A DNA stretch of 64,000 nucleotides from Thermoguttaceae bacterium (GTDB taxonomy: Bacteria; Planctomycetota; Planctomycetia; Pirellulales; Thermoguttaceae), in assembly GCA_025060325.1 (NCBI GenBank), contig JANXBW010000028.1, positions 1 to 64,000 on the forward strand, in the 5' to 3' direction. Of the stretch, positions 1-64,000 are shown piece by piece. A model generated the notes under the pieces. That model was not told the origin of the DNA. It did no database searches and saw nothing but the letters and a program-made list of their open reading frames with translations. The translations under genes were made by a program, and so were the position numbers. Every line of letters begins with the position of its first letter. Position 1 is the stretch's first letter.

Positions 1-349
1 ATTCTTCGACGGATTTTCCAGCTATGCTAACGATTATGGGACATCCGAGATTACGGAGCCGCGGTAAATGTTGCCTTAAAAATGCGTCAATTCCGTCATT
101 ATCCAGCCCGATGGAGTTGAGCATTCCCGCCGGTGTTTCCACCGTGCGAGGCGGTGGATTGCCCTTCCGTGGATCTCGGGTAACGGTCTTCGGGATTAAA
201 GCCCCTAATCTTGCCACCGGCACAAATCCCTCAAGTTCCCAGCCCAAACCGAACGTGCCGGAGGCAACCATAACCGGGTTCGGAAGACGCAGTGGGCCGA
301 TCTGTACCGAGAGGTCGACAGTGGCCTGCGAGTTCACGGGGTCATGCAT
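1..349 (-). CDS. pyrD: Dihydroorotate dehydrogenase, class 1B catalytic subunit, N-terminal part (partial)
   Basis: Reading the minus strand from an ATG at 349 gives about 116 open codons that run off the left edge, so only the N-terminal third is present. PyrD oxidises dihydroorotate to orotate in pyrimidine synthesis with FMN as cofactor. The frame contains the family signature in order: LSVQIG...LRLPNPV, VASGTFG, IPKTVT, the strand GNPPPR followed by TPAGMLNSIGL, then PIIVSIAGKSVEE. PAGMLNSIGL is typical of the class 1B (PyrDB-like) form rather than the membrane class 2 enzyme. An AAGGG about 12 nt upstream of the ATG can serve as ribosome-binding site. The gene is the distal member of the minus-strand chaperone block but sits about 600 bp from yacG, so co-transcription is doubtful. 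The identification rests on motif recognition and is strong. Confidence 0.9.
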   Translation of the reverse strand, partial: MHDPVNSQATVDLSVQIGPLRLPNPVMVASGTFGLGWELEGFVPVARLGALIPKTVTRDPRKGNPPPRTVETPAGMLNSIGLDNDGIDAFLRQHLPRLRNLGCPIIVSIAGKSVEE

Positions 350-962
350 GAAACTTAAGGCCCTTAAAAAAGCGGGCGTCCGGAAGCCTCCCGAGGACAT
401 TCAGACGAAGCGTCCCTAAGCAGAACTTGAGCAGGCTGGTGCCGCTATCGGAGACACACGAACCTGCACACTGTTGCGGGAGTAGTAGCGAGCTTACCTA
501 GCCGACTTCCAATAAGGGAACCAACTTAGCACCTTTTGGCTGCGACACTTTGAAACGCCGCTTCAACGGCAGAGACGACCGGGCCCGCACCCGCTCCGGC
601 TCCCAGTCGGTCACCGTCGGACAGCACCACCGCCCCCAAATACTGTGGCCCTTGGTCCAGTATTTCCCGAGATGACAAGTTTTAAAAGAGAGGGCACCGC
701 CGGGAAAGAGAGGCGCATAAAATGCTCGTCAACACAACCAGAGACGGGCTTGGTCGCCGCTCGCGGGAACGAAGCTGCTAGCTCATTCTCAAGTTTCGAG
801 GGGGTTGAATTCCCCTCCCACCCACGGGCCTGGCTGTGAGCCAGTCAGCGGGGCACAAAGCGGCAGCAAAACAAACTCGCCAAACGCTGAATGAGTGTGG
901 CGAGGCAAACTAGAATCCCGGGCGATAGGGCGAGCTCAGCGGCGTGCAGTACGGCCCCGGCT
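350..962. other. Gap between pyrD and yacG
   Basis: About 600 bp without a frame that resembles a protein. The short frames here have biased, low-complexity composition and no recognisable motif. No tRNA T-loop, RNase P or tmRNA signature was found. It presumably holds the pyrD promoter on the minus strand, but no clear -35/-10 pair was recognised. Confidence 0.4.
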
Positions 963-1160
963 TTAATCGTCTTTGTCCTCGCGGAGGCTCTCAGGTCCCT
1001 CCTCAGATTGTTTAGTTTCTTCGCCCGGAATTCGATATATCTCCCCCAACCATCGCCCCAAATCAATCTGACGGCACCGGGAGCTACAAAAGGGCAGTGC
1101 CGAGCTTTGCTCGGGATCAAACTCTTTTCCGCAGATCGGGCATCGCCACTTCCCGGTCAT
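963..1160 (-). CDS. yacG: YacG-type zinc-ribbon protein (DNA gyrase inhibitor family)
   Basis: A 65-aa protein with the two halves of the YacG zinc site: CPICGKEF near residue 8 and [11 protein letters not shown] near residue 28, followed by the conserved LGRWLGE and YRIPGEE stretch. E. coli YacG binds one zinc through these four cysteines and inhibits DNA gyrase by binding GyrB. The tail is acidic and ends EDKDD. Length matches the family. It follows fmdB by 177 bp on the same strand, at the end of the chaperone block. The family assignment is secure; gyrase inhibition in this organism is inferred from E. coli. Confidence 0.88.
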
Positions 1161-1337
1161 CCGCTTATGGGGAAGATCGTTCTTCTCTCAGAGGGCCCTC
1201 CGCCTCATCCCCCACCCTTCCCGGCCGCGGCCGCCAGCAGCTTCACCGGTAAGGAAAAAGGATAGAGCCTACCGCGCCATTGCCGCCCGGCACCGACAGC
1301 GCCCCGATGGGATGCCCCCTACAGTCGAAATGAGACT

Positions 1338-1640
1338 TTAAGCCTCCGATTTGGCCTTGGCTTTCTTTTCTTTCTTGCTGGCAGAAGAAGCCCCGTCACC
1401 ATTTCCGCCCGACGAGCCACCGGTTTTTTCCGCCGCAGCCGCCTTCTTATAAGACTCGCTACGATAATCGGTCTGATAGAACCCGGATCCCTTGAACAAA
1501 ATCGCAGCCCCCGGCCCAATTAGCCGACGAACTTTCCGCCGCCCACACTCTGGGCAGACTCGAATTGGCTCGGCCGTTATCGACTGAAACAGTTCAAACC
1601 GGTGGTCGCAAGCTTCGCAAACGTATTCGTAAGTCGGCAT
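1338..1640 (-). CDS. FmdB-family zinc-ribbon protein
   Basis: A 100-aa protein starting MPTYEYVCEACDHRFE, the standard FmdB/CxxC_CXXC_SSSS N-terminus, with the second zinc pair CPECGRRKVRRL near residue 32 and the family motif FKGSGFYQTDYRS near residue 50. The last 30 residues are a low-complexity tail rich in Lys, Ser, Gly and Ala. FmdB proteins are putative regulators or small zinc proteins of unknown biochemical role. The gene lies 127 bp downstream of grpE on the same strand, a common position for this family beside chaperone genes. The family call is firm; the function is unknown. Confidence 0.88.
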   Translation of the reverse strand: MPTYEYVCEACDHRFELFQSITAEPIRVCPECGRRKVRRLIGPGAAILFKGSGFYQTDYRSESYKKAAAAEKTGGSSGGNGDGASSASKKEKKAKAKSEA

Positions 1641-1767
1641 ACACCAACCCCCAGTTTTCTGCGCAAGTTAAACAAACGAGCTCGGAGCGTGCGTCTCTGG
1701 CAACCTTTGCCGCCGTATCGAGTTGGTTTGATAGCCTTAGGCGCAGCGACAGCTGTAACTATGCGGG

Positions 1768-2535
1768 CTAGTTATTGGCCGGTGCGGGGGCCTTTCCTAA
1801 CGACACCACCACCTGCGCCGGCCGCACTACCCGATCATGGAGCTTATAACCGGTTCGCAGGACACGGAGGACGGTATTCGGCGGACAAGCGTCGCTCGGC
1901 TCCTGGCCAACCGCTTCGTGATAATTCGGATCGAACGGCTGACCCTCCGCCTCAATTCTGGAACAGTGGTGCCGAGCCAACACTTGCTCCAAGTGCTCCG
2001 CCACCATTCGGAATCCGTCTTTTAAAGCGGACGCATTGGCGGTGCTCTCTGCAGCTTCCACCGCCCGATAGATGTCGTCCAGCACCGGGAGCAAGTCCCT
2101 CAGCAGTAACAGCTCCCCGTAACGCCGTTCCTCCTCGAGCTGTCGCGCTACTCGCTTCCGGAAATTATCAAGCTCGGCGTAAGCCCGTAGCAACTGGTCA
2201 CGCGTAGCCGCAAGCTCGGCGCGCACCCGCTCAAGCTCCTCCGTAAGATCCTGCACCGATACCCCTTGGGCGGTACGATCATCAGAAGCAGCTTCGGTCC
2301 CTTGAGCGGTTGCCTCAGCTTCACCTGCCTTCGCCACCTGAGAAACTGCTCCGGAGGCAGGCGTTTCCTCACCTGCGGGCTTGCCACTGGGCGACTGATC
2401 GCCGCAGCTTGCAGCCCCTTGGCTTGCTACCGAGCCTTGGTGCTCTGCAAAGGCAGTATCAGATTCAGCGGGCAATACGCCCTCCGGGCGTAAGCCTTCG
2501 TTTTCCCAAAGCCGTCGAAAACGATTGTCACTCAT
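1768..2535 (-). CDS. grpE: GrpE nucleotide-exchange factor
   Basis: A 255-aa GrpE, the ADP/ATP exchange factor for DnaK. The first ~85 residues are acidic and low in complexity, followed by a long coiled helix (LTEELERVRAELAATRDQLL), YAELDNFRKRV, LLPVLDDIYRA, and the C-terminal beta-wing with FDPNYHEAVGQ and VLRVLRTGYKLHDRVVRPAQV. The ATG at 2535 is preferred over an in-frame start 123 bp upstream because a GGAAGAGGG ribosome-binding site lies directly before it and the extra residues look unlike GrpE. It lies 254 bp downstream of dnaJ on the same strand. No dnaK is in the window, so its partner is encoded elsewhere. Confidence 0.95.
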   Translation of the reverse strand: MSDNRFRRLWENEGLRPEGVLPAESDTAFAEHQGSVASQGAASCGDQSPSGKPAGEETPASGAVSQVAKAGEAEATAQGTEAASDDRTAQGVSVQDLTEELERVRAELAATRDQLLRAYAELDNFRKRVARQLEEERRYGELLLLRDLLPVLDDIYRAVEAAESTANASALKDGFRMVAEHLEQVLARHHCSRIEAEGQPFDPNYHEAVGQEPSDACPPNTVLRVLRTGYKLHDRVVRPAQVVVSLGKAPAPANN

Positions 2536-2789
2536 CCCTCTTCCCCGCGTGTTAAGTTGACTTTTTCCGATGCCTTTGGCAGAAGTTCGACTGCCGGCAT
2601 CGAAGTTCCTTTCTCTGCCCCGAAAGCCACGGAAGTCAAGCAAATGTGCAGTTCGCAACTGGGCCTCGGTTTATGTTTTTCCCTCCCGGTTATCGACGTA
2701 AACAATTATTTAACCTCAGACTCGGCCAACGCACCTATGTCCACGACCACGCCGAAAGAGGATTGTCCCTCCCTCGGCCGACTTAGCCT

Positions 2790-3977
<1,188 letters not shown>

Positions 3978-4174
3978 TTATACTGCGCTGCGGGCTTCGA
4001 CAGCCTCCCCAGTGCGTTCTAGGCCTACCGATCAGACGGGGTGGCGCCTCCCGCACACAAAAGGCTCGGACTAGACGCCACCCATCGAACCCACTGGCCA
4101 GCTTAAGCGTTCGGCAGCTAGCTCGGCTTTCATCAACGGGCAGCGCACCGCGGCCGGGCACCACCCGGACACAC

Positions 4175-4209
4175 AAAAGAGGCCACCTGCGCCCGACAAG
4201 TGGCCTCCT
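4175..4209 (-). terminator. Rho-independent terminator downstream of groEL1
   Basis: On the minus strand an 8-bp perfect stem GAGGCCAC/GTGGCCTC encloses a 13-nt loop and is followed by TTTTGTGTG. It lies 90 bp beyond the groEL1 stop and upstream of dnaJ, and separates the groE genes from dnaJ-grpE. The rest of the 3936-4298 gap shows no gene. Confidence 0.75.
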
Positions 4210-4298
4210 CAACAAACTTTAGTTTGCACTTCCGTCCCGCGCCGGGCTAATAACTAGGGGCAAATACCCCGGTTTCGCTCCAAGCGGACCTAGGTTTG

Positions 4299-5915
4299 TT
4301 AGATTACGGCGCCTTCCACCGGCCGCTTCTTATCCTCATCCTTAAGGTCGGTCACCAGTGTCTCAGTGGTCAACATCAGCCCGGCGATGCTCGCGGCATT
4401 TTCCAGAGCAATGCGGACAACTTTCAGCGGGTCAATAATACCAGCTTTGAACATGTCGACAATCTTGCCGGTATTGGCATCGAAGCCGTAGTTGGTAGGC
4501 TTCTGGGCCACTTCCTCGGCAATCACCGCTCCGTCAAAGCCGCTGTTTTCCGCGATTTGCTCAAGCGGATAGGACAGCACCTTGTAGATGATGTCTACGC
4601 CCAACTTTTCGTCGCCGCGCGCATTTTGCCGGGCTTTTTCCACTGCCTCGCGACAACGGAGCAAGGCCACTCCACCGCCCGGGACGATACCTTCCTCGGC
4701 GGCAGCGCGGGTAGCATGCAGAGCGTCCTCCACGCGGGCTTTGGTCTGCTTCATTTCTGCCTCAGTCGCACCGCCGACGTGGATGACAGCTACCCCACCG
4801 GCCAATTTGGCCAATCGCTCTTGGAATTTTTCCCGGTCGTAATCGCTGTCCGTTTCTTCGATCTGCCGACGGAGCTGCTCGATTCGCGCTTTAATGTCAG
4901 CCGGTTTGCCTGCGCCTTCCACAATCGTCGTGGAATCTTTGTCCACGATTACCTTCTTCGCCCGGCCGAGGTGCTCCAGCGTGACATTCTCGAGCTTGAT
5001 ACCAAGGTCTTCGCTGATCATCGTGCCACCGGTTAGGATAGCGATGTCGGTCAACATCGCCTTGCGGCGGTCACCAAAGCCGGGCGCTTTGACAGCGCAG
5101 CAATTGAGGACCCCGCGCAGCTTGTTGACCACAAGCATTGTCAGGGCCTCGCCTTCTACGTCCTCGGCAATAATCAGAAGTGGTTTCCCGGTCTGGGCCA
5201 CGCGCTCCAAGATTGGAATTAAGTCGCGGATGTTACTGATTTTCTTTTCGTGGATGAGGATGTAGCAGTCCTCGAGCACGCAGTCCATGTGGTCCAATCG
5301 GTTGATGAAATAGGGGGAGAGATACCCCTTGTCGAACTGCATGCCCTCGACAATTTCGTAGGTAGTCTCGGCGGTCTTGCCCTCCTCCACAGTTATCACT
5401 CCGTCGCTTCCCACCTTCTCCATGGCCTCGGCGAGGAGCTCACCGATCTTGCGGTCGTTGTTAGCACTAATTGCGCCGACGCTCGCAATCTCCTCCTTGC
5501 TAGTGACCTTCTTGGCAATCGTATACAGATGGTCTACGGCGGCTCGGACTCCGCGCTCAATCCCCCGACGCAGCGCCGTCGGATTGGCCCCAGCGGTCAG
5601 ATGGCGAAGCCCTTCCCGATAAATGGCTCGGGCAAGGATGGTGGCTGTGGTCGTTCCATCGCCGGCCACATCCGAAGTCTTGGAGGCGACTTCGTTGACC
5701 AGCTTGGCGCCCATGTTTTCAAAACGGTCCTCAAGTTCAATCTCCTTCGCTACCGTCACACCATCCTTGGTGATGACCGGGCCACCGTAGCTCTTATCAA
5801 GGATAACATTGCGGCCCGTGGGTCCCAGCGTGACCGCGACGGCGCGAGCCAATTTGTCCACGCCGTCATAAAGTTTCTTGCGGGCCTGATCCTCGAAAAG
5901 TAGCTGCTTTGCCAC
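4299..5915 (-). CDS. groEL: GroEL chaperonin, copy 1
   Basis: A 538-aa 60-kDa chaperonin. Landmarks are [17 protein letters not shown] near residue 30, the ATP-site motif DGTTT in [13 protein letters not shown] (~87), apical-domain [15 protein letters not shown] (~190), the hinge [18 protein letters not shown], and [11 protein letters not shown] (~410). The protein ends KRPVEGAVI and lacks the flexible GGM tail usual in GroEL. The start is GTG, set by AGAGGAA upstream and the MAKQ N-terminus. It follows groES by 304 bp. With copy 2 it gives the groEL-groES-groEL order known from planctomycetes. Divergence from copy 2 suggests specialised substrates, but that is inference. Confidence 0.96.
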
Positions 5916-6048
5916 GGCTTTGGTTCCTCTTTCTAAACTAAAACGTTCCTTATTTCGCGACTAACCTTGGCACATTCTTGTGGGCCGAACCCTGACGAAA
6001 TTGGATCTTGCGGCCCTTTCTCTCCTGCCGTAAACACTGCCACACAAT

Positions 6049-6087
6049 GTCGCGGAGACAAACCACTCGTTAGGATCTCCGCGCGAC
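6049..6087 (-). other. Imperfect hairpin between groES and groEL1
   Basis: GTCGCGGAGA (6049-6058) pairs with TCTCCGCGCGAC (6076-6087) apart from a 2-nt bulge. It sits in the 304-bp groES-groEL1 gap. There is no U-run on the minus-strand side, so it is more likely an mRNA-processing, stability or attenuation structure than a terminator. The rest of this gap shows nothing else. Confidence 0.35.
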
Positions 6088-6219
6088 GCTATAAACAAGG
6101 TATGTCTGCAACGCCCTTCCGCGCCCCCGCCTGGTTCCGTAAGTTTTCCCCATCTGAGCTTCGTTTGCGCCAGTTCCGGCCTCCGCCGTTAACCAGCGGC
6201 TCTCGCGAACGGATGCACG

Positions 6220-6525
6220 CTACTCCTTGACCACCTTGGCCAAAATGTCGCTTTCCCGGATGATCTTGATCTCTCGGCCATCAATCTCGATGTCAGTACC
6301 GGCGTACTTGCCAAAGATGACTTCATCACCGACGGCTACCGACATCGTGCTTCGGCGGCCATCCTCCAGCAACTTTCCCGGACCTACCGCGAGCACAGTG
6401 CCACGTTGCGGCTTTTCCTTTGCGGTATCCGGCAGAACGATGCCACCCGGGGTTCGCTCTTCGGCTTCCAACGGTTCGACAACAACACGATCATCAAGCG
6501 GCTTAAGGTTAATCTGCTTGGCCAT
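6220..6525 (-). CDS. groES: GroES co-chaperonin
   Basis: A 101-aa GroES, the heptameric lid for GroEL. It contains [27 protein letters not shown] (here split as [13 protein letters not shown] and the mobile loop [11 protein letters not shown]), then [23 protein letters not shown] and [15 protein letters not shown] at the end. The ATG at 6525 is preceded by AGAGGGG. The gene lies between two groEL copies, 286 bp downstream of groEL2 and 304 bp upstream of groEL1. Only one groES is present here, so it may serve both chaperonins. Confidence 0.96.
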
Positions 6526-6811
6526 AGCTTTTACCCCTCTGCCTTAGGTTCTAACTTCGAAAACACTCCTTTTTTGTCCCCAGTCAGCCCGGCTGCTTGC
6601 ACCAGGCAACCCCTACCAGCAAGCCTGATTGACCAGAAGTCTTATTCCCGCTTTGTAGCGGCCAGAAAGCCGCGGGGCTTTTCAAAGCCAAGGGCGGGAC
6701 AGTCCCCATACACCCTCTCTTTTTTGCGCCGGCCGAGCCCGTCACCCCAAGGCTCCGCGCCCAAGCTCTTAGCTGTTGACTAAAAACTTGGCTCAACGCT
6801 ACCAAACGTGC

Positions 6812-8449
6812 TTATTCTTCAAAGTCCTCAAAGTCCTCCGGTCCGCGCTTCGGTCTCTCGGGCTTCTTCTTTGGGATTTCGGTTATCAGGCATGAGGTCG
6901 TCAACAGCAGGGAGGCTACGCTGGTCGCATTCTCAAGAGCCACGCGGACCACTTTTGCCGGGTCGACAATGCCGGCCTCTACCATGTCGCAGTAGACGCC
7001 TTTCTCGGCGTCGAAGCCCTCGTTCTTGTCCTTGGACTGCTTGATCCTGTTGACAGCCACGCCACCGTCATGCCCGGAATTTTCCACGATCCAGTAAAGT
7101 GGCATTTCCAGGGCTTTTTGGACCACCTTTGCCCCGAGAGCTTCGTCGCCACTGAGTTCAAGCTTCTCCAGCACCTTCCCGGCGCGAATCAAAGCGACCC
7201 CACCGCCGGGGACAATTCCCTCGGCCAAGGCAGCTTGGGTAGCAGCCTTAGCGTCCTCCATGAGGGCCTTGCGCTCCTTCATTTCGGTCTCGGTGGCCGC
7301 TCCCACCATGATCTGCGCCACCCCGCCGGCCAATTTGGCCAATCGTTCTTGCAACTTTTCCCTGTCGTAGTCGCTTGTAGTCTTTTCGATTTCCCGGCGA
7401 ATTTGCTCGGCACGACCCTCAATCGCCTCCTTCTTTCCGCCGCCACCGATGATCGTGGTGTCGTCGGCGGTGACCACCACTTTCTTTGCAGTCCCGAGGT
7501 CGGAGAGTTTCACCGACTCGAGCGAAATGCCTAAGTCCTTGAAGATCGGCTGGCCACCCGTGAGAATTGCGATGTCACCAAGCATTGCCTTCCGCCGCTC
7601 GCCATAGCCGGGGGCCTTCACCGCACAGCAACTCAGAATGCCCCTCAACTTGTTTACGACAAGCGTCGCCAATGCCTCCCCTTCGACATCTTCGGCAATG
7701 ACAAGCAGCGGCTTGCCAGACCGGCTCACTGCCTCCAAAAGCGGAATGAGCGGTTTTGCGCTTGAGAGCTTTTCCTCGTGGACGAGAATATAGCAATTTT
7801 CAAGCTCGCAGGTTTGCTCTTCCTGGTTGGTGACGAAGTGCGGCGACAAATAGCCGCGGTCAAATTGCATTCCCTCCACAAACTCGACGTATGTTTCCGC
7901 CTGCCGGCCCTCCTCGACGGTAATCACTCCATCCTTGCCAACCTTCATGAAGGCATCGGCCAGGACAGAGCCAATTTCCGGATCATTGTTGCCGGCGATG
8001 GTGGCCACCTGCATGATTTCCTTTTTGTTTTTCTCGTCGATCTTCTTTGCCATGCGGCGAATTTCCTCCACGACCGCCGCTGTCGCCTTATGCATGCCCC
8101 GCGCTAAGGCCATCGGATCAGCGCCGGCCGCGATCATCCGCAATCCTTCGCGGAACATGGCCTCGGCCAGCACAGTCGCTGTGGTCGTGCCATCACCGGC
8201 AACGTCGTTGGTCTTGGACGCTGCCTCTTTCACAAGCTGAGCGCCGAGATTTTCATACGCGTCCTGCAGGCTGATATCCTCGGCGACCGTCACGCCATCT
8301 TTGGTGATCTTCGGTGACCCCCAACCCTTATCCAAGACAGCATTCCGACCACGAGGTCCCAACGTTGTGCGGACTGCCCGGGCAAGCTTGGTTACACCCT
8401 CCAAAAGAGCCGTCCGGGCAGCTTCCTCGTAAACCATTTGCTTCGCCAC
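6812..8449 (-). CDS. groEL: GroEL chaperonin, copy 2
   Basis: A 545-aa chaperonin with the same architecture as copy 1: [17 protein letters not shown] (~30), [15 protein letters not shown] (~86), [15 protein letters not shown] (~191), [11 protein letters not shown] (~410). The C-terminus is acidic and aromatic ([10 protein letters not shown]) in place of the GGM tail. Initiation is at GTG with an excellent AGGAGG 10 nt upstream. It is the first gene of the minus-strand groE block and diverges from rpe. No CIRCE element was recognised in the 600-bp upstream gap, so HrcA control is not supported by the sequence. Confidence 0.96.
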
Positions 8450-9045
8450 TGTCGGAGTCCTCCTTCGTATCGCTCGCTAACAGGGTGCCTGCGTGGTTTT
8501 TAACACCTGGTCGTAAGGGTGGCACACCGAGTTCGCTTAACCCCCGAAACTACTGGCCGCGAACTTTCAGGGTTTGCCAGCCCTATGCTGGTTTTAGACA
8601 AAGTACTGTGGGCCGGCCTATCCAGTAAGAGATCGAGGGTTCCGAACTAAACGATCCGGGTACAAAATTGGCAGGTCTTTTTTGTCGTTTCAGAAATTGC
8701 AAGCTATATGCCCAACTTATGGCTGAAAGACATAAGTCTTAGCTTGTAATGGAGTTGCGTCGAAAATTCCCAAGCTGGGGTGTTCGAGGCTAGGCTACCG
8801 AGCGATCGAGCTGCCACTTTGACAGCCGAGCCGATCGAGAAAGTTTCTGGGGAAACCCTCCGGGGTTCTGATCAAGGGCCGCTCGCCGTAGTCCGGATCA
8901 TTTCCGAGGCTCTATCGGCGGTTTTTATTTCAGGAAACAACTGTCGCGACCCGCTGAGACACCGGGTTAGGCCAGCCGGCTTGAGTCCTTTCGCCATAAA
9001 ATGCACCTAAAAAGAGAAGTTTCCTAGGGAACGAGCGAGGTGCAG
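8450..9045. other. Divergent intergenic region groEL2 / rpe
   Basis: About 600 bp between two divergent genes, so promoters for both must lie here. No CIRCE inverted repeat, no convincing -35/-10 pair and no reading frame with protein character was recognised. Confidence 0.4.
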
Positions 9046-9783
9046 ATGAGTCCTGCCAAGATCGATGCATCACGTACGTGGTTATCCGGAATCCGAAACA
9101 ACCGACCGGTAATCGCCCCTTCGCTTCTTGCCTGTGACTTCGCCCGCCTTGGGGAAGAGGTCCGCGCCTTGGAAGCCGCCGGGGCGGAGGTGCTTCATAT
9201 CGACGTCATGGACGGGCACTTCGTCCCCAACTTGAGCATGGGGGTACCCATTGTTGAGGCCATCCGACGGACGACCTCTCTGGCCCTGGACGTCCACTTA
9301 ATGCTTGACAATCCGGAAGAATTCATCGCACCTTTCCGAAAGGCCGGCGCTGATGCGCTGACTGTTCACATCGAGGTTTGCCCTGACCCCCGGCCGATTC
9401 TGGACGAGATTCGCTCGCTAGGGGCGGCGGCCGGCCTCAGTCTAAACCCCCCGACTCCCGCGGAAGTTCTTTGCCCGTTTTTAGGCGAGTGTGACCTCGT
9501 ATTGGTGATGAGTGTGATGCCCGGCTTCGGTGGTCAACCCTTTCAGGCATCCGCCTTGGAAAAGCTCAGGCTCTTGAGGCGGGAGGCTCCCCCGCAGTTG
9601 GTACTATCCATCGATGGCGGCGTAAAAGCAGAAAATGTGGCGCAATGCGCAGGCGCTGGTGCTGATCTTCTGGTGGTTGGGACCGGATTATTCGCCGGGC
9701 TGGAGGGAGACTATCGCGTGCGGTTGGATAAGCTTCGGGCAAACGCCCTGCGCGGTTGCTTGGCAGATGCCGCCCCGGCTTGA
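9046..9783 (+). CDS. rpe: Ribulose-phosphate 3-epimerase
   Basis: A 245-aa TIM-barrel enzyme interconverting D-ribulose 5-phosphate and D-xylulose 5-phosphate in the pentose phosphate pathway. Motifs seen in order: IAPSLLACDFARLGEEV, VLHIDVMDGHFVPNLSMG with the metal-binding His/Asp, LDVHLML, VMSVMPGFGGQPF, SIDGGVKAENV with the second catalytic Asp, and VVGTGLF phosphate binding. The ATG at 9046 is preferred over the GTG at 9040 because GAGG ends just before it. About 20 residues precede the barrel, slightly longer than most Rpe. It is divergent from groEL2. Confidence 0.94.
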   Translation: MSPAKIDASRTWLSGIRNNRPVIAPSLLACDFARLGEEVRALEAAGAEVLHIDVMDGHFVPNLSMGVPIVEAIRRTTSLALDVHLMLDNPEEFIAPFRKAGADALTVHIEVCPDPRPILDEIRSLGAAAGLSLNPPTPAEVLCPFLGECDLVLVMSVMPGFGGQPFQASALEKLRLLRREAPPQLVLSIDGGVKAENVAQCAGAGADLLVVGTGLFAGLEGDYRVRLDKLRANALRGCLADAAPA

Positions 9784-10069
9784 CACTCCACTCGGCGACG
9801 TGAACCGCCCGCCCGGAAAACAGAGAATCCGCTACACCAGGGAACGGGAAAAAGCCGGTTATCCAGATTCAAATCCCGAGGGATGATCAAAGATTTCCTC
9901 CACGCGACCGGCAGGGCTAATGATAAAGCAAGCGGCCCCGGAGGGAATTGCGGGGGTTTAAAGCATGCTACTGGGGGTAGCACCTATCGGAGGTCTTTCT
10001 CCAGGCAGTGTGATCTCCGCAGCTCCCCCCGGCTGTTGTACATCAAGTCAGCGTTATGCGAGGAACTAA

Positions 10070-11623
10070 TTGAAGAGTGCACCGGAAAACGGAAGGATTA
10101 AGTTCGCACGGCACGAACACAGAGCCCGACAACATCTACGTCGGCCCGAGCCGAAAATGAGCCACAAAGAAACTAAGCGGCAACCGGCGACAGGCAGCGC
10201 CGAAAACCTTTCGCAAATGAGCCTGGGCGAAGGACCCGGCCATCCCAAACCCCGGGGAAGCTTTAGCATCATCTCCCTAGGGTGTCCGAAGAATTTAGTT
10301 GACTCCGAGCAAATCGGGGCGCAACTAACCGCGGCGGGCTTGCGGTTTACTCCGAAGCTTGAAGGCGCAGACCTCATCGTCGTCAACACGTGCGGTTTCC
10401 TCGCAGCGGCGCGCGAGGAATCTCTCCGCGCCATTCACGAGGCCGTCGACCTCAAACGTCGAGGATTCGCCCGGGCAGTCATCGTGACCGGTTGCTTAAG
10501 TCAGTGGGAGGGGGAAAAGCTACTTGAGCTTTGCCCTGGGGTAGACCAAGTCGTCGGTGTTTGGGGCGAGCCAAAGCTCGGAGAATTGGCCACTGCCATT
10601 TTGACAACTGGCCGACCTGCCGATGGCCGGGCCTACTTGCCTTTGGAACCAACCGCTCAAACGAGCCAATCGCAGACCGCCGAACCATTTCCGCCCCGCC
10701 TTCGCCTCACATTGCCACATGTTGCTTATCTCAAAATTGCGGAGGGCTGCGACCGGTTTTGCACTTTTTGCACCATCCCCAAGATTCGCGGGCATTACCG
10801 GAGCCGTCCCCTCGACTCCTTGGTGGCTGAAGCACAAGCATTGGCGGCTTCAGGGGTCCGCGAGCTAATCCTTGTGGCACAAGATACCACGTATTATGGC
10901 GTGGATATCATCGGACGACCGTTGTTAGCGGAGCTGCTCAAACGCTTGGACCGAATTGAGGGCCTGTTGTGGATTCGGCTTCTTTACCTTTATCCCACCC
11001 ACGTAACGGAGGAGCTCGTTCACACCGTTGCCAACTGCAAGCGGGTCATCCCCTATCTGGACCTGCCGCTCCAGCATATCAACGATAAAATCCTGCGGCG
11101 AATGAACCGGCAGGTAAGTCGGGAGGAGATTGAAAGGCTCCTTGCGCACCTCCGGGAAAGCCTCCCCGGGTTGGTTCTTAGAACAACTTTCCTGACTGGC
11201 TTTCCAGGCGAGACGGAGGCAGAATTTGCTGAGCTATGCGAGTTCGTTCGTCAACAGCGGTTTGAACATTTAGGAGTCTTCGCTTATTCGCCCGAACCAA
11301 ATACTCCGGCTTTAAAACTTGAAGACCAAGTTCCCGAAGCTGAGCGGAAGAGGCGGGCCGAGCGCCTGATGGCTATCCAGCAGGAAATTGCTTTCGCCTG
11401 GCTTGAGTCCCAAATCGGTTCAACAGTCGAGGTATTGATAGATCTCCGCGTGCCGGGCGAGAAAGACGCCTTTGTGGGACGCACATACGCCCAAGCCCCG
11501 GAAATCGATGGGGTCGTCTATGTCACTGGCCGGGGCCTCCGGCCGGGGATGATAGTCCCGTGCGAGTTAGTGGCCCGCCATGGATATGACCTGGTGGCCG
11601 CGGCAGTGGGCAAGCCGCGTTAG
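10070..11623 (+). CDS. rimO: Ribosomal protein S12 methylthiotransferase RimO
   Basis: A radical-SAM enzyme that methylthiolates an aspartate of ribosomal protein S12. The N-terminal MTTase domain has its three cluster cysteines in SLGCPKN, VNTCGF and TGCLSQ. The radical-SAM CxxxCxxC lies in EGCDRFCTFCTIPKIRG, followed by YLYPTHV and PYLDLPLQH. A TRAM-like segment closes the protein. As written it is 517 aa from a TTG with AGGAA upstream. Family members are about 430-480 aa, and ATG codons at 10157 and 10217 are plausible alternatives, because the first ~65 residues have no family counterpart. CDS identity is firm; the start is not. Confidence 0.92.
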   Translation: MKSAPENGRIKFARHEHRARQHLRRPEPKMSHKETKRQPATGSAENLSQMSLGEGPGHPKPRGSFSIISLGCPKNLVDSEQIGAQLTAAGLRFTPKLEGADLIVVNTCGFLAAAREESLRAIHEAVDLKRRGFARAVIVTGCLSQWEGEKLLELCPGVDQVVGVWGEPKLGELATAILTTGRPADGRAYLPLEPTAQTSQSQTAEPFPPRLRLTLPHVAYLKIAEGCDRFCTFCTIPKIRGHYRSRPLDSLVAEAQALAASGVRELILVAQDTTYYGVDIIGRPLLAELLKRLDRIEGLLWIRLLYLYPTHVTEELVHTVANCKRVIPYLDLPLQHINDKILRRMNRQVSREEIERLLAHLRESLPGLVLRTTFLTGFPGETEAEFAELCEFVRQQRFEHLGVFAYSPEPNTPALKLEDQVPEAERKRRAERLMAIQQEIAFAWLESQIGSTVEVLIDLRVPGEKDAFVGRTYAQAPEIDGVVYVTGRGLRPGMIVPCELVARHGYDLVAAAVGKPR

Positions 11624-11807
11624 GAAGCTGGTAAATCAACTAAAATTCTCGGCAGCCAAGCGTAGACAATTAGCACGGACAAATCATGACGCTTGCCCGG
11701 TCCTTATCCCTGCAAACAAGGCTTATTGAAAGCCTAAAAATGGGCAGATCGTGCACGGCGGGCTGGGAATCCACCGAAGGCTCACAAAGAACCAGTCGGA
11801 GTTTTTC

Positions 11808-12437
11808 ATGTCATCGATAAGTCTTCCCCGACTAGCGAATTTAGGACTACCTAATTGGATCACATTAGGGCGACTGGTGTTGGCCCTTGTGCTCTTTGTT
11901 GTGCTTTCACTACCGGTCGACGGGCGCTACACGGCCGGCTTTGTCATTTTTTTGCTTGCCGTGGGCAGCGATTGGATTGACGGTTATGTCGCCCGCCGGT
12001 TTGGGCTTACCTCGTCCCTCGGACGAGTGTTGGATCCGTTTGTTGATAAAATCTTAATATGTGGGACATTGGTTTTTCTCGTGGCTGAGCCTGTGTTTCG
12101 GCATCGAGCTGAGCTTCTTCAGCCGTGGATGGTTGTGCTTGTGATTCTGCGGGAACTCCTTGTGACAGCCATGCGTGGTTGGGCGGAAGAGCGAGGACAA
12201 GACTTTTCGGCGCAGCTTGCGGGTAAGACGAAAATGGTGATTCAAAGCGTCGCCTGTGCCGCCGGGCTCCTGTTTGTCGCTTGGCATACAAAGAGTGGCG
12301 AGACGCCCTTTTGGCTTGGGCTTACTTTGGCGACGTCGGTTTGGCTCATGGTCGTCGTGACGGTCTACTCCGCCTGGGTTTATGCCGTCAAAGCGGCAGT
12401 AGCGGAGACAGGTCGCGAGAGAGCCGCGCAAAACTGA
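11808..12437 (+). CDS. pgsA: CDP-alcohol phosphatidyltransferase, probably PgsA
   Basis: A 209-aa multi-pass membrane enzyme with the CDP-alcohol phosphotransferase signature DGYVARR...GRVLDPFVDK (residues ~62-85, Asp residues of the two-metal site all present). It starts NLGLPNWITLGRLVLALV, the N-terminus typical of phosphatidylglycerophosphate synthases, which make PGP from CDP-diacylglycerol and glycerol 3-phosphate. About five hydrophobic segments are visible. The ATG at 11808 is chosen because GGAG precedes it and the family N-terminus begins there. It is followed 120 bp later by a CPBP membrane protease. Another CDP-alcohol substrate cannot be excluded. Confidence 0.88.
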   Translation: MSSISLPRLANLGLPNWITLGRLVLALVLFVVLSLPVDGRYTAGFVIFLLAVGSDWIDGYVARRFGLTSSLGRVLDPFVDKILICGTLVFLVAEPVFRHRAELLQPWMVVLVILRELLVTAMRGWAEERGQDFSAQLAGKTKMVIQSVACAAGLLFVAWHTKSGETPFWLGLTLATSVWLMVVVTVYSAWVYAVKAAVAETGRERAAQN

Positions 12438-12557
12438 TGAGGGGCGCCTCCGGCCATTCCAAAAAAGCCGCCCACAGGGTATAGCCCAAATAGACGTCCC
12501 GGAAGAGAAACTTATTGGCTTACCCTGATTATCTCCCATTTAACGGTGTCTGTCTAA

Positions 12558-13535
12558 ATGACAAGACTTCCCGGTGGTGAACTATTGGGAACAGCGGTGA
12601 TTGCACTTTTGCTCGGTGCCAGTCTTCTCATCTGGGTAACGATCTTGGCTCGGTGGATTGGCAGATTGCCCGTCCTCCCGTACCAGCCACGACTAATAGC
12701 CCGCTGGACCGGAAAAGAAGTGCTGGCTGTTTTCCTCCTTTTTCACTGGTCATTCCTTTTCAACTTCGTTTTCCAGATTTTGGAAATTGTCACACCGGAG
12801 GACCCAGCGAGCAGCGTAACCGCGACATCGGCCGAGGAAGAGCCAGTCCCCGAGTCCAACGGACAGAAAGATATTCAGGAGAAGGACATCCTCCACCCGG
12901 TGATAATCCTTCTTCAATCTGATCCAAGCCCATCAACCTTATTAATTTGCTCGTTTTTGGTGGTGGTCCTTGCGCCTGTGGCCGAAGAGTTTGTCTTCCG
13001 TATGGTCCTCTTGGGCTACGCATTGCAAAAAGAGAAGTATTGGCGGATTAGCCGAACAAAACCCCTGAATCTACCGCGCGGTGGGCTTTCCGTCCTGATT
13101 GTCTCGCTGTGGTTTGCGTTTCTGCATGGCCGAGTCAGTGGCGAAGGACCGCCACATCAGAAAGCTATTTGGGGGGGACTGATCCTCACCGGGGCGCTTG
13201 CGTTGGTAACCATTGTCTTAGTGTTTTCCATTGCCGCCTCCAAAGGAGGATCATTTTGGCAGAATCTGGGGGTTTTGCCCCAGAAACTGCTCTCAGACCT
13301 TTGGCTTGGAACGTTGGGCTTCTTGGCGGTGTCGCCGCCGTTATGGGTGGTCCAAGCACAACTAGTACCGATATTTGCCAAGTGGGGTATTGCCCCCGAT
13401 CCGATCCCCATTTTCCTGTTGGCGCTTGCTTTGGGGACCCTCACCGCAACGACGGGGCGAATTGTGCCTGCAATCATGCTCCACGTATGGCACAACTTTT
13501 CAAGCTTACTGATAGCGTTGCTGAGCGACATGTAA
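12558..13535 (+). CDS. CPBP-family intramembrane metalloprotease
   Basis: A 325-aa polytopic membrane protein with the three CPBP/Abi (Rce1-like) motifs: APVAEEFVFRMVL (the EExxxR motif, residues ~140-150), WFAFLHG (~190) and HVWHNFSSLL near the C-terminus. In Rce1 these residues form the glutamate/histidine catalytic site. About seven hydrophobic segments are seen. A hydrophilic loop (~80-115, rich in Glu) precedes the core. Substrates are unknown; bacterial members process prenylated or other membrane peptides or mediate bacteriocin immunity. It lies 120 bp downstream of pgsA on the same strand. Confidence 0.85.
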   Translation: MTRLPGGELLGTAVIALLLGASLLIWVTILARWIGRLPVLPYQPRLIARWTGKEVLAVFLLFHWSFLFNFVFQILEIVTPEDPASSVTATSAEEEPVPESNGQKDIQEKDILHPVIILLQSDPSPSTLLICSFLVVVLAPVAEEFVFRMVLLGYALQKEKYWRISRTKPLNLPRGGLSVLIVSLWFAFLHGRVSGEGPPHQKAIWGGLILTGALALVTIVLVFSIAASKGGSFWQNLGVLPQKLLSDLWLGTLGFLAVSPPLWVVQAQLVPIFAKWGIAPDPIPIFLLALALGTLTATTGRIVPAIMLHVWHNFSSLLIALLSDM

Positions 13536-14666
13536 GCCGCACCAGCTTGGTGCCCTGTGCTGAGTTGGACCTCCGCGGGAATTTGTAATACAAGCGGTCA
13601 CCGATCGGCCAAGGCGGGTAGCAGGCCAGGTGGAACCGTAGGGTTAGTATCCACATCGTTTTCCAGAGAGGCCAAGCTCGCTTGATTCCCCGCCGCCTCG
13701 AAGGTCGGGAGAACCTCTAGGGGTTTTTCAAAGGATTTCCCTCCCACCTCCCCCTCGGTAAGGGTCCCTTTGGCATACAAGTTGATCTAACGCGGCCGAA
13801 GCATGCTGCCGTAAGCGCCACAGACTGCAACTTAGGTCGCTGAGCACACTCAGGACGCTTGCGCAAATTCCCTACGATTTGACTTGTCTCCTCAGAATCC
13901 CACCGCCAGTCTCTTGGTGGCGGCCGCTAAAGCACATTTCTTGTCGCTTTAAGCCCCCAAACCTGCTAATCGCCGAGCGTTCGTAGAAATTGGGCGACTG
14001 CACCGATTTGTCTCCAGGCACCCCCAAACAGGCCGATGCTAAATAACTCCACACGGGAGGGATAGCGCAAGCATCTGAACACGATCTTTCCAAATAAAAA
14101 GGTCTGGCCCCTCTCTATGGGTTCTACCAGCAAGCTGTCTGGCGCCACAGTTCCGTTGTGGAGCTATTTTGGGTTCTCCACTTCTTGTCCACCGCGGCCA
14201 GCACCAGGTTGGAGACCACCCCCGAAACTGATGCAAGCACAACATGTTGTGCTAGCAGTGGCCCTGATTAGAAAATATGGCCATCGCTTGAGATAGAACT
14301 CCGGCGCGGTAAACTTTGCGGCATCTTGCTTCCGACCGGTGGGAGAAAGCCCTAGCGGCAACGGAGGTTGCTGAAACGGACTAATGGATTTGTGATGGAG
14401 GGCCAACACCCACGCGTCCAATCCCGAAGTAGCTCGCCGTACACGCCGGGGAAGGCGAAGGCCGTGCGGTGCATATCTTCTCTGATAGCCCCGGCATAAA
14501 AACTTTGCGGCAAAAAACCGATTCCCCTGGTAGAACCGTGCTTCGCGGTAAGTGTACGCATGTACACATCGCGCGTGGGATGGGCGGACCAGGCCACGTT
14601 TCGGCATGGCCTCCCTGTCGCTGGGCCAGACGCAGGAGCATTTAGCATCGCGGAAGGAGGTCGCTC
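13536..14666. other. 1.1-kb gap without a convincing gene
   Basis: No frame shows family motifs. A minus-strand open frame runs through 14352-14640 and into the next gene in antisense; its sequence is not recognisable. Immediately upstream of 14667 lies AAGGAGG for the next gene. A GCACCA/TGGTGC hairpin follows the CPBP stop but lacks a U-run. Confidence 0.35.
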
Positions 14667-15413
14667 ATGCGGTCGAAACCGGTCATCGGCATCAACACGG
14701 ACTACGTCTCCGGCCCTCGTCCTCGCCTGAGCTACTGCGCTCTTTGGGCAGGCTACTTTGACTGTGTTCATCAGGCAGGGGCTGTGCCGATCATCTTTCC
14801 TCCTATCCCTGATCTTGCTGCCATCCACCAGATGCTCGACCGCGTCGACGGTGTGGTGCTTATTGGCGGCGGTGACCTTGACCCGCTCCGCGACGGTTGC
14901 CACCGCCACCATCGCCTAAAGCTCCTCGATCCCCGGCGAGAAGACTTCGACCGGATGCTCGCCCGAGCACTAGCACAGCGCCACATCCCCGTCTTCGGCA
15001 TCGGAGCCGGCATGCAGCTTCTCAACGTCTCTCAAGGCGGAAAACTCATGTTGCACATTCCCGACGACAAGGACGATGCCCTGCCCCATTGGGATTCATC
15101 CGATCCCAACCATCGGCATGGGCTCCGCGTCCTGCCAGATTCCCTCCTTGGCCGTGTTTACGGCGAAAGCGAAATCCGGGTTAACTCAATGCATCACATG
15201 GCTGTGGACGAAGTTGCCCCGGGCTTCCGCGCCACTGCTTTTGCACCGGATGGACTCATCGAGGCTATCGAGAGCACCTCGCCCGACTGGTTTGCGATCG
15301 GCACCCAATTTCATCCTGAGGCTGATAGCGCCTCCGCCCTCGACTTTCGCATCTTCGAGGAGTTTGTAGACGCAGTAAAGCGCCGAAGCGTGTCCGTTCG
15401 CTTGGCGGCCTAA
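14667..15413 (+). CDS. C26-like (gamma-glutamyl-GABA hydrolase family) protein with altered nucleophile site
   Basis: A 248-aa class I glutamine-amidotransferase-fold protein of the PuuD/C26 group: KPVIGINTDYV at the start, GVVLIGGGDLDP (~70), IPVFGIGAGMQLLNVSQGG (~108-125), VNSMHHMAVDEVAPGFRATA and IGTQFHPE (~213-218). Active members carry GICRGMQ, where the cysteine is the nucleophile. Here the cysteine position is Gly113 and the next residue is Ala. His216 and Glu218 of the triad remain. So it may be catalytically dead or use another mechanism. A perfect AAGGAGG precedes the ATG, which argues that the gene is expressed. It stands alone between two large gaps. Confidence 0.8.
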   Translation: MRSKPVIGINTDYVSGPRPRLSYCALWAGYFDCVHQAGAVPIIFPPIPDLAAIHQMLDRVDGVVLIGGGDLDPLRDGCHRHHRLKLLDPRREDFDRMLARALAQRHIPVFGIGAGMQLLNVSQGGKLMLHIPDDKDDALPHWDSSDPNHRHGLRVLPDSLLGRVYGESEIRVNSMHHMAVDEVAPGFRATAFAPDGLIEAIESTSPDWFAIGTQFHPEADSASALDFRIFEEFVDAVKRRSVSVRLAA

Positions 15414-16208
15414 AGCGGCAGCGCCAGCGATCTTCCGTCTTGAAATATTCGGCTGCGTTGATGTCGTCTCCCGCGACCCGTCCTCAAAGGCGGCAAGGAA
15501 GGCCCGTGCGGTTGCTGTCGGGGAATATCCCCACATTCTGACCAGCAGACCGGTTTCCTTAGCCCTCGAAAGCAACCACCTAAAACCAAGAAAAGTCTCT
15601 ACCGAACCGAGGTTTCTTTGGGCCGGCCAAAGCGACGGTAAGGGCCGCGGGGAACACATGTGCTATTTAACAACACTTGCCCTGGCGGTTTGCAGCAATC
15701 CGGCCACCAGTTACGAGGGTCCGCAGCGCTCTTGCGCCGGGTGTGAGTGGCCCACTTTGAAAGGCAAGTACGAAGTTCGGTATCACTTCCCAACTCGCAC
15801 GTTCACCCAAACTGCCAGCCTCACCGCCGAATTGAAAATGCGCCCCCTTTGATTGCGCTTGGCGAGCCCGGCGGGCACTCCGTCAACCAAATAAAGCCAG
15901 CCAAATAGGTAAAGATCGCCTGAGGGGCAACGAGAAGAGTTTGGCGTGGCCAAATTCTCTGGATCAATCGTAAGTAAACCACGCCCGGCAGGCTATTAAT
16001 CTTCGCGCATGATTTGGGGCCGCGCGATAGCAAGGCGCGACGGGCGGTCCCCGAAACAGGCATCGCTATGTCGGAAAAGCCGGCTTCCGGGCGTAAGAAG
16101 CTAGCCTGCTGTTTATGATCTCAAGGGCGACCCGCCATTGGCCGCACTAACGCGCACACCGCGCAGGGAGTCAAACGGGGGTTGCAGAAACGCATCCCGC
16201 ACAATGGC
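15414..16208. other. 0.8-kb gap between convergent genes
   Basis: It lies between the convergent C26-like gene and the PQQ-type propeller gene. No reading frame with protein character, no RNA gene and no clear terminator was recognised. Confidence 0.35.
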
Positions 16209-17705
16209 TTATTTCGCTTGGACAGGCAGAGTGGGCACGGCCAAAAGGCGAGAATACGTGCGAACGAAAACATTGTCCCTTGCAATAGCCGGCGTCGCAT
16301 GAGTTCCTTCCGCCAAATTAAATCTCGAAAGGACCTCAAACCTGCGTGCTGCGCGTAGAATCACCACCTCGCCCTGGCGAGAGATGTTGAAAATTTGGTC
16401 CCCGGTGCGAACCGGTGACGCAAAATACTGTCCACCTAACCGCTCTTTCCACAAAACGGCCATCTGCTTTAACTCCACACAGCTTACCACGCCCCTATCG
16501 GACCAGAGAAACACAAGGTCACCCGCTGCGACCGGTGTCGGAACGTAAGGTATGTCTTGGGCAAGCTCAAGCACTTTAGTTGGTTGCTGCCCTACCTCTG
16601 CCGGATAGCGGACGACCACAAGTTGTCGGCCGACGCCGCCCTCGCCTGATGATGCAAAGATAAACCGATCTGCCACAAACGGAGAGGCAACGACCCGGAA
16701 GCGGAAGACCGGCAGCTCCCAGACGGGTTTTCCCGTGTGCAGATCAAGCACGCTTATCCCGTGTGCCCAACTTGTCAACACAATTTGCGGTTCCCGCCCT
16801 GCGGGGGCAAGCACCGCGGGGGTGCTGTAGGCCGTCTTTTCCGACCGCCGTGGAGTCCGCCATACTAGTTGCCCGGTGCTGGCCTCCAAAGCAACGACAC
16901 AACTCTCCCCGTCTTGCTCATTGGGCAAAATAACAAGTCCATCGGCTACGATCGGGGAGGCCCCAAAACCATGTTCGGCCACGAAAGGCCCGAGCCTCTG
17001 CCGCCACAATTCGCGACCGGAGGTTCGGTCCAAAGCAACGACGACAAGCTCCTCCGGGTTGCCCCAGGCCCAGTAGATTCGCTTTTCGTCTACAGCTGGC
17101 GTTGACGAAGCATAGCAATTAAACGAGTGGACGCGGTGGGGCCGGGAGGGATAGCGCTTCTCCCAGACCAGGCTGCCATCCTCCGCTCGATAAGCCCGGA
17201 GGATCTGAGTGGCGTCCTCGGGCAAAGCCGAGGTAACGTAAACCAGATCGCCCCATACAATTGGCGAGGAATGGCCCACACCAGGTAAATCCACTTGCCA
17301 GCGGATGATCCCCCCGGTCCACTCAAGCGGCACGCGCACATCGTCGCGCTCGCCTCGGCCATTCGGTCCCCGGAAGCGCGGCCACGTGTCCCCCGGAGCG
17401 GCATCGACTTGCGGCTCACCCGCGCCGACCACCTCAAAGGGCACAAACCCCAAGCCAAGAATAATCAGAAACCACACAAGCCAGAACATGCACAAGCCCT
17501 GGGCACGAAAATCGTCCAACGTTCCGTGCGGAATGCGAGCACCTTTTCCCTTAACCATAAAGAGCATACACGCACCGGCCTTTTTCACAAGGGTTAGCAG
17601 CCTCTGGCAAGAACGCTTCCATTTGTTGGCCATCGCTGCCTGTTTCTCAGTCCCAAAGTCTGACCCTAACTGGGAGAGTTTTCGCACCCAGGGTAACTCC
17701 GCCAT
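16209..17705 (-). CDS. Membrane-anchored or exported PQQ-type beta-propeller protein
   Basis: A 498-aa protein with a hydrophobic segment at residues ~73-95 followed by a soluble propeller. Starting at GDTWPRFRGPNGRG, repeats of the PQQ/BamB type appear: GSLVWEKRYPS, SGRELWRQRLG, TGQLVWRTPR, TGKPVWELPV and MAVLWKERLGG, each ending in the W-containing blade motif. This opening, WPRFRGPNG, is common in planctomycete outer-membrane BamB-like proteins of unknown role. The first 70 residues are polar, so a downstream start (for instance ATG 17489, just before the hydrophobic segment) may be the real one. It lies 101 bp beyond the DUF2961 gene on the same strand and may be co-transcribed. Confidence 0.82.
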   Translation of the reverse strand: MAELPWVRKLSQLGSDFGTEKQAAMANKWKRSCQRLLTLVKKAGACMLFMVKGKGARIPHGTLDDFRAQGLCMFWLVWFLIILGLGFVPFEVVGAGEPQVDAAPGDTWPRFRGPNGRGERDDVRVPLEWTGGIIRWQVDLPGVGHSSPIVWGDLVYVTSALPEDATQILRAYRAEDGSLVWEKRYPSRPHRVHSFNCYASSTPAVDEKRIYWAWGNPEELVVVALDRTSGRELWRQRLGPFVAEHGFGASPIVADGLVILPNEQDGESCVVALEASTGQLVWRTPRRSEKTAYSTPAVLAPAGREPQIVLTSWAHGISVLDLHTGKPVWELPVFRFRVVASPFVADRFIFASSGEGGVGRQLVVVRYPAEVGQQPTKVLELAQDIPYVPTPVAAGDLVFLWSDRGVVSCVELKQMAVLWKERLGGQYFASPVRTGDQIFNISRQGEVVILRAARRFEVLSRFNLAEGTHATPAIARDNVFVRTYSRLLAVPTLPVQAK

Positions 17706-17806
17706 TTTTTCGGCAACTCACCGCTGGGAGCAACAAAACAAAATGGTTAGGGAAGCCCTCCTCGGCGTAAACAGCTTTGAGAAAAAAGCAGCGAGGCCGA
17801 AAATGA

Positions 17807-18922
17807 TTACTTGCTCTCCGGCCAAATGTCTTTGCACCGATCTTCAACTGACGGTAGCGGCGGAAGCGGTTCGCTGGGCACCGGCTCGTACCAGAAAGTG
17901 GCACAACACCAATCATCCTGGGTTTCAACTAGTCCGTTTTGCCAAGCAATTTGCTGAATGGTGATCCGCGCATATTGTTGCCACATAATTGGGTCGACAA
18001 TGTGCCAGCGGTACATCGAAACAAAGTTCTTTTCGGCCAGCGAACAGCCATTATAAAAGAACGGCGTCTGCTGAATGCCCCAGGCCAGTCCGACGTAATC
18101 CTCGCTGCCAGTGCCGCAGATGGTCGGCCATTCCTTATCTCCGTCCATGTAAACTTTTAACTCCCCCTCCCCCCACCAGCGCTCAGGGTGGAGATTACGA
18201 ACGCCGATGACCGTGCCCAAAAATCGGCCCTTCTGGTTCCGCTGGGGCAGGATCTCAAAGTCTACCTTCAGCGTGGTGGGATTTTCCCGGCGGAAAAGCA
18301 CATGGAGTCGCCCGACGTCCTCAGGGTGCTTATCGCCAAGCGTATACGTGATCTGGTAAAACAGAGGGACGGCCTTCTGGCCATCGTTGCGGAAGGTGAT
18401 CCGGGCTCTTTTCGTAAACGGCATAGGTATCCAAATGTTCCGCCCGCCGGTTGGGCCCACTGAGTGAACTGCCGAATGGTACGGCATGATCTTTCCATGG
18501 GCAAAGCCAAAGAAATCACCAATGGGGCACTCGATGCTAGGGTGCTCCTGCCCGTCCCACCATGCGCGGATGACGCACGCCCGCTGGGTTGTCGGGTCCT
18601 GAGCTGTCGTCATCCAGATGTGCCGAATCGTCCCAGGACCCTCAATGTCGCAAAGCTGGACCTCCTCGCCCGGGTTGATCGTCCGGGAAGGAGAACCCTT
18701 GCGGCCAGGACCGAGCCGACTGGCAGCCTTCCCTCCTTCGCCAGGTGCACCTGTCGGGTTTTCGAAGGAAATTGATCGGGATACGACCCCCGCGTCAAGC
18801 AGATACGGTCTGTGAATAAGGTCAACACTCTGCCCAAGAACAACTTGTGGACCAAGCCCACAGACAACTACGAAAGTAACGAGGTGAAGCAGACTTAAGG
18901 ACTTTAGTACAGCTTGCGGCAT
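17807..18922 (-). CDS. Exported DUF2961 / GH172-type protein
   Basis: A 371-aa protein with a signal peptide (MPQAVLKSLSLLHLVTFVVV ending near VLGQ). The DUF2961 core shows CDIEGPGTIRHIWMTT, IRAWWDGQEHPSIECPIGDFFG, GTGSEDYVGLAWG and YRWHIVDPIMW. DUF2961 is now glycoside hydrolase family 172, whose characterised members act on fructofuranosides or arabinofuranosides; the conserved SED and EGPG regions seen here contribute to the active site. The ATG at 18922 is chosen because AGGAGG lies 9 nt upstream and the signal peptide begins there; a 43-residue upstream extension is not coding-like. The substrate cannot be read from the sequence. Confidence 0.87.
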   Translation of the reverse strand: MPQAVLKSLSLLHLVTFVVVCGLGPQVVLGQSVDLIHRPYLLDAGVVSRSISFENPTGAPGEGGKAASRLGPGRKGSPSRTINPGEEVQLCDIEGPGTIRHIWMTTAQDPTTQRACVIRAWWDGQEHPSIECPIGDFFGFAHGKIMPYHSAVHSVGPTGGRNIWIPMPFTKRARITFRNDGQKAVPLFYQITYTLGDKHPEDVGRLHVLFRRENPTTLKVDFEILPQRNQKGRFLGTVIGVRNLHPERWWGEGELKVYMDGDKEWPTICGTGSEDYVGLAWGIQQTPFFYNGCSLAEKNFVSMYRWHIVDPIMWQQYARITIQQIAWQNGLVETQDDWCCATFWYEPVPSEPLPPLPSVEDRCKDIWPESK

Positions 18923-19262
18923 AGACAAGCCTCCTTCTGAGTTCGCCCAAGAACCAATCCGATGTGAAACTCTTTGCGCCCTGACAACGTACACTCCGTA
19001 ACGGAGGAACGTGAACTCACGGCTCACACATTGCGGCTGACATAATACCACCCCAGTTTATCGAAATCCAGGATAAGCCGTCGGGAATAACCGCTCCAAA
19101 TTCTGGGCGACATTCTCGGGAAAAGCAAATCGCCGACTCAGGAAGCTCAAGACCCCGACTGCCGTAGGTTGAGAGTCTGGTTCGAGGAGCTCTCCGATCC
19201 GAAACGCGGAGGCGCTAAAAGTACCAGAGCCGAGCAGCACGTTTACAGGCTCTTTGACAAGC

Positions 19263-20624
19263 TTAGGTGGCTTCGTCTCCCAAGGTGTGCTTGCGGCGCA
19301 AGAGGTGATGATAATGCTGCGCGAAGCGATGAGCTTCATCGCGAACATATTGCAAGAGCCGAAGGGCAAACGACTCTCGTCCAAGCCGCAACGGTTCCTC
19401 TTTGCCGGGAAGGTAAAGCTCTTCCTCCCGCTTTGCGACCGCCACCAAAGCAGGCGGTTCGACGCCTAAGGTATGAAACGCCTCTTGCGCTGCGTGAAGT
19501 TGCCCTTTCCCGCCATCGATAAGCAACAGGTCGGGAAAGACTTCCTCTTCCTCTGTTAATCGACGAAATCGCCGGTAGACCACCTCTCGAATGGCAGCGT
19601 AATCGTCAACACCCTGGACAGTCTTAATTCGGTAGCGCCGATAACCGGGCTTGAATGGCAATCCGTCGATAAATTGCACCACGCTTGCTACGGTGTCACT
19701 TCCTGCCAGGTGGGCCACATCGACCCCCTCGATTGTCCGCGGGACCTTCTTGAGCTTAAGCACTTTCCGTAGCCCGAGTAGGCCCTTACGTGGGTCAACC
19801 GGAAACACTTCCGGCTGAACATGTTCTTCCAATTCCCCGCGTTCGTCTAAGGTTTCTAGCAACTGAATCTGATCGCGAAGCCGGGCAGCTTCTTCATAAC
19901 GCCTGGCCGCTGCTGCCTCGGCCATCTCCCGACGCATTTCCTCCAGAAGCGAATGCTTCTCCCCTTCCAGGAATCGCTGTAGTTGATGAATCGCCTTGCG
20001 ATACTCTTCTTTGCTGACACGCAGATTACAAGGGGCAAGACACTGGCCGATCGAATAAAGCAAACAGGGCCGGTACCAACGCCACCGCGGATCATCCGCT
20101 TTGATGTCCAAAGAACATGTGCGGAATTTGAAGATCTTTTGCAGCACCTGAATTGCCCCGCGCAGTGCACTGGCATTGGCAAACGGTCCATAGAGCTTTG
20201 TTCCACGTCGGCGGGGTTCACGGGTAAACTCAACTCGGGGAAAATCCTCCCGAATGTAAATTTGAAGATACGGGAACGTCTTATCGTCGCGAAGCTCGCG
20301 ATTGAATTTCGGCTGAATATCCTTGATAAGCCGAGCTTCCGTCAACAACGCGTCAACTTCGCTTTCCGCTTCGATGAAGTCAAGATCGTAGATTTCACGG
20401 AGAAGCGGCCCTATCCGCGGATCGTCTGCCGCACCCTTGGCGAAATAGCTGCTCACTCGCGAGCGCAGGTCTTTCGCCTTGCCGACATAAATGACCCGAC
20501 CCGCAGCATCTTTCATTAGATAAACACCAGGGCGATGGGGCAGGGTCTTAGCCTTTTGCGCACAGGCCTCATAGCCGCCCGGTAGATTCTGCACAGCTTC
20601 GCTTTCCGGTAGTTCCGCGTCCAT
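19263..20624 (-). CDS. uvrC: UvrC-type excinuclease, short form lacking the C-terminal HhH
   Basis: A 453-aa UvrC (E. coli is 610). The GIY-YIG nuclease is at residues ~30-105 (RPGVYLMKD, IYVGKAKDL), a UVR helix pair at ~215-250, then the RNase H-like 5' nuclease with its residues in VDVAHLAGS, GVDDYAAIRE, LLIDGGKGQL and VRDEAHRFA, matching E. coli Asp399, Asp438, Asp466 and His538. The ~100-residue segment usually between UVR and the second nuclease is reduced to about 35. The protein stops right after the RDEAH region, so the (HhH)2 DNA-binding domain is absent. No HhH was found in the frame just downstream. It makes both incisions in nucleotide excision repair. Confidence 0.92.
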   Translation of the reverse strand: MDAELPESEAVQNLPGGYEACAQKAKTLPHRPGVYLMKDAAGRVIYVGKAKDLRSRVSSYFAKGAADDPRIGPLLREIYDLDFIEAESEVDALLTEARLIKDIQPKFNRELRDDKTFPYLQIYIREDFPRVEFTREPRRRGTKLYGPFANASALRGAIQVLQKIFKFRTCSLDIKADDPRWRWYRPCLLYSIGQCLAPCNLRVSKEEYRKAIHQLQRFLEGEKHSLLEEMRREMAEAAAARRYEEAARLRDQIQLLETLDERGELEEHVQPEVFPVDPRKGLLGLRKVLKLKKVPRTIEGVDVAHLAGSDTVASVVQFIDGLPFKPGYRRYRIKTVQGVDDYAAIREVVYRRFRRLTEEEEVFPDLLLIDGGKGQLHAAQEAFHTLGVEPPALVAVAKREEELYLPGKEEPLRLGRESFALRLLQYVRDEAHRFAQHYHHLLRRKHTLGDEAT

Positions 20625-21314
20625 ACTCAGTTAGCGTAGACCTCCAAAGTACCTCGCCAAGCACAAACTGGTGGCCCGACGAATGTCCAGCCACCTTTAC
20701 CAATCAAATAGTCCACCAGCTCTCTTTTCATACCTGGTTGACTTCCGGGACATGGCGTCCGACGAAAAATAGCGCCCCCAGAAACCTTGCTCCCAAGATC
20801 TTCCTCACCCAGGAACCAAGGCCATTCTTCGCCGTCGTTTCAAGCGGGCTTAGGCGCTCAACTATCCTTCAGTTGTGTCAAGCCCGCTTAAGCCAAACCG
20901 AATGGCCTACCTATTCGAAAAATTTTATCGAAATTTGGTAATCTCGCGTTGTTCTCCAGCTAATCGGGAGGTGCAGGAAATTGGGGGGCAGCCGAGGTTC
21001 GCGCAAGCAAACTCGGTTGACAAGAAGGTGACTCGCGCTCGAGGGCTTACGGTTTTAGTCCCGAGCTCCGGCGCCGGCGTGTTCGGTCACACGGTACACC
21101 TAAGAGAACTCCCTCAAGATGCCGGCAGCAAACCCGGGCCGGAAAGCCTGGTCGAATACGCTTTAACCACGCAGGGGGCTCCAAGGCTAAAAGACAAGGC
21201 CTATCCACGGGAGATACGGCGACCCTATAAGGCCAAAGCGATCGTTCGAGCTTTCGAGCATTGGCTACCCTGCTAAAGCGTTAGCGCGGATGCTTAAAGG
21301 AAAGCCGAGGATAG
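20625..21314. other. 0.7-kb gap with a compound inverted repeat
   Basis: The notable structure is an inverted repeat AAGCGGGCTT (20842-20851) / AAGCCCGCTT (20880-20889) that encloses a second stem CAACT/AGTTG (20859-20863, 20871-20875). A plus-strand open frame at 20875-21276 has no recognisable features and is not called as a gene. Confidence 0.4.
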
Positions 21315-21839
21315 CTAGCTCGCGGCTGCGACTAACTCGGCGCTTTGGGCTTCGGGTATCCGGCGGTCGGAAAGCTCCTTTAAAAACTTACCGATCGCGA
21401 AGACCGTCTTCCAGCTGCACGGAAGAACAATCGCTGGGTAAACCTGGCCTTCAGGAAAGTTCCGGTGCAAGGAAAGATACAGCCCGCCCCGATCTAAGTG
21501 CAACGCGGTCACTTTGCACCAGGGGATAAACCGGTAGTGTTTGGTCCCCCACCACCAGTGGATGCCGACCTCGTCCAGTTGGTATTTCTCGGAGACAAAA
21601 ACCCTTGACAAGGAGAGGGCAATCATCCCGCCGGCAAGTAGGCCAAGATAGAGAAACCCACTAACTGCCCAGGTCAGTCCAACGACCAATAGAAGACCGG
21701 CTAAAATCGGCACGCCGCGGTCTTTGTCCTCCCACAAGGAGGGCTTGTTCCACCGCACGGGATGTGGGACCTGCCCCACCTGCGCGGACGGACAACGGAT
21801 GGTGCTACAGCTTGCAAGTTCCACTAAAGCTTGGCTCAT
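21315..21839 (-). CDS. Hypothetical membrane protein with two transmembrane segments
   Basis: A 174-aa protein of unknown function. A polar N-terminus (~45 residues with two cysteines) is followed by two adjacent hydrophobic segments (VPILAGLLLVVGLTWAVSGF and LYLGLLAGGMIALSL), then a soluble C-terminal half (EKYQLDEVGIHWWWGTKHYRFIPW; IPWCKVTALHL) whose alternating pattern resembles bacterial PH-like membrane domains. The domain call is only an impression. The ATG at 21839 is preferred to the one 18 bp upstream because AAGGGA precedes it. Neighbouring gaps give no functional hint. Confidence 0.65.
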   Translation of the reverse strand: MSQALVELASCSTIRCPSAQVGQVPHPVRWNKPSLWEDKDRGVPILAGLLLVVGLTWAVSGFLYLGLLAGGMIALSLSRVFVSEKYQLDEVGIHWWWGTKHYRFIPWCKVTALHLDRGGLYLSLHRNFPEGQVYPAIVLPCSWKTVFAIGKFLKELSDRRIPEAQSAELVAAAS

Positions 21840-22406
21840 CCTAAATCCCTTGACCAACCAACCGGCACGTTGGAGAGAAGATCACGTCCCTGTCGGTTCG
21901 GCAAATTAGATCCCGCGGGGAGCTATCCCCGTTAACACTCTCCATGAGTGCCGTTCACGCGAAAAAGATCACCCAATCGAGAGGAGATCTTCCTCCATGA
22001 ATTCGAGCTTTTGCCGTCCATATGAGCCGAAAAAGTCACGCGGCCTTAAGTTCTCCTAACAATACGCCCGGTGCGACACCAAGTTTCAAACCCCAGCACT
22101 AGATCAAACCTGATTACCGTCGTTAACCCCGGCCTGGAAATTAGCTTTCGGATGCCAGCGCCCGCTTCTGCTATAAACCCCTGCTTGGTCCAAATCGCAC
22201 CGATCCCTATTCTATATCGCACCCAATCCAGGTGGAGGGTCAACGCGCCTCGGGCACGATAAGCCTGCCAGTGTCGCCAATTGTCTGGCTAGAAACAGTA
22301 AACCTTGCGAACGGAGATCCGCCCCGGCCTTTGCTTCCGACAACCACCACACTCTTATGCCGAAGCGTGGTATGTGGGATTCGGGCGTGTTAACGCCTGC
22401 CATCCC
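21840..22406. other. 0.57-kb gap
   Basis: No protein-like frame, RNA gene or terminator was recognised between the two minus-strand hypothetical genes. Confidence 0.35.
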
Positions 22407-23357
22407 CTATTGTATTCGTCGAAGAAGCTCGAGCAATGTCCCCACTTCTCGGTGAACTTCCTCAGTCTGACGTATGATCAACGCCTGACCAGGTGGCCAA
22501 TAGAAAATTCTGCCACGGCCGCCGTTTACCTCCCACGTTTCCGGCCGAACAACCGTTTCGATAAGCTCGATTAATTTTTCCGCATACCAGTCGGGGCTCG
22601 CTCCACCACCCAAGGGAAGCAAATCTGTGGACTTCTCTCCACCCGCGCTCGAATTCGCACCGATTGAACCCGCGGCCGTTAAAGGTTGTTTATTTTCACT
22701 ATGCTCGCTTGGTAGGCTCTCCTCGTTGAGCTGATGTGCATTTACTACTGGCTTTGCAGAACTACCGCCTGCGGCGGCACGGCGAAGCGAGTCCTTCAAC
22801 CGGCCTAATCGGACCGCCAAGCGACGCTGCAGAGTCCGCTTCTCGGCCAGTCCGATGGAGGAATCGCCCGCTATTCTCAGGTAAAGCTCGAGAAGCTCGG
22901 AAGCAGCTTGCGGCAAATCAGCCGGAGACGGGGAAACCCACCGCTTCAAAGTTTCCTCGACTTTTTGTCGATGAGGCGCGCGCTCAGAAACTCGAGAAAG
23001 GGAAACTCGGCTCAATGGTGTAGATTGCTCATTTCCCGGAGTATCCGCTCTGCGCGAAAAGGAGTCCGCGGCCGGGGGAGTGTCGAGGCATTCCCCACGG
23101 TTGATCCCACTGTCCGAGCAATCCCGTTTGCTAGCAGAAGGGTCGCTTGCCTTTTGAGCCCGGCCGGTCCGGGAATGATCAACCGGTACGGAAACTCCCA
23201 GTTGAGGTTCGGGCTCTGCCCGGCCGGCCACCGCGGCTGAATTGCACAATCCGGCGGCAAGGGAGAAAGCTACAGCCAGAACACAGCTCTGCAACTCCGG
23301 AGGTCGAATCACCACCTCGGAGAAAAATCCACCTTTCGAAGGAGATCGGTGCTCCAT
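22407..23357 (-). CDS. Exported planctomycete-type hypothetical protein
   Basis: A 316-aa protein with an N-terminal hydrophobic stretch (ELQSCVLAVAFSLAAGLCNS) consistent with a signal peptide, a long polar low-complexity middle rich in Ser, Arg, Glu and Pro, and a distinctive C-terminus: LIELIETVVRPETWEVNG, GRIFYWPPGQALIIRQTEEV, HREVGTLLELLRRIQ. This ~50-residue ending (W-E-x-x-G-G-x-G, a beta hairpin, then Q-T-x-E-V-H and a helix) recurs in many planctomycete exported proteins and resembles secretin-type N domains. The ATG at 23357 is set by a very strong purine-rich GGAGGGAGGTGG just upstream. Function unknown. Confidence 0.75.
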   Translation of the reverse strand: MEHRSPSKGGFFSEVVIRPPELQSCVLAVAFSLAAGLCNSAAVAGRAEPEPQLGVSVPVDHSRTGRAQKASDPSASKRDCSDSGINRGECLDTPPAADSFSRRADTPGNEQSTPLSRVSLSRVSERAPHRQKVEETLKRWVSPSPADLPQAASELLELYLRIAGDSSIGLAEKRTLQRRLAVRLGRLKDSLRRAAAGGSSAKPVVNAHQLNEESLPSEHSENKQPLTAAGSIGANSSAGGEKSTDLLPLGGGASPDWYAEKLIELIETVVRPETWEVNGGRGRIFYWPPGQALIIRQTEEVHREVGTLLELLRRIQ

Positions 23358-23524
23358 TTGCCTTACCACCTCCCTCCTTTCCTTTGCCACCTCCCCCTTA
23401 TTTACGCCCCCCGCCTATGACCACCCCCCAATTTTTGCTGCGCTCTCTAGCAAGCTGCCTCAAACCGGATCCCGTTCCGTGTCAGAACGACTCTCGCCCC
23501 GGCACCTGGCTGTTAAAGCCTGAG

Positions 23525-24187
23525 TCAACACTCCGCCGTCGCAACTAAGAACCCTCGGGCTACCGCTTCGTCGATAATGGTCGCGGCCAAATCCCATAGC
23601 TTTTCGCTGCCTTCCCGAATGTGGGCGTTCTTTCGGCGGACCTTCCCAGCATCAATTCCATTTTCTTGCCAAAGGCGACCGCGGTTTACGAAGTTAAGCA
23701 AGATGGGCAAGATCCGATCAATTGCCGCGGCAAATTGAGCCTCCCGAGTTTGCCGCGCCTCGAATTCGTCCCACAAGCTGCGGAATTTTACTGCTTGATC
23801 CGGCGGGAGCAGCGAGAAAAGCCGCTCCGCCGCTTGTCGTTCGACTTCTTTCTTCTGTGGCTCGAGGTGCTCGTCATAGACGAAAGTGTCGCCCGCCTCA
23901 ACCTCCACTATATCATGCACAAGAAGCATCTGCACCACCTTGGCGAGGTCCAAACCGCCGTTACTGGTTCGGCCCCATTCGGCCAATACAAGCGCCGCCA
24001 AGGCCGCGTGCCAAGAGTGCTCGGCCGAGTTCTCCCGGCGATTCCCCCCGACAATATATGTACGCCGCTGGACCTCCTTAAGCCGATCCACCACTGTCAA
24101 GAATTCAATCTGTTGACGAAGTCGCAAGCTTAAACCCTCTAGAAACTCGAAAGAGGGAATATCGCCGGTGCCAAGCGGTTGCGCCAT
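23525..24187 (-). CDS. HD-domain phosphohydrolase, YfbR-like
   Basis: A 220-aa HD-superfamily protein. The metal ligands are visible as His in ENSAEHSWHAAL, the HD pair in LLVHDIVEVEAGDTF and the last Asp in AAIDRILPILLNF, spaced as in the COG1896 / 5'-deoxynucleotidase YfbR group. A nucleotide monophosphatase role is therefore likely but the substrate is not proven. The ATG at 24187 is preferred over an in-frame GTG at 24265; the 26 extra residues are unlike the family. It lies downstream of mtnA on the same strand with a ~220-bp gap. Confidence 0.82.
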   Translation of the reverse strand: MAQPLGTGDIPSFEFLEGLSLRLRQQIEFLTVVDRLKEVQRRTYIVGGNRRENSAEHSWHAALAALVLAEWGRTSNGGLDLAKVVQMLLVHDIVEVEAGDTFVYDEHLEPQKKEVERQAAERLFSLLPPDQAVKFRSLWDEFEARQTREAQFAAAIDRILPILLNFVNRGRLWQENGIDAGKVRRKNAHIREGSEKLWDLAATIIDEAVARGFLVATAEC

Positions 24188-24408
24188 GAGATGTTTGTTG
24201 ACCTCATCTACTCCAAACGTGTCCGCCGCGAAGCAGTCAATCCCAGCAGAAGCAACCGTCCACACGCAACTTGTTACTGCGAAATGGCATAATACTTGGC
24301 GACTGAAGCAACCGCTCCTTAAAGAACGCTATCCGGCCCTACCGACTGCCCCGGCAACCCGCCAAAGGCAACAACAAGGCTGCCGTTTCTTAGCAGCCGG
24401 ATTGCTCC

Positions 24409-25518
24409 CTATTTTCCGGCAAACTGCGGCATTGGGCTTTCAAGAACCTCTGCGATACGCTCCTTTGTTACGGGACAAATAACGCCCTTCTCGCAAATGA
24501 TCGCCGTGATTAGCTCAGCTGGGGTAACATCAAATGCCGGATTCCAAGCGGGCACATCCGCCGGCGCAAACAGCACGCCCTGAGGCGAACGGACTTCATC
24601 CGGGTGGCGTTCCTCAATTGGGATCCGCTGCCCAGAATCAAGGGACAGATCAAAGGTGCTCGACGGCGCCGCCACATAAAACGGAACGCCATGATGCCGG
24701 GCCAGAACTGCTAATCCATACGTCCCGATTTTATTAGCCGTATCCCCCCGCGCGGCAATCCGGTCGGCACCGACAATAACGGCGTCGATCTTTTTGCGGG
24801 CAAGAAGTGCCCCGGCCATGGAATCGCAGATAAGTGTACACGAGATGCCCCACCGCATAAGTTCCCAAGCGGTTAGGCGGGCACCTTGCAAAAGCGGGCG
24901 CGTTTCGTCTACGTAAACATGGATCTTCTTCTTCGAGGCCACTGCTGTGTACACAATACCGAGGGCCGTGCCAATTCCCCCCGTAGCTAGTGCCCCGGTG
25001 TTGCAGTGCGTGAGCACACACGCATGTTCCGGCAGGAGGGATGCGCCCCATCTCCCTATCGCCTCGCACATCCGCCGATCCTCCTGATGGATGGCGAAAG
25101 CCTCTTCTAGAAGCTTTTGGCGGAATACTTCGGGGGGAGCTTCCGCAAGTTGGACGGCACGGCGACGCATCCGCGAAAGTGCCCAGAAAAGATTCACGGC
25201 CGTAGGACGAGCGGTGCTCAGATACTCGGCGGCCCTGTTTACGATTTGGCATAGCCCAGCGGTGCTGCCACATGCGGAACGGAGGGACAGGCACACCCCA
25301 TAAGCGGCCGCCAGGCCGATGGCCGGCGCACCGCGGACTCGAAGCGACCGAATCGCCTCCCAAACAACGGAAACATCAACGCAATCAATCCATACTTCGC
25401 ACGACGGGAGCCGAGTCTGATCTAAGATCCGCAAGTAGCCATCGACCTCCCCCACCCAGCGGAGAGGTTCAACGGGCAGGATATCCGGTCGCTTCGCGGT
25501 GGCGGCAGCATCGCTCAT
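24409..25518 (-). CDS. mtnA: S-methyl-5-thioribose-1-phosphate isomerase
   Basis: A 369-aa MtnA, which converts methylthioribose 1-phosphate to methylthioribulose 1-phosphate in methionine salvage. Motifs seen are RGAPAIGLAAAYG (~78), VLTHCNTGALATGGIGTALG with the catalytic Cys (~165), DETRPLLQGARLTAWEL, and VGADRIAARGDTANKIGTY with the catalytic Asp (~245), then FYVAAPSSTFD. Length matches the family; eIF2B-like members lack the CNTG motif in this form. It overlaps purE by 4 bp (ATGA), so the two are translationally coupled. No other methionine-salvage gene is in the window. Confidence 0.94.
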   Translation of the reverse strand: MSDAAATAKRPDILPVEPLRWVGEVDGYLRILDQTRLPSCEVWIDCVDVSVVWEAIRSLRVRGAPAIGLAAAYGVCLSLRSACGSTAGLCQIVNRAAEYLSTARPTAVNLFWALSRMRRRAVQLAEAPPEVFRQKLLEEAFAIHQEDRRMCEAIGRWGASLLPEHACVLTHCNTGALATGGIGTALGIVYTAVASKKKIHVYVDETRPLLQGARLTAWELMRWGISCTLICDSMAGALLARKKIDAVIVGADRIAARGDTANKIGTYGLAVLARHHGVPFYVAAPSSTFDLSLDSGQRIPIEERHPDEVRSPQGVLFAPADVPAWNPAFDVTPAELITAIICEKGVICPVTKERIAEVLESPMPQFAGK

Positions 25519-26078
25519 CGCGCCCGCATCCGATCCTCCAAGCGGGCCTGCAAGGCCGCGTCTTTCGACTTCACCTTCTCTACCAGGCTTTCCTTAAACT
25601 GCCACAAACGTTTTTGAAGTGCCGGATCGTTAAGGGCCAAAATCTCAACTGCCAGAAGCCCCGCGTTACGAGCGCCGCCGATTCCCACCCCCACTGTGGC
25701 CACGGGCACATCGCCAGGCATCTGCACCATCGACAAAAGGGAGTCCAAACCCCCTGCCAAATCGGTCGGCACAGGGATTCCGATGACCGGCAGAATGGTA
25801 TGGGCGGCCACGACCCCTGCCAAGTGTGCAGCACCTCCCGCCGCTGCCAAAATCACTTTCACCCCGCGCTCAGCCGCAGTGGATGCAAACTCGCGGACAA
25901 GCTCCGGACTCCGGTGAGCGCTCATTACGGAGACCGTATAACCCACGCCGAACTCCTCGAGCGCTAACACCGCTGGTTCGACTTTGGGCCAATCGCTCTC
26001 ACTCCCAAGAACGATGGCCACCGGCGGCAGCGTAGCCGTTGACTTTTGGCGGTCTTTGGAACGTTCCCTCTCTTGCAT
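25515..26078 (-). CDS. purE: N5-carboxyaminoimidazole ribonucleotide mutase (PurE)
   Basis: A 187-aa PurE, which makes 4-carboxy-AIR in purine synthesis. The signature VLGSESDWPKVE (~25), VMSAHRSPELV (~55), AAAGGAAHLAGVVAAHT (~83) and PVIGIPVP are all present; the GSxSD, SAHR and GGAAHL motifs define the class I mutase. About 18 polar residues precede the core and the C-terminal ~35 residues are a charged helix. It is the upstream partner of mtnA with a 4-bp overlap. No purK is visible, so the carboxylating partner must lie elsewhere. Confidence 0.94.
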   Translation of the reverse strand: MQERERSKDRQKSTATLPPVAIVLGSESDWPKVEPAVLALEEFGVGYTVSVMSAHRSPELVREFASTAAERGVKVILAAAGGAAHLAGVVAAHTILPVIGIPVPTDLAGGLDSLLSMVQMPGDVPVATVGVGIGGARNAGLLAVEILALNDPALQKRLWQFKESLVEKVKSKDAALQARLEDRMRAR

Positions 26079-27329
26079 GTTTATGTTGCCTTAGCTGTCA
26101 ACTTAAGTGCCTCAATAACGGGGCGAGTTCGCAATTTCGGCGAAACCCCATCCCTTGTTTCACCAAATAGCTCCTGGGCGGTTATATCCGCCCGTCAAAC
26201 CGAAACGCCCCGGCCACCTGTTGTTCGGCGACTGGGGCACAATTACGCTTCGCTCAAATATATCAAACCTTTATTAGCGGCTTTGAAAGAAGTACTCGCA
26301 CCCCTCGCCGAGAACCAGGCCCGCTCTCCCGATCAAAGGGGAAGCCAAGCCAAATGCCCTGGAAATATCCCACGCCCCGGCCAACAAACCGCGCCCCTCC
26401 AAACCATCGACGGAAACGACGCCGGCACACATTTCCCATGGCGGGGCCCGGGATTGCCACGGCCTGCTTGCCGGCGGAATTTGCCCGGCCGGCGATACCG
26501 GGGAAGTATACCGGAATTGAATTCCCCCGACCACCGAGCTGCAGCCGGGGATCCGAATTCCCAGTGCCACCAGCCGAAAGCCGCTTAGCATCGGTCGTTC
26601 ACCTGAACTTTGGATACGTAACGCCAAGATCCATCTTTTCTAAAGCGCCTATCGCAGCGTTCTTACCTATCCAGTTTGTACTCCCCATCCCCACCTTCTT
26701 TCTCAATCATCCCAAAAATCCCAGGTTGGCTTGCCGCATGGTTCCGGAACTTAATCCGCCGGGGATCGCAGATAGTTGCTGAGCTGAGGTGAAAGATTAG
26801 TAAAGGGGAAATGATTCGTAGGTTAACTCGCCCAACTGGGGGGTACTACGCTAGGGTTTAGGCCTTTGCTGCCTTGCCCCTTGGAAAGTAGTATTCGCCG
26901 GACGAAGCACTCAGAGTCGCGGAGCTACTGATCCCGGCGGGTTTTGCATCGGGGCTCAGATTCCGCGTGATGGCGCCCCAATTTGGCAACTTAAGACAAA
27001 AGCCAAGACTTTTAGTCGATCGCAATCGGGCAATAAGTTCACCTTAATCAGCCCCAACAAGGTTGCTCCGTTTGATAGGAGGAAAGTTTGCTTGGGGGCT
27101 TTTCGGGAACTACAAAGGTAGGGGTTAGAAAGTAAAAGTGCTCGGAAATCACCAAGAAAGCGAGGCGGGCACTCATCCAAGATATGTTTGATAGCAATCC
27201 GCCATGGAAGCTGTCCAAGCCTTGGGGCAGAGCCTTCATCGCCGCCAGCACGTTACGGCATACCGAGGTAAATCCTTCAGCGCAAGCCGATTCGAACGGC
27301 CCCAGCGCCAGCATGCAGGACCTTTAGCA
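26079..27329. other. 1.25-kb gap, largest empty stretch of the left half
   Basis: It lies between divergent genes. Several overlapping open frames exist on both strands but none has motifs, a good ribosome-binding site or codon use like the neighbours. No RNA signature was recognised. Confidence 0.35.
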
Positions 27330-28127
27330 ATGCAATCCTGGTGGTCCTGGGTGTGCTTTGCTAGCTTGAGTACTTTGGGTACTGTGGCTTTTTTGCCGGC
27401 AACCCTCGCAGGGGCAGCGCCACTTGAATTCCGCGTTGAAAATTCTGTTTATGTTGACCAGTCTTCCCGGCCCATTTCGGAAAGCATAACGCTATTTGTC
27501 AACGACAAGTTTTACGATTTCCTTCGCCAGCCGGAGGAGATCGTGATTTTCAATCCAACCCTCCGTCACTTCACGCTTCTCTATCCCCCGGCTCAACTGC
27601 GAACCGAACTTCGGGTGGAGCAAGTGGCGGCTTTCATTACCACCCTTCGGTCTTGGGCATTAAAGCATGAGGATAGCTTTCTGCGGTTCTTGGCCAGTCC
27701 AGAAATCACAGTGCAGGACCATCCCGGCGCCGCGGCGATAAGTTTCGACAGCGAGTACCTTTCGTACTTGGTCGACGTGGACCGGCCGCCAAGCCCGCAG
27801 ATTGCCCAGATCTACGCGGAATTCTCGGATTGGTACAGCCAGCTAAATACCATGGTGACGCCGGGGTCTCGACTACCTTTCGCCCGACTCCAAGTCAACA
27901 AAGTGCTTCTTGAACGCGGCCTAGTACCCCTTCGGGTTGAGCTTAAACTCAAGCCTGCAGCCCAGAAACGCAACCAACCAGCGGTCATCCGGTCATACCA
28001 CAACTTTTTCTATCGGGTAAGCGAATCGGACCGAAGTCGGGCCAACCAGGCTGACCAGTTCGTCCAACTCTTTAGGCAGGTTAGCTTTATCGAGTACCAA
28101 GAAAAACTTCGCGCGACGACCAAGTAA
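27330..28127 (+). CDS. Exported conserved hypothetical protein
   Basis: A 265-aa protein with a clear signal peptide (MQSWWSWVCFASLSTLGTVA, cleavage near LAGAA) and a mature alpha/beta-looking domain: VYVDQSSRPISESITLF, FYDFLRQPEEIVIFNP, ITVQDHPGAAAISFDSEYLSY and a C-terminal helical YHNFFYRVSES region. No known enzymatic motif is visible. It resembles planctomycete-specific exported proteins. The ATG at 27330 is chosen because the signal peptide begins there and AGGA precedes it; 42 upstream in-frame codons are not protein-like. It stands alone and converges on the peroxidase gene. Confidence 0.78.
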   Translation: MQSWWSWVCFASLSTLGTVAFLPATLAGAAPLEFRVENSVYVDQSSRPISESITLFVNDKFYDFLRQPEEIVIFNPTLRHFTLLYPPAQLRTELRVEQVAAFITTLRSWALKHEDSFLRFLASPEITVQDHPGAAAISFDSEYLSYLVDVDRPPSPQIAQIYAEFSDWYSQLNTMVTPGSRLPFARLQVNKVLLERGLVPLRVELKLKPAAQKRNQPAVIRSYHNFFYRVSESDRSRANQADQFVQLFRQVSFIEYQEKLRATTK

Positions 28128-28585
28128 CGAAACCCTTCCATTCCCGCGCCAGGCACACCCGTTTCCGCCCGCGCTACTGACGGAGAACGCGATCGCTTTT
28201 AAACCGCTAGCCCAAGAGCGCGTGGACTAATCACCCGCTTGGGACAAAGGGCGAGTCGCCGGGGAAAGCCCCCCGCGTGCCCCGGAAATACCGGCAGGCC
28301 GTTTAAACTTATATCACCACCTGGCGGAATACCCGCTAAACCGGATGACCCTGCGTCCCAGCTCCGAGAGCGATTGACCCTCTGTGGGAAAACCTTCGCA
28401 ACAACTGGTTGCCCGTTTAAGCCCGCTCACTAAGCTCCCTATACACTTTAAGGGCCCAGGGGTGTCCGGCGCCCTGTCGGCGCACAGCGAAGGCGGCACT
28501 GACATCCGGCGCGGGTATATTCGGCCAGACTACCTCCTCTTAGCGAGAAGCCCTTCACCCGGCGGAAGATTGACCACCGCTGGCT
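28128..28585. other. 0.46-kb convergent gap
   Basis: It lies between the ends of the exported hypothetical gene (plus) and the peroxidase gene (minus). A terminator for each is expected but no hairpin with a T-run was recognised. Confidence 0.35.
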
Positions 28586-29989
28586 TTATAGGCACCGCAG
28601 GAACGCTACCAGGTCTTCCTTTTCCTGCTCGGTGAGCTTTGTGCCGAGCACCAAGTTGTGGAACTCCACCGTGTCCTCAAGCGTCAACAAGCGGCCGTCA
28701 TGCAAATAAGGGGGAGAATCCTTGATGCCACGCAACGGGAATGTCTTGATCGGGCCATCGCCTGTCATCATCCGGCCGTTCACCACATGCGGCTCAAAGA
28801 ATCGCTCAGTGCGGAAGTTATGCATCATGTTATCCGTGTAATACGGCGGGATATGACACAAGCCACATCGCCCTTTGCCAAAGAAGACTTTTTGGCCTCG
28901 CAGTTCTTGCTCGGTGGCCTTGGCGGGGTCCAACATGCCGAAGACATCCAGCTTCGGTGCTGGCGGGAAGTCTAGAATAGCCATGAATTCGGCCATGAAG
29001 TGAACCTGACTCCCGCGCTCCAGCACATTAACACCCTTCTTGGTAGCCATCACTGGGTCACCATCAAAGTAGGCAGCCCGCTGCTCGAATTCCGTGAAGT
29101 CCTCCACGGTCTTCAACGCACGCTTAGAACCGAAGAGCCGTTGTACGTTGACACCGCGAAGCGACGGAGTGTCCAACCGGGGCCGGAATTCCTGAGGACG
29201 AATATCGCCCAGCAGGTGCGTGGCGGCATTGGTATGCCCGTTGACGTGGCAATCAAAGCAGGAGACACCCATGCTGGGCTTCAGACTCCGCCTATCATCT
29301 GTCGCGTTAAATTGCTGCTGAGGGAATGGCGTCAACAAAAGTCGCAAGCCTTCCAGCTGCTTGGGGTTCAAGATGCCGTTGAATATCTCAAAGTAGTTCT
29401 GCAAGGTGATCACTTGGCCCTGCGAAACATCCCCCAGATCCGGCCGTGTTGTCAAATAAATGGGCGGCGGAAATTCCGGGAGAAAATGCTCCGGCAAATC
29501 AAAGTCGAGATCAAACCGCGTCAAATCCCGCCCCTCTTGCCGCAAAATCTCCTGGATATGGTTCTTAGGGAACAACATCCCACCCTCAGAGTGATTGGGG
29601 TGAGGCAACGGCAGGAACCCTTTAGGCCACAGGCCTTTTGCCTTTATCTCTTCAGGGGTCATTTCTGCGAGTTGTTGCCAGGTTACGCCGGGCGGGAGTT
29701 TCACACGGACACCCCCCTGGATAGGTTTGCCTCGGGACATGGTAACGCCCGGCACCGGCCGATTGCTCAGGTCATACCGCTCTTCGAGAAGCGCCAAATG
29801 CCGTTTCATAATCTCCGGTTTTGCTGCCTGCATCCGCGCTACAATTGAGGCAAAGTCCTCGGTTATCACAACTGGGGAGTAGCTTGAAGGGCGTTTGGCC
29901 GCCAAACTTTCCCAGGTGGCTGCAAACAGAATTACTGCCGCAAGAATCCCCACACTTCCGCCTAGGAGATACCATCTTTTCGTCCACAT
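28586..29989 (-). CDS. Dihaem cytochrome c peroxidase-family protein
   Basis: A 467-aa exported protein with an N-terminal membrane anchor/signal (MWTKRWYLLGGSVGILAAVI). Two c-type haem sites are visible: CFDCH at residues 244-248 and CGLCH at 375-379. The C-terminal motif TFPLRGIKDSPPYLHDGR is typical of the CCP/MauG superfamily. Bacterial members reduce hydrogen peroxide in the periplasm or oxidise protein-bound substrates. About 200 residues before the first haem are an extra domain not found in classical CCP. ATG 29989 is preferred because AGGAGG stands 11 nt before it. It lies ~430 bp downstream of a Fur/PerR gene on the same strand. Confidence 0.87.
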   Translation of the reverse strand: MWTKRWYLLGGSVGILAAVILFAATWESLAAKRPSSYSPVVITEDFASIVARMQAAKPEIMKRHLALLEERYDLSNRPVPGVTMSRGKPIQGGVRVKLPPGVTWQQLAEMTPEEIKAKGLWPKGFLPLPHPNHSEGGMLFPKNHIQEILRQEGRDLTRFDLDFDLPEHFLPEFPPPIYLTTRPDLGDVSQGQVITLQNYFEIFNGILNPKQLEGLRLLLTPFPQQQFNATDDRRSLKPSMGVSCFDCHVNGHTNAATHLLGDIRPQEFRPRLDTPSLRGVNVQRLFGSKRALKTVEDFTEFEQRAAYFDGDPVMATKKGVNVLERGSQVHFMAEFMAILDFPPAPKLDVFGMLDPAKATEQELRGQKVFFGKGRCGLCHIPPYYTDNMMHNFRTERFFEPHVVNGRMMTGDGPIKTFPLRGIKDSPPYLHDGRLLTLEDTVEFHNLVLGTKLTEQEKEDLVAFLRCL

Positions 29990-30415
29990 ACCGCCGTCCT
30001 CCTTAATCAAAGAGAAGTCCTAATGGCCTTCCCCTTCCCTGGAACACGAGCGCCTGACCCTCCCTCGGTCAAGCCCGTTGCAAAGGCCTTGCCCGTTTCT
30101 AAAAAGCCGACTTTTGTTAAACACACCGACAGGTCTGCCGCTGGGCTGGCCTCCGGACGACCATGCCCGAAGCTCAAAGATCTGTCCTCGCCCCACTTCT
30201 CCCGAGATTCCTCGCGCGCTACCTGTGGTCTTCAGCGAACCACCGCCCGGGCGCTCACTGCATTCGGTGTGCATGAAGTGACACTCACCTGGGTGAGTGC
30301 AGGGAGGCTACTGCGCACAGAAACCCCGGGATTCACTCGAAGAACTCCTTCAGCCGGGGCCAATCGGATAGCTGGAAAGTGTCCCAGTTGCCAGAGAGCA
30401 AGAGTTCAGAGAGGC
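29990..30415. other. 0.43-kb gap between the Fur-family gene and the peroxidase gene
   Basis: It probably carries the peroxidase promoter on the minus strand. No AT-rich Fur or PerR palindrome of the classical type was recognised, and the open frames here show no protein features. Confidence 0.35.
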
Positions 30416-30880
30416 TCAAGCAGAAGTTGTCAAATCTGGCTGCTCACCTGCCTGGCTTCGACATTCAAAGCAAAGGCCAAAAAACTGTACACAAAAGTCC
30501 TCTACCTCGAAGTGCTCCTGCAATTCGGAAGGGATGTCAATCGCATCGAGCTTCGGGTCGCGAACATCTAGGATTCTCCCACAGCGGCGGCAGGTAGCAT
30601 GATGATGCCGCGTTAAGTCGGCGTCAAATCTGGCCGGCATGCCGGAGTGGACCACGCGGCGGACCAAGCCCGCTTCCACCAGTCGCTCCAGTACGCGATA
30701 GACAGTGGCCTTTGAGACGTCGGCTAGGCGCTTGTGTACTTCCTCGAAGACTTGATCAGCTGTAGGATGATCCCCCCGCGCCAAAATCGCTTCAAAGACA
30801 GCCCGGCGCTGCGGTGTCATCGGGATACCCCGGCGCCGACACAGTTCTTTAAACTCGTCAATACGATCCGGTTTATCCAT
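30416..30880 (-). CDS. Fur/PerR-family transcriptional regulator
   Basis: A 154-aa Fur-superfamily repressor. The winged-helix DNA-binding half shows MTPQRRAVFEAIL, HPTADQVFEEVHKRL and VSKATVYRVLERLVEAGLV. The metal-binding half has RHHHATCRRCGRILDV with the first CxxC and CVQFFGLCFECRS with the second, so the structural zinc site is intact. FDADLTRHHH carries the Asp and His positions of PerR/Fur sensing sites. Residues alone do not decide between PerR, Fur and Zur; its position upstream of a dihaem peroxidase favours a peroxide-responsive role. A hairpin and a GCAAC direct repeat lie in its leader and upstream region. Confidence 0.88.
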   Translation of the reverse strand: MDKPDRIDEFKELCRRRGIPMTPQRRAVFEAILARGDHPTADQVFEEVHKRLADVSKATVYRVLERLVEAGLVRRVVHSGMPARFDADLTRHHHATCRRCGRILDVRDPKLDAIDIPSELQEHFEVEDFCVQFFGLCFECRSQAGEQPDLTTSA

Positions 30881-31531
30881 TCAGCAGATTCCGCCGGCGT
30901 GGTCCCAAAAGGCCTAAGAACTGGGACCCCAAACTCTGTCCTCACGCAAATTTTACAGGATCCGCAACTATTTTGCAACCAGTAATATCTATCAAGTGAG
31001 AAAAAGTCGCATGTTTCCGCGGCTCTCCCCGCATGGTTCTTGAAAGCGGTGGGCCTTCCCAAAGCGATTGGAACCCCGGGACTGCGGTACTCTGCGGGGT
31101 CGAGGAACGGAGTCGCCGCCGCCGCAAACCTCCCCCTCAAGCAAAGCTTTTGCGAGGGCCACCCTTTAGGCCGGGCCGGCAAGCAGGCGGCGCAAGTCTA
31201 AGCTAGGTGACATCGGGTCTGTCATCCCCCACCTGAGGTACCATCATGCGCGCTGAAAAGTCTCAAGACTCCATTCGTGGATGTTGGCTCATTTAATGAG
31301 CTTGCCAATAATGAGCTTGCCAAAACCGAGCACCCCCGACAAAGGGGAGCTTGAAACCCAACGAACAAGGCTCTGCACGCTTTTAATGTCAACAAACAGC
31401 GGGTCTGGCAAAACTTAGTCACGCTCGGCGGCGAACCGCTCAGCGTACCTCGCGTCGGGGCTTCATGTGCCTGTGCTACTCGGGCAGACTGGGTACAGGA
31501 GCGCGGTGGGGCTAAGCCTTCCCAATCGTTC
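30881..31531. other. 0.65-kb gap upstream of the Fur-family gene
   Basis: Three small structures are visible. A hairpin TGGTCCCA (30900-30907) / TGGGACCCCA (30922-30931) lies in the putative fur leader. GCAAC occurs twice with an 11-bp offset at 30964-30979. A palindrome GCTCATTTAATGAGC at 31287-31301 adjoins a 15-bp perfect tandem duplication (31294-31323). No gene is supported. Confidence 0.45.
31287..31323. repeat. Palindrome overlapping a 15-bp tandem duplication
   Basis: TAATGAGCTTGCCAA is repeated perfectly in tandem (31294-31308 and 31309-31323). The first copy overlaps a 15-bp palindrome GCTCATTTAATGAGC. The arrangement could be an operator or a replication-slippage product. It is located between the ABC permease and the Fur-family gene. 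Confidence 0.7.
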
Positions 31532-32389
31532 CTAGCGCGGAACGGGGATATCCCGCTTGATAAAGACAACGCAGGCAGCCGCGTAAGTCAAAACCCCAAT
31601 CGCCACTAGCACCAAGTTAAACCAAACGCGTAATCGAACCTGCACCTCGGGTAGGAACCAGGGGCTCCAGGCCGCGTTTGGTTCCAGGATGAGCCGCTGC
31701 GGTTCAAATGCGGTTAGAAAACTCAGATTCCCGATCCACTCCCCACCTGGCATCAACTGTCCTATCAACTTCAAGATGGCAGCGATAATCATCACTGCCA
31801 TGGCTCCCCAGATCGGCCGCCAGCGATCTTGATCGAAGCTAGAGATGAGGGTGGTGATCCCAGCCAAGCACAAGGTAAGAGCCATCAAGTTGAGTGCCCC
31901 TGGGATAAAGTCCACAGGTGAAGGCGGGTCGGAAAATCGGATGGTCACAAGGCCCAACCACGTCCCCAGCCAGAGGGCGATCCCCATGACGACGGCACCA
32001 AACAGCATGACGACCCCTGGGGCAAGCATGACTTCCAAGCGCCGTAGCGGACTTGCAACCAGAAGTTCCATCTGACCGGAGGCTACCCGTCCCGCAACCG
32101 CCTGGGATCCTCGCCCCAACGCCCAACCCATGCACACAAGCAACGGCACGATGTGGAGGTAGAGCACGGAGATCTGTCCCCGGGGAGTCAACAACTGGGT
32201 CGGTGAAACTACGATGAGTTTTCGAAGGAAATCAGGCGCGAACTCCAACACCGCAGCCCAGAGTCCTGGTTTGACCAGGCTGATGAGCCACACGAAAAGC
32301 CAAGCAAAAGCAACTAAAATGATCGAGCTAATTCCTAATTGCAGTCGGGCCTCGCGGAACTCGTAGCGAATGAGTGCTAGGAGAGTCAT
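31532..32389 (-). CDS. ABC-2 type transporter permease (orphan)
   Basis: A 285-aa membrane protein with about six hydrophobic segments: IIILVAFAWLFV-like near 20, the VPLLVCMGWALG region at ~85, VMLFGAVVMGIALWLG at ~130, LNLMALTLCLAGITTL at ~170, MAVMIIAAILKLIG at ~205 and a last one at ~260. The cytosolic segment SGQMELLVASPLRRLEVML is the conserved coupling loop of ABC-2 permeases, also seen in gliding and drug exporters. No ATPase gene is adjacent on either side, so its partner must be encoded elsewhere. No strong ribosome-binding site supports the ATG at 32389. Substrate unknown. Confidence 0.82.
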   Translation of the reverse strand: MTLLALIRYEFREARLQLGISSIILVAFAWLFVWLISLVKPGLWAAVLEFAPDFLRKLIVVSPTQLLTPRGQISVLYLHIVPLLVCMGWALGRGSQAVAGRVASGQMELLVASPLRRLEVMLAPGVVMLFGAVVMGIALWLGTWLGLVTIRFSDPPSPVDFIPGALNLMALTLCLAGITTLISSFDQDRWRPIWGAMAVMIIAAILKLIGQLMPGGEWIGNLSFLTAFEPQRLILEPNAAWSPWFLPEVQVRLRVWFNLVLVAIGVLTYAAACVVFIKRDIPVPR

Positions 32390-33410
32390 TTGGTCTCAGC
32401 AACGCCACAAAAATTCAGACTAACGCAGCTCAAAGGGCCATTAACCGAACCACCGACCCAATTATCGCTCACACCGCTAATCATACGCCTGCTGCCGAAA
32501 CTCAACTAAGTCACGGGCCGTAGGGAGGCTCGTTGGTCCGGTTGCGATCACGGGGCTTCCTAGGCCCGCTGCCACCGAGATTCGGGAAGAACCCCCCGAC
32601 AGCTTTTTCCTCCCTATTTGGGGCGATGGCTACGTTTGCGGAGAATGCTAACCCGACGGATGGCTTGCATTTCGCTTGCAAGGATCCACCTCCACACCCT
32701 CCGAAAGATGGGTTTATGATCGGCACTTTGGGTTGATCCAAACCGGTGCCAGCTTCTCACACCTGCCCAATTGCTCACAGCTAGATGCCGAGGAGTGCCG
32801 CAAAAACGAGTCAAAAAAGCTAAAGTTTAGGGGGGCGGAATGTGGGAACGGGGATTCGCACCCCGAAAGCCAAGAAAATCGACCCGTTTGGGAAATTCAG
32901 CCCGTCAACGGAGGCTTCCCGGAAGGATCACCCAATCCATGCGGGGTGACTTTGAGATGTCTGGTCCCCGCCATTAGGCTTGAGCCGAAAAATAGGCGCA
33001 ACGGTTTTTCCATGGCAGGATCGGCCCCAAAAAGCAGGAATTTAAGGCGGGAGGAAGTCCCCGGCAGAAGAGAAGGCCCTTTAATCGGTAGCAGGTCCTG
33101 CGGACAAAGCGGCGCAAAAGGGGCGGGATATCAAGCTTTCTCCAGAATTTGAACTTTGCAAATTCGTCCTCTCCCTGTGTTTGGCCGCAACCTTCGACGT
33201 CGCGGGATCCGGGTGGCGGCTGGTCAAGGCTATGGATTTCGTTGGCCGCGGCAGACAAAAAGACTCCCTTAGCGATCGAAACGAGTGGGAAAAGTTCCAT
33301 TGCCTACTCGGCCGCTGAAGGCCGATCTTAAGCACGCAGGGAAAACAATCAAAGACTCCTCCGCGAGCCAATTCGCTCGGACGGCACAGGGGGCAAGAAG
33401 GAGCCAAGCC
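32390..33410. other. 1.0-kb gap
   Basis: It lies between the divergent ABC permease and the small planctomycete protein. Open frames on both strands lack motifs and usable start signals. Nothing was recognised. Confidence 0.35.
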
Positions 33411-33737
33411 ATGAGCATTGGTCCTGGCATCGTGGGATTGGCGGGACTTGCGGGCGCACCCTTTGCGCAAACAAAAGGGAAGGAAGTGGACCGCTCAGCC
33501 GAGGCGACCGCTCAAGAGGCCCATCGGTTGCAAAGCGAGAGAATGGCCGAGCGTGCAAGTGGCGTCGGCCAAACCGACGGCGAAGACCATCATGCTCAAG
33601 AACGTGACGCCGACGGTCGTCGGCCCTGGGAAATCCCGGAGCGACCCCATCGGGCAGAGTCTTCTCAAAGCCAAAGCCCGCAGTCTCCGCGCGACCCCAC
33701 CGGGAAGTTGGGACAGCTCCTCGACCTCACCGGCTAG
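33411..33737 (+). CDS. Small conserved planctomycete protein
   Basis: A 108-aa soluble, highly polar protein: MSIGPGIVGLAGLAGAPFAQ, then TKGKEVDRSAEATAQEAHR, a glutamine- and arginine-rich helix, the strongly patterned GVGQTDGEDHHAQERDADGR and RPWEIPERP, ending DPTGKLGQLLDLTG. The G-Q-T-D-G-E...ERDADGRR-x-WEIPE pattern and the terminal LDLTG resemble a short family I know only from planctomycetes; its function is not known. ATG 33411 has AAGGAG 8 nt upstream; the longer upstream frame is not protein-like. It converges with serA, whose stop is 208 bp away. Confidence 0.75.
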   Translation: MSIGPGIVGLAGLAGAPFAQTKGKEVDRSAEATAQEAHRLQSERMAERASGVGQTDGEDHHAQERDADGRRPWEIPERPHRAESSQSQSPQSPRDPTGKLGQLLDLTG

Positions 33738-33944
33738 CCCCAAACCTCTTGCCTGGAAACGCATCGCCCCAGGCCCCAGCTTCACTTTTCGAAGTGAGGA
33801 GCCGCGGAAGTTTACCCCCCGGCAGGAAAGCTCAACCCAGATTTCAATCCGTCAATGCCGCGCCGAAGAGCGGAGCCGGCACCGGGCCAAGTTCCGGAGT
33901 TCGAACGGTCCTTTTCAGTTCAGTCACTCAACCTCCACCCCTAC

Positions 33945-35597
33945 TCAATCTGTGGGATTGGAAGCGCCTGCCTGAGAGCCGGCCAGCCAACTCGGCAACC
34001 GATCTCGCGAAGGCAGGCGGACAATCTTGGCCCAGCTCATTGCCTCGTGAGCTAACACTTCCCGAAGGGCCTCAGCCGGTGGATAACTGTCAAGACACAG
34101 CACGCCCACCGCTGGTCCCCCTGGCCGGTCCCACTCCCGGCCTACAGACATCCCGGCGATATTGACTTGGTGCCGACCGAAAACTGTCCCAATATGCCCG
34201 ATCACCCCCGGCACATCCTTGTGTTCAAAGAGAAGCAGGATTCCCTCCAAGGGGGCGTCCAAGCGAAAAGAACGCTTTTGCACGAGTCGGGGCATCTTGC
34301 CGAACAACGTGCCGGCTGCCACCGCCGTTCGCTCGGAGGACTCCACCTCTGCCCGAACAAGCGAACTAAAGTCGCCGACCTCCCCGCTTCGTTCTTCCAA
34401 TAACTCAACACCGCGTTGACGCAAGAGCCATTCGGCATTAACCAGATTGACCGGTTCCTCCACCGCTTGCTCCAAAAGGCCGGCAGCAAACGCCGCCGTA
34501 AGTAAACGCGTCTCCCGCCGAGCCACTTCCCCCTGGTAACGAATGCGACACCGCCGGATGCCTTCCCCCTGGACCTGAGCAAGCAGAAGCCCCAACCGAT
34601 AGGCCACATTCAAATAGCCCCCCAACTCGCGAAGCAGTTCGCCATCTAGCGCCACACTGTTGACAGCTTGCCGGACCACTCCCCGAGTGAAATAGTCCAC
34701 GATAAGTTCCGCCGCCTCAACCGCCACCTGTTCCTGAGCTTCTTGCGTGCTTGCGCCGAGGTGCGGAGTGCACACGACGTTCTCTCGGCCAAAAAGGGGG
34801 CTTTGCGTGCAAGGTTCTTTTTCGAAGACATCAAGTGCCACCCCGGCCAGGTGCCCGCTATCCAAGGCCTCGAGCAAGGCCGTTTCGTCTACAATTCCGC
34901 CCCGAGCGCAATTGACCAACCGAGCTCCCCGCTTCATCAGGGCCAATTCTTCGCGACCGATGAGATTCCTTGTTTGCTCGGTCAGTGGCACGTGCAGACT
35001 CAGGAAATCAACCTGGGGGAGTAACTCCCGCAGGGAGTTCACAAGTTCCACCCCCCACTCCCGGGCTTTAGCGGCAGAAACAAACGGGTCATAGCCCAGC
35101 ACCCGCATGCCAAGGGCCTTGGCCCGCTCGGCAACCGCCCGGCCCACTCGGCCCAATCCCACCACGCCAAGCACCTTCCCGTAAAGCTCCGTGCCAAGGA
35201 ATCGATTCCGCTCCCACCGCCCTTCCTGCAAGGAGCGGTAGGCGGGGCAAATCCGGCGGGCTAGCGCGAACATCAAGGCCAAAGTGTGTTCTGCGGTGGC
35301 AATTGTGTTTCCCCCGGGCGTGTTCATTACCAAAATGCCCTGCCGGGTGGCGGCCTCAAGGTCGATGTTGTCGACTCCCACACCGGCTCTTACGATCACC
35401 CGAAGGCGCCGGTTACCCTCCAGAGCCTCCCGAGTGATTTTGACACCGCTTCGGCAGATGGCTCCGTCGGCCAACAGGAGCGCTTCCTTCAGGGATTCCC
35501 CCTTCAGACCGTGGCGTTCTTCGACATCCAGCCCAGCCTCTCGGAGGGCTTTGATCCCCCCTTCGGAAAGAGGATCGAGAATAAGGACTCGCGGCAT
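33945..35597 (-). CDS. serA: D-3-phosphoglycerate dehydrogenase, long form
   Basis: A 550-aa SerA, catalysing the first step of serine synthesis. The split catalytic domain begins MPRVLILDPLSEGG. The NAD-binding fold has VVGLGRVGRAVAERAKALGM (~147-166) and YDP for NAD specificity. Substrate and catalytic motifs are CARGGIVDE and PHLGAST with the conserved His. Then come the allosteric substrate-binding domain (~320-450) and a C-terminal ACT domain (LLLFEHKDVPGVIGHIGTVF, ~475-545), which suggests serine feedback. Its length matches the long mycobacterial-type enzyme. TAGGAGC precedes the ATG. Confidence 0.95.
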   Translation of the reverse strand: MPRVLILDPLSEGGIKALREAGLDVEERHGLKGESLKEALLLADGAICRSGVKITREALEGNRRLRVIVRAGVGVDNIDLEAATRQGILVMNTPGGNTIATAEHTLALMFALARRICPAYRSLQEGRWERNRFLGTELYGKVLGVVGLGRVGRAVAERAKALGMRVLGYDPFVSAAKAREWGVELVNSLRELLPQVDFLSLHVPLTEQTRNLIGREELALMKRGARLVNCARGGIVDETALLEALDSGHLAGVALDVFEKEPCTQSPLFGRENVVCTPHLGASTQEAQEQVAVEAAELIVDYFTRGVVRQAVNSVALDGELLRELGGYLNVAYRLGLLLAQVQGEGIRRCRIRYQGEVARRETRLLTAAFAAGLLEQAVEEPVNLVNAEWLLRQRGVELLEERSGEVGDFSSLVRAEVESSERTAVAAGTLFGKMPRLVQKRSFRLDAPLEGILLLFEHKDVPGVIGHIGTVFGRHQVNIAGMSVGREWDRPGGPAVGVLCLDSYPPAEALREVLAHEAMSWAKIVRLPSRDRLPSWLAGSQAGASNPTD

Positions 35598-36296
35598 TTC
35601 GCAAGTTGCTCCTAGCTACCGTGTGTAACCGACACACCCCAATAAGCTACGGCTTGCCTCCCGAATATGAGATTCCTTGCAGGTATCAAGGTGCCAGTTA
35701 ATGGCAATGGGCTTTAGGAATTCGCTGATCAATTCACCCAACTGATTTGGCCTGAAAGTCCGCCGGGTTTCGCACGTCATTGGGCCCGGGCACTATCACC
35801 GGGACTCTTAACGGACCAGCCGGTTGATGTGGGTACCCCCGAGTCCCCCGCCCAACAAACCTAAAAGCTAGGGGTTGCCGGCGGAACTTCGCGTTGAAAG
35901 CTCTCATTATTGCTCATTTTCCTCCACTTTGGGAAGGACCAAGGACTCACCAGCTGCGGCAAACCCCCGGGACTTTCGTTTGGAAATGCTTCCGATAAAG
36001 GACAACGTTTTTGGCGAAAAGACTTGAAGGGATCCCCCAGAAACGAGCGTTCCCCAGGACGCCAGAACGCATCCTTAGGCGAGGGGACACCGCCCCCGGG
36101 CGGAAACTCCGCACCTTGGACGGGTGAACACTAAGCCCGGTAAAGGGAAATAGTGTCCTGGCAGGGCGGCGTCACCTTGGCCCGCCCTCTCAGAGCGTTT
36201 TTCGGCGCAGGAAGTAACGCCAGCCGATAAGGTTATCCCCAAACGTGGAGGAGCCGTCAATCGAATGCTGGGGCGTTAGCGACCGAAACGCCCAAA
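35598..36296. other. 0.7-kb gap between ispH and serA
   Basis: Both flanking genes are on the minus strand. The serA promoter should lie here. No protein-like frame, RNA signature or T-run terminator was recognised. Confidence 0.35.
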
Positions 36297-37298
36297 TTAA
36301 AGAGATTGGCGAAGTTCCCGGGGCAGAGCAAAGCGGACGTTTTCCTCACAAAATCTCCGACTCTCGACGGTGGCCCCAAACTCCTGGACGAACACCAACA
36401 CACACTCCTGCACTAATTTCTCTGGGGCGCTTGCCCCTGCGGTCAGGGCCACTGCACGAGCACTTGCCACCCACCGCCGGTCAATCTCGGCCGCCGAGTC
36501 AATAAGATAGGCCGGCGTCCCTAAGCCCCTTGCTATTTCCATTAACCGCCGGCTATTCGAGCTGTTTGGACTTCCGACGACCAACACCACATCGACCTCC
36601 CGCGCAATTGCCCGAACTGCCTCCTGCCGGTTTTGCGTGGCGTAACACAAATCCCCCTCGGGCGGCCCCACGATATTTGGATATCGCTCGCGGAGCTTTG
36701 CGGTGATCGCTCGCACGTCCTCAAGTGACAAGGTGGTTTGGGTGAGATAGGCCAACTTCGAAGATTCCGGCAAGTTCAGCTGCTCGACATCCTCCGCCGA
36801 GCTGACAAGATGGATTGCTTCGGGAGCTTCGCCTATCGTGCCCACAATTTCTTCATGCCCGGGATGCCCAATAAGAATGATCTTGAATCCTTGCTCGGCC
36901 AGCTCTCGGGCACGACGATGCACCTTCATCACAAGTGGACAAGTGGCGTCAATGGTGCGGAGCCGGCGTTCTGCTGCTTGCCGACGGATCTCCGGCGAGA
37001 CCCCATGTGCGGAGTAAAGTAAGATGCTACCCGGCGGGACCTTCTCCAAATCGTTGACGAAAATGACGCCTTGCTGGCGAAACGACTCCACAACGGCGCG
37101 ATTGTGAACAATTTCGTGGTAAACGTAAACCGGCGGGCCAAAGCGACGGAGTGCCTCTTCCAAGGCCTCGATCGCCATTCGTACCCCTGCGCAAAAGCCC
37201 CGTGGTTCAAGGACGATCAGGCGAAGTGAGGAGGCCGTACCCTTGCGGCCCGACAACTCATTTTGACCTGTTGATGTATGTGTTTCCGATTCAGTCAT
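36297..37298 (-). CDS. ispH: 4-hydroxy-3-methylbut-2-enyl diphosphate reductase
   Basis: A 333-aa IspH, the last enzyme of the MEP isoprenoid pathway. The three [4Fe-4S] cysteines are in PRGFCAGVRMAIE (~33), DATCPLVMKVHRRA (~115) and LCYATQNRQEAVRA (~215). Substrate-binding motifs EIVHNRAVVE, VSPEIR, GHPGHEEIVGT and GSPNSSNSRRL are all present. ATG 37298 is chosen because the family N-terminus starts shortly after it; the 45 upstream codons add no known motif. About 20 polar residues precede the core. It is divergent from an hpnC-like gene, so two isoprenoid genes share one promoter region. Confidence 0.94.
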   Translation of the reverse strand: MTESETHTSTGQNELSGRKGTASSLRLIVLEPRGFCAGVRMAIEALEEALRRFGPPVYVYHEIVHNRAVVESFRQQGVIFVNDLEKVPPGSILLYSAHGVSPEIRRQAAERRLRTIDATCPLVMKVHRRARELAEQGFKIILIGHPGHEEIVGTIGEAPEAIHLVSSAEDVEQLNLPESSKLAYLTQTTLSLEDVRAITAKLRERYPNIVGPPEGDLCYATQNRQEAVRAIAREVDVVLVVGSPNSSNSRRLMEIARGLGTPAYLIDSAAEIDRRWVASARAVALTAGASAPEKLVQECVLVFVQEFGATVESRRFCEENVRFALPRELRQSL

Positions 37299-37693
37299 GC
37301 GGGAAGTTACCAACCTAAGCGGCGATAGCAAAACGCCGAACCATTCGGCAAGAACCTTTTTCCACATTACGTACTCGCTTACGCGACCGTCCGTACGAAA
37401 GGTGCTCAGCTTGGGAACGGTCCGCGATAACACCCTGCCTATTCGGCCATGAGCAGTCCTTCCGGTACACGCAAAGCGATCCTACGGAAAGTAAACGCTC
37501 GGGTTCTACCTGACCCCTCTTGTGATTCCCAAAGAATGTTCGGGATGCCAATAAACCAAGGCTGGGACTCGGTATGACTTGGTTAAATTATTCAACGGCC
37601 CTTCGTCCCGCGATTATCGAAAATTGCAAGGTATGCTAAGCTTTCAATGCTTCGCCTGATAAAAGCCCTTCCCAAGAATCTGGATATGACGAA
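37299..37693. other. Divergent promoter region ispH / hpnC
   Basis: Almost 400 bp between divergent isoprenoid genes. It must hold both promoters. A TATGCT near 37632 could be a -10 for the plus strand but lacks a good -35 partner. Confidence 0.35.
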
Positions 37694-38686
37694 ATGGTAT
37701 ACAAGCGCGGGGTGAACATGACGCGACCGGTGCGCAGCTGCTCAGTTCATACGGCTCCAGCCTTGGCGGCTGACCTTCAGAGGTATGGCCCGCTTGAAAC
37801 CCTTCGTTCGCCGGTAAGCCTCCCCGTGGCGCGGCGGTATTGCGCCCAACTCGCAAGACAACACCTGCCTAATTTTATGTTTTTGCGCTTAGTGCTTCCG
37901 CGCGGGCTGCAGCAGCATTTATGGAATATCTTTGCTTTCTGGCGGTGGGGAAAGGACCTTAGCATTCACGTTCACGATCCTCGCAGCGGGCTGGCGCTTC
38001 TTGATTGGTGGCATCGCCTGCTACAGGAATGTTACGCTGGCCAAGCTGCCCATCCGGTGTTTGTGGCTTTAAAAGAGACCATCGAAACGCTCAAGATACC
38101 GCGGGATCCGCTAGCCGATTTAATTGCGGGCTTCCGCCAAGATCAGCAGGTAACGCGCTACTATACCGAAGAGGAACTCATCGCTTACTGCCGTTACTGC
38201 CACAACCCCCTCGGCCGTCTCCTGCTTTACCTGGGGGAATGCGCCACACCGCCGGCATGCCAAGTCAGCGACTATATTTGCACGGGTGCTGCCTGGGTGG
38301 TCTTTTGCCGCGACTTAGCCATGGACACACGAAGCGGCCGAATTCACTTGCCGCTTGCACGAGCTGCCCGATTCGGCTACCAAGAAGCCGACTTTTTCAG
38401 CGAAAAGTTAAACGACGCTTTTCGCCTCTTTTTGGAGGCGGAACTTTCCACGGCGGAGGGGTGGTTACGGGCAGGAGCTAGTGGACTCCCCCTCTTGCCG
38501 CGATGGCTCCAGCTTATCGGCGGGATAGTTCTGGGCGAGGCAGTGGAAGTTATCCGGCGCATTCGCAAACGGAATTATGACGTTTGGTCGCAGCGCCCGG
38601 AGCCTCCCCAATGGGAAAAGTGGCTGCTTTTCGCGAGGGTATGGTGGCTTTGCAGAAGGGGCAAGATTGCCGCTCTTTGCCGTTGA
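37694..38686 (+). CDS. HpnC-like squalene/phytoene synthase family protein with altered first Asp motif
   Basis: A 330-aa all-helical trans-isoprenyl-transferase-fold protein. Family features are SLPVARRYCAQLARQHLPNF at the start, YCRYCHNPLGRLLLYLG (~160) and FCRDLAMDTRSGRIHLP (~210), which matches the second Asp-rich motif (DxxxD followed by GRxYxP). The first Asp-rich motif, normally CRxADDxxDE in HpnC, reads FWRWGKDLSIHVHD (83-95), leaving a single Asp (Asp88) in the core. HpnC works with HpnD and HpnE to make squalene from farnesyl diphosphate. No hpnD or hpnE is nearby. It may be inactive, or chemistry may differ. It is divergent from ispH, a fitting context. Confidence 0.8.
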   Translation: MVYKRGVNMTRPVRSCSVHTAPALAADLQRYGPLETLRSPVSLPVARRYCAQLARQHLPNFMFLRLVLPRGLQQHLWNIFAFWRWGKDLSIHVHDPRSGLALLDWWHRLLQECYAGQAAHPVFVALKETIETLKIPRDPLADLIAGFRQDQQVTRYYTEEELIAYCRYCHNPLGRLLLYLGECATPPACQVSDYICTGAAWVVFCRDLAMDTRSGRIHLPLARAARFGYQEADFFSEKLNDAFRLFLEAELSTAEGWLRAGASGLPLLPRWLQLIGGIVLGEAVEVIRRIRKRNYDVWSQRPEPPQWEKWLLFARVWWLCRRGKIAALCR

Positions 38687-38841
38687 CAAAAAAGCGACGT
38701 CCATCATTGACGCATGTGCGATCTGCCGCAAGGAGGCACCGCATGCCGATCGCAGCTTAGGGCGTGGGCTCCACCGAGCTGCTAATCACACACGCAGAAA
38801 GGTCTCTTGCTACCGGCTAGAGGAAGACATCGCCCCGCTTC

Positions 38842-38869
38842 TTGACAGGACCCAAAGAAGGTAGATAAT
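38842..38869 (+). promoter_or_regulatory. Sigma-70-like promoter of the cobalamin riboswitch
   Basis: TTGACA at 38842-38847 and GATAAT at 38864-38869 are separated by 16 bp, a near-consensus pair. Transcription would start near 38876, about 16 nt before the first stem of the riboswitch. It is the best promoter match noticed in the window. Confidence 0.65.
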
Positions 38870-38891
38870 AAAGCCGTGATCTCGTTTACCA

Positions 38892-39138
38892 CTGTGCTGG
38901 TGGTTGAGCATCCGGCCTGGATGCTCAACGAACAGGGAACACCGGTGCAAGTCCGGGACGGCCCCGCCGCTGTGACCGTGCATGTGGGGGGTCCCACTCC
39001 TTCCTGACGGCCATTGTCGCCAGCGATCTGCCTGTCGCGGATCCAGGGGGCGATGAGAAGGCCGGGACCTCCGACGCGGAAGTCAGCAGACCTACCAGCA
39101 CAGCGGCCGGGTTCACCTGCGCGGGCAGGTCGCCGGCC
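38892..39138 (+). ncRNA. Cobalamin (B12) riboswitch
   Basis: The RNA shows the conserved cobalamin aptamer in order: a 10-bp closing stem P1, CTGTGCTGGT (38892-38901) with ACCAGCACAG (39094-39103); a hairpin TTGAGCATCC/GGATGCTCAA; the core CAGGGAA, GGTGCAAGTCC, and GGCCCCGCCGCTGTGA; and the B12-box-like AAGTCAGCAGACCTACC before the 3' strand of P1. Right after P1 a strong hairpin (39105-39138, GGCCGG...ACCTGC, loop GCGG, GCAGGT...CCGGCC) is placed like the P13 kissing-loop partner. The next plus-strand gene is a DUF1559 pseudopilin 568 bp downstream; no cobalamin gene is near. Recognition is by conserved sequence and pairing. Confidence 0.9.
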
Positions 39139-39705
39139 ATAAGGGATCGCGTTAAGCCAATTTGCTGACAGCCTAAGCCCTGCGGAAAGGTTCCGGGCGA
39201 AATCGCGGGTATCCGTTTGTTTACCAAATGGCAACGGGCCACGGCGCTAGTAGTGTGCGCCCACACTATCACCTTCTTCCCAAATTGCCCGGTTACCGGT
39301 CCACGGCGGCAAGTCGGCAATGAGGCGTCAAGGGAGCTTCACCCGGATCCCTGACCGTCAACAAAAAATGGCCTTTCCCGATCGGAGGATTGGCAGCATC
39401 GGTGGAGCCATTCTGCGCGCTACTAACTGGCGCGTGGACCTTTGCGACCTGAAGCGTGCTTGATTCAGGGTTTAGTGACCCGGGCAAGCTTACTGCTGTG
39501 GGAACGTAACCAGCCGGGGAGGCGGGATCGCGGTGAGCTTCCTGCCGAGAGCGTAAGGCACCGCCACTGCTTTGGCACGGATGGCCTTGCGCGAAAACGA
39601 GGCTTTGCGACCCTCTGTAGAAATTCGGTCAAGCTGTCAACGCTTTTTTCGTCGGAGGAGCGCCCTCGCCCGATTTCGTTGTTTCACCATCAGAGGAGAG
39701 TAATC
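39139..39705. other. Leader between riboswitch and pseudopilin gene
   Basis: A ~570-bp stretch with no convincing gene. A short hairpin AGTGTG/CACACT lies near 39251-39266. No clear terminator or ribosome-binding-site-masking helix linked to the riboswitch was recognised, so the regulated product is uncertain. Confidence 0.4.
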
Positions 39706-40545
39706 ATGAAGATTTGGCCCGTCAGTGGATGGAAAAAAGGCACCCTCGAGCATGTCGCTTCCCGCCGCGGATTTACGCTCGTGGAACTTCTTGTGGTCAT
39801 TGCTATAATCGGCGTGCTCATTGCGCTCCTCTTGCCAGCCGTCCAAGCGGCCCGGGAAGCTGCCCGACGCGCGCAGTGTGCCAACAATCTCAAACAAAAC
39901 ACGCTGGCCGTGCTGCTTTATCACGACACTTTTCAGTGTCTGCCTCCGTCCACCATCCTGCAAACAGATTGGACCCAGCCAACGGTCGCCTGGTTTGCCG
40001 CTGTGGACTACAACACCGATACGGTGTACCCAGAGAAAGGACTCATTGTCCCTTACATCGAGCGCAACACGGCCGTATACCGTTGTCCCACACGGACCGA
40101 TCAGATTGTCCAGCTCTACAAGGGTGCGACCGGGGGGTACGGTTACAACATGAACTTGGGGTATGTGGACTATTCCAATTGGCCACAGCCGCCGCGGCAG
40201 GTTGTGCGGAATCTTTCATATTTCCAGTCAACAAGCCGGACAATTGTCTTTAGCGACTCGGCCCGAATCCAACTGCCGTGGGCAGGGGACCCTCAGCTAA
40301 AGGCCACGGAGAACTTTTATCTTAGTGGCCCTGAAGATTACTTCCTGTTTACAGAGCCGGGAACACACTTCCGCCATGCGGGAAATGTCGCCAACGTAAG
40401 CTTCTTGGATGGGCATGTGGAAGCAATGAAGGAGGTCTGGGTACCTTCGCCTAGCCATTGGCCCCCCGAGGCGGTGGAACTCCGCAAGCGCCTGGTTATT
40501 GGCTACCTAAGCGACAAGAGTGTTGACCTTTATCGACCCTACTAG
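39706..40545 (+). CDS. DUF1559 pseudopilin-type protein with prepilin signal
   Basis: A 279-aa protein of the DUF1559 (SBP_bac_10-like) family that is massively expanded in planctomycetes. The type III signal [19 protein letters not shown] is at residues ~22-40, with cleavage expected after Gly24 and the family helix [19 protein letters not shown] following. The C-terminus has the characteristic [12 protein letters not shown]. It is likely exported by a type II secretion / type IV pilus-like machine as a minor pseudopilin or surface protein. GAGGAG precedes the ATG at 39706; in-frame upstream codons from 39442 are not protein-like. It is the first gene after the cobalamin riboswitch. Confidence 0.9.
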
Positions 40546-40828
40546 TCGAGCGCTGTGGCCAAACCTTGGCCGCAAAAATCGCAGACTAATCTTGAGGCGT
40601 GCTTTCCAGGTGCGTCATTCTTGCGTCCAAAGCCTCTGTAGGTAGCCTTCGCTCGGGGCCAACCGGATGGCTACGGTCTTGATTAGTTTTCGGCCAAAAT
40701 TCCCCCCGCTAGGTTGCCAGGCGCGTTGCCTCTCGGACCCAAGGAGCCTTCACTGTCCCAGCTAGGTGGTGCGCAAGAAACGGGCCTTTTTGAACCGACA
40801 GATTGTCTACACCTTGCCGATAATTTGA

Positions 40829-42193
40829 TTACCACGCCTTGGTCTCGCCCGGCATGGCGCAGGGATAAAAACCTTCCTTGTTAGGCAACACCGGCGGGGT
40901 GGCATGCCAGGAGAGCTCCTTCGGGCCAAGCTCCAGGTTGGAATTAAACGCCTGCTCCCAACTTACCTCTTGACCGGAATAAGTTGCCATTCGGCCCATA
41001 ATCGCGGTCATCGTGCTCTCCGCAGCCCAATCTGCTTCGTTGTATTCAGCCCCAGAGAGGATAGCTGTAAACAGATCGTCCATTTCCACCTGATGCCCAG
41101 CTGGTCCGCGTTCCCACCGGAGCGGCTCCTTTCCCGGCAGGATAATCTGTCCCGGCCCGTGGCCTTCAATCTCAGCAACTCCTTTCGTTCCGTGGGCCAC
41201 CTGCAGGAAAGCGTTCCAACAGCCGGGCATGTGTCGGCAAACGCTGAACACCCGAACACCATTGGGATATTCGAATTCGACGGAATGGTGGTCGAAGATC
41301 TCGCCCACGGCATCCGCTCCTAGCCCCTGCGCTTCGGCCCATTTGGGGGTGCGAACTTGCCGGCCACCCATGCCCCACGCGCGCACGGGGTGAGCGCGCA
41401 AGATCCAATTGGCTACGTCAATGTCGTGAACATGCTGCTCGACAATGTGGTCCCCAGACAGCCAGGTGAAGTAGTACCAGTTGGCAACCTGAAATTGCAT
41501 CTCGGTTTGACCTGGCTTCCTCGGCCGGAACCATACTCCGCCAGAGTTGAAATAAATCCGGACAAAACGCACATCGCCGATTATCCCCTCATGGATACGG
41601 GGAACGACCTCGCGGTGCTTGACCTCGTGGCGAAGGTGATGCCCCACCGCCACCGCTAGTTTCTTTTTCTTTGCCTCTTTGCTGGCCGCCAACACCCGAC
41701 GAACGCCAGGGGCATCCACCGCCACCGGCTTTTCCATAAAAACGTGTTTGCCGGCGCGAACCGCGGCCTCGAACTGTGCCGGTCGAAAGCCCGGCGGTGT
41801 ACAAAGGAGCACAAGATCCACATCGCATTCAATCGCCTTTTGGTACCCATCCAGCCCCACGAACTGGCGCTCCGGGGGAACGTCCACCTGACCCGGGCAT
41901 TGAGCCGAAATGGCCCGCAAGCTATTCTCTAGGGGCTCGGCAAACGCATCGGCCATCGCTACAAGCTTCACATTTTTTGTGGCAGCGTTGCGTAAGGCGT
42001 TGACAGCGGCGCCTGTCCCCCGGCCTCCGCATCCCACGAGGGCAATTCGGATCACATCTTGACCGGCGGCATGAGCCGCTCGAGCAACGGAAAGGCCAAG
42101 GGCAGTCGCGCCGGCCGCGAAGCCCGCCCCAGTTAAATGGCCCACGGCATCCTGGGCTTTATCGCCACTGTGAAATACACATCCCTTCGCCAT
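40829..42193 (-). CDS. Gfo/Idh/MocA-family oxidoreductase
   Basis: A 454-aa NAD(P)-dependent dehydrogenase-like protein. The Rossmann motif is IRIALVGCGGRGTG (~47-60), followed by LLCTPPGFRP, the catalytic Lys in FMEKPVAV, and GDHIVEQHVHDIDVANW of the C-terminal domain. The N-terminus (~1-42) is alanine/glycine-rich like the Tat signals carried by most planctomycete members, but the twin arginines are missing, so it may not be exported. Substrates of this type are sugars, inositols or glycoside-linked ketones; this one is unknown. AGGAG precedes the ATG. It lies 91 bp downstream of the 1149-aa gene on the same strand, so co-transcription is likely. Confidence 0.88.
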   Translation of the reverse strand: MAKGCVFHSGDKAQDAVGHLTGAGFAAGATALGLSVARAAHAAGQDVIRIALVGCGGRGTGAAVNALRNAATKNVKLVAMADAFAEPLENSLRAISAQCPGQVDVPPERQFVGLDGYQKAIECDVDLVLLCTPPGFRPAQFEAAVRAGKHVFMEKPVAVDAPGVRRVLAASKEAKKKKLAVAVGHHLRHEVKHREVVPRIHEGIIGDVRFVRIYFNSGGVWFRPRKPGQTEMQFQVANWYYFTWLSGDHIVEQHVHDIDVANWILRAHPVRAWGMGGRQVRTPKWAEAQGLGADAVGEIFDHHSVEFEYPNGVRVFSVCRHMPGCWNAFLQVAHGTKGVAEIEGHGPGQIILPGKEPLRWERGPAGHQVEMDDLFTAILSGAEYNEADWAAESTMTAIMGRMATYSGQEVSWEQAFNSNLELGPKELSWHATPPVLPNKEGFYPCAMPGETKAW

Positions 42194-42284
42194 CGTGTCA
42201 CTCCTGTCAACAAATCCTTAGTCGACTTGAAAAGTTTACTGCGTGCATCCCTTTAAACGAGCATCTTCCATGAAAACAAGCACA

Positions 42285-45200
42285 TTACGGGCCCAGCTCA
42301 AGCTGTGCCGTCGCGATACAAGCCTTGTTGCATCGCAGCCGAATCCAATGGGCAGATAGCCCATCTGGCAGTGCCTGGGTGACCTCCTGCCCAGGTGCCA
42401 CGTCGACCGTCCCCACCGGAACCCAATTTCGGCGGTGCACCGTCGGATCAACTTCCACCGTAAACGAAACACCCTCTTTGAGATTATGCCGCAGCCGAAG
42501 CTCCTTCCGCCTGAATCCATAGATCAAAAACGGCTCCGACGGTTCATTGGGCCGCACCGCAGTCCCGTGCCACGGACCGCCATAGCCTCGCGGTTCCGGG
42601 AGCTGCCAAAGGTCATCGGTCTTGCCGAGCCATAACCGAAGCGGGCCAAGGCTACGAAGATTCTCCGTGGTTGGACCATCAACAGGGGCACCAACTAGAG
42701 TCAACAGTCCGCGGAAGGAGGCAAAATCGCTCAGCGCAAGTCCGTGGGTGCAAACCGGAACGATGCTTCGGGCGTAGGGTAGACCGGAAACCTCGTAGAA
42801 AAATCCATGACAGTCTACAAGCACGCGCTCCGTCTCTACCTCGCGAATGCGCGGCCGGTAGATCGTTGGGGTTTGTTCGTAGACGTGACTGGCTTTGGGA
42901 AAACGCAGCAACTCCCAACGCCCGTCCAAGCCCCGGACCAACCACACTGCCGAAGCCCGGTCCCAACCAATGGCGACCACCTCCTCGCTCATCGCCCCAA
43001 GATTACAAACTTCCACAAACGGCCGCGTGTCAACCACTTTCCATGCGGTGCCTTCGCCTTCTGCTAGGATCCCTGCGGTACCGCTTGGGTCAATGCCGGC
43101 CACAATAAGCCGCGATCCTACTTGATGGCCAGCCCGAAAGAGAATCTGCCCGGAGTCAAGGCCGAGAAATTGCGGGACGTCTATCTGATCAACAACCGCC
43201 GCCCCTTTGATGTCCACCTCATGAAGCGTGCCAAGCTCGTCCAAAATGTAACATCGCTCAGGCCCACCCGGGTGACGCACGGTGGCGACAAGCGTTCGGT
43301 CAGGAAGACCCTGAATCCTTCGCACTTCACCCCTATCGTCAACAAGATAAGGCCCTATGCCAAGCACGCTGCCCACCATCTGCCGGTTCCAAGCCACCGT
43401 GGTTTCGCCCGCGGGGGAGAGGGTGCCTCCCTTGGCCAGTTGTGCCCGAAGCTGATAGTCAACTCGGAAAAGTCCAATGGGTGCCCGGAAACTTCCCTTT
43501 TCTCTAAACGCCCAGATCCATAAAGCATCCGCAAGGGGCAGGGCGGCCCCGTGGACGAAATCGATTTCCTCACTGGCGGCTCTCAGCCCCGCAAATGGGG
43601 TCCCTTTTCGCCGGGCCTCCCGGTAAGCGGGAACGGCGCAAAGATAGAGGCGGACCGGCAGAGCCTCCCGGCTCCGCAGACGCACCCAACGTGACGCATC
43701 TTGATCGGACAATTGCCACCAGATGACCTGTCCGGGGAGAAGTTCCACCTCCCGCTCGACCGTAAACACCCCACTCCCATCCCGATCCACTTCCACAAAG
43801 ATCCGTGCCTTCGGGGTGCTGCTTCCAACCTCGGGGCTCTCCAGACGAGCGCCGAGTTCCTCGGGTAACTCAGTGATCTGAAGCGGCACCTCGCTTCGAT
43901 CGGCCGGTTTGATGAAGCACAGGTGCGGAACGCCAAAATGCCCTTGCTCGTTTCGGCCCCGATGCTCGGGAATGACGACTTTGCCGGCGGGAAAACGTGC
44001 TTCGCAAACCCGATCCGTGTAAAGCTCCCCATGCCACCACCGTAGCCGCCATGAGGTGGGCTTCCATGGGGAGGGCAAGCTTGGATCGCCGCGTTCATGG
44101 ACGGCCAAATAAATAACCACCGGCCGATTCACCACGAAGCTGTAACCCACACCTGGCTGATTCATGTCCCCACGCCGGACAGAAATCCGCGGAAGGGCGG
44201 CAAGTTCAGGTGGGCAGTCCTCAACCGGAAATTGATCAGTGCAGCGGAAAAAGTTCGGCTGGAGATCCCACCAAAGGAAAAAAGTCCGGTTACGATAGCC
44301 GCCGATGAGAAGCGGCTCGGAAACGACCCACCCTGTTTCAGTGGGAGCTAAAATCGGATTCGCTCCAGAGCGTAAACAAGATGCTCCCCAACCGTGGACC
44401 TCGCCCCACTGGGCTAACTCCTCGACTGTGCCAAACCACGAATTGGATTGCGGCTGACCACCCGTACGGTGTCGAGGCTGAGCGGCTTTGGACGACCCGA
44501 AACTCATAGCGGAATTCTGGTTTCCCGCCAGCACCAGCCGGCCTTCCCATAAACACATGTCCGGAACGATCCGGAGATGAGCGGCATACGGTTCAATGTG
44601 CGCTCGACCCGGCTGAAAATCATCTCGCATCCGGAAAAACATCCCATGCATGTCAACAAGGCACTCCCGCGGCAGTACCCGCTGGATACGGGGCCACTCC
44701 GTACACCACGCATGATCGTGACTTTGGCTTGCCTTCGGGAGGCGATAATGAGACCAGCTGCCGTCCGCAAGTACGGAAAGGAGAACTGAATCCCGATCCC
44801 ACCCTATGGCCCAAAGTGGACCAGGGTCCCCGGGAGTAGCCCAAACCCCAGCGGCCGTCGTCACATCGCAATAGGCCGTCCGCTTTATCACGCGCCAAGT
44901 CTTACCGTCCCATTCCGCCAATCGACCTCCCCCGTAACCCCGCACAGCGTCGCTGGCATCGTAAGTGTTATTGGCAACGACAAGACGGCCCTGCGAGGTA
45001 TACGCCCCCTTAAAATGAGCCCGCCCTTCGATTTGCAAAGCCTCCTTGCTGAGGTCAACAATTTCGTGCACCTCCAATGTGCGCACGTCAACCTCGTATA
45101 GCTTGCCCTCCATTGCCTGAGCGTAAACCATTTGTTCCGGCCGGAACAGATGCCGAGCGTAAGCCGTGATCCGCTCCCGCACCAGACCATCGATGACTCG

Positions 45201-45734
45201 GACTTGACCAGCCGCGTCAATGACATAAGGCCCAATGAAAAGCTGATTAGACTCTTTGTGGACCAGTCGACCTGCATGCGTACCGACGACACTCTCCGGC
45301 CGTTTACGAATGGACAGGTCTCGACCAATCTCGTACAGTCCAACCCCTTCGCCGACGATGTGAGCCACATAGCTCACATACCATAGTTTGCCAGCCCATG
45401 GCACGACCGCTCCGATACCGGCTTCCGTATACGACTGGCTTGTAGCTGCAAGGTGGGGATAGATGCCGCTGATGCAGAACTGAACTTGATCGCCAAGATG
45501 CGGCCCCGCGCTATCGGCCAACCGGACGCTCGGATCCAACGAACAAAGTATCCAATGCCCCTGCGAAGTTTCTCCCCGCCCCAACACGGACAACTTCCCG
45601 GCCCAGCCGCTGTTCTTTTGCCCAGGGAAGGGTTCCGCCGAATACGCGAAGCCATGCAGCCACCACCCACAGGCAAACAGTATGATCACCCGCCTGCAAA
45701 GCTTCCCCCTCTTCAGTCCGTTCAATAGCACCAC
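42285..45734 (-). CDS. Exported 1149-aa protein with an internal duplication (propeller-like)
   Basis: The protein has a signal peptide (VIILFACGWWLHGFAYS) and two similar halves. Shared motifs, first copy (~165-500) then second (~790-1149): IGPYVIDAAG / IGPYLVDDRG, GKLYEVDVR / GTLHEVDIK, GWDRDSVLL / GWDRASAVW, LPKASQSHD / FPKASHVYE, LVDMHGMFF / LVDCHGFFY, and SEPLLIGGYRNR / SEPFLIYGFRRK. A segment between the halves (~660-720) resembles the C-terminus (VELLPGQVIWW / VDVAPGQEVTQ). Repeated short beta-strand patterns suggest propeller blades plus a beta-sandwich. No enzymatic motif was seen. GTG start with TAAGGG upstream. Likely a surface or carbohydrate-interacting protein, but no function is known. 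Confidence 0.8.
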   Translation of the reverse strand: MVLLNGLKRGKLCRRVIILFACGWWLHGFAYSAEPFPGQKNSGWAGKLSVLGRGETSQGHWILCSLDPSVRLADSAGPHLGDQVQFCISGIYPHLAATSQSYTEAGIGAVVPWAGKLWYVSYVAHIVGEGVGLYEIGRDLSIRKRPESVVGTHAGRLVHKESNQLFIGPYVIDAAGQVRVIDGLVRERITAYARHLFRPEQMVYAQAMEGKLYEVDVRTLEVHEIVDLSKEALQIEGRAHFKGAYTSQGRLVVANNTYDASDAVRGYGGGRLAEWDGKTWRVIKRTAYCDVTTAAGVWATPGDPGPLWAIGWDRDSVLLSVLADGSWSHYRLPKASQSHDHAWCTEWPRIQRVLPRECLVDMHGMFFRMRDDFQPGRAHIEPYAAHLRIVPDMCLWEGRLVLAGNQNSAMSFGSSKAAQPRHRTGGQPQSNSWFGTVEELAQWGEVHGWGASCLRSGANPILAPTETGWVVSEPLLIGGYRNRTFFLWWDLQPNFFRCTDQFPVEDCPPELAALPRISVRRGDMNQPGVGYSFVVNRPVVIYLAVHERGDPSLPSPWKPTSWRLRWWHGELYTDRVCEARFPAGKVVIPEHRGRNEQGHFGVPHLCFIKPADRSEVPLQITELPEELGARLESPEVGSSTPKARIFVEVDRDGSGVFTVEREVELLPGQVIWWQLSDQDASRWVRLRSREALPVRLYLCAVPAYREARRKGTPFAGLRAASEEIDFVHGAALPLADALWIWAFREKGSFRAPIGLFRVDYQLRAQLAKGGTLSPAGETTVAWNRQMVGSVLGIGPYLVDDRGEVRRIQGLPDRTLVATVRHPGGPERCYILDELGTLHEVDIKGAAVVDQIDVPQFLGLDSGQILFRAGHQVGSRLIVAGIDPSGTAGILAEGEGTAWKVVDTRPFVEVCNLGAMSEEVVAIGWDRASAVWLVRGLDGRWELLRFPKASHVYEQTPTIYRPRIREVETERVLVDCHGFFYEVSGLPYARSIVPVCTHGLALSDFASFRGLLTLVGAPVDGPTTENLRSLGPLRLWLGKTDDLWQLPEPRGYGGPWHGTAVRPNEPSEPFLIYGFRRKELRLRHNLKEGVSFTVEVDPTVHRRNWVPVGTVDVAPGQEVTQALPDGLSAHWIRLRCNKACIATAQLELGP

Positions 45735-46264
45735 TGGCTAGCCCTTATCGTTACACCGCAGGTTCTCGTGTTGACACATCCCCCTGCCCATTCGCCTACA
45801 ATAATCCCGGGGCAGGGAAAAACGCTTGTTAAACCCGAACCAGCTTGCCTCCGAACTTGCCGCAGACCAACCTGTGGCTTCTCTCAAAATGGGGAATCCA
45901 ACGTTAGACCGCCTTGTAAACTCGGGATGCAATTTGAGTGACCATCATAGCGGGGAGTTCCTCGCCAAAAAAGGCTGGGAAATGAAATCATCGAGTCAAA
46001 GCCAAGGGAAATGATGAGCTGTCGCCTACGTTAAGTCGGTGCCAAACACGGCGGGAAGAAACCGTACTGCATCTTCTTTTCTAAGCGATTGGGTCAATTT
46101 GGTAGCAAGGCGTCTTTCTGGCGCTAAAATCAAAACGTAAAGACGCGAACTTTCCTAGCCAACTTTCCTCCAGTACACTCATAGCCAACTCCGTGAAGGC
46201 CAAAACACGGTTTGAGGAAAGGGTCACGAGCGAGCCCCGCCGAGACCACGTGGAGACAAGGCGC
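45735..46264. other. Divergent gap before the SAVED-like gene
   Basis: About 530 bp. TTGACA (45771-45776) and TACAAT (45797-45802) are seen but the spacing is 20 bp, too wide for a standard promoter. No gene recognised. Confidence 0.35.
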
Positions 46265-46891
46265 ATGTGGGACTCGATACTAAAGGCTCTTGCTTTTATT
46301 TGGGATGTGGCTATTCGCTTTTCGGTACCGTTCTTCATGGCTTGGGGCATTCAGGAGACCAGAATCTACTTCATTAGGCGGAAACTAAAGAGGCTTATGG
46401 CCGAGCAGGGTCAGCGCGAGGTGGCCTTAATTATCTCCAATCGTCACGAAATCCGCGCAGACGTTGAAGCGTATCTCCGCAGTTGTAACAAGCCGCACAT
46501 GCCTATTTTCGAGTTTCATCGCCCGGAGGTATTCGCGCCGGACTCAGCCGACTGGCAAGACTTCGTCGGTCAGGTCCGCCGGAAAGTTCTGGAAATGCGG
46601 CGCTATGCCCCGACACGAATCCTTTTGTTCACCAACGTGCCCGTGGCCATGGGGGTTTTCCTTGGTGCCCTCCTGGATAATGGGCCGCAAGTCGTCGTGC
46701 ACCATTTCTTCAATGGACTCTACCGCCCAGTTGGATTCCTATCGCAGGAAACAGTGGGTTTCGATCCGGCCGCACTGGAATCCCTTTCGGACGCTACTGT
46801 CGACGCTGTGACCGAGCCGCGTCCCACTCTGGAGTTACCTCCGCCCGTGGAACCCACCGAGGCGACAGGCAACGCAACTGGCTCCCACTAA
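46265..46891 (+). CDS. Membrane-anchored SAVED-like protein
   Basis: A 208-aa protein. Residues ~5-35 form a transmembrane helix (ALAFIWDVAIRFSVPFFMAW) followed by a basic stretch RRKLKRL. Residues ~50-150 look like a SAVED domain: EVALIISNRHEIRADVEAYL, IFEFHRPE, the hallmark RYAPTRILLFTNVPVAMGVF followed by LGALLDNGPQVVVHHF and NGLYRPVGFL. In SAVED proteins this h-L-F-x-x-x-P-x-A-x-A-x-x-L-G segment and the following strand bind cyclic oligonucleotides. The tail is Pro/Thr/Glu-rich. SAVED effectors belong to CBASS or type III CRISPR-like defence, usually beside a nucleotide cyclase; none is visible here. ATG 46265 is preceded by GGAG. Assignment by pattern only. Confidence 0.55.
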   Translation: MWDSILKALAFIWDVAIRFSVPFFMAWGIQETRIYFIRRKLKRLMAEQGQREVALIISNRHEIRADVEAYLRSCNKPHMPIFEFHRPEVFAPDSADWQDFVGQVRRKVLEMRRYAPTRILLFTNVPVAMGVFLGALLDNGPQVVVHHFFNGLYRPVGFLSQETVGFDPAALESLSDATVDAVTEPRPTLELPPPVEPTEATGNATGSH

Positions 46892-47341
46892 GCAAGCCCA
46901 AGTTGGTGTCGCAAACCGCGGGAACCAGCCCAAAACCTTAATAAAAACCTTAATAATAGACCGTTAAACGATCAGTCATTAGCATTAAGCGATACCAACC
47001 GAGGGCGTTAAACCGGAGTTGCTATCTTGTGTGATGGCCCACGGCAGGAGCTCGCCTTCCCCAAGAGCCGTGTTGATGTTCGCGCGGATGTTGTCAACGA
47101 TCGCTCGGTCAGTGCGATATATCACAAGGCGGCGCTACCCCTGCTAACCGTCAACGCGGAGAAACTTCGGGCTGCCCCCAAGCCAAAGCTAGAGTAACTT
47201 TAAAGCAAGAGTAACCTTTGGGTAAACGCTACTTACTGAGCAGCGCTTGTTGTAACAAAAGCCAGTCCCGCTCCGTCGTGCAACTAAGCGATCCCAGTTT
47301 ATCGCCCCTCCTAATTGCGCCAAACGAACCGGAGATTGGAA
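46892..47341. other. 0.45-kb gap
   Basis: Holds a short A/T-rich direct repeat AAAACCTTAAT (46931-46955 region) and AGAGTAAC twice near 47195-47212. No gene or RNA recognised. Confidence 0.35.
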
Positions 47342-50300
47342 ATGAAAAGTCTCGCCGGGCCCGGAAGGATCCGTAGGACTTCACCTATTTTCTTGCGACA
47401 CCGTTCTGCTACCCAACAGGCCACGCGACTTGTCCCGATCATTTGCGCCGTCGCTACCATTTGCTGGCCGGGGGCACTTTTGGGCGAAGAACGGATCTTG
47501 CGGGAGTGGACGTTTGAAAGGGCCGGGGACCTGGAGGGCTGGCAGCCGGGCGGGCATCTCGGCGCTACTCGCGTGGAGGCAGGAACCCTGTGTACCACGG
47601 TGACAGGCTCTGACCCGATCCTGGTCCACGAGGTATTTACACTACCGCTGCCCGCGACTGCGTTCCAGGTCATTGAAATCCGCTTATTTGCCCCACGCAC
47701 GGGATTGGCGGAGTTCTTCTGGACAAACACCACCAAGACACAATACGGCGGTTTCTCGCCGGAAAAACGGACGCCCTTTACGATTAGGCCAGGCTGGGGT
47801 GTTTATCGTATCCGGCCTTTTTGGCAGGCTGAAGGGCAGATTATCCGGCTTCGACTAGACCTTCCGCCGCTTGAGCCAGCCGATAGTTCGCCTGAATATC
47901 GCATCGACTACATTCGCATTGTTGAGCTAGAGACGCCGCGGGAATTCCAGCCGGCCGAGTGGGACTTCCGTGCAGGTGCGGTTGGCTGGCATCTTGAGGG
48001 CGAGGGCGAGCTCCGCCAAATATCTGCCGGCTTGGAAGTGAGCCTCCAACCCGGTACCCGGTTGGTGGCCCCTCCTATCAGGCTCACGGCAGAAAACGCT
48101 TTCTTTCTGTCCTTTGAGATGGCCGTGGACCAACCCGGAACGGGTCATATTTTTTACGCAACGGAAAAGACAAATGGGCTTCATGCTTGCAATTTCCGAT
48201 TAACACCTAGCGCCCAGCCACGCGTTTACAATGTGCCGGTCGGTGGACAATCGACTTGGCGAACACCGATTGTTTATCTTGCACTAGAGATTGATACCGA
48301 AAGGCCGGCTCATCTTCGCCTTTTGTGGATGAAAGCCTCATCAGAGCCAGCAGGACGGCCGGACCTGTCAATCGACTTTGTCAGCATCCGGGATGCCCTT
48401 CCCCGCGTGGGCCAAGTGTGCGAGGTTATTGCTCAAATCAGCAACCGAGGGGGCGAAACGGCTCAAGATTGTCGGGCCGAACTTATTCTGCCGGATGGGG
48501 TTTTTCTGGCTGCCGGTTCGACGTTGATAAAGCACTTACCCGCGGTGGATTTTTACGATCCGCAGCGGCTGTCGTGGAAGATTTTTAGCCGGCGAGAGGG
48601 AACCGTACCTCTTACGCTGAGGATTTCCGGCCCGCAGGAGCTTTCGGCCACCGCTACCGAAACTTTTAGCCCTCCGTTGAACGTCCCCCCGAGCGACTAC
48701 GTGCCGGCGCCCCAGCCAGTTCGCAGCGAATATGAGGTAGGTGTGTACTATTTTCCCGGGTGGGGTAAGCCCGAGTCATGGCGGCCCCTTGAGGGTTTTC
48801 CGGAGCGCCGGCCTGTCCTGGGGTATTACCAGGAGGGTTTGCCAGAGGTTGCTGACTGGCACATAAAGTGGGCCGTGGAACACGGCATCACCTTCTTTTG
48901 TTACGACTGGTATTGGCGACAAGGGCAGCAACAACTGACGCATGCCCTTCACGACGGTTACTTTAAGGCCCGGTACAGAGACTTGATCAAGTTCTGCCTG
49001 CTGTGGGCCAATCACTTTGGCCCCGGCGAGCACAGTTGGGAAGATTGCGAAAAAGTCTGTCAGTACTGGATCGAGAACTACTTCCGCCGCCCAGAATACT
49101 TCAAAGTCAACGGCCGGCCCCTTCTTGTAATTTTTTCCGTTTATTCCCTGGAGCGAGATTTAGGGATCGACGGAACACGACAGGCGATCGAGCTTTGGCA
49201 CCGGTTGACCGAAGCGGCAGGGGTAGGGAAGCTGCTAGTGGCCGGCTGCGGCATCCCCGCTCAGTTAGAAAAAATTCGACAAATGGGCTTCGACGCCATC
49301 ACAGGTTACAATTGGCCAAGTTGTGGCATAGAGGACCGCCGGTGGGCAAGTTTTGCTGAGGTGGCGGCCAATTACGATCGTTTTTGGTGGCGACCGCTCG
49401 CACTGGCTAAGGCGCTGCCGGTGATCACCCCCGTAAGTGCCGGATGGGACGCGCGTCCCTGGCATGGCGACCGGGCTTTGGTGCTTACCGACTGCACGCC
49501 GCAAGCGTTTGAAAAACATCTTGCAGATGCCAAGCAGTTCGTTGATGAAACTGGCCAGCCGAAAGTCATCCTCATCGAGGCCTGGAACGAATGGGGCGAA
49601 GGGTCGTATTGCGAGCCGCATAAGCAATTTGGGTTTGGGCATTTGGAGGCCATTCGCCGGGTATTTTGTCCACAGTCAAGACCACCTCTTCAGTTTGGGC
49701 CACAAGACTTAGGACGGCCGCTTCCGGAGTTTGCCTCGATCGACGAGCCGGCTGGGACGACTGATTGGGACTTCTCCGCCGAGGCACCCCCAGCACATTG
49801 GTCCCCAATGATGAATGTGGGTGATGTCCGCATTGCAGACGGAGCACTTCGCGCCGTTGCGCTTGCTGACGATCCAGCGTTTACATTCACCACACGAATT
49901 CGTGCCAAAGACTACGCGGCCATCGAAGTTTCCCTAGCTGTGCGTGCCACGAGGACGGAGGACATGCTGCAGATATTTTGGGCCTCGCCTCAAATCCCCT
50001 ATCGCGAGGAGGCCAGCGTCAGGCTGCGAATTGTTCCCGACGGAATCTTGCGAACCTATACGCTTCCGGTTTCTGAGCACGCGCTGTGGCGCGGTCTGGT
50101 GACGCAGCTTCGGCTTGACCCGTGCACAACAAAAGGGGCGGAAATTGTAGTTAGACGCCTGCGCCTTGTGCCAGTAAACGAGCAAAACCAAGGAGCAAGC
50201 ACAACTTCTCGTCCGGCCACAACGAGCAGAGAAATTGTGGAAAAGGAGCAAGAAAGACGGCGGGACGATGCCCTCCTGCGAATGCAGCTTGTGATGGGGC

Positions 50301-51208
50301 CACTTCCCGGATCTGATCGGCGGGTACCACTGGAGCCTAAAATTGTTGACGAAGTTAAGCACGAAAAATACATCCGCCGTAAGATCACCTACGCGGTAGA
50401 GCCAGGGGATCGGGTCCCCGCATGGCTTCTCATTCCGCTGGCGGCTATCGATAATCCGCAGCGGCGTTTTCCAGCCATGCTTTGCCTACATCAGACCGTG
50501 GGAATCGGCAAAGATGAGCCAGCGGGTTTGGGAGGGAATCCCAACTTGCATTATGCCAAGGAATTAGCCGAGCGCGGCTATGTGACGCTGGCACCGGACT
50601 ACCTAGGGGGTGACATCCCGGAGGTAGGTATCCGAGGCGGCTTCGGCGAGTATCGCACCGACCCATACAAGCTGGGCTACGTTTCTGGCAGCATGAAAGG
50701 AATTTGGAACCACATGCGGGCCGTTGACCTACTACAGTCCCTCCCCTTTGTTGATCCAGAGAAAATCGGTGTTATCGGGCACTCTTTGGGTGGGTATAAT
50801 TCGCTGTTCGTGGCCGCCTTTGATCCGCGGATTAAGGTGGTGGTTTCAAGCTGCGGTTTTACTTCCTTCCCGCGGTACTATGGGGGGAACCTCACCGGCT
50901 GGTCTCACCGGGGACATATGCCGCGAATTGCCACGATCTACGACAAGGACCCGAGAAAAGTCCCCTTCGACTTTCCCGATGTGCTTGCTGCCATCGCACC
51001 CCGTCCAATTTTTATCAACGCTCCAACAAAAGACTTTTTCGATATTAAAGGCGTAGTAGAGTGTGTCGAGGCTGTGCAGCCCATCTATCAGGCCTTCGGT
51101 GTGCCCGAGCTCCTTGTTGCCGCCTACCCAGAGGGCGGACACGACTTCCCACCAAAGATCCGCGAAGAAGCCTACCAATTTGTTGACAAAGTGCTTCGTG
51201 GCCGTTAA
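47342..51208 (+). CDS. Exported GH99/WbsX-like domain fused to an alpha/beta-hydrolase esterase
   Basis: A 1288-aa multidomain exported protein. After a signal peptide come two similar beta-sandwich modules (~40-195 and ~200-340, each starting with EWTFE/EWDFR), a CARDB-like Ig-type module (~345-455), a WbsX/GH99-like catalytic domain (~462-780: VGVYYFPGWGKPESW, CYDWYWRQGQ, ILIEAWNEWGEGSY), a third sandwich module (~797-940, TDWDFSAE), and an esterase (~970-1288). The esterase triad appears as Ser1148 in GHSLGG, Asp ~1230 in APTKDFF and His ~1267 in GGHDFPP; it resembles acetyl-xylan esterase/dienelactone hydrolases. GGAG precedes ATG 47342. The fusion suggests coupled deacylation and endo-acting hydrolysis of a decorated polysaccharide; the substrate is unknown. 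Confidence 0.85.
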   Translation: MKSLAGPGRIRRTSPIFLRHRSATQQATRLVPIICAVATICWPGALLGEERILREWTFERAGDLEGWQPGGHLGATRVEAGTLCTTVTGSDPILVHEVFTLPLPATAFQVIEIRLFAPRTGLAEFFWTNTTKTQYGGFSPEKRTPFTIRPGWGVYRIRPFWQAEGQIIRLRLDLPPLEPADSSPEYRIDYIRIVELETPREFQPAEWDFRAGAVGWHLEGEGELRQISAGLEVSLQPGTRLVAPPIRLTAENAFFLSFEMAVDQPGTGHIFYATEKTNGLHACNFRLTPSAQPRVYNVPVGGQSTWRTPIVYLALEIDTERPAHLRLLWMKASSEPAGRPDLSIDFVSIRDALPRVGQVCEVIAQISNRGGETAQDCRAELILPDGVFLAAGSTLIKHLPAVDFYDPQRLSWKIFSRREGTVPLTLRISGPQELSATATETFSPPLNVPPSDYVPAPQPVRSEYEVGVYYFPGWGKPESWRPLEGFPERRPVLGYYQEGLPEVADWHIKWAVEHGITFFCYDWYWRQGQQQLTHALHDGYFKARYRDLIKFCLLWANHFGPGEHSWEDCEKVCQYWIENYFRRPEYFKVNGRPLLVIFSVYSLERDLGIDGTRQAIELWHRLTEAAGVGKLLVAGCGIPAQLEKIRQMGFDAITGYNWPSCGIEDRRWASFAEVAANYDRFWWRPLALAKALPVITPVSAGWDARPWHGDRALVLTDCTPQAFEKHLADAKQFVDETGQPKVILIEAWNEWGEGSYCEPHKQFGFGHLEAIRRVFCPQSRPPLQFGPQDLGRPLPEFASIDEPAGTTDWDFSAEAPPAHWSPMMNVGDVRIADGALRAVALADDPAFTFTTRIRAKDYAAIEVSLAVRATRTEDMLQIFWASPQIPYREEASVRLRIVPDGILRTYTLPVSEHALWRGLVTQLRLDPCTTKGAEIVVRRLRLVPVNEQNQGASTTSRPATTSREIVEKEQERRRDDALLRMQLVMGPLPGSDRRVPLEPKIVDEVKHEKYIRRKITYAVEPGDRVPAWLLIPLAAIDNPQRRFPAMLCLHQTVGIGKDEPAGLGGNPNLHYAKELAERGYVTLAPDYLGGDIPEVGIRGGFGEYRTDPYKLGYVSGSMKGIWNHMRAVDLLQSLPFVDPEKIGVIGHSLGGYNSLFVAAFDPRIKVVVSSCGFTSFPRYYGGNLTGWSHRGHMPRIATIYDKDPRKVPFDFPDVLAAIAPRPIFINAPTKDFFDIKGVVECVEAVQPIYQAFGVPELLVAAYPEGGHDFPPKIREEAYQFVDKVLRGR

Positions 51209-51425
51209 TCTTCGCGAGAGCAGGACGAACAAACGTTGCTCTCCCCAGCACTTGTGGGCTTGAAAGAGCCGACTATGCCCCGTAGCCAGGATCGTGTCCG
51301 GAGAGTTGAGCATGATCTAGCATTAAATCGCACGATGCCGGCAGCGGGGCCCACAAGAGTGGCCCAGTTCAATACTAACCTAGTTCCCAGGAAGTTTCAT
51401 TAAGTCTACACGAGGAACTAGAACT

Positions 51426-54242
51426 ATGGTGCGTCAGATGATCCGACCGGTGCTTGCGGCTTTGCTCCTTTTAACCTTGCTCGTGTTAACAAAGCCGTCG
51501 GTTGGAGCAGCTCGTGCGGAGACCGTAGGCAGTGCCACTTTCAAAAAGGTAAGCAGCACGTTTTATCCCGCTCAGTTTCGACAACAAATCCTTGCCGCCG
51601 TCAGTCGCGACCCCTGGGCAGGACAAAGGGCTAAACAGATAGTTGCCGAGGCGGAGTTCTGGTTTCAGATGTCGCCCGCGGAGCTTTGGGGTCTCATGTT
51701 TGGCCCAACTTTGCCTCGGTCTTGGCATGTGTATTCCAGCGGCTTCTGTCCAGCTTGCAAGAAGAGTGTGCCGATGTACACTTGGAAAATTGATGCCAAG
51801 CGTGAGCCTTGGAAGGTCCGCTGTCCTCACTGTCAGATGCGCTTTCCTACCAATGATTTTGCTGCTTATTACCGATCTGGGCTTGATGAACGGGGAATTT
51901 TTGACCCGGCGCGGGCAGATCGAAGTTTGCTGTTCAATGTCGCCCATCCGGAACCGAACGACCCTTTGCGTTCATTTGGTGTGGATGACGGCAGCGGCTA
52001 CCGGGAAGGTGAGCATTGCTGGCGATTTGTCGGCGCCTATCTCATCTATGGCCAATGGAAGCAACTTGTTTTAGGCGGTATTCGGGCACTTGCCGCAGCT
52101 TACTTGGTAACTGGCGATCCAGCCTACGCTCGCAAAGCAGGGGTTATGTTGGATCGCGTGGCGGATTTACAGCCTAGTTTCGATTTCCGCACGCAAGCTT
52201 TCATTTACGATGTGCCTTCTTATGCCGACGGCTATGTTACCGTCTGGCACGATGCCTGCGAGGAGGTTCGGCTCCTTGCGCTATGCTACGACGGCATTTT
52301 CGAGGCCATTCGCGACGACCCAGAGTTTGCGGGGATCCTTCGGGAACAGGCATCCCGATACAAAGTCGATAGAAGGAAAGATACTATTGCCGATATCCAA
52401 GCAAATCTGGAGCATGGTTTAATCCACGACCCCCTTGCCCAGGTTCGGAAAATTACGTCCAACTTCCCACGGACGCCTTTCACACAGGCAACGCTTTATG
52501 CTGTGTTAGGCGACGAAGCCTCCCGCAGAAGGTCAATGGAGATTTTAGAAGCGACGTTGGCTCAGGCTACCGCGGTCGACGGGGTGACCGGCGAAAAGGG
52601 GCTTTCCGGCTATGCGGCCTTTGCTACACAGGGGATTGCCAATTGGCTGGAGCTCTTTGACCGACTGGAAAAGGGCTGCCTGGAACAGCTGGCCCAGAAA
52701 TTCCCACTTCGCGATACATTTCGCTTCCACATCGACACGTGGGCATTGGAACAGTACTACCCTCGCTCCGGCGACGCTGGTGCATTCGCACACAAGGAAT
52801 CTAGTTACGTGGGGCTGAACCTAAGCGGGGGCGCTTACTCCTTCCCGTCTACTTTAGACGGCGCCCTGCCTGTGGGCACAGGGTGGAAATTACTCTGGCG
52901 GCTTTATGAGATCACAGGGGACGTTGACTTTGTGCGACTGATTTATCGGGAAAATGGCCGCCGGACGGAAGGACTGCCCTACGATCTAACCGAGGACAAC
53001 CCAAAGGATTTCCAAGCCCAAGTCGCCAAGGTCATCAAGGAGCACGGGGAAAGCTTCGAGCTGAAAAGCGTCAACAAGCAAAAGTGGGCGATTGCTCTGC
53101 TCCGTTCGGGGCAGGGCAACTCGGCCCGCACTGTATGGCTTGATTACGATTCCGGCGGCGGACATGGTCATGCTGACGGAATGACCCTAGGCCTCTTTGC
53201 CTGGGGCCTTGACTTGCTTCCCGACTTTGGCTACCCGCCGGTGCAGTACGGAGGATGGGGGTCACCACGGGCGCGATGGTATGTCTCAACTGTGGCGCAT
53301 AACACGGTGGTTGTGGATGGCCAGGATCAAAGGCGCGCCCAGGGAAAGACGGTTCTTTGGGGGCAAGCTGGGTGGGCCCAGGCCATTCGCGCTTCCTGTC
53401 CTGCTCTTACCGGGGGGAATCAGTTCGACCGGACTGTTGCGCTAGTGGACCACGGCCCGGAAAGCTTTTATGTGCTAGATATTTTCCGGGTGGAGGGCGG
53501 TCGCCGCCATGACAAATTCATTCATCCACATTTTTCACAACTTGAGCCAGACCGGCGGTTGCCATCGCCTGAAGGCCTAGATGATTCGGAAACGGGGTAC
53601 AGCGGCCGAGCGCACGTTCAGCTTACCCGCTGGCGCCGCTTGGCCTCTCCACAAACGGTTGCCAACATTCGCCCGGATAGCCTAGTGTTTACTTGGAAAA
53701 TAGAGGATCGCCTCCGCTACCTGCCGGCAGGCACAGAAGTCTCTTTACGTTGTTTCGACGCAACCCCAGAGGCAGAGATCCTCAGTGCCGATGCCTGGAT
53801 CGTGCCCGGATTTTCCTCAACCGACGAAGCGTATATCCCTGCGTTGATCATCCGTCGACACGCCCCGCCAGATCAATCCCAACTAAAGTCCACATTCATT
53901 ACCGTCCTAAGCGCTTTTACGGGCAAGGACTGCCCCCTCAGCGGTGTCCGTACAGTTGACCTTTCCAGTCTGGGCACGGCCGAAACTAAATTACAATTAA
54001 GTAAGGAGCTTGTCGACAAACTGGCGTTATTATCGGCAGATGTCCTCATCGAAGTTATGTTTACAGACGGTGTTCGCGACTTAGTGGTGGCCTGGAATGG
54101 GTCGGCGAGCGAGGGGACGACCACGAGCGCGTCAACGCCCGAATCCGGCCCCCCTGGACTGGCAATCCTGAGGTTTCATCCGGCCAAACCGAACCAGCCC
54201 GAGATTGTGGTTTTCCCACTCATTATCCAATCGATAAAGTAA
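51426..54242 (+). CDS. Heparinase II/III-type exported polysaccharide lyase
   Basis: A 938-aa exported protein with a signal peptide (MIRPVLAALLLLTLLVLT). An (alpha/alpha) toroid-type N-terminal half carries GGIRALAAAYLVTGDPAYAR and YDGIFEAIRDD; the central motif GGGHGHADGMTLGLFAWG with DLLPDFGYP is the heparinase II/III signature containing the catalytic His. The C-terminal half is a beta-sandwich. Unusually, a CPAC...CPHC pair (Cys108, 111, 133, 136) is inserted at the N-terminus and looks like a zinc knuckle. GAGGAA precedes the ATG. It follows the GH99-esterase gene by 217 bp on the same strand and likely acts on uronic-acid-containing polysaccharide. Confidence 0.85.
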   Translation: MVRQMIRPVLAALLLLTLLVLTKPSVGAARAETVGSATFKKVSSTFYPAQFRQQILAAVSRDPWAGQRAKQIVAEAEFWFQMSPAELWGLMFGPTLPRSWHVYSSGFCPACKKSVPMYTWKIDAKREPWKVRCPHCQMRFPTNDFAAYYRSGLDERGIFDPARADRSLLFNVAHPEPNDPLRSFGVDDGSGYREGEHCWRFVGAYLIYGQWKQLVLGGIRALAAAYLVTGDPAYARKAGVMLDRVADLQPSFDFRTQAFIYDVPSYADGYVTVWHDACEEVRLLALCYDGIFEAIRDDPEFAGILREQASRYKVDRRKDTIADIQANLEHGLIHDPLAQVRKITSNFPRTPFTQATLYAVLGDEASRRRSMEILEATLAQATAVDGVTGEKGLSGYAAFATQGIANWLELFDRLEKGCLEQLAQKFPLRDTFRFHIDTWALEQYYPRSGDAGAFAHKESSYVGLNLSGGAYSFPSTLDGALPVGTGWKLLWRLYEITGDVDFVRLIYRENGRRTEGLPYDLTEDNPKDFQAQVAKVIKEHGESFELKSVNKQKWAIALLRSGQGNSARTVWLDYDSGGGHGHADGMTLGLFAWGLDLLPDFGYPPVQYGGWGSPRARWYVSTVAHNTVVVDGQDQRRAQGKTVLWGQAGWAQAIRASCPALTGGNQFDRTVALVDHGPESFYVLDIFRVEGGRRHDKFIHPHFSQLEPDRRLPSPEGLDDSETGYSGRAHVQLTRWRRLASPQTVANIRPDSLVFTWKIEDRLRYLPAGTEVSLRCFDATPEAEILSADAWIVPGFSSTDEAYIPALIIRRHAPPDQSQLKSTFITVLSAFTGKDCPLSGVRTVDLSSLGTAETKLQLSKELVDKLALLSADVLIEVMFTDGVRDLVVAWNGSASEGTTTSASTPESGPPGLAILRFHPAKPNQPEIVVFPLIIQSIK

Positions 54243-54260
54243 CAAAGAATCACCCGATCC

Positions 54261-54323
54261 AAGCAAAAATGCCCGAAAATGACAAAATTCAAAGGGAGGT
54301 CGTCCGGGCATTTTCTTGCTTTC
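54261..54323 (+). terminator. Long imperfect stem-loop after the lyase gene
   Basis: AAGCAAAAATGCCCG (54261-54275) pairs with CGGGCATTTTCTTGCTT (54305-54321) over ~15 bp with small bulges, around a 29-nt loop. It starts 18 bp after the lyase stop. The 3' arm is T-rich and is followed by TTTCCCCC. It likely terminates or protects the transcript. The rest of the gap to 54834 shows no gene. Confidence 0.55.
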
Positions 54324-54834
54324 CCCCGCCCGGTCCCAATATAATGTGGTGCAACTTTAGCCGTACATTATTTGCCAATAAAAGAGTCGGGAAGCAAAAT
54401 GTGCCGGACGCCATTCGCCCGGCGGGGGACGTGGTGGGCTTGCCCTCTAAATCGGGGCAGCACACAAGGCATTCACCTCCACGTGAGTAGCTCTTAGACT
54501 GGCTTTAGTTATCGTTCTAAGCCAACGGTTTTTTCGCAGATTTGTTTTTAGCCGGGGTTCCCTTTCGCGCTAGGCACTCGGCGATCGCTAGTTGCAAGCT
54601 CAAAGGGCTTTGCCTGGGAATTTAACCTTGCAGTGTTGACGTCGGGGCTGGGCCTACTTCTCTGTTCATCATTTACGTCTTCTCGAGCTATAAGGGGCGA
54701 AGTTTTTAGGCCCGCGTTTGCAGTCACTCGTAGATGCGGGATAGGTGCAATCTGCCTTCCCAAGCGTTCGGTTGTCCTTCGCGGCGGTAATTTGTAAACA
54801 GGCCTGTAACAACTTGGCGAAAGGAGCTGTGGCT

Positions 54835-55956
54835 ATGCTACCGCGACGTGTATTCTTCCTCGCGCTTGCAAGTTTCGGCCTGTGGATCTCGGGAGCGATG
54901 GCTCAAGCGGTCCGCTACGAGATTCCCCTGCCAGCCCTCCCGGGTACTCAGGCGATGGCATGCGATTTCCACATGCACACCGTATTTTCGGATGGAAGCG
55001 TTTGGCCCCGCGTTCGGGTTGACGAAGCTTGGCGACTAGGTTTACACGCCATTGCCATCACGGATCATGTTGAGTATCAACCTTGGAAAGACGACGTGAA
55101 AACGGAAAATCTGGACCGTTCTTTTGAATTGGCGGCCGGTCCCTCACGAGAACACAACATTCTTCTGATTCGTGGGGCGGAAATCACCCGAGACACTCCG
55201 CCGGGGCATTTTAACGCAATTTTCCTGAAGGAGGTTCAACCTCTTGCGCGACTCCAACAGGTTGCCAAAGGGGATGACGCAGGGCTCCTTGAAGCCTTCC
55301 GTGTGGCTGCCGAGCAAGGTGCGTTTATCTTTTGGAATCACCCGGGTTGGAAAGGCCCGGAGCTGGGGCAATGGGGGCCGATTCAGGAAGAGCTTTTCAA
55401 ACGGGGATGGCTCCACGGAATCGAGATCTGTAACGGAGCCACTTATTACCGCGAGGCCCACGAGTACGCGCTTGAAAGAAATCTTACCCTCATCGGGACG
55501 TCCGATATCCACGGGCCGGACCTGAACCGGCGCACCACTCCGGAAGAGCATCGTACGTTGACAATTGCCTTTGTCGAGGAACGGTCGCCTGAAGGGTTGC
55601 GATCCGCCCTGTTGGCCGGCAAAACGGTAGTTTGGTACCAAGACATGCTCATCGGGCGGCAGGCTATTCTGGAATCTCTCTTCCCCGCCACCGTAGAAGT
55701 ATTGCCTCCGCACCTGCGGACGCAAAACCGAGTGTACTTTATCTTGCGGAACCGCTCGGCGGTTCCGGTCAAGATGGAACGCACCGGCAAGGTGGGGCCA
55801 GCCACCATTACTATCCCCGGCGAGGCCACGGTGCTCGTATGGGTCGGCACCAATCAACCTAAAGCTCCTTTGGAGCTGCAGTATGTGATCACCAATTGGT
55901 GGATTGCGCCCGATACAGGCCTCCCGGTGGTCCTGCGAATTCCAGGTGCAGAGTAG
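54835..55956 (+). CDS. Exported PHP-domain phosphoesterase-like protein
   Basis: A 373-aa protein with a signal peptide (VFFLALASFGLWISGAMA). The PHP metal motifs are DFHMHTVFSDG (His46, His48), AIAITDHVEYQP (~78), RGAEITRD (~118), FWNHPGW (~170) and GTSDIHGPD (~225), close to the histidinol phosphatase/YciV-like PHP set. The C-terminal ~90 residues are a beta-rich extension. PHP enzymes hydrolyse phosphate esters; an exported form is unusual outside planctomycetes and related phyla. AAGGAG precedes ATG 54835. It follows the lyase on the same strand across a terminator-like hairpin. Confidence 0.87.
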   Translation: MLPRRVFFLALASFGLWISGAMAQAVRYEIPLPALPGTQAMACDFHMHTVFSDGSVWPRVRVDEAWRLGLHAIAITDHVEYQPWKDDVKTENLDRSFELAAGPSREHNILLIRGAEITRDTPPGHFNAIFLKEVQPLARLQQVAKGDDAGLLEAFRVAAEQGAFIFWNHPGWKGPELGQWGPIQEELFKRGWLHGIEICNGATYYREAHEYALERNLTLIGTSDIHGPDLNRRTTPEEHRTLTIAFVEERSPEGLRSALLAGKTVVWYQDMLIGRQAILESLFPATVEVLPPHLRTQNRVYFILRNRSAVPVKMERTGKVGPATITIPGEATVLVWVGTNQPKAPLELQYVITNWWIAPDTGLPVVLRIPGAE

Positions 55957-56099
55957 CCGGGCCTGATTGCGGACCGCTCGTTGGCGCCAACCCCTTAAAA
56001 TAGCCCGCCGAGGGGAAGGCCTAAAAGGAGCGGGGCGGAAAATTAGGCCGGTTTCTCCGCTTATTTCAAGCCGTTAAGTTTAAGCAAGACATCCGCCTC

Positions 56100-56137
56100 A
56101 GGGGCAAATCTCCGCTTTGCGCGGTAGATTTGCCCCT
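56100..56137 (+). terminator. Perfect 12-bp hairpin after the PHP gene
   Basis: AGGGGCAAATCT (56100-56111) and AGATTTGCCCCT (56126-56137) form a perfect stem with a 14-nt loop, 144 bp beyond the PHP gene stop. It is followed by TGCTTGTTG, only weakly T-rich, so it may be a terminator or mRNA 3' structure. The 384-bp gap shows no gene. Confidence 0.5.
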
Positions 56138-56340
56138 TGCTTGTTGATCGGCTAGCCCTTACAAAAAATGCCGCAGGTCGCTTTTAAGAAAATAGCGCCA
56201 CCTGGCGGTGTTGGATTAATGGGCTTCGGATTTGCTCGCGCTTGGTCGGCTTGGCAAGGTCGGTCCAGGTGGGGGGGTGACTTGGGCAACCTAACCCTTT
56301 CGCAGTGGGGATCGGACAGTTTTTTCAGCAGGGAAAACTG

Positions 56341-57084
56341 ATGAGCGGTTGGGGGCCGGATTTGGAAGGTGTTACATGGCGATTTGATTTGTTCGGCATC
56401 CCTGTGCGGGTTCATGTGGCTTTTTGGATTTGCGCTCTTCTTCTTGGGTTAAATTCGAACACACTCACCGAGCTTGTTGCGTGGGTGTTCGCTATGTTTG
56501 TGGCCATACTTGTACACGAGTTAGGCCACGCTCTAATGGCTCAGCGGTATGGGTTTCGGCCTGAGATCCTTCTTTACGGCCTGGGCGGACTAACTGACTA
56601 CAGCGGCGGAGCTGGAGGTCTTAAGCCGCTCGGCTCCTGGGACCGGATTTACTTAGCCCTGGCAGGACCTTTGGCCGGGATAGCGTTGGCGATAGGGGTG
56701 GCAGTTTTAGCGGCAGGCCTTGGGGCCCAAATTCAAATCGCTCGAATTTTCGGGGTCATTCCGGTGCCGCTTATCGCAACCCCCATCGGCTCCCAACCGC
56801 TTACTAGCTTCCTCCAATCGATCATTTGGATCGGTTGGGTCTGGGGATTAATTAATCTAATGCCTGTTTACCCCCTCGACGGTGGGCACATTGCACGGGA
56901 AATAATGCTGTGGCTTAACCCACAGCGAGGATTAGAGCAATCGCTCGTTCTTTCGCTTTACTGTGCGTTATTTTTGGCATGCCTGGGCTTTTTCGCCCAC
57001 GGAAGCTTGTTCATGCTGCTACTTTTCGGATCGCTCGCATATAACAGCTACGCCCTCTTGCGCGGAATGTCCTCATATTTCTAA
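56341..57084 (+). CDS. Site-2 protease, M50 family
   Basis: A 247-aa polytopic zinc metalloprotease of the RseP/SpoIVFB-like rhomboid-independent M50 group. The zinc motif HELGH is at His59-His63 in ILVHELGHALMAQRYG, and the third ligand is in LMPVYPLDGGHI (Asp180). About six hydrophobic segments are visible. Members cut transmembrane anti-sigma factors or other membrane proteins. The protein has no PDZ or CBS domain, the compact form of family. The ATG at 56341 is chosen because GGGAA precedes it and the family N-terminus (F-D-L-F-G-I-P-V-R-V-H) follows soon after. Substrate unknown. Confidence 0.9.
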   Translation: MSGWGPDLEGVTWRFDLFGIPVRVHVAFWICALLLGLNSNTLTELVAWVFAMFVAILVHELGHALMAQRYGFRPEILLYGLGGLTDYSGGAGGLKPLGSWDRIYLALAGPLAGIALAIGVAVLAAGLGAQIQIARIFGVIPVPLIATPIGSQPLTSFLQSIIWIGWVWGLINLMPVYPLDGGHIAREIMLWLNPQRGLEQSLVLSLYCALFLACLGFFAHGSLFMLLLFGSLAYNSYALLRGMSSYF

Positions 57085-57708
57085 AAGTTCATAAGTCCGC
57101 TGTGCCAACAGAAGTTGCGGTTGGCACCCGCCGTGGGGCAGTCGCAGAGACGGCTCCGCGATTTCTCGGCTATCCTCTTCCTAGGCCCATGGTATAAAGG
57201 ACCGTATCATAGCGAGGCCGCTCCCGGAAGGCCTACCACTGCGATGTGGTGCTCCGTTTATTCCATGTGCCGGAGAAAGACACAGTTTTCAGTTCCGCGA
57301 AACTTTGAGCCCCTTTGCGGGTTTGAATGGGCGCGACACCAATGTGGATCCGGGTCGGAAGGGCCGCGTGCCTTCTACCCCTTTAGGTGGGGTTACCGTC
57401 GGCGCTACTTCGTTCCGGTCTCGGCGCAGAGAGGCACAAGATTAGGGCTCTCCCAGATTAGAAACGCCGCCCGGCCGTGCCCAGCTGCGACGAAGGACCT
57501 AAAGTCGGCGGGTGAGGAGGCACAAAGACGTCCTAGGGGCAACCCGCGGGTTGATATATTTAGGCAGAAACTCCCGGCAAGGAGGCCCTCAAGCCGGCAG
57601 GCTTTGGTACACAGAGATTTACACCTTGTTGAGCCTTAGGAATAGTTGGTCGCAAGAGTTTCCGTCCAGATGTGTTTATTGACGTCGACACAGAAAAGGA
57701 GGGACCCC
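57085..57708. other. 0.6-kb gap before the O-methyltransferase gene
   Basis: A plus-strand open frame covers 57115-57639 but has no motif, no good start signal and Arg/Pro-rich composition, so it is not called. AAGGAGG immediately before 57709 belongs to the next gene. Confidence 0.35.
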
Positions 57709-58440
57709 GTGCACCTAGCACCCAAAAATCGCACCCTTTGTGGCGAAGCTCTTCGCTATGTGTTGGCCGGTGCTACCGCGTGGACTTTGCTCTCGTCATG
57801 GGCACTCGGGCAACCGCCAGGACCGCCCAGGCGGTTCGGACCGCCGACGGCAGAAAGCTATTACGAAAACCCGGTACAAGCCAAAGACGAGGACGAAAAA
57901 CGGATCCTCGCGGTTTTGGAGGAACTCGCCCCAATGCGGCGGTACCAGATTGTCTCCCCGACCGACGGGCGGTTGCTCCGGCTATTGACCGAGGCTACAG
58001 GTGCTAAGCGTGTGGTGGAAATTGGCACATCGATCGGGTATTCCGGAATCTGGTTCTGTCTAGCGCTGCGGAAGACAGGCGGTCACTTGTATACGCACGA
58101 AATTGACCCAGAGCGGATCAAGCTTGCCAAAGCAAATTTCGAAAAAGCCGGCGTGAGCGATCTGGTCACAATTATCGAGGGCGATGCTCACGAGACCGTG
58201 CTTCAGCACAAAGAACCGATCGACATCATCTTCCTAGATGCTGACAAGAGCGGATACATTGACTACTTGCAGAAGTTGCTTCCCCTAGTGCGGCCGGGGG
58301 GACTGATCATCGCTCATAACATGAGGCCAGGAAGCGCCGACCCCCGTTTTGTTGAGGCTATCACCAAGAATCCAGAACTCGAAACCGCCTTCCTTCTGAT
58401 GGAAGGAGCCGGAATCAGCGTAACCCTGAAAAAGCGGTAA
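57709..58440 (+). CDS. O-methyltransferase family protein with a signal peptide
   Basis: A 243-aa class I SAM-dependent methyltransferase of the O-methyltransferase (CCoAOMT/Methyltransf_3) type. Motif I is VVEIGTSIGYSG at residues 102-113, then GGHLYTHEIDPERIKLAK, DIIFLDADKSGYIDYL (metal/substrate Asp) and LVRPGGLIIAHN. The first ~36 residues have a hydrophobic core (ALRYVLAGATAWTLLSSWAL) ending GQPPGPPRRFG, which looks like a signal peptide or anchor. GTG is taken as start because AAGGAGG stands 7 nt before it. If exported it would face no SAM supply, so a membrane-anchored cytosolic orientation is also possible. A terminator follows at 58665. Confidence 0.85.
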   Translation: MHLAPKNRTLCGEALRYVLAGATAWTLLSSWALGQPPGPPRRFGPPTAESYYENPVQAKDEDEKRILAVLEELAPMRRYQIVSPTDGRLLRLLTEATGAKRVVEIGTSIGYSGIWFCLALRKTGGHLYTHEIDPERIKLAKANFEKAGVSDLVTIIEGDAHETVLQHKEPIDIIFLDADKSGYIDYLQKLLPLVRPGGLIIAHNMRPGSADPRFVEAITKNPELETAFLLMEGAGISVTLKKR

Positions 58441-58664
58441 GTAGGCCGCAAGATCTATCACGATTGGCCCACGGGACCTATCTCCTGGCAAATTTTGGGC
58501 CGACCGACCGCCGGGGGGCTTGGCTATCCCGGAAGCCCGTGGCGAGAGGACGAATCGCCATTGGCCGGGTACAACGGCACCCAGCAGCCAGTAAGTTCCA
58601 CAAGATGGCTTTGAGGCCAAGCCCCAACCCAGCTTACGAGTTTGCTATTTCCACCTCGACATTC

Positions 58665-58692
58665 AAGCCCGCGCCACCTGTGGGCTTTTTTC
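58665..58692 (+). terminator. Rho-independent terminator after the O-methyltransferase gene
   Basis: AAGCCC (58665-58670) pairs with GGGCTT (58682-58687), with additional CAC/GTG pairing inside, and is followed directly by a T-run (TTTTTT, 58686-58691). It is 225 bp after the stop codon, between convergent genes. The remaining 58441-58750 gap holds nothing else seen. Confidence 0.75.
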
Positions 58693-58750
58693 ATGCGCGC
58701 TAGCAACTTATGCGGGACCAACCCTGCCTCGGCGGCAAGGGTACTGGCCG

Positions 58751-60325
58751 CTAGGCCTCCGCCACAAAGGTAAAGCCAAGGCGAGAAGCCAGCTCCTGAA
58801 GGGGCTCCCACAAGTCCCCGTACACGGTCACCCGGTGCCAGCCGTAGAGATCCCAGTAAGTGTACAGCCGTTCGAATTCCCCGAGGGGTTCGGCCGCCAG
58901 CTTGGTCCGGCATCCGCGCTCGTCCCAGGGGTTGTCCACGGCCAGCCCCCGATGGCATAAGATCTCCCGGCGAACCGGATGAATTTCCAGGGTAGTTGTC
59001 ATGTAACCGAGAGGAAGGATTGACCGCACGGAAGCCCCCCTACGATCTTCGCTGTGGGTTAGAATCTCATAAGGATTAGTCGGACCCTCGGGGCCAAATA
59101 CCCGGGTTGGCGCCACACAGTGAGCGTAAATAATCTGTCGGCGTCCGCTATCAAGAACCGGATCGGAAATATAACCTGGCCGACCCACCAGGTTTCTCAA
59201 TAACACCATTGTGCCGGTGGAGACCAGATCTGCCTCGCAGGCGCCGACCAGTCCCGCATTATTCAATTCCACAAATCCCAAGCAGGGATATCCCTTGAGG
59301 TAACCGCCGTAGAAACCCCCCAGACAATTGATGGCAATGGCCGACGCTCCGTATCGCTGCATAAGGAGCTTCTGAGCCAAGTACACCCGGGCGGACTTCT
59401 CCAAAGTGGCGTCCGGATCGTCGATAGCAACTTTGGTAGCCTCGCTCTTCCAACGGGCGGCAATCCCCTTGGCTTCCTCGACATCGGTGGAATCATACGC
59501 CGTGGCAAATTCGGCAAAGGAGATCGGCTGGACTTCGATCTTGAGGGTTTCCGCCAACGCTTTGGCTACTGCTGATGATCCTCCACCAACCGTGAGGATT
59601 TTCTCCTTGGCCAAGGCCGACAACACTTCGTCCAGCGGTTTGATTTCCAACGAGTCCGCCTTCGCGGTCGTTTGGCTGGCCGGCGGCATCCGGTCAAGGT
59701 GAGCCCGATGAGCACACTGGGCAACTTCCGCGGCCGAAGCGCCCTGCCGAGCGCGGACAAAGCAACGGGCCGCTTCCGCTAAATCTTCCAGTCGGGAAGA
59801 GCTAATCGCAGCCATGTTGGCGTATTTACGCCGTAACTCTGCAGTATAAACGCAGAAACCACCACTTCCGCCGAAGGGATACTGGGCGACAATTGTCGGC
59901 TTTCCGGATTCAACCACCGGGTACATGACCCGAATCCAGTTGTTCATGTGGTAAACGATATACCCATCGACGCCCGACGCTTTATCTTCGGCGATGAGTT
60001 TCGCCGCTTCCTCGGGAGAATGGAGCACGGTGGGGATAAACTTCACCTCCGGGCAAAGCTTGGGCAGTTCTGTGGACACGCGTTCAATGGCGGGCCGCAT
60101 ATCATGACCAATGTGGGGCCAAGTGGGACGATCTTGAACAAGCGCCCAACAAGCGAAGATGAGCCGGACTGTAGCCCGCGGGGTACTATCAACGCTGCTC
60201 CCGATTTCCTGAGCACGCCCTCCAGGCACCAATTGACTCCCAATCAACGCAGCACACCCAGCACACCCGGAGGCAAGGAACCGCCGCCGCGAAAAACAGG
60301 GGCAACCCGAAAGCTTTCCCGTCAT
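58751..60325 (-). CDS. Tat-exported sugar-isomerase-like protein
   Basis: A 524-aa protein with a Tat signal (SRRRFLASG at residues 12-20) and a fold resembling the L-fucose/L-arabinose isomerase superfamily: YIVYHMNNWIRVMYPVVES, QYPFGGSGGFCVY, NCLGGFYGGYLKG with PCLGFVELNNAGLVGACEAD, and YAHCVAPTRVFGP. The Glu/Asp-rich ELNN...CEADL region occupies the position of the isomerase metal site (a Glu and an Asp), but full ligand identity cannot be proven by eye. Related planctomycete proteins are annotated as sugar isomerases without tested activity. GGAG precedes the ATG. It converges with the O-methyltransferase gene. Confidence 0.75.
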   Translation of the reverse strand: MTGKLSGCPCFSRRRFLASGCAGCAALIGSQLVPGGRAQEIGSSVDSTPRATVRLIFACWALVQDRPTWPHIGHDMRPAIERVSTELPKLCPEVKFIPTVLHSPEEAAKLIAEDKASGVDGYIVYHMNNWIRVMYPVVESGKPTIVAQYPFGGSGGFCVYTAELRRKYANMAAISSSRLEDLAEAARCFVRARQGASAAEVAQCAHRAHLDRMPPASQTTAKADSLEIKPLDEVLSALAKEKILTVGGGSSAVAKALAETLKIEVQPISFAEFATAYDSTDVEEAKGIAARWKSEATKVAIDDPDATLEKSARVYLAQKLLMQRYGASAIAINCLGGFYGGYLKGYPCLGFVELNNAGLVGACEADLVSTGTMVLLRNLVGRPGYISDPVLDSGRRQIIYAHCVAPTRVFGPEGPTNPYEILTHSEDRRGASVRSILPLGYMTTTLEIHPVRREILCHRGLAVDNPWDERGCRTKLAAEPLGEFERLYTYWDLYGWHRVTVYGDLWEPLQELASRLGFTFVAEA

Positions 60326-61267
60326 AACTAGGCTCCATCAAATTGTTTAAGCGGCCGTTACCATCTCACCCACAAAGGGGAACCGATACAGGCGGTTTTG
60401 TCTCCACCGGTAGGCTATCCCAGGGCCTTGATTTTCGGCTGGAACCAAGTACCCGCAGCTAACCCATTAACTACTTCGGTGCCTGCCACTAACACATGGG
60501 GGGACGCACACCCTAAGGAAACTACCTCTCCGAGCAAGTGCCTGTTAGCGGCCTGCTTGTCTTGCTTATTAGGTCGCAGGGAATATCGTCAGTCAATAGC
60601 TGACAAAAAATTCCCCGGCAAAATAACTTCTTGCCTTTAACGCTCGTATAACCCTTCCGGGATGGCGTTCTCTGTCAAACAAAGGTCAGATCCCGGCTCC
60701 TGAGGTAGCACGTATTTTCAGCCTAACCCGTTAAATCCTGAACAATGCCCACACTCGGCCACGCAGACGGGGAGCCCATACGCTGCGCTTCTATTTCGGC
60801 CGCACGGCCAACCAGTCGGCCGCGCAGGCGGGGAACCCGCCGGGGGAAATGAATATTGATGTCGCCTAGAACCGCAGTCCGGGGGGTTCGCCTCATCCCC
60901 GAGGCTCAGCAGGATCTTCAACGTGCCTCACGATGCAGCTTGGAAACGTGCGCGAGGGCGGCTCCGGTTTCGCTCAGCCCCTTGAAGGTAACGGCATCGA
61001 AGTTTGAGACCTGGCCCACGTCGCCCAGCGCCTGAAGCGACCTTTTCCGCCGGCCCACAAGCGACAAATTCGCGGGAATATTTCGGCATAGCTTAGTGTC
61101 CCTCTTGTAGGGCAGACCAAATGGCGGTGGCAATTCCTACCGCCACTCAATGACCACACTATGCGGAGATGGAAACCTTCGGGATGGAGGCCTTGGCCAC
61201 CCGGGAGGGGGTGGTGATCGGTGTGTAACTCTGCGGAGGTAGGTTCAGTTCAAGAAGGAGTGAAGCG
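60326..61267. other. 0.94-kb gap with an imperfect 23-bp direct repeat
   Basis: TCGGCCACGCAGACGGGGAG-type repeat: copy 1 at 60755-60777 and copy 2 at 60816-60838 differ at a few positions, 61 bp apart. GAAGGAG at the right end is the ribosome-binding site of the lipoprotein gene. No other gene or RNA recognised. Confidence 0.4.
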
Positions 61268-61585
61268 ATGAAGCGACTGGTTGTGTTGCTGTTGGTTTTC
61301 GCCGTGGGCCTGTGGACTCTCGGATGTGGTCAGCAGGGCGCTGCACCCAAAGGTGGTGCCAACGTTCCGCCCCCCACTGGTGGTCCGGCTGCAAGCAGCG
61401 GTCCCGCTGCCCCAGCACCTGAATCCCAACCCGCAAAAACAACCGAGGAAGCGAAGCCTGCCCCGAGTGGCGAGCAACAACCCTCGGCCGAAAAACCGGC
61501 GGAACAGCCCGCTGCGCCCGCTCAGGCAGAGTCCCAGCCGGCTGCTCAACCGGCCCAAGCGCCCGCGCCACCTCAGAATCAGTAG
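61268..61585 (+). CDS. Small Pro/Ala/Gln-rich lipoprotein
   Basis: A 105-aa protein whose signal peptide (MKRLVVLLLVFAVGLWTLGC) ends in a lipobox LWTLGC with the lipidated Cys20. The mature 85 residues are a low-complexity Pro/Ala/Gln/Glu/Lys/Ser-rich stretch without a fold. This composition suggests a flexible periplasmic spacer or cell-envelope tether. AAGGAG precedes the ATG by 8 nt. Its stop codon lies inside a tandem 24-bp duplication. No neighbouring gene on this strand is close, so it is probably monocistronic. Confidence 0.8.
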   Translation: MKRLVVLLLVFAVGLWTLGCGQQGAAPKGGANVPPPTGGPAASSGPAAPAPESQPAKTTEEAKPAPSGEQQPSAEKPAEQPAAPAQAESQPAAQPAQAPAPPQNQ

Positions 61586-61626
61586 TCTTTCGATCGCAGA
61601 TATCAGTAGTGTTTCGATCGCAGATA
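61577..61626 (+). repeat. Tandem 24-bp duplication spanning the lipoprotein stop
   Basis: ATCAGTAGTCTTTCGATCGC-AGAT (61578-61601) is repeated as ATCAGTAGTGTTTCGATCGC-AGAT (61602-61625) with one substitution. The first copy includes the last codon and stop of the lipoprotein gene. This looks like a recent replication-slippage event. Confidence 0.8.
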
Positions 61627-62573
61627 TTTGACAGTAGGCAGTTAGACGAGGTTGTCCTGGGTCAAGCGGTGGTGGCGTGTGCCGCATTCTCCCCTTCGGA
61701 GGTCTAGGAAGGTTTGCCAGGTTGACCGCTTGGGGGAGAGCGTGGCAGCACTAAGGGCCCAGCCCCAGGGAATAAGATACTCAAGGCGGTCGGGTCGGTC
61801 GCTATCGGGCCCCGGTATTTTTGACCGCGGCGGCTGGCCCGGCCGCCCCGTTCTTTTGTGGCGGCAGTGCTTTTTCCGCCTGGCGAGTAACTTCGCCCTT
61901 TAGCTTGGGCACGCGGGGAAGACAGCAGAGAGTTCAGAAAGGTGTGTGCAAACCGGAAGGGCAGCTCGACTTAAATGCCGCCCCTCCCCGAAACAAAGGG
62001 GGTGTATCCACCACCTCCGGCACGCAGTAAAGATTGACACAGCCCACCCACCACGGTCCGAATGGGTCGGCCTACAGTAGGATAACATTGTTTCTGTCTA
62101 AACCGATGTTTTCACCCGTCAGCGGGGAGCCGCGGCTTTGCGAGGCGATTGAGGCAATCAAGGTTCTCGCTGATTACGCTACAAACTTTCGCTTTAGAAT
62201 GCTGAAATTACCCGCTTGTTCGCACCCACCCGGAGAAGAATAGACCAAGGCAGGTTTTGTTACTTGGTGGGTGCCTTTCTGCTAAAACACCGGTGTGGTA
62301 CGCCCAATCCTTCGGAGGTTCCCCCTGTCCCGCAGAATGATGGCCCGTTGATATCGCCTTGATCCCCGCCTTCTCTTCGCCAGAGAAAGATTTTTTCCAA
62401 TATTCCGCTTTCGCCTTCGCATTAATTAATGGAGCGGGCTTGAAAGCCTTGCCGGGACTTTAGCGAAGCGTTGGCATTTGCGATCAGGCGACTCAACCTA
62501 GCGTAAACGGTGGCGATGATAATACACTTAGGGGAGATTTAGACCCCTCGAACGCGGAAGGGAGGTCAAAGTC
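61586..62573. other. 1.0-kb gap with a terminator-like hairpin
   Basis: After the tandem repeat, GGCGGC (61829-61834) and GCCGCC (61842-61847) form a GC hairpin followed by CCGTTCTTTT, 240 bp past the lipoprotein stop; a possible but late terminator. No gene is supported. GGGAGG just before 62574 serves the next gene. Confidence 0.4.
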
Positions 62574-63371
62574 ATGTTCGGAAAGGCGTATCCTTGGGCT
62601 ATCGCAGCGGGGGTCCTGGCTGTCGTTGTGACCAGTTTGGGCATCGGCACAAGCTGGAGCTACCTGAAGACAGCGTGGCGGAGCGTGGGGGAGAGCATTC
62701 GGGACGCCACACCGATCAGTTTCGAGCTTAAGCGACTAGACGGTATGATCCAGGACCTCCAGCCGGAGATCCGGCGGATCCAGCAAGTGGTAGCTCGCCT
62801 GGAAGTGGAGCTTGAGTACCTGGAAAAAGAAGTGGCCCAGCTTCAGGAGGAGCAGGAAAAGCTGGTGGCCCAGATGAGAACTCTTCGGCAAGAGCTTGGC
62901 TCGGGTAAAGAGGAGTTTGTCTTCGCGGGTCAGAGCTATTCCCGGGCCGAAGTGGAGAGAGATCTAGCCCGCCGGCTTGACCTCTATCAGGAAAAGCAGG
63001 TGGTACTGGCTGCTAAGCAGGAGCTTTTGGAACAGAAGCGCCGCACCCTTGAAAACGCGCGTCTCAAGCTGGCGGAATATCGACGGGCCTATGACCGGCT
63101 GTTGGTGCAGTCGCAGTCCTTGAAAGCTAAGTTGCAACGGGTGGAAGCCCAAGCGGCAGCGGGCGAACCCCAGGTCGACACCTCCAAGTTGGCGGAGGCT
63201 CAGGAACTGGCTAAGCAGATCGAGGTGCGGTTGCGGACAATTCAGCGGATCCTGACCGCTCCAGAAGTAAACACAGGGGAGATACCGCTGGAGAGCACCC
63301 CTCGGTCAGCCGTCGAGCGATTTGACGAACTTTTCGGCGCGCCAACTGCCGGCAAGGGCCCTGAAACCTGA
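62574..63371 (+). CDS. Membrane-anchored coiled-coil protein
   Basis: A 265-aa protein with an N-terminal transmembrane segment (WAIAAGVLAVVVTSLGIG) and a long heptad-patterned coiled coil from ~50 to ~215 (ELEYLEKEVAQLQEEQEKLV, then LARRLDLYQEKQVVLAAKQE). A short break FVFAGQSYSRAEVE (~115-128) separates two coiled blocks. The C-terminus (~230-265) is polar. It resembles planctomycete-specific coiled-coil proteins and superficially PspA-like proteins but no PspA signature is seen. GGGAGG precedes the ATG. A terminator follows at 63473. Function unknown. Confidence 0.8.
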   Translation: MFGKAYPWAIAAGVLAVVVTSLGIGTSWSYLKTAWRSVGESIRDATPISFELKRLDGMIQDLQPEIRRIQQVVARLEVELEYLEKEVAQLQEEQEKLVAQMRTLRQELGSGKEEFVFAGQSYSRAEVERDLARRLDLYQEKQVVLAAKQELLEQKRRTLENARLKLAEYRRAYDRLLVQSQSLKAKLQRVEAQAAAGEPQVDTSKLAEAQELAKQIEVRLRTIQRILTAPEVNTGEIPLESTPRSAVERFDELFGAPTAGKGPET

Positions 63372-63472
63372 CGCCTCTTGACCATCCCCGGCAGCAGAAA
63401 CTTGGAACTTACTCCGGGATTTGCACACGGACACACCGGTACATCGCTCAGCTCGTGGCAAATCAACGCAAG

Positions 63473-63512
63473 GCGGCGCCGGCCGAAAACGGAGGCGCCG
63501 CTATTTCTTTTC
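63473..63512 (+). terminator. Rho-independent terminator after the coiled-coil gene
   Basis: GCGGCGCC (63473-63480) and GGCGCCGC (63494-63501) form a perfect 8-bp GC stem with a 13-nt loop, followed by TATTTCTTTTC. It lies 100 bp after the plus-strand stop and overlaps the end of the convergent minus-strand gene. Confidence 0.7.
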
Positions 63513-64000
63513 ACTCGGAGCGGAGCCTCGCCCTAACTGCTGGAACCACTTCCGGCGGAAAGATCTTTCAGAGCCTTGAGCCGCCTGATCGACCACAGAT
63601 GTTTGCTGAGCCCGTTTTTGTAGCTCCTGGGCCAGCTCAGCAAGTTGTCGGGCTCGCTCTTCTAACTCAGCTCGCTCGCGGGCAATTTTCGCCCTTTCGA
63701 GCGACAATTCCACTTCCGCCTGCCGAAGCTTTTCTTCCCATTCTTCACGGAGTCGGCGAGCATTTTCCCGCTCTTGTTGGATGATCTCATCGTGAGCCAC
63801 TAGCTCCTCGATAGCCGCTGCGCCTAAGGCCAATGAACCAAGATGCGTTGACTGTTCCTCGAGGAGCTTCTGTAGCGTGAGAATTTCGCGGTCCCTCTCA
63901 GCTAGTTGGCGCTGCGCTTCTGTCAACGCTTGCTGCAAGGCGATTCGCTCTTGCTCCCAAGTGGCCCGAGCTGACTCGCCGGCCGCCTGTTGACCTTCAA
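63501..64000 (-). CDS. Coiled-coil protein, C-terminal part (5' end beyond the window)
   Basis: The minus-strand frame is open from the right edge to the stop at 63501, giving at least 166 residues; the start lies outside the window. A TTG at 63938 could be mistaken for a start, but the same coiled-coil pattern continues upstream of it (ATWEQERIALQQ). Almost the whole sequence is Glu/Arg/Gln/Leu-rich heptads (EVELSLERAKIARERAELEE), ending in a basic tail RSFRRKWFQQLGRGSAP. No domain is recognised. It converges with the membrane-anchored coiled-coil gene. Confidence 0.75.
   Translation of the reverse strand, partial: EGQQAAGESARATWEQERIALQQALTEAQRQLAERDREILTLQKLLEEQSTHLGSLALGAAAIEELVAHDEIIQQERENARRLREEWEEKLRQAEVELSLERAKIARERAELEERARQLAELAQELQKRAQQTSVVDQAAQGSERSFRRKWFQQLGRGSAPSEKK

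Follow-up and report, generated by a model that had tools for sequence, protein, structure and literature searches.

The closest described systems to the protein analysed here are PuuD and SpuA, gamma-glutamyl-(GABA/polyamine) hydrolases whose structures (PDB 6vtv, 7d4r, 7d50 and 7d53) resemble it from one end to the other (Foldseek E 2.2e-21 to 4.9e-17, TMq 0.68–0.82, 28–32% identity) and have in common with it the His, the Glu and the NSxHH region. Unlike these hydrolases, the protein has no nucleophile Cys, carries a C-terminal tail and is near-universal in its planctomycete class. Solved relatives returned by sequence searches included Lin1909, SpuA and PuuD, the best-scoring being the uncharacterised C26 protein Lin1909 (PDB 3fij, E 7.9e-29), which differs in its intact I-C-R-G-M-Q elbow. 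Gamma-glutamyl bonds are the target of C26 enzymes, and anhydro-MurNAc is that of AnmK (anhydro-N-acetylmuramic acid kinase, PF03702), which is resembled by the downstream gene of some relatives; the two targets are parts of one muropeptide.

Amidotransferase domains without the Cys are already known from vertebrate CPS I, where, according to the part of PMC7657897 that deals with it, the nucleophile has been lost and the domain kept, as in the protein analysed here. The CPS I domain is part of a large synthetase, whereas the present protein is free-standing, with a match to the C26 profile. On the sequences compared, what appears to be new is a class-wide C26 pseudoenzyme and its pairing with an AnmK-like gene, neither of which was found reported in the open-licence PMC literature.

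The gene and its protein

The window, which is the whole stretch of 64,000 nucleotides of DNA that was analysed, encodes the protein on its forward strand, with the following features:

14655–14661 (+): ribosome-binding site AGGAGGT, read directly, just 5' of the ATG
14667–15413 (+): coding sequence for 248 aa, the C26-fold protein without the nucleophile Cys, ATG start, TAA stop
14865–14885 (+): GGGDLDP loop, residues 67–73, from the alignment
14997–15017 (+): former nucleophile elbow GIGAGMQ, residues 111–117, with the Gly113 codon GGA at 15003–15005
15111–15119 (+): HRH, residues 149–151, from the alignment; Arg150 is clade-specific
15183–15200 (+): NSMHHM, residues 173–178, from the alignment
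15288–15290 (+): Trp208, clade-specific, from the alignment
15306–15320 (+): QFHPE, which holds His216 and Glu218, the two triad residues still present, from sequence and alignment
15336–15344 (+): A-L-D, residues 224–226, from the alignment; Asp226 is clade-specific
15399–15410 (+): C-terminal tail R-L-A-A, recurring in the class and similar to the C-terminus of the ssrA tag of this genome

An earlier note on this DNA had described a Gly in place of the catalytic Cys in the elbow GIGAGMQ, with His and Glu kept, in an intact frame behind a good ribosome-binding site, and each of these elements is found in the sequence as listed. The 248-aa protein covers the whole of the Pfam profile PF07722 Peptidase_C26 (positions 1–219 of 219, E=2.3e-57), and this full-length match, together with a class I glutamine amidotransferase fold, makes it a member of Peptidase C26 by sequence and fold. 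The catalytic His216 and Glu218 are present, and the elbow Cys of an active hydrolase of this family is replaced by Gly113, at a place where Lin1909 (3fij) and SpuA (7d4r) align with I-C-R-G. The score with the NCBIfam PuuD equivalog NF008471 is 77.5 bits against a curated cut-off of 266, which further separates the protein from PuuD itself. An AlphaFold2 model obtained in a single run, with 40 Pirellulales sequences as alignment input, reached a pLDDT of 86.2 and a pTM of 0.87, and a Foldseek search with this model returned the PuuD/SpuA fold.

Comparison of the gene with those of two congeners gave pN values of 0.129 and 0.223 and pS values of 0.772 and 0.789 (dS being saturated), and because pN is far lower than pS the frame is under purifying selection. 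The earlier view that the gene is selected and not decaying is therefore upheld, both by these values and by the fixation of the substitution throughout the class described below, and purifying selection on a gene in which a residue essential for catalysis is consistently missing is the pattern expected of a pseudoenzyme. The window protein is almost certainly not a thiol hydrolase, and it is likely to be non-catalytic altogether.

Range and history of the cysteine loss

The class-wide extent of the loss, the additional loss of His and Glu in some orthologues, the conserved tail and an AnmK-like neighbour in part of the class are features that go beyond the earlier note. In a first set of 98 related loci (L003–L100, in which some genomes are counted twice, as two collections were searched), the elbow could be read in 97, L098 being truncated, and Gly stands at the place of Cys in all 97. 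A sequencing error at 15003–15005, which had been raised as a way in which the observation could fail, is excluded by this uniformity. Among 60 relatives searched, 57 gave a match at E <= 0.001 (a weak one in G025 and a partial one in G008), and G036, G046 and G058 gave none at this threshold and only weak pieces in a looser search. Over 294 genomes of the phylum, 21 genomes of the same class match at 1.2e-59 or better and all others at 6.6e-46 or worse.

Within the class, a match at E <= 0.001 is present in 247 of the 248 genomes sampled, and 239 match at E <= 3.4e-54 in the genome table. The nine weak or empty genomes were followed up: six hold an orthologue with Asp at the place of Cys, and no orthologue was seen in G432, G525 or G543, the last of which carries a Cys-bearing paralogue instead. 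The 16 sister-order orthologues (L134–L149) all have Gly, and none of 53 further in-class orthologues that were read has Cys, four of them (family f115) having Ala. The earlier note had proposed aligning homologues for conservation of the Cys-to-Gly change, and the outcome is clear: the 153 distinct orthologues of the class comprise 143 with Gly, 4 with Ala, 6 with Asp and none with Cys. By contrast, Cys is kept in 29 of the 29 homologues read from other classes (nine and the next 20, in each case the best-scoring loci) and in nine of nine in-class paralogues (L230–L236, L328 and L329).

The possibility that homologues all retain Cys has thus failed, and the class orthologues are parted from the Cys-bearing sequences by one branch of the tree. 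With 145 sequences, this branch (support 99) splits 129 Gly/Ala rows from 16 Cys rows; when the Asp group is added, the non-Cys set is still one side of one branch (support 96), with the Asp group lying on that side at the end of a long branch (1.54), the identity of its sister being unsure. Both are unrooted quick trees, so that a single loss of the Cys is the simplest reading of them and not a proof. Most simply, then, the Cys would have been lost once, in an ancestor of this planctomycete class. A near-universal pseudoenzyme that matches a gamma-glutamyl hydrolase profile would mislead metabolic models built on profile annotation.

The explanation that we hold to be reasonably likely is that the protein is a class-specific pseudoenzyme. 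A PuuD/C26-type gamma-glutamyl hydrolase would have lost its nucleophile Cys in an ancestor of the class and would then have been kept near-universally. Its former pocket, reshaped around Gly113, Arg150, Glu169 and the Asn-Ser-His-His motif, would most likely still be offered to a gamma-glutamyl-like ligand. The protein would act by binding this ligand or a partner protein and not by hydrolysis, perhaps in peptidoglycan recycling.

The C-terminal tail and the former active site

The protein ends in a variable linker followed by a short C-terminal motif. The last residue is Ala in all 87 Pirellulales sequences and the end reads [LM][VA]A in 76 of them, against 53 and 3, respectively, of the 318 flank ORFs, uncurated and 250 aa or longer, that formed the background. 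Outside family f111, 125 of the 132 sequences of the Gly/Ala set end in [VA]A, the seven deviants being L009, L133, L167, L203, L297, L298 and L314. The same end is found in two of 18 Cys homologues (L158 and L329), and five of the six Asp-type orthologues end in -AA and L340 in -VGA.

It could be argued that the protein is a short-lived regulator, the conserved tail being a ClpXP degron that ties protein level to proteolysis. The part of PMC7652416 concerned with ClpXP presents a terminal Ala-Ala as the key element, and in the corresponding part of PMC3511798 LVA tags likewise destabilise proteins, so that work on ClpXP makes a degron in this tail plausible by analogy. The frequencies given above fit such a role, and so do the window genome's own ssrA tag, which ARAGORN reads as ANTSLALAA, the ClpX zinc domain found in this genome and the low confidence of the tail in the AlphaFold2 model, where its final 8 residues have a mean pLDDT of 56. 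However, the looser [VA]A ending is no rarity in the background (21 of 318 flank ORFs), the seven deviants have to be accounted for, and family f111 (L177–L191) has the tail LA[KR][VA][GS] in 15 of 15 sequences and [VA]A in none of the 15, while its tmRNA tags, readable at 6 of 9 loci, each end in RLAA. A degron as the main explanation is for these reasons possible, though unlikely. The tail of f111 has the look of an extended or capped form.

Co-evolution of tail and tag was also considered, with the expectation that the protein tail follows the tmRNA tag. ARAGORN reads tags ending in LAA or MAA at 21 of 22 loci of one set and 19 of 23 of a second (the rest being three loci without a gene and the garbled tags of L116 and L257), and f111 contradicts the expectation. 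In the pseudoenzyme explanation, the -VA/-AA tail may either set the lifetime of the protein through ClpXP or serve as a docking peptide, the second being as possible as the first because f111 speaks against a simple degron.

The former active site was compared in an alignment of 147 Gly/Ala sequences (143 Gly and 4 Ala, as confirmed), 18 Cys sequences and the 6 Asp sequences. Residues that are near-fixed in the Gly/Ala set and not in the Cys enzymes include Arg150, Glu169, Asn173, Trp208, Leu225 and Asp226, of which Arg150, Trp208 and Asp226 occur in 147 of 147 Gly/Ala sequences and in 6 of 6 of the Asp type. D70, H141, H151 and H176 are each present in 147 of 147 sequences of the Gly/Ala set, His216 in 146 and Glu218 in 132, with Gln or His in the others. 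Met178, which gives the clade its HHM in place of the HHQ of PuuD/SpuA, is found in 96 of 147, and all 18 Cys homologues have Gln there. Loss of the Arg that follows the nucleophile was rejected as a signature: it is absent from all 147 Gly/Ala sequences, but it says little because just 9 of 18 Cys homologues have it.

Given this degree of fixation, it may be asked whether the protein is still an enzyme of another chemistry, its former pocket working with a water activated by His and Asp, with a metal or with assistance from the substrate. The fixed residues D70, H141, H151, H176 and His216 would also fit another catalysis, and the newly fixed Arg150 and the common Met178 point the same way. 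On the other hand, no replacement nucleophile was seen among the clade-specific positions, no Ser, Thr or Cys being seen to have become fixed close to the elbow, and a Cys one position after the nucleophile place occurs in just 9 of 97 readable relatives. Moreover, orthologues persist that have lost further residues of the old catalytic site. In the six Asp-type orthologues (L330–L334 and L340, from genomes G498, G403, G492, G427, G446 and G549), Asp replaces Cys and QWQPA replaces QFHPE/QWHPE, so that His216 and Glu218 are lost in all six, and D70 of the GGGDLDP loop is gapped in five of them. We therefore regard another chemistry as improbable.

The same six orthologues keep R150, E169, N173, S174, H176, W208, L225 and D226 in six of six cases each. 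Having lost the catalytic His and Glu and yet kept the clade-specific residues, they would seem to be under selection for something other than C26 catalysis, and this pattern is the strongest indication that the function they retain is a different one. Orthologues lacking the whole triad also offer a natural experiment on which residues serve the non-catalytic role.

The AnmK-like downstream gene and other neighbours

The only neighbour that recurs across orders is an AnmK-like gene directly downstream of the C26 gene. The comparison of the two genes used 150 C26 rows from 149 genomes and 117 AnmK rows from 100 genomes among the matches listed, leaving out AnmK rows that were further fragments of genes already entered. 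Among these matches, 55 of the 150 C26 loci have an AnmK hit on the same strand no more than 1.8 kb downstream, and none has one upstream. Both genes are listed in 73 genomes, and the pair is present in 54 of them; 17 of the other 19 have only a strongly matching AnmK elsewhere, and G002 and G558 have the diverged type, located elsewhere than the C26 gene, again among the matches listed. Two C26 genes are present in G560, and a separate AnmK accompanies each of them. A profile built from the adjacent type matched 28 of the 60 relatives, 20 of the matches lying no more than 500 bp downstream of the C26 gene and that of G035 at 1.9 kb; G000 and G001 gave no match with this profile.

No AnmK-like gene was found in the window's genome, which is 95.6% complete, nor any AnmK-like ORF within the window. 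Since no partner gene was found here, and just 100 of the 248 class genomes show AnmK among the matches listed, cell-wall recycling cannot be assumed for this locus, and the window protein probably acts without an AnmK-like partner.

The adjacent copies differ from strongly matching ones, most of them being without the MSGTSxDG and DFR motifs that the latter keep. We take the SG[ST]S.DG and DFRxxD motifs to be the phosphate and catalytic sites of AnmK; a literature search for the catalytic residue of AnmK returned no paper. The copy at L007 matches PF03702 with E 7.1e-37, over the cut-off, and the NCBIfam AnmK models below their cut-offs. All 8 strongly matching copies, each taken as a single gene, have DFRxxDxAxGG and 5 of the 8 have the exact SGTS.DG, while SG[ST]S.DG is kept in 2 of the 31 copies of the adjacent type (of which L304 is not adjacent) and the second Asp of DFRxxD in 29 of 31. 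In 29 pairs hand-picked from the AnmK list, and so not a random sample, the kinase motif SG[ST]S.DG is missing in 24 and intact in five (L302, L303, L308, L309 and L310), all of genus g346, G560 having two such pairs. L319, an AnmK of G549 without an adjoining C26 gene, also keeps the motif. Many pairs thus look like two proteins that have both left catalysis.

At the f16 loci (L296–L300 and others), the AnmK-like neighbour has diverged so far that Pfam recognises it only in pieces, and in several f16 genomes a strongly matching AnmK lies elsewhere. The same-strand downstream genes of f21 and f111 were considered as diverged AnmK copies and rejected, the best of seven ORFs reaching E 0.039 with the AnmK-like profile. 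Of four of these ORFs searched against Pfam, L269 matched SpoIIE/GAF, L281 HlyD and L272 amino-acid kinase and ACT domains, and L279 gave no Pfam match.

In the pseudoenzyme explanation, the product of the downstream AnmK-like gene would be the candidate partner in that part of the class where the pair occurs. As this partner is mostly without the kinase phosphate motif, the ancestral setting would probably have been the recycling or sensing of peptidoglycan fragments, a link suggested by the fact that the targets of C26 enzymes and of AnmK are parts of one muropeptide. Taken on its own, the proposition that the ancestral role touched cell-wall recycling is a tentative one. A more specific form of it, with low probability, is a sensor of peptidoglycan turnover made of two pseudoenzymes, in which the C26 protein would hold the gamma-D-glutamyl and the AnmK-like protein the 1,6-anhydro-MurNAc of the same anhydro-muropeptide; where the AnmK-like gene is missing, which seems to be the case in the window's species, the C26 protein alone would report gamma-glutamyl fragments. 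If the link to the AnmK-like gene is true, it provides a testable route into planctomycete peptidoglycan turnover, in organisms that, as a section of PMC5814848 recounts, had for a long time been described as having no peptidoglycan, until this changed with reports of 2015.

The comparison with vertebrate CPS I leads to a further alternative, namely that the protein is an ammonia- or ligand-tuned subunit whose Cys-less domain plays a structural or allosteric part for a synthase. The Cys has likewise been lost there from a class I amidotransferase fold, but no neighbour of synthetase type was seen recurring across orders, repeated neighbours other than AnmK being lineage-limited, so that the analogy, although a partner might be encoded elsewhere, is very improbable as an explanation. 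A local pseudogene or sequencing artefact is refuted by the class-wide fixation of the substitution and by purifying selection, and nothing was found in its favour.

The surroundings of the gene are not conserved, the window's neighbouring ORFs being matched in at most 4 of 98 other loci; ORFs that overlap the C26 gene match more often, as a shadow of that gene. The lineage-limited neighbours at 89 Pirellulales loci are a KAS-III-like gene lying upstream in the opposite orientation (29), IPP transferase (22), glgB (20), DJ-1 (12) and an Rce1-like protease (12). An Rce1-like membrane protein of the CAAX protease family is also encoded upstream in the window on the same strand (12558–13535, +), and this gene gave no profile match to the Rce1-like cluster found upstream at 12 of the 89 relatives' loci. 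A search of positions 8000–24000 with Rfam gave no match, and ARAGORN found no tRNA and no tmRNA over the window. Further along, a DUF2961 protein (17807–19051, -) adjoins a PQQ-type beta-propeller (16209–17705), and a 453-aa UvrC-like protein with GIY-YIG, UVR and UvrC RNase H domains is encoded at 19263–20624 (-).
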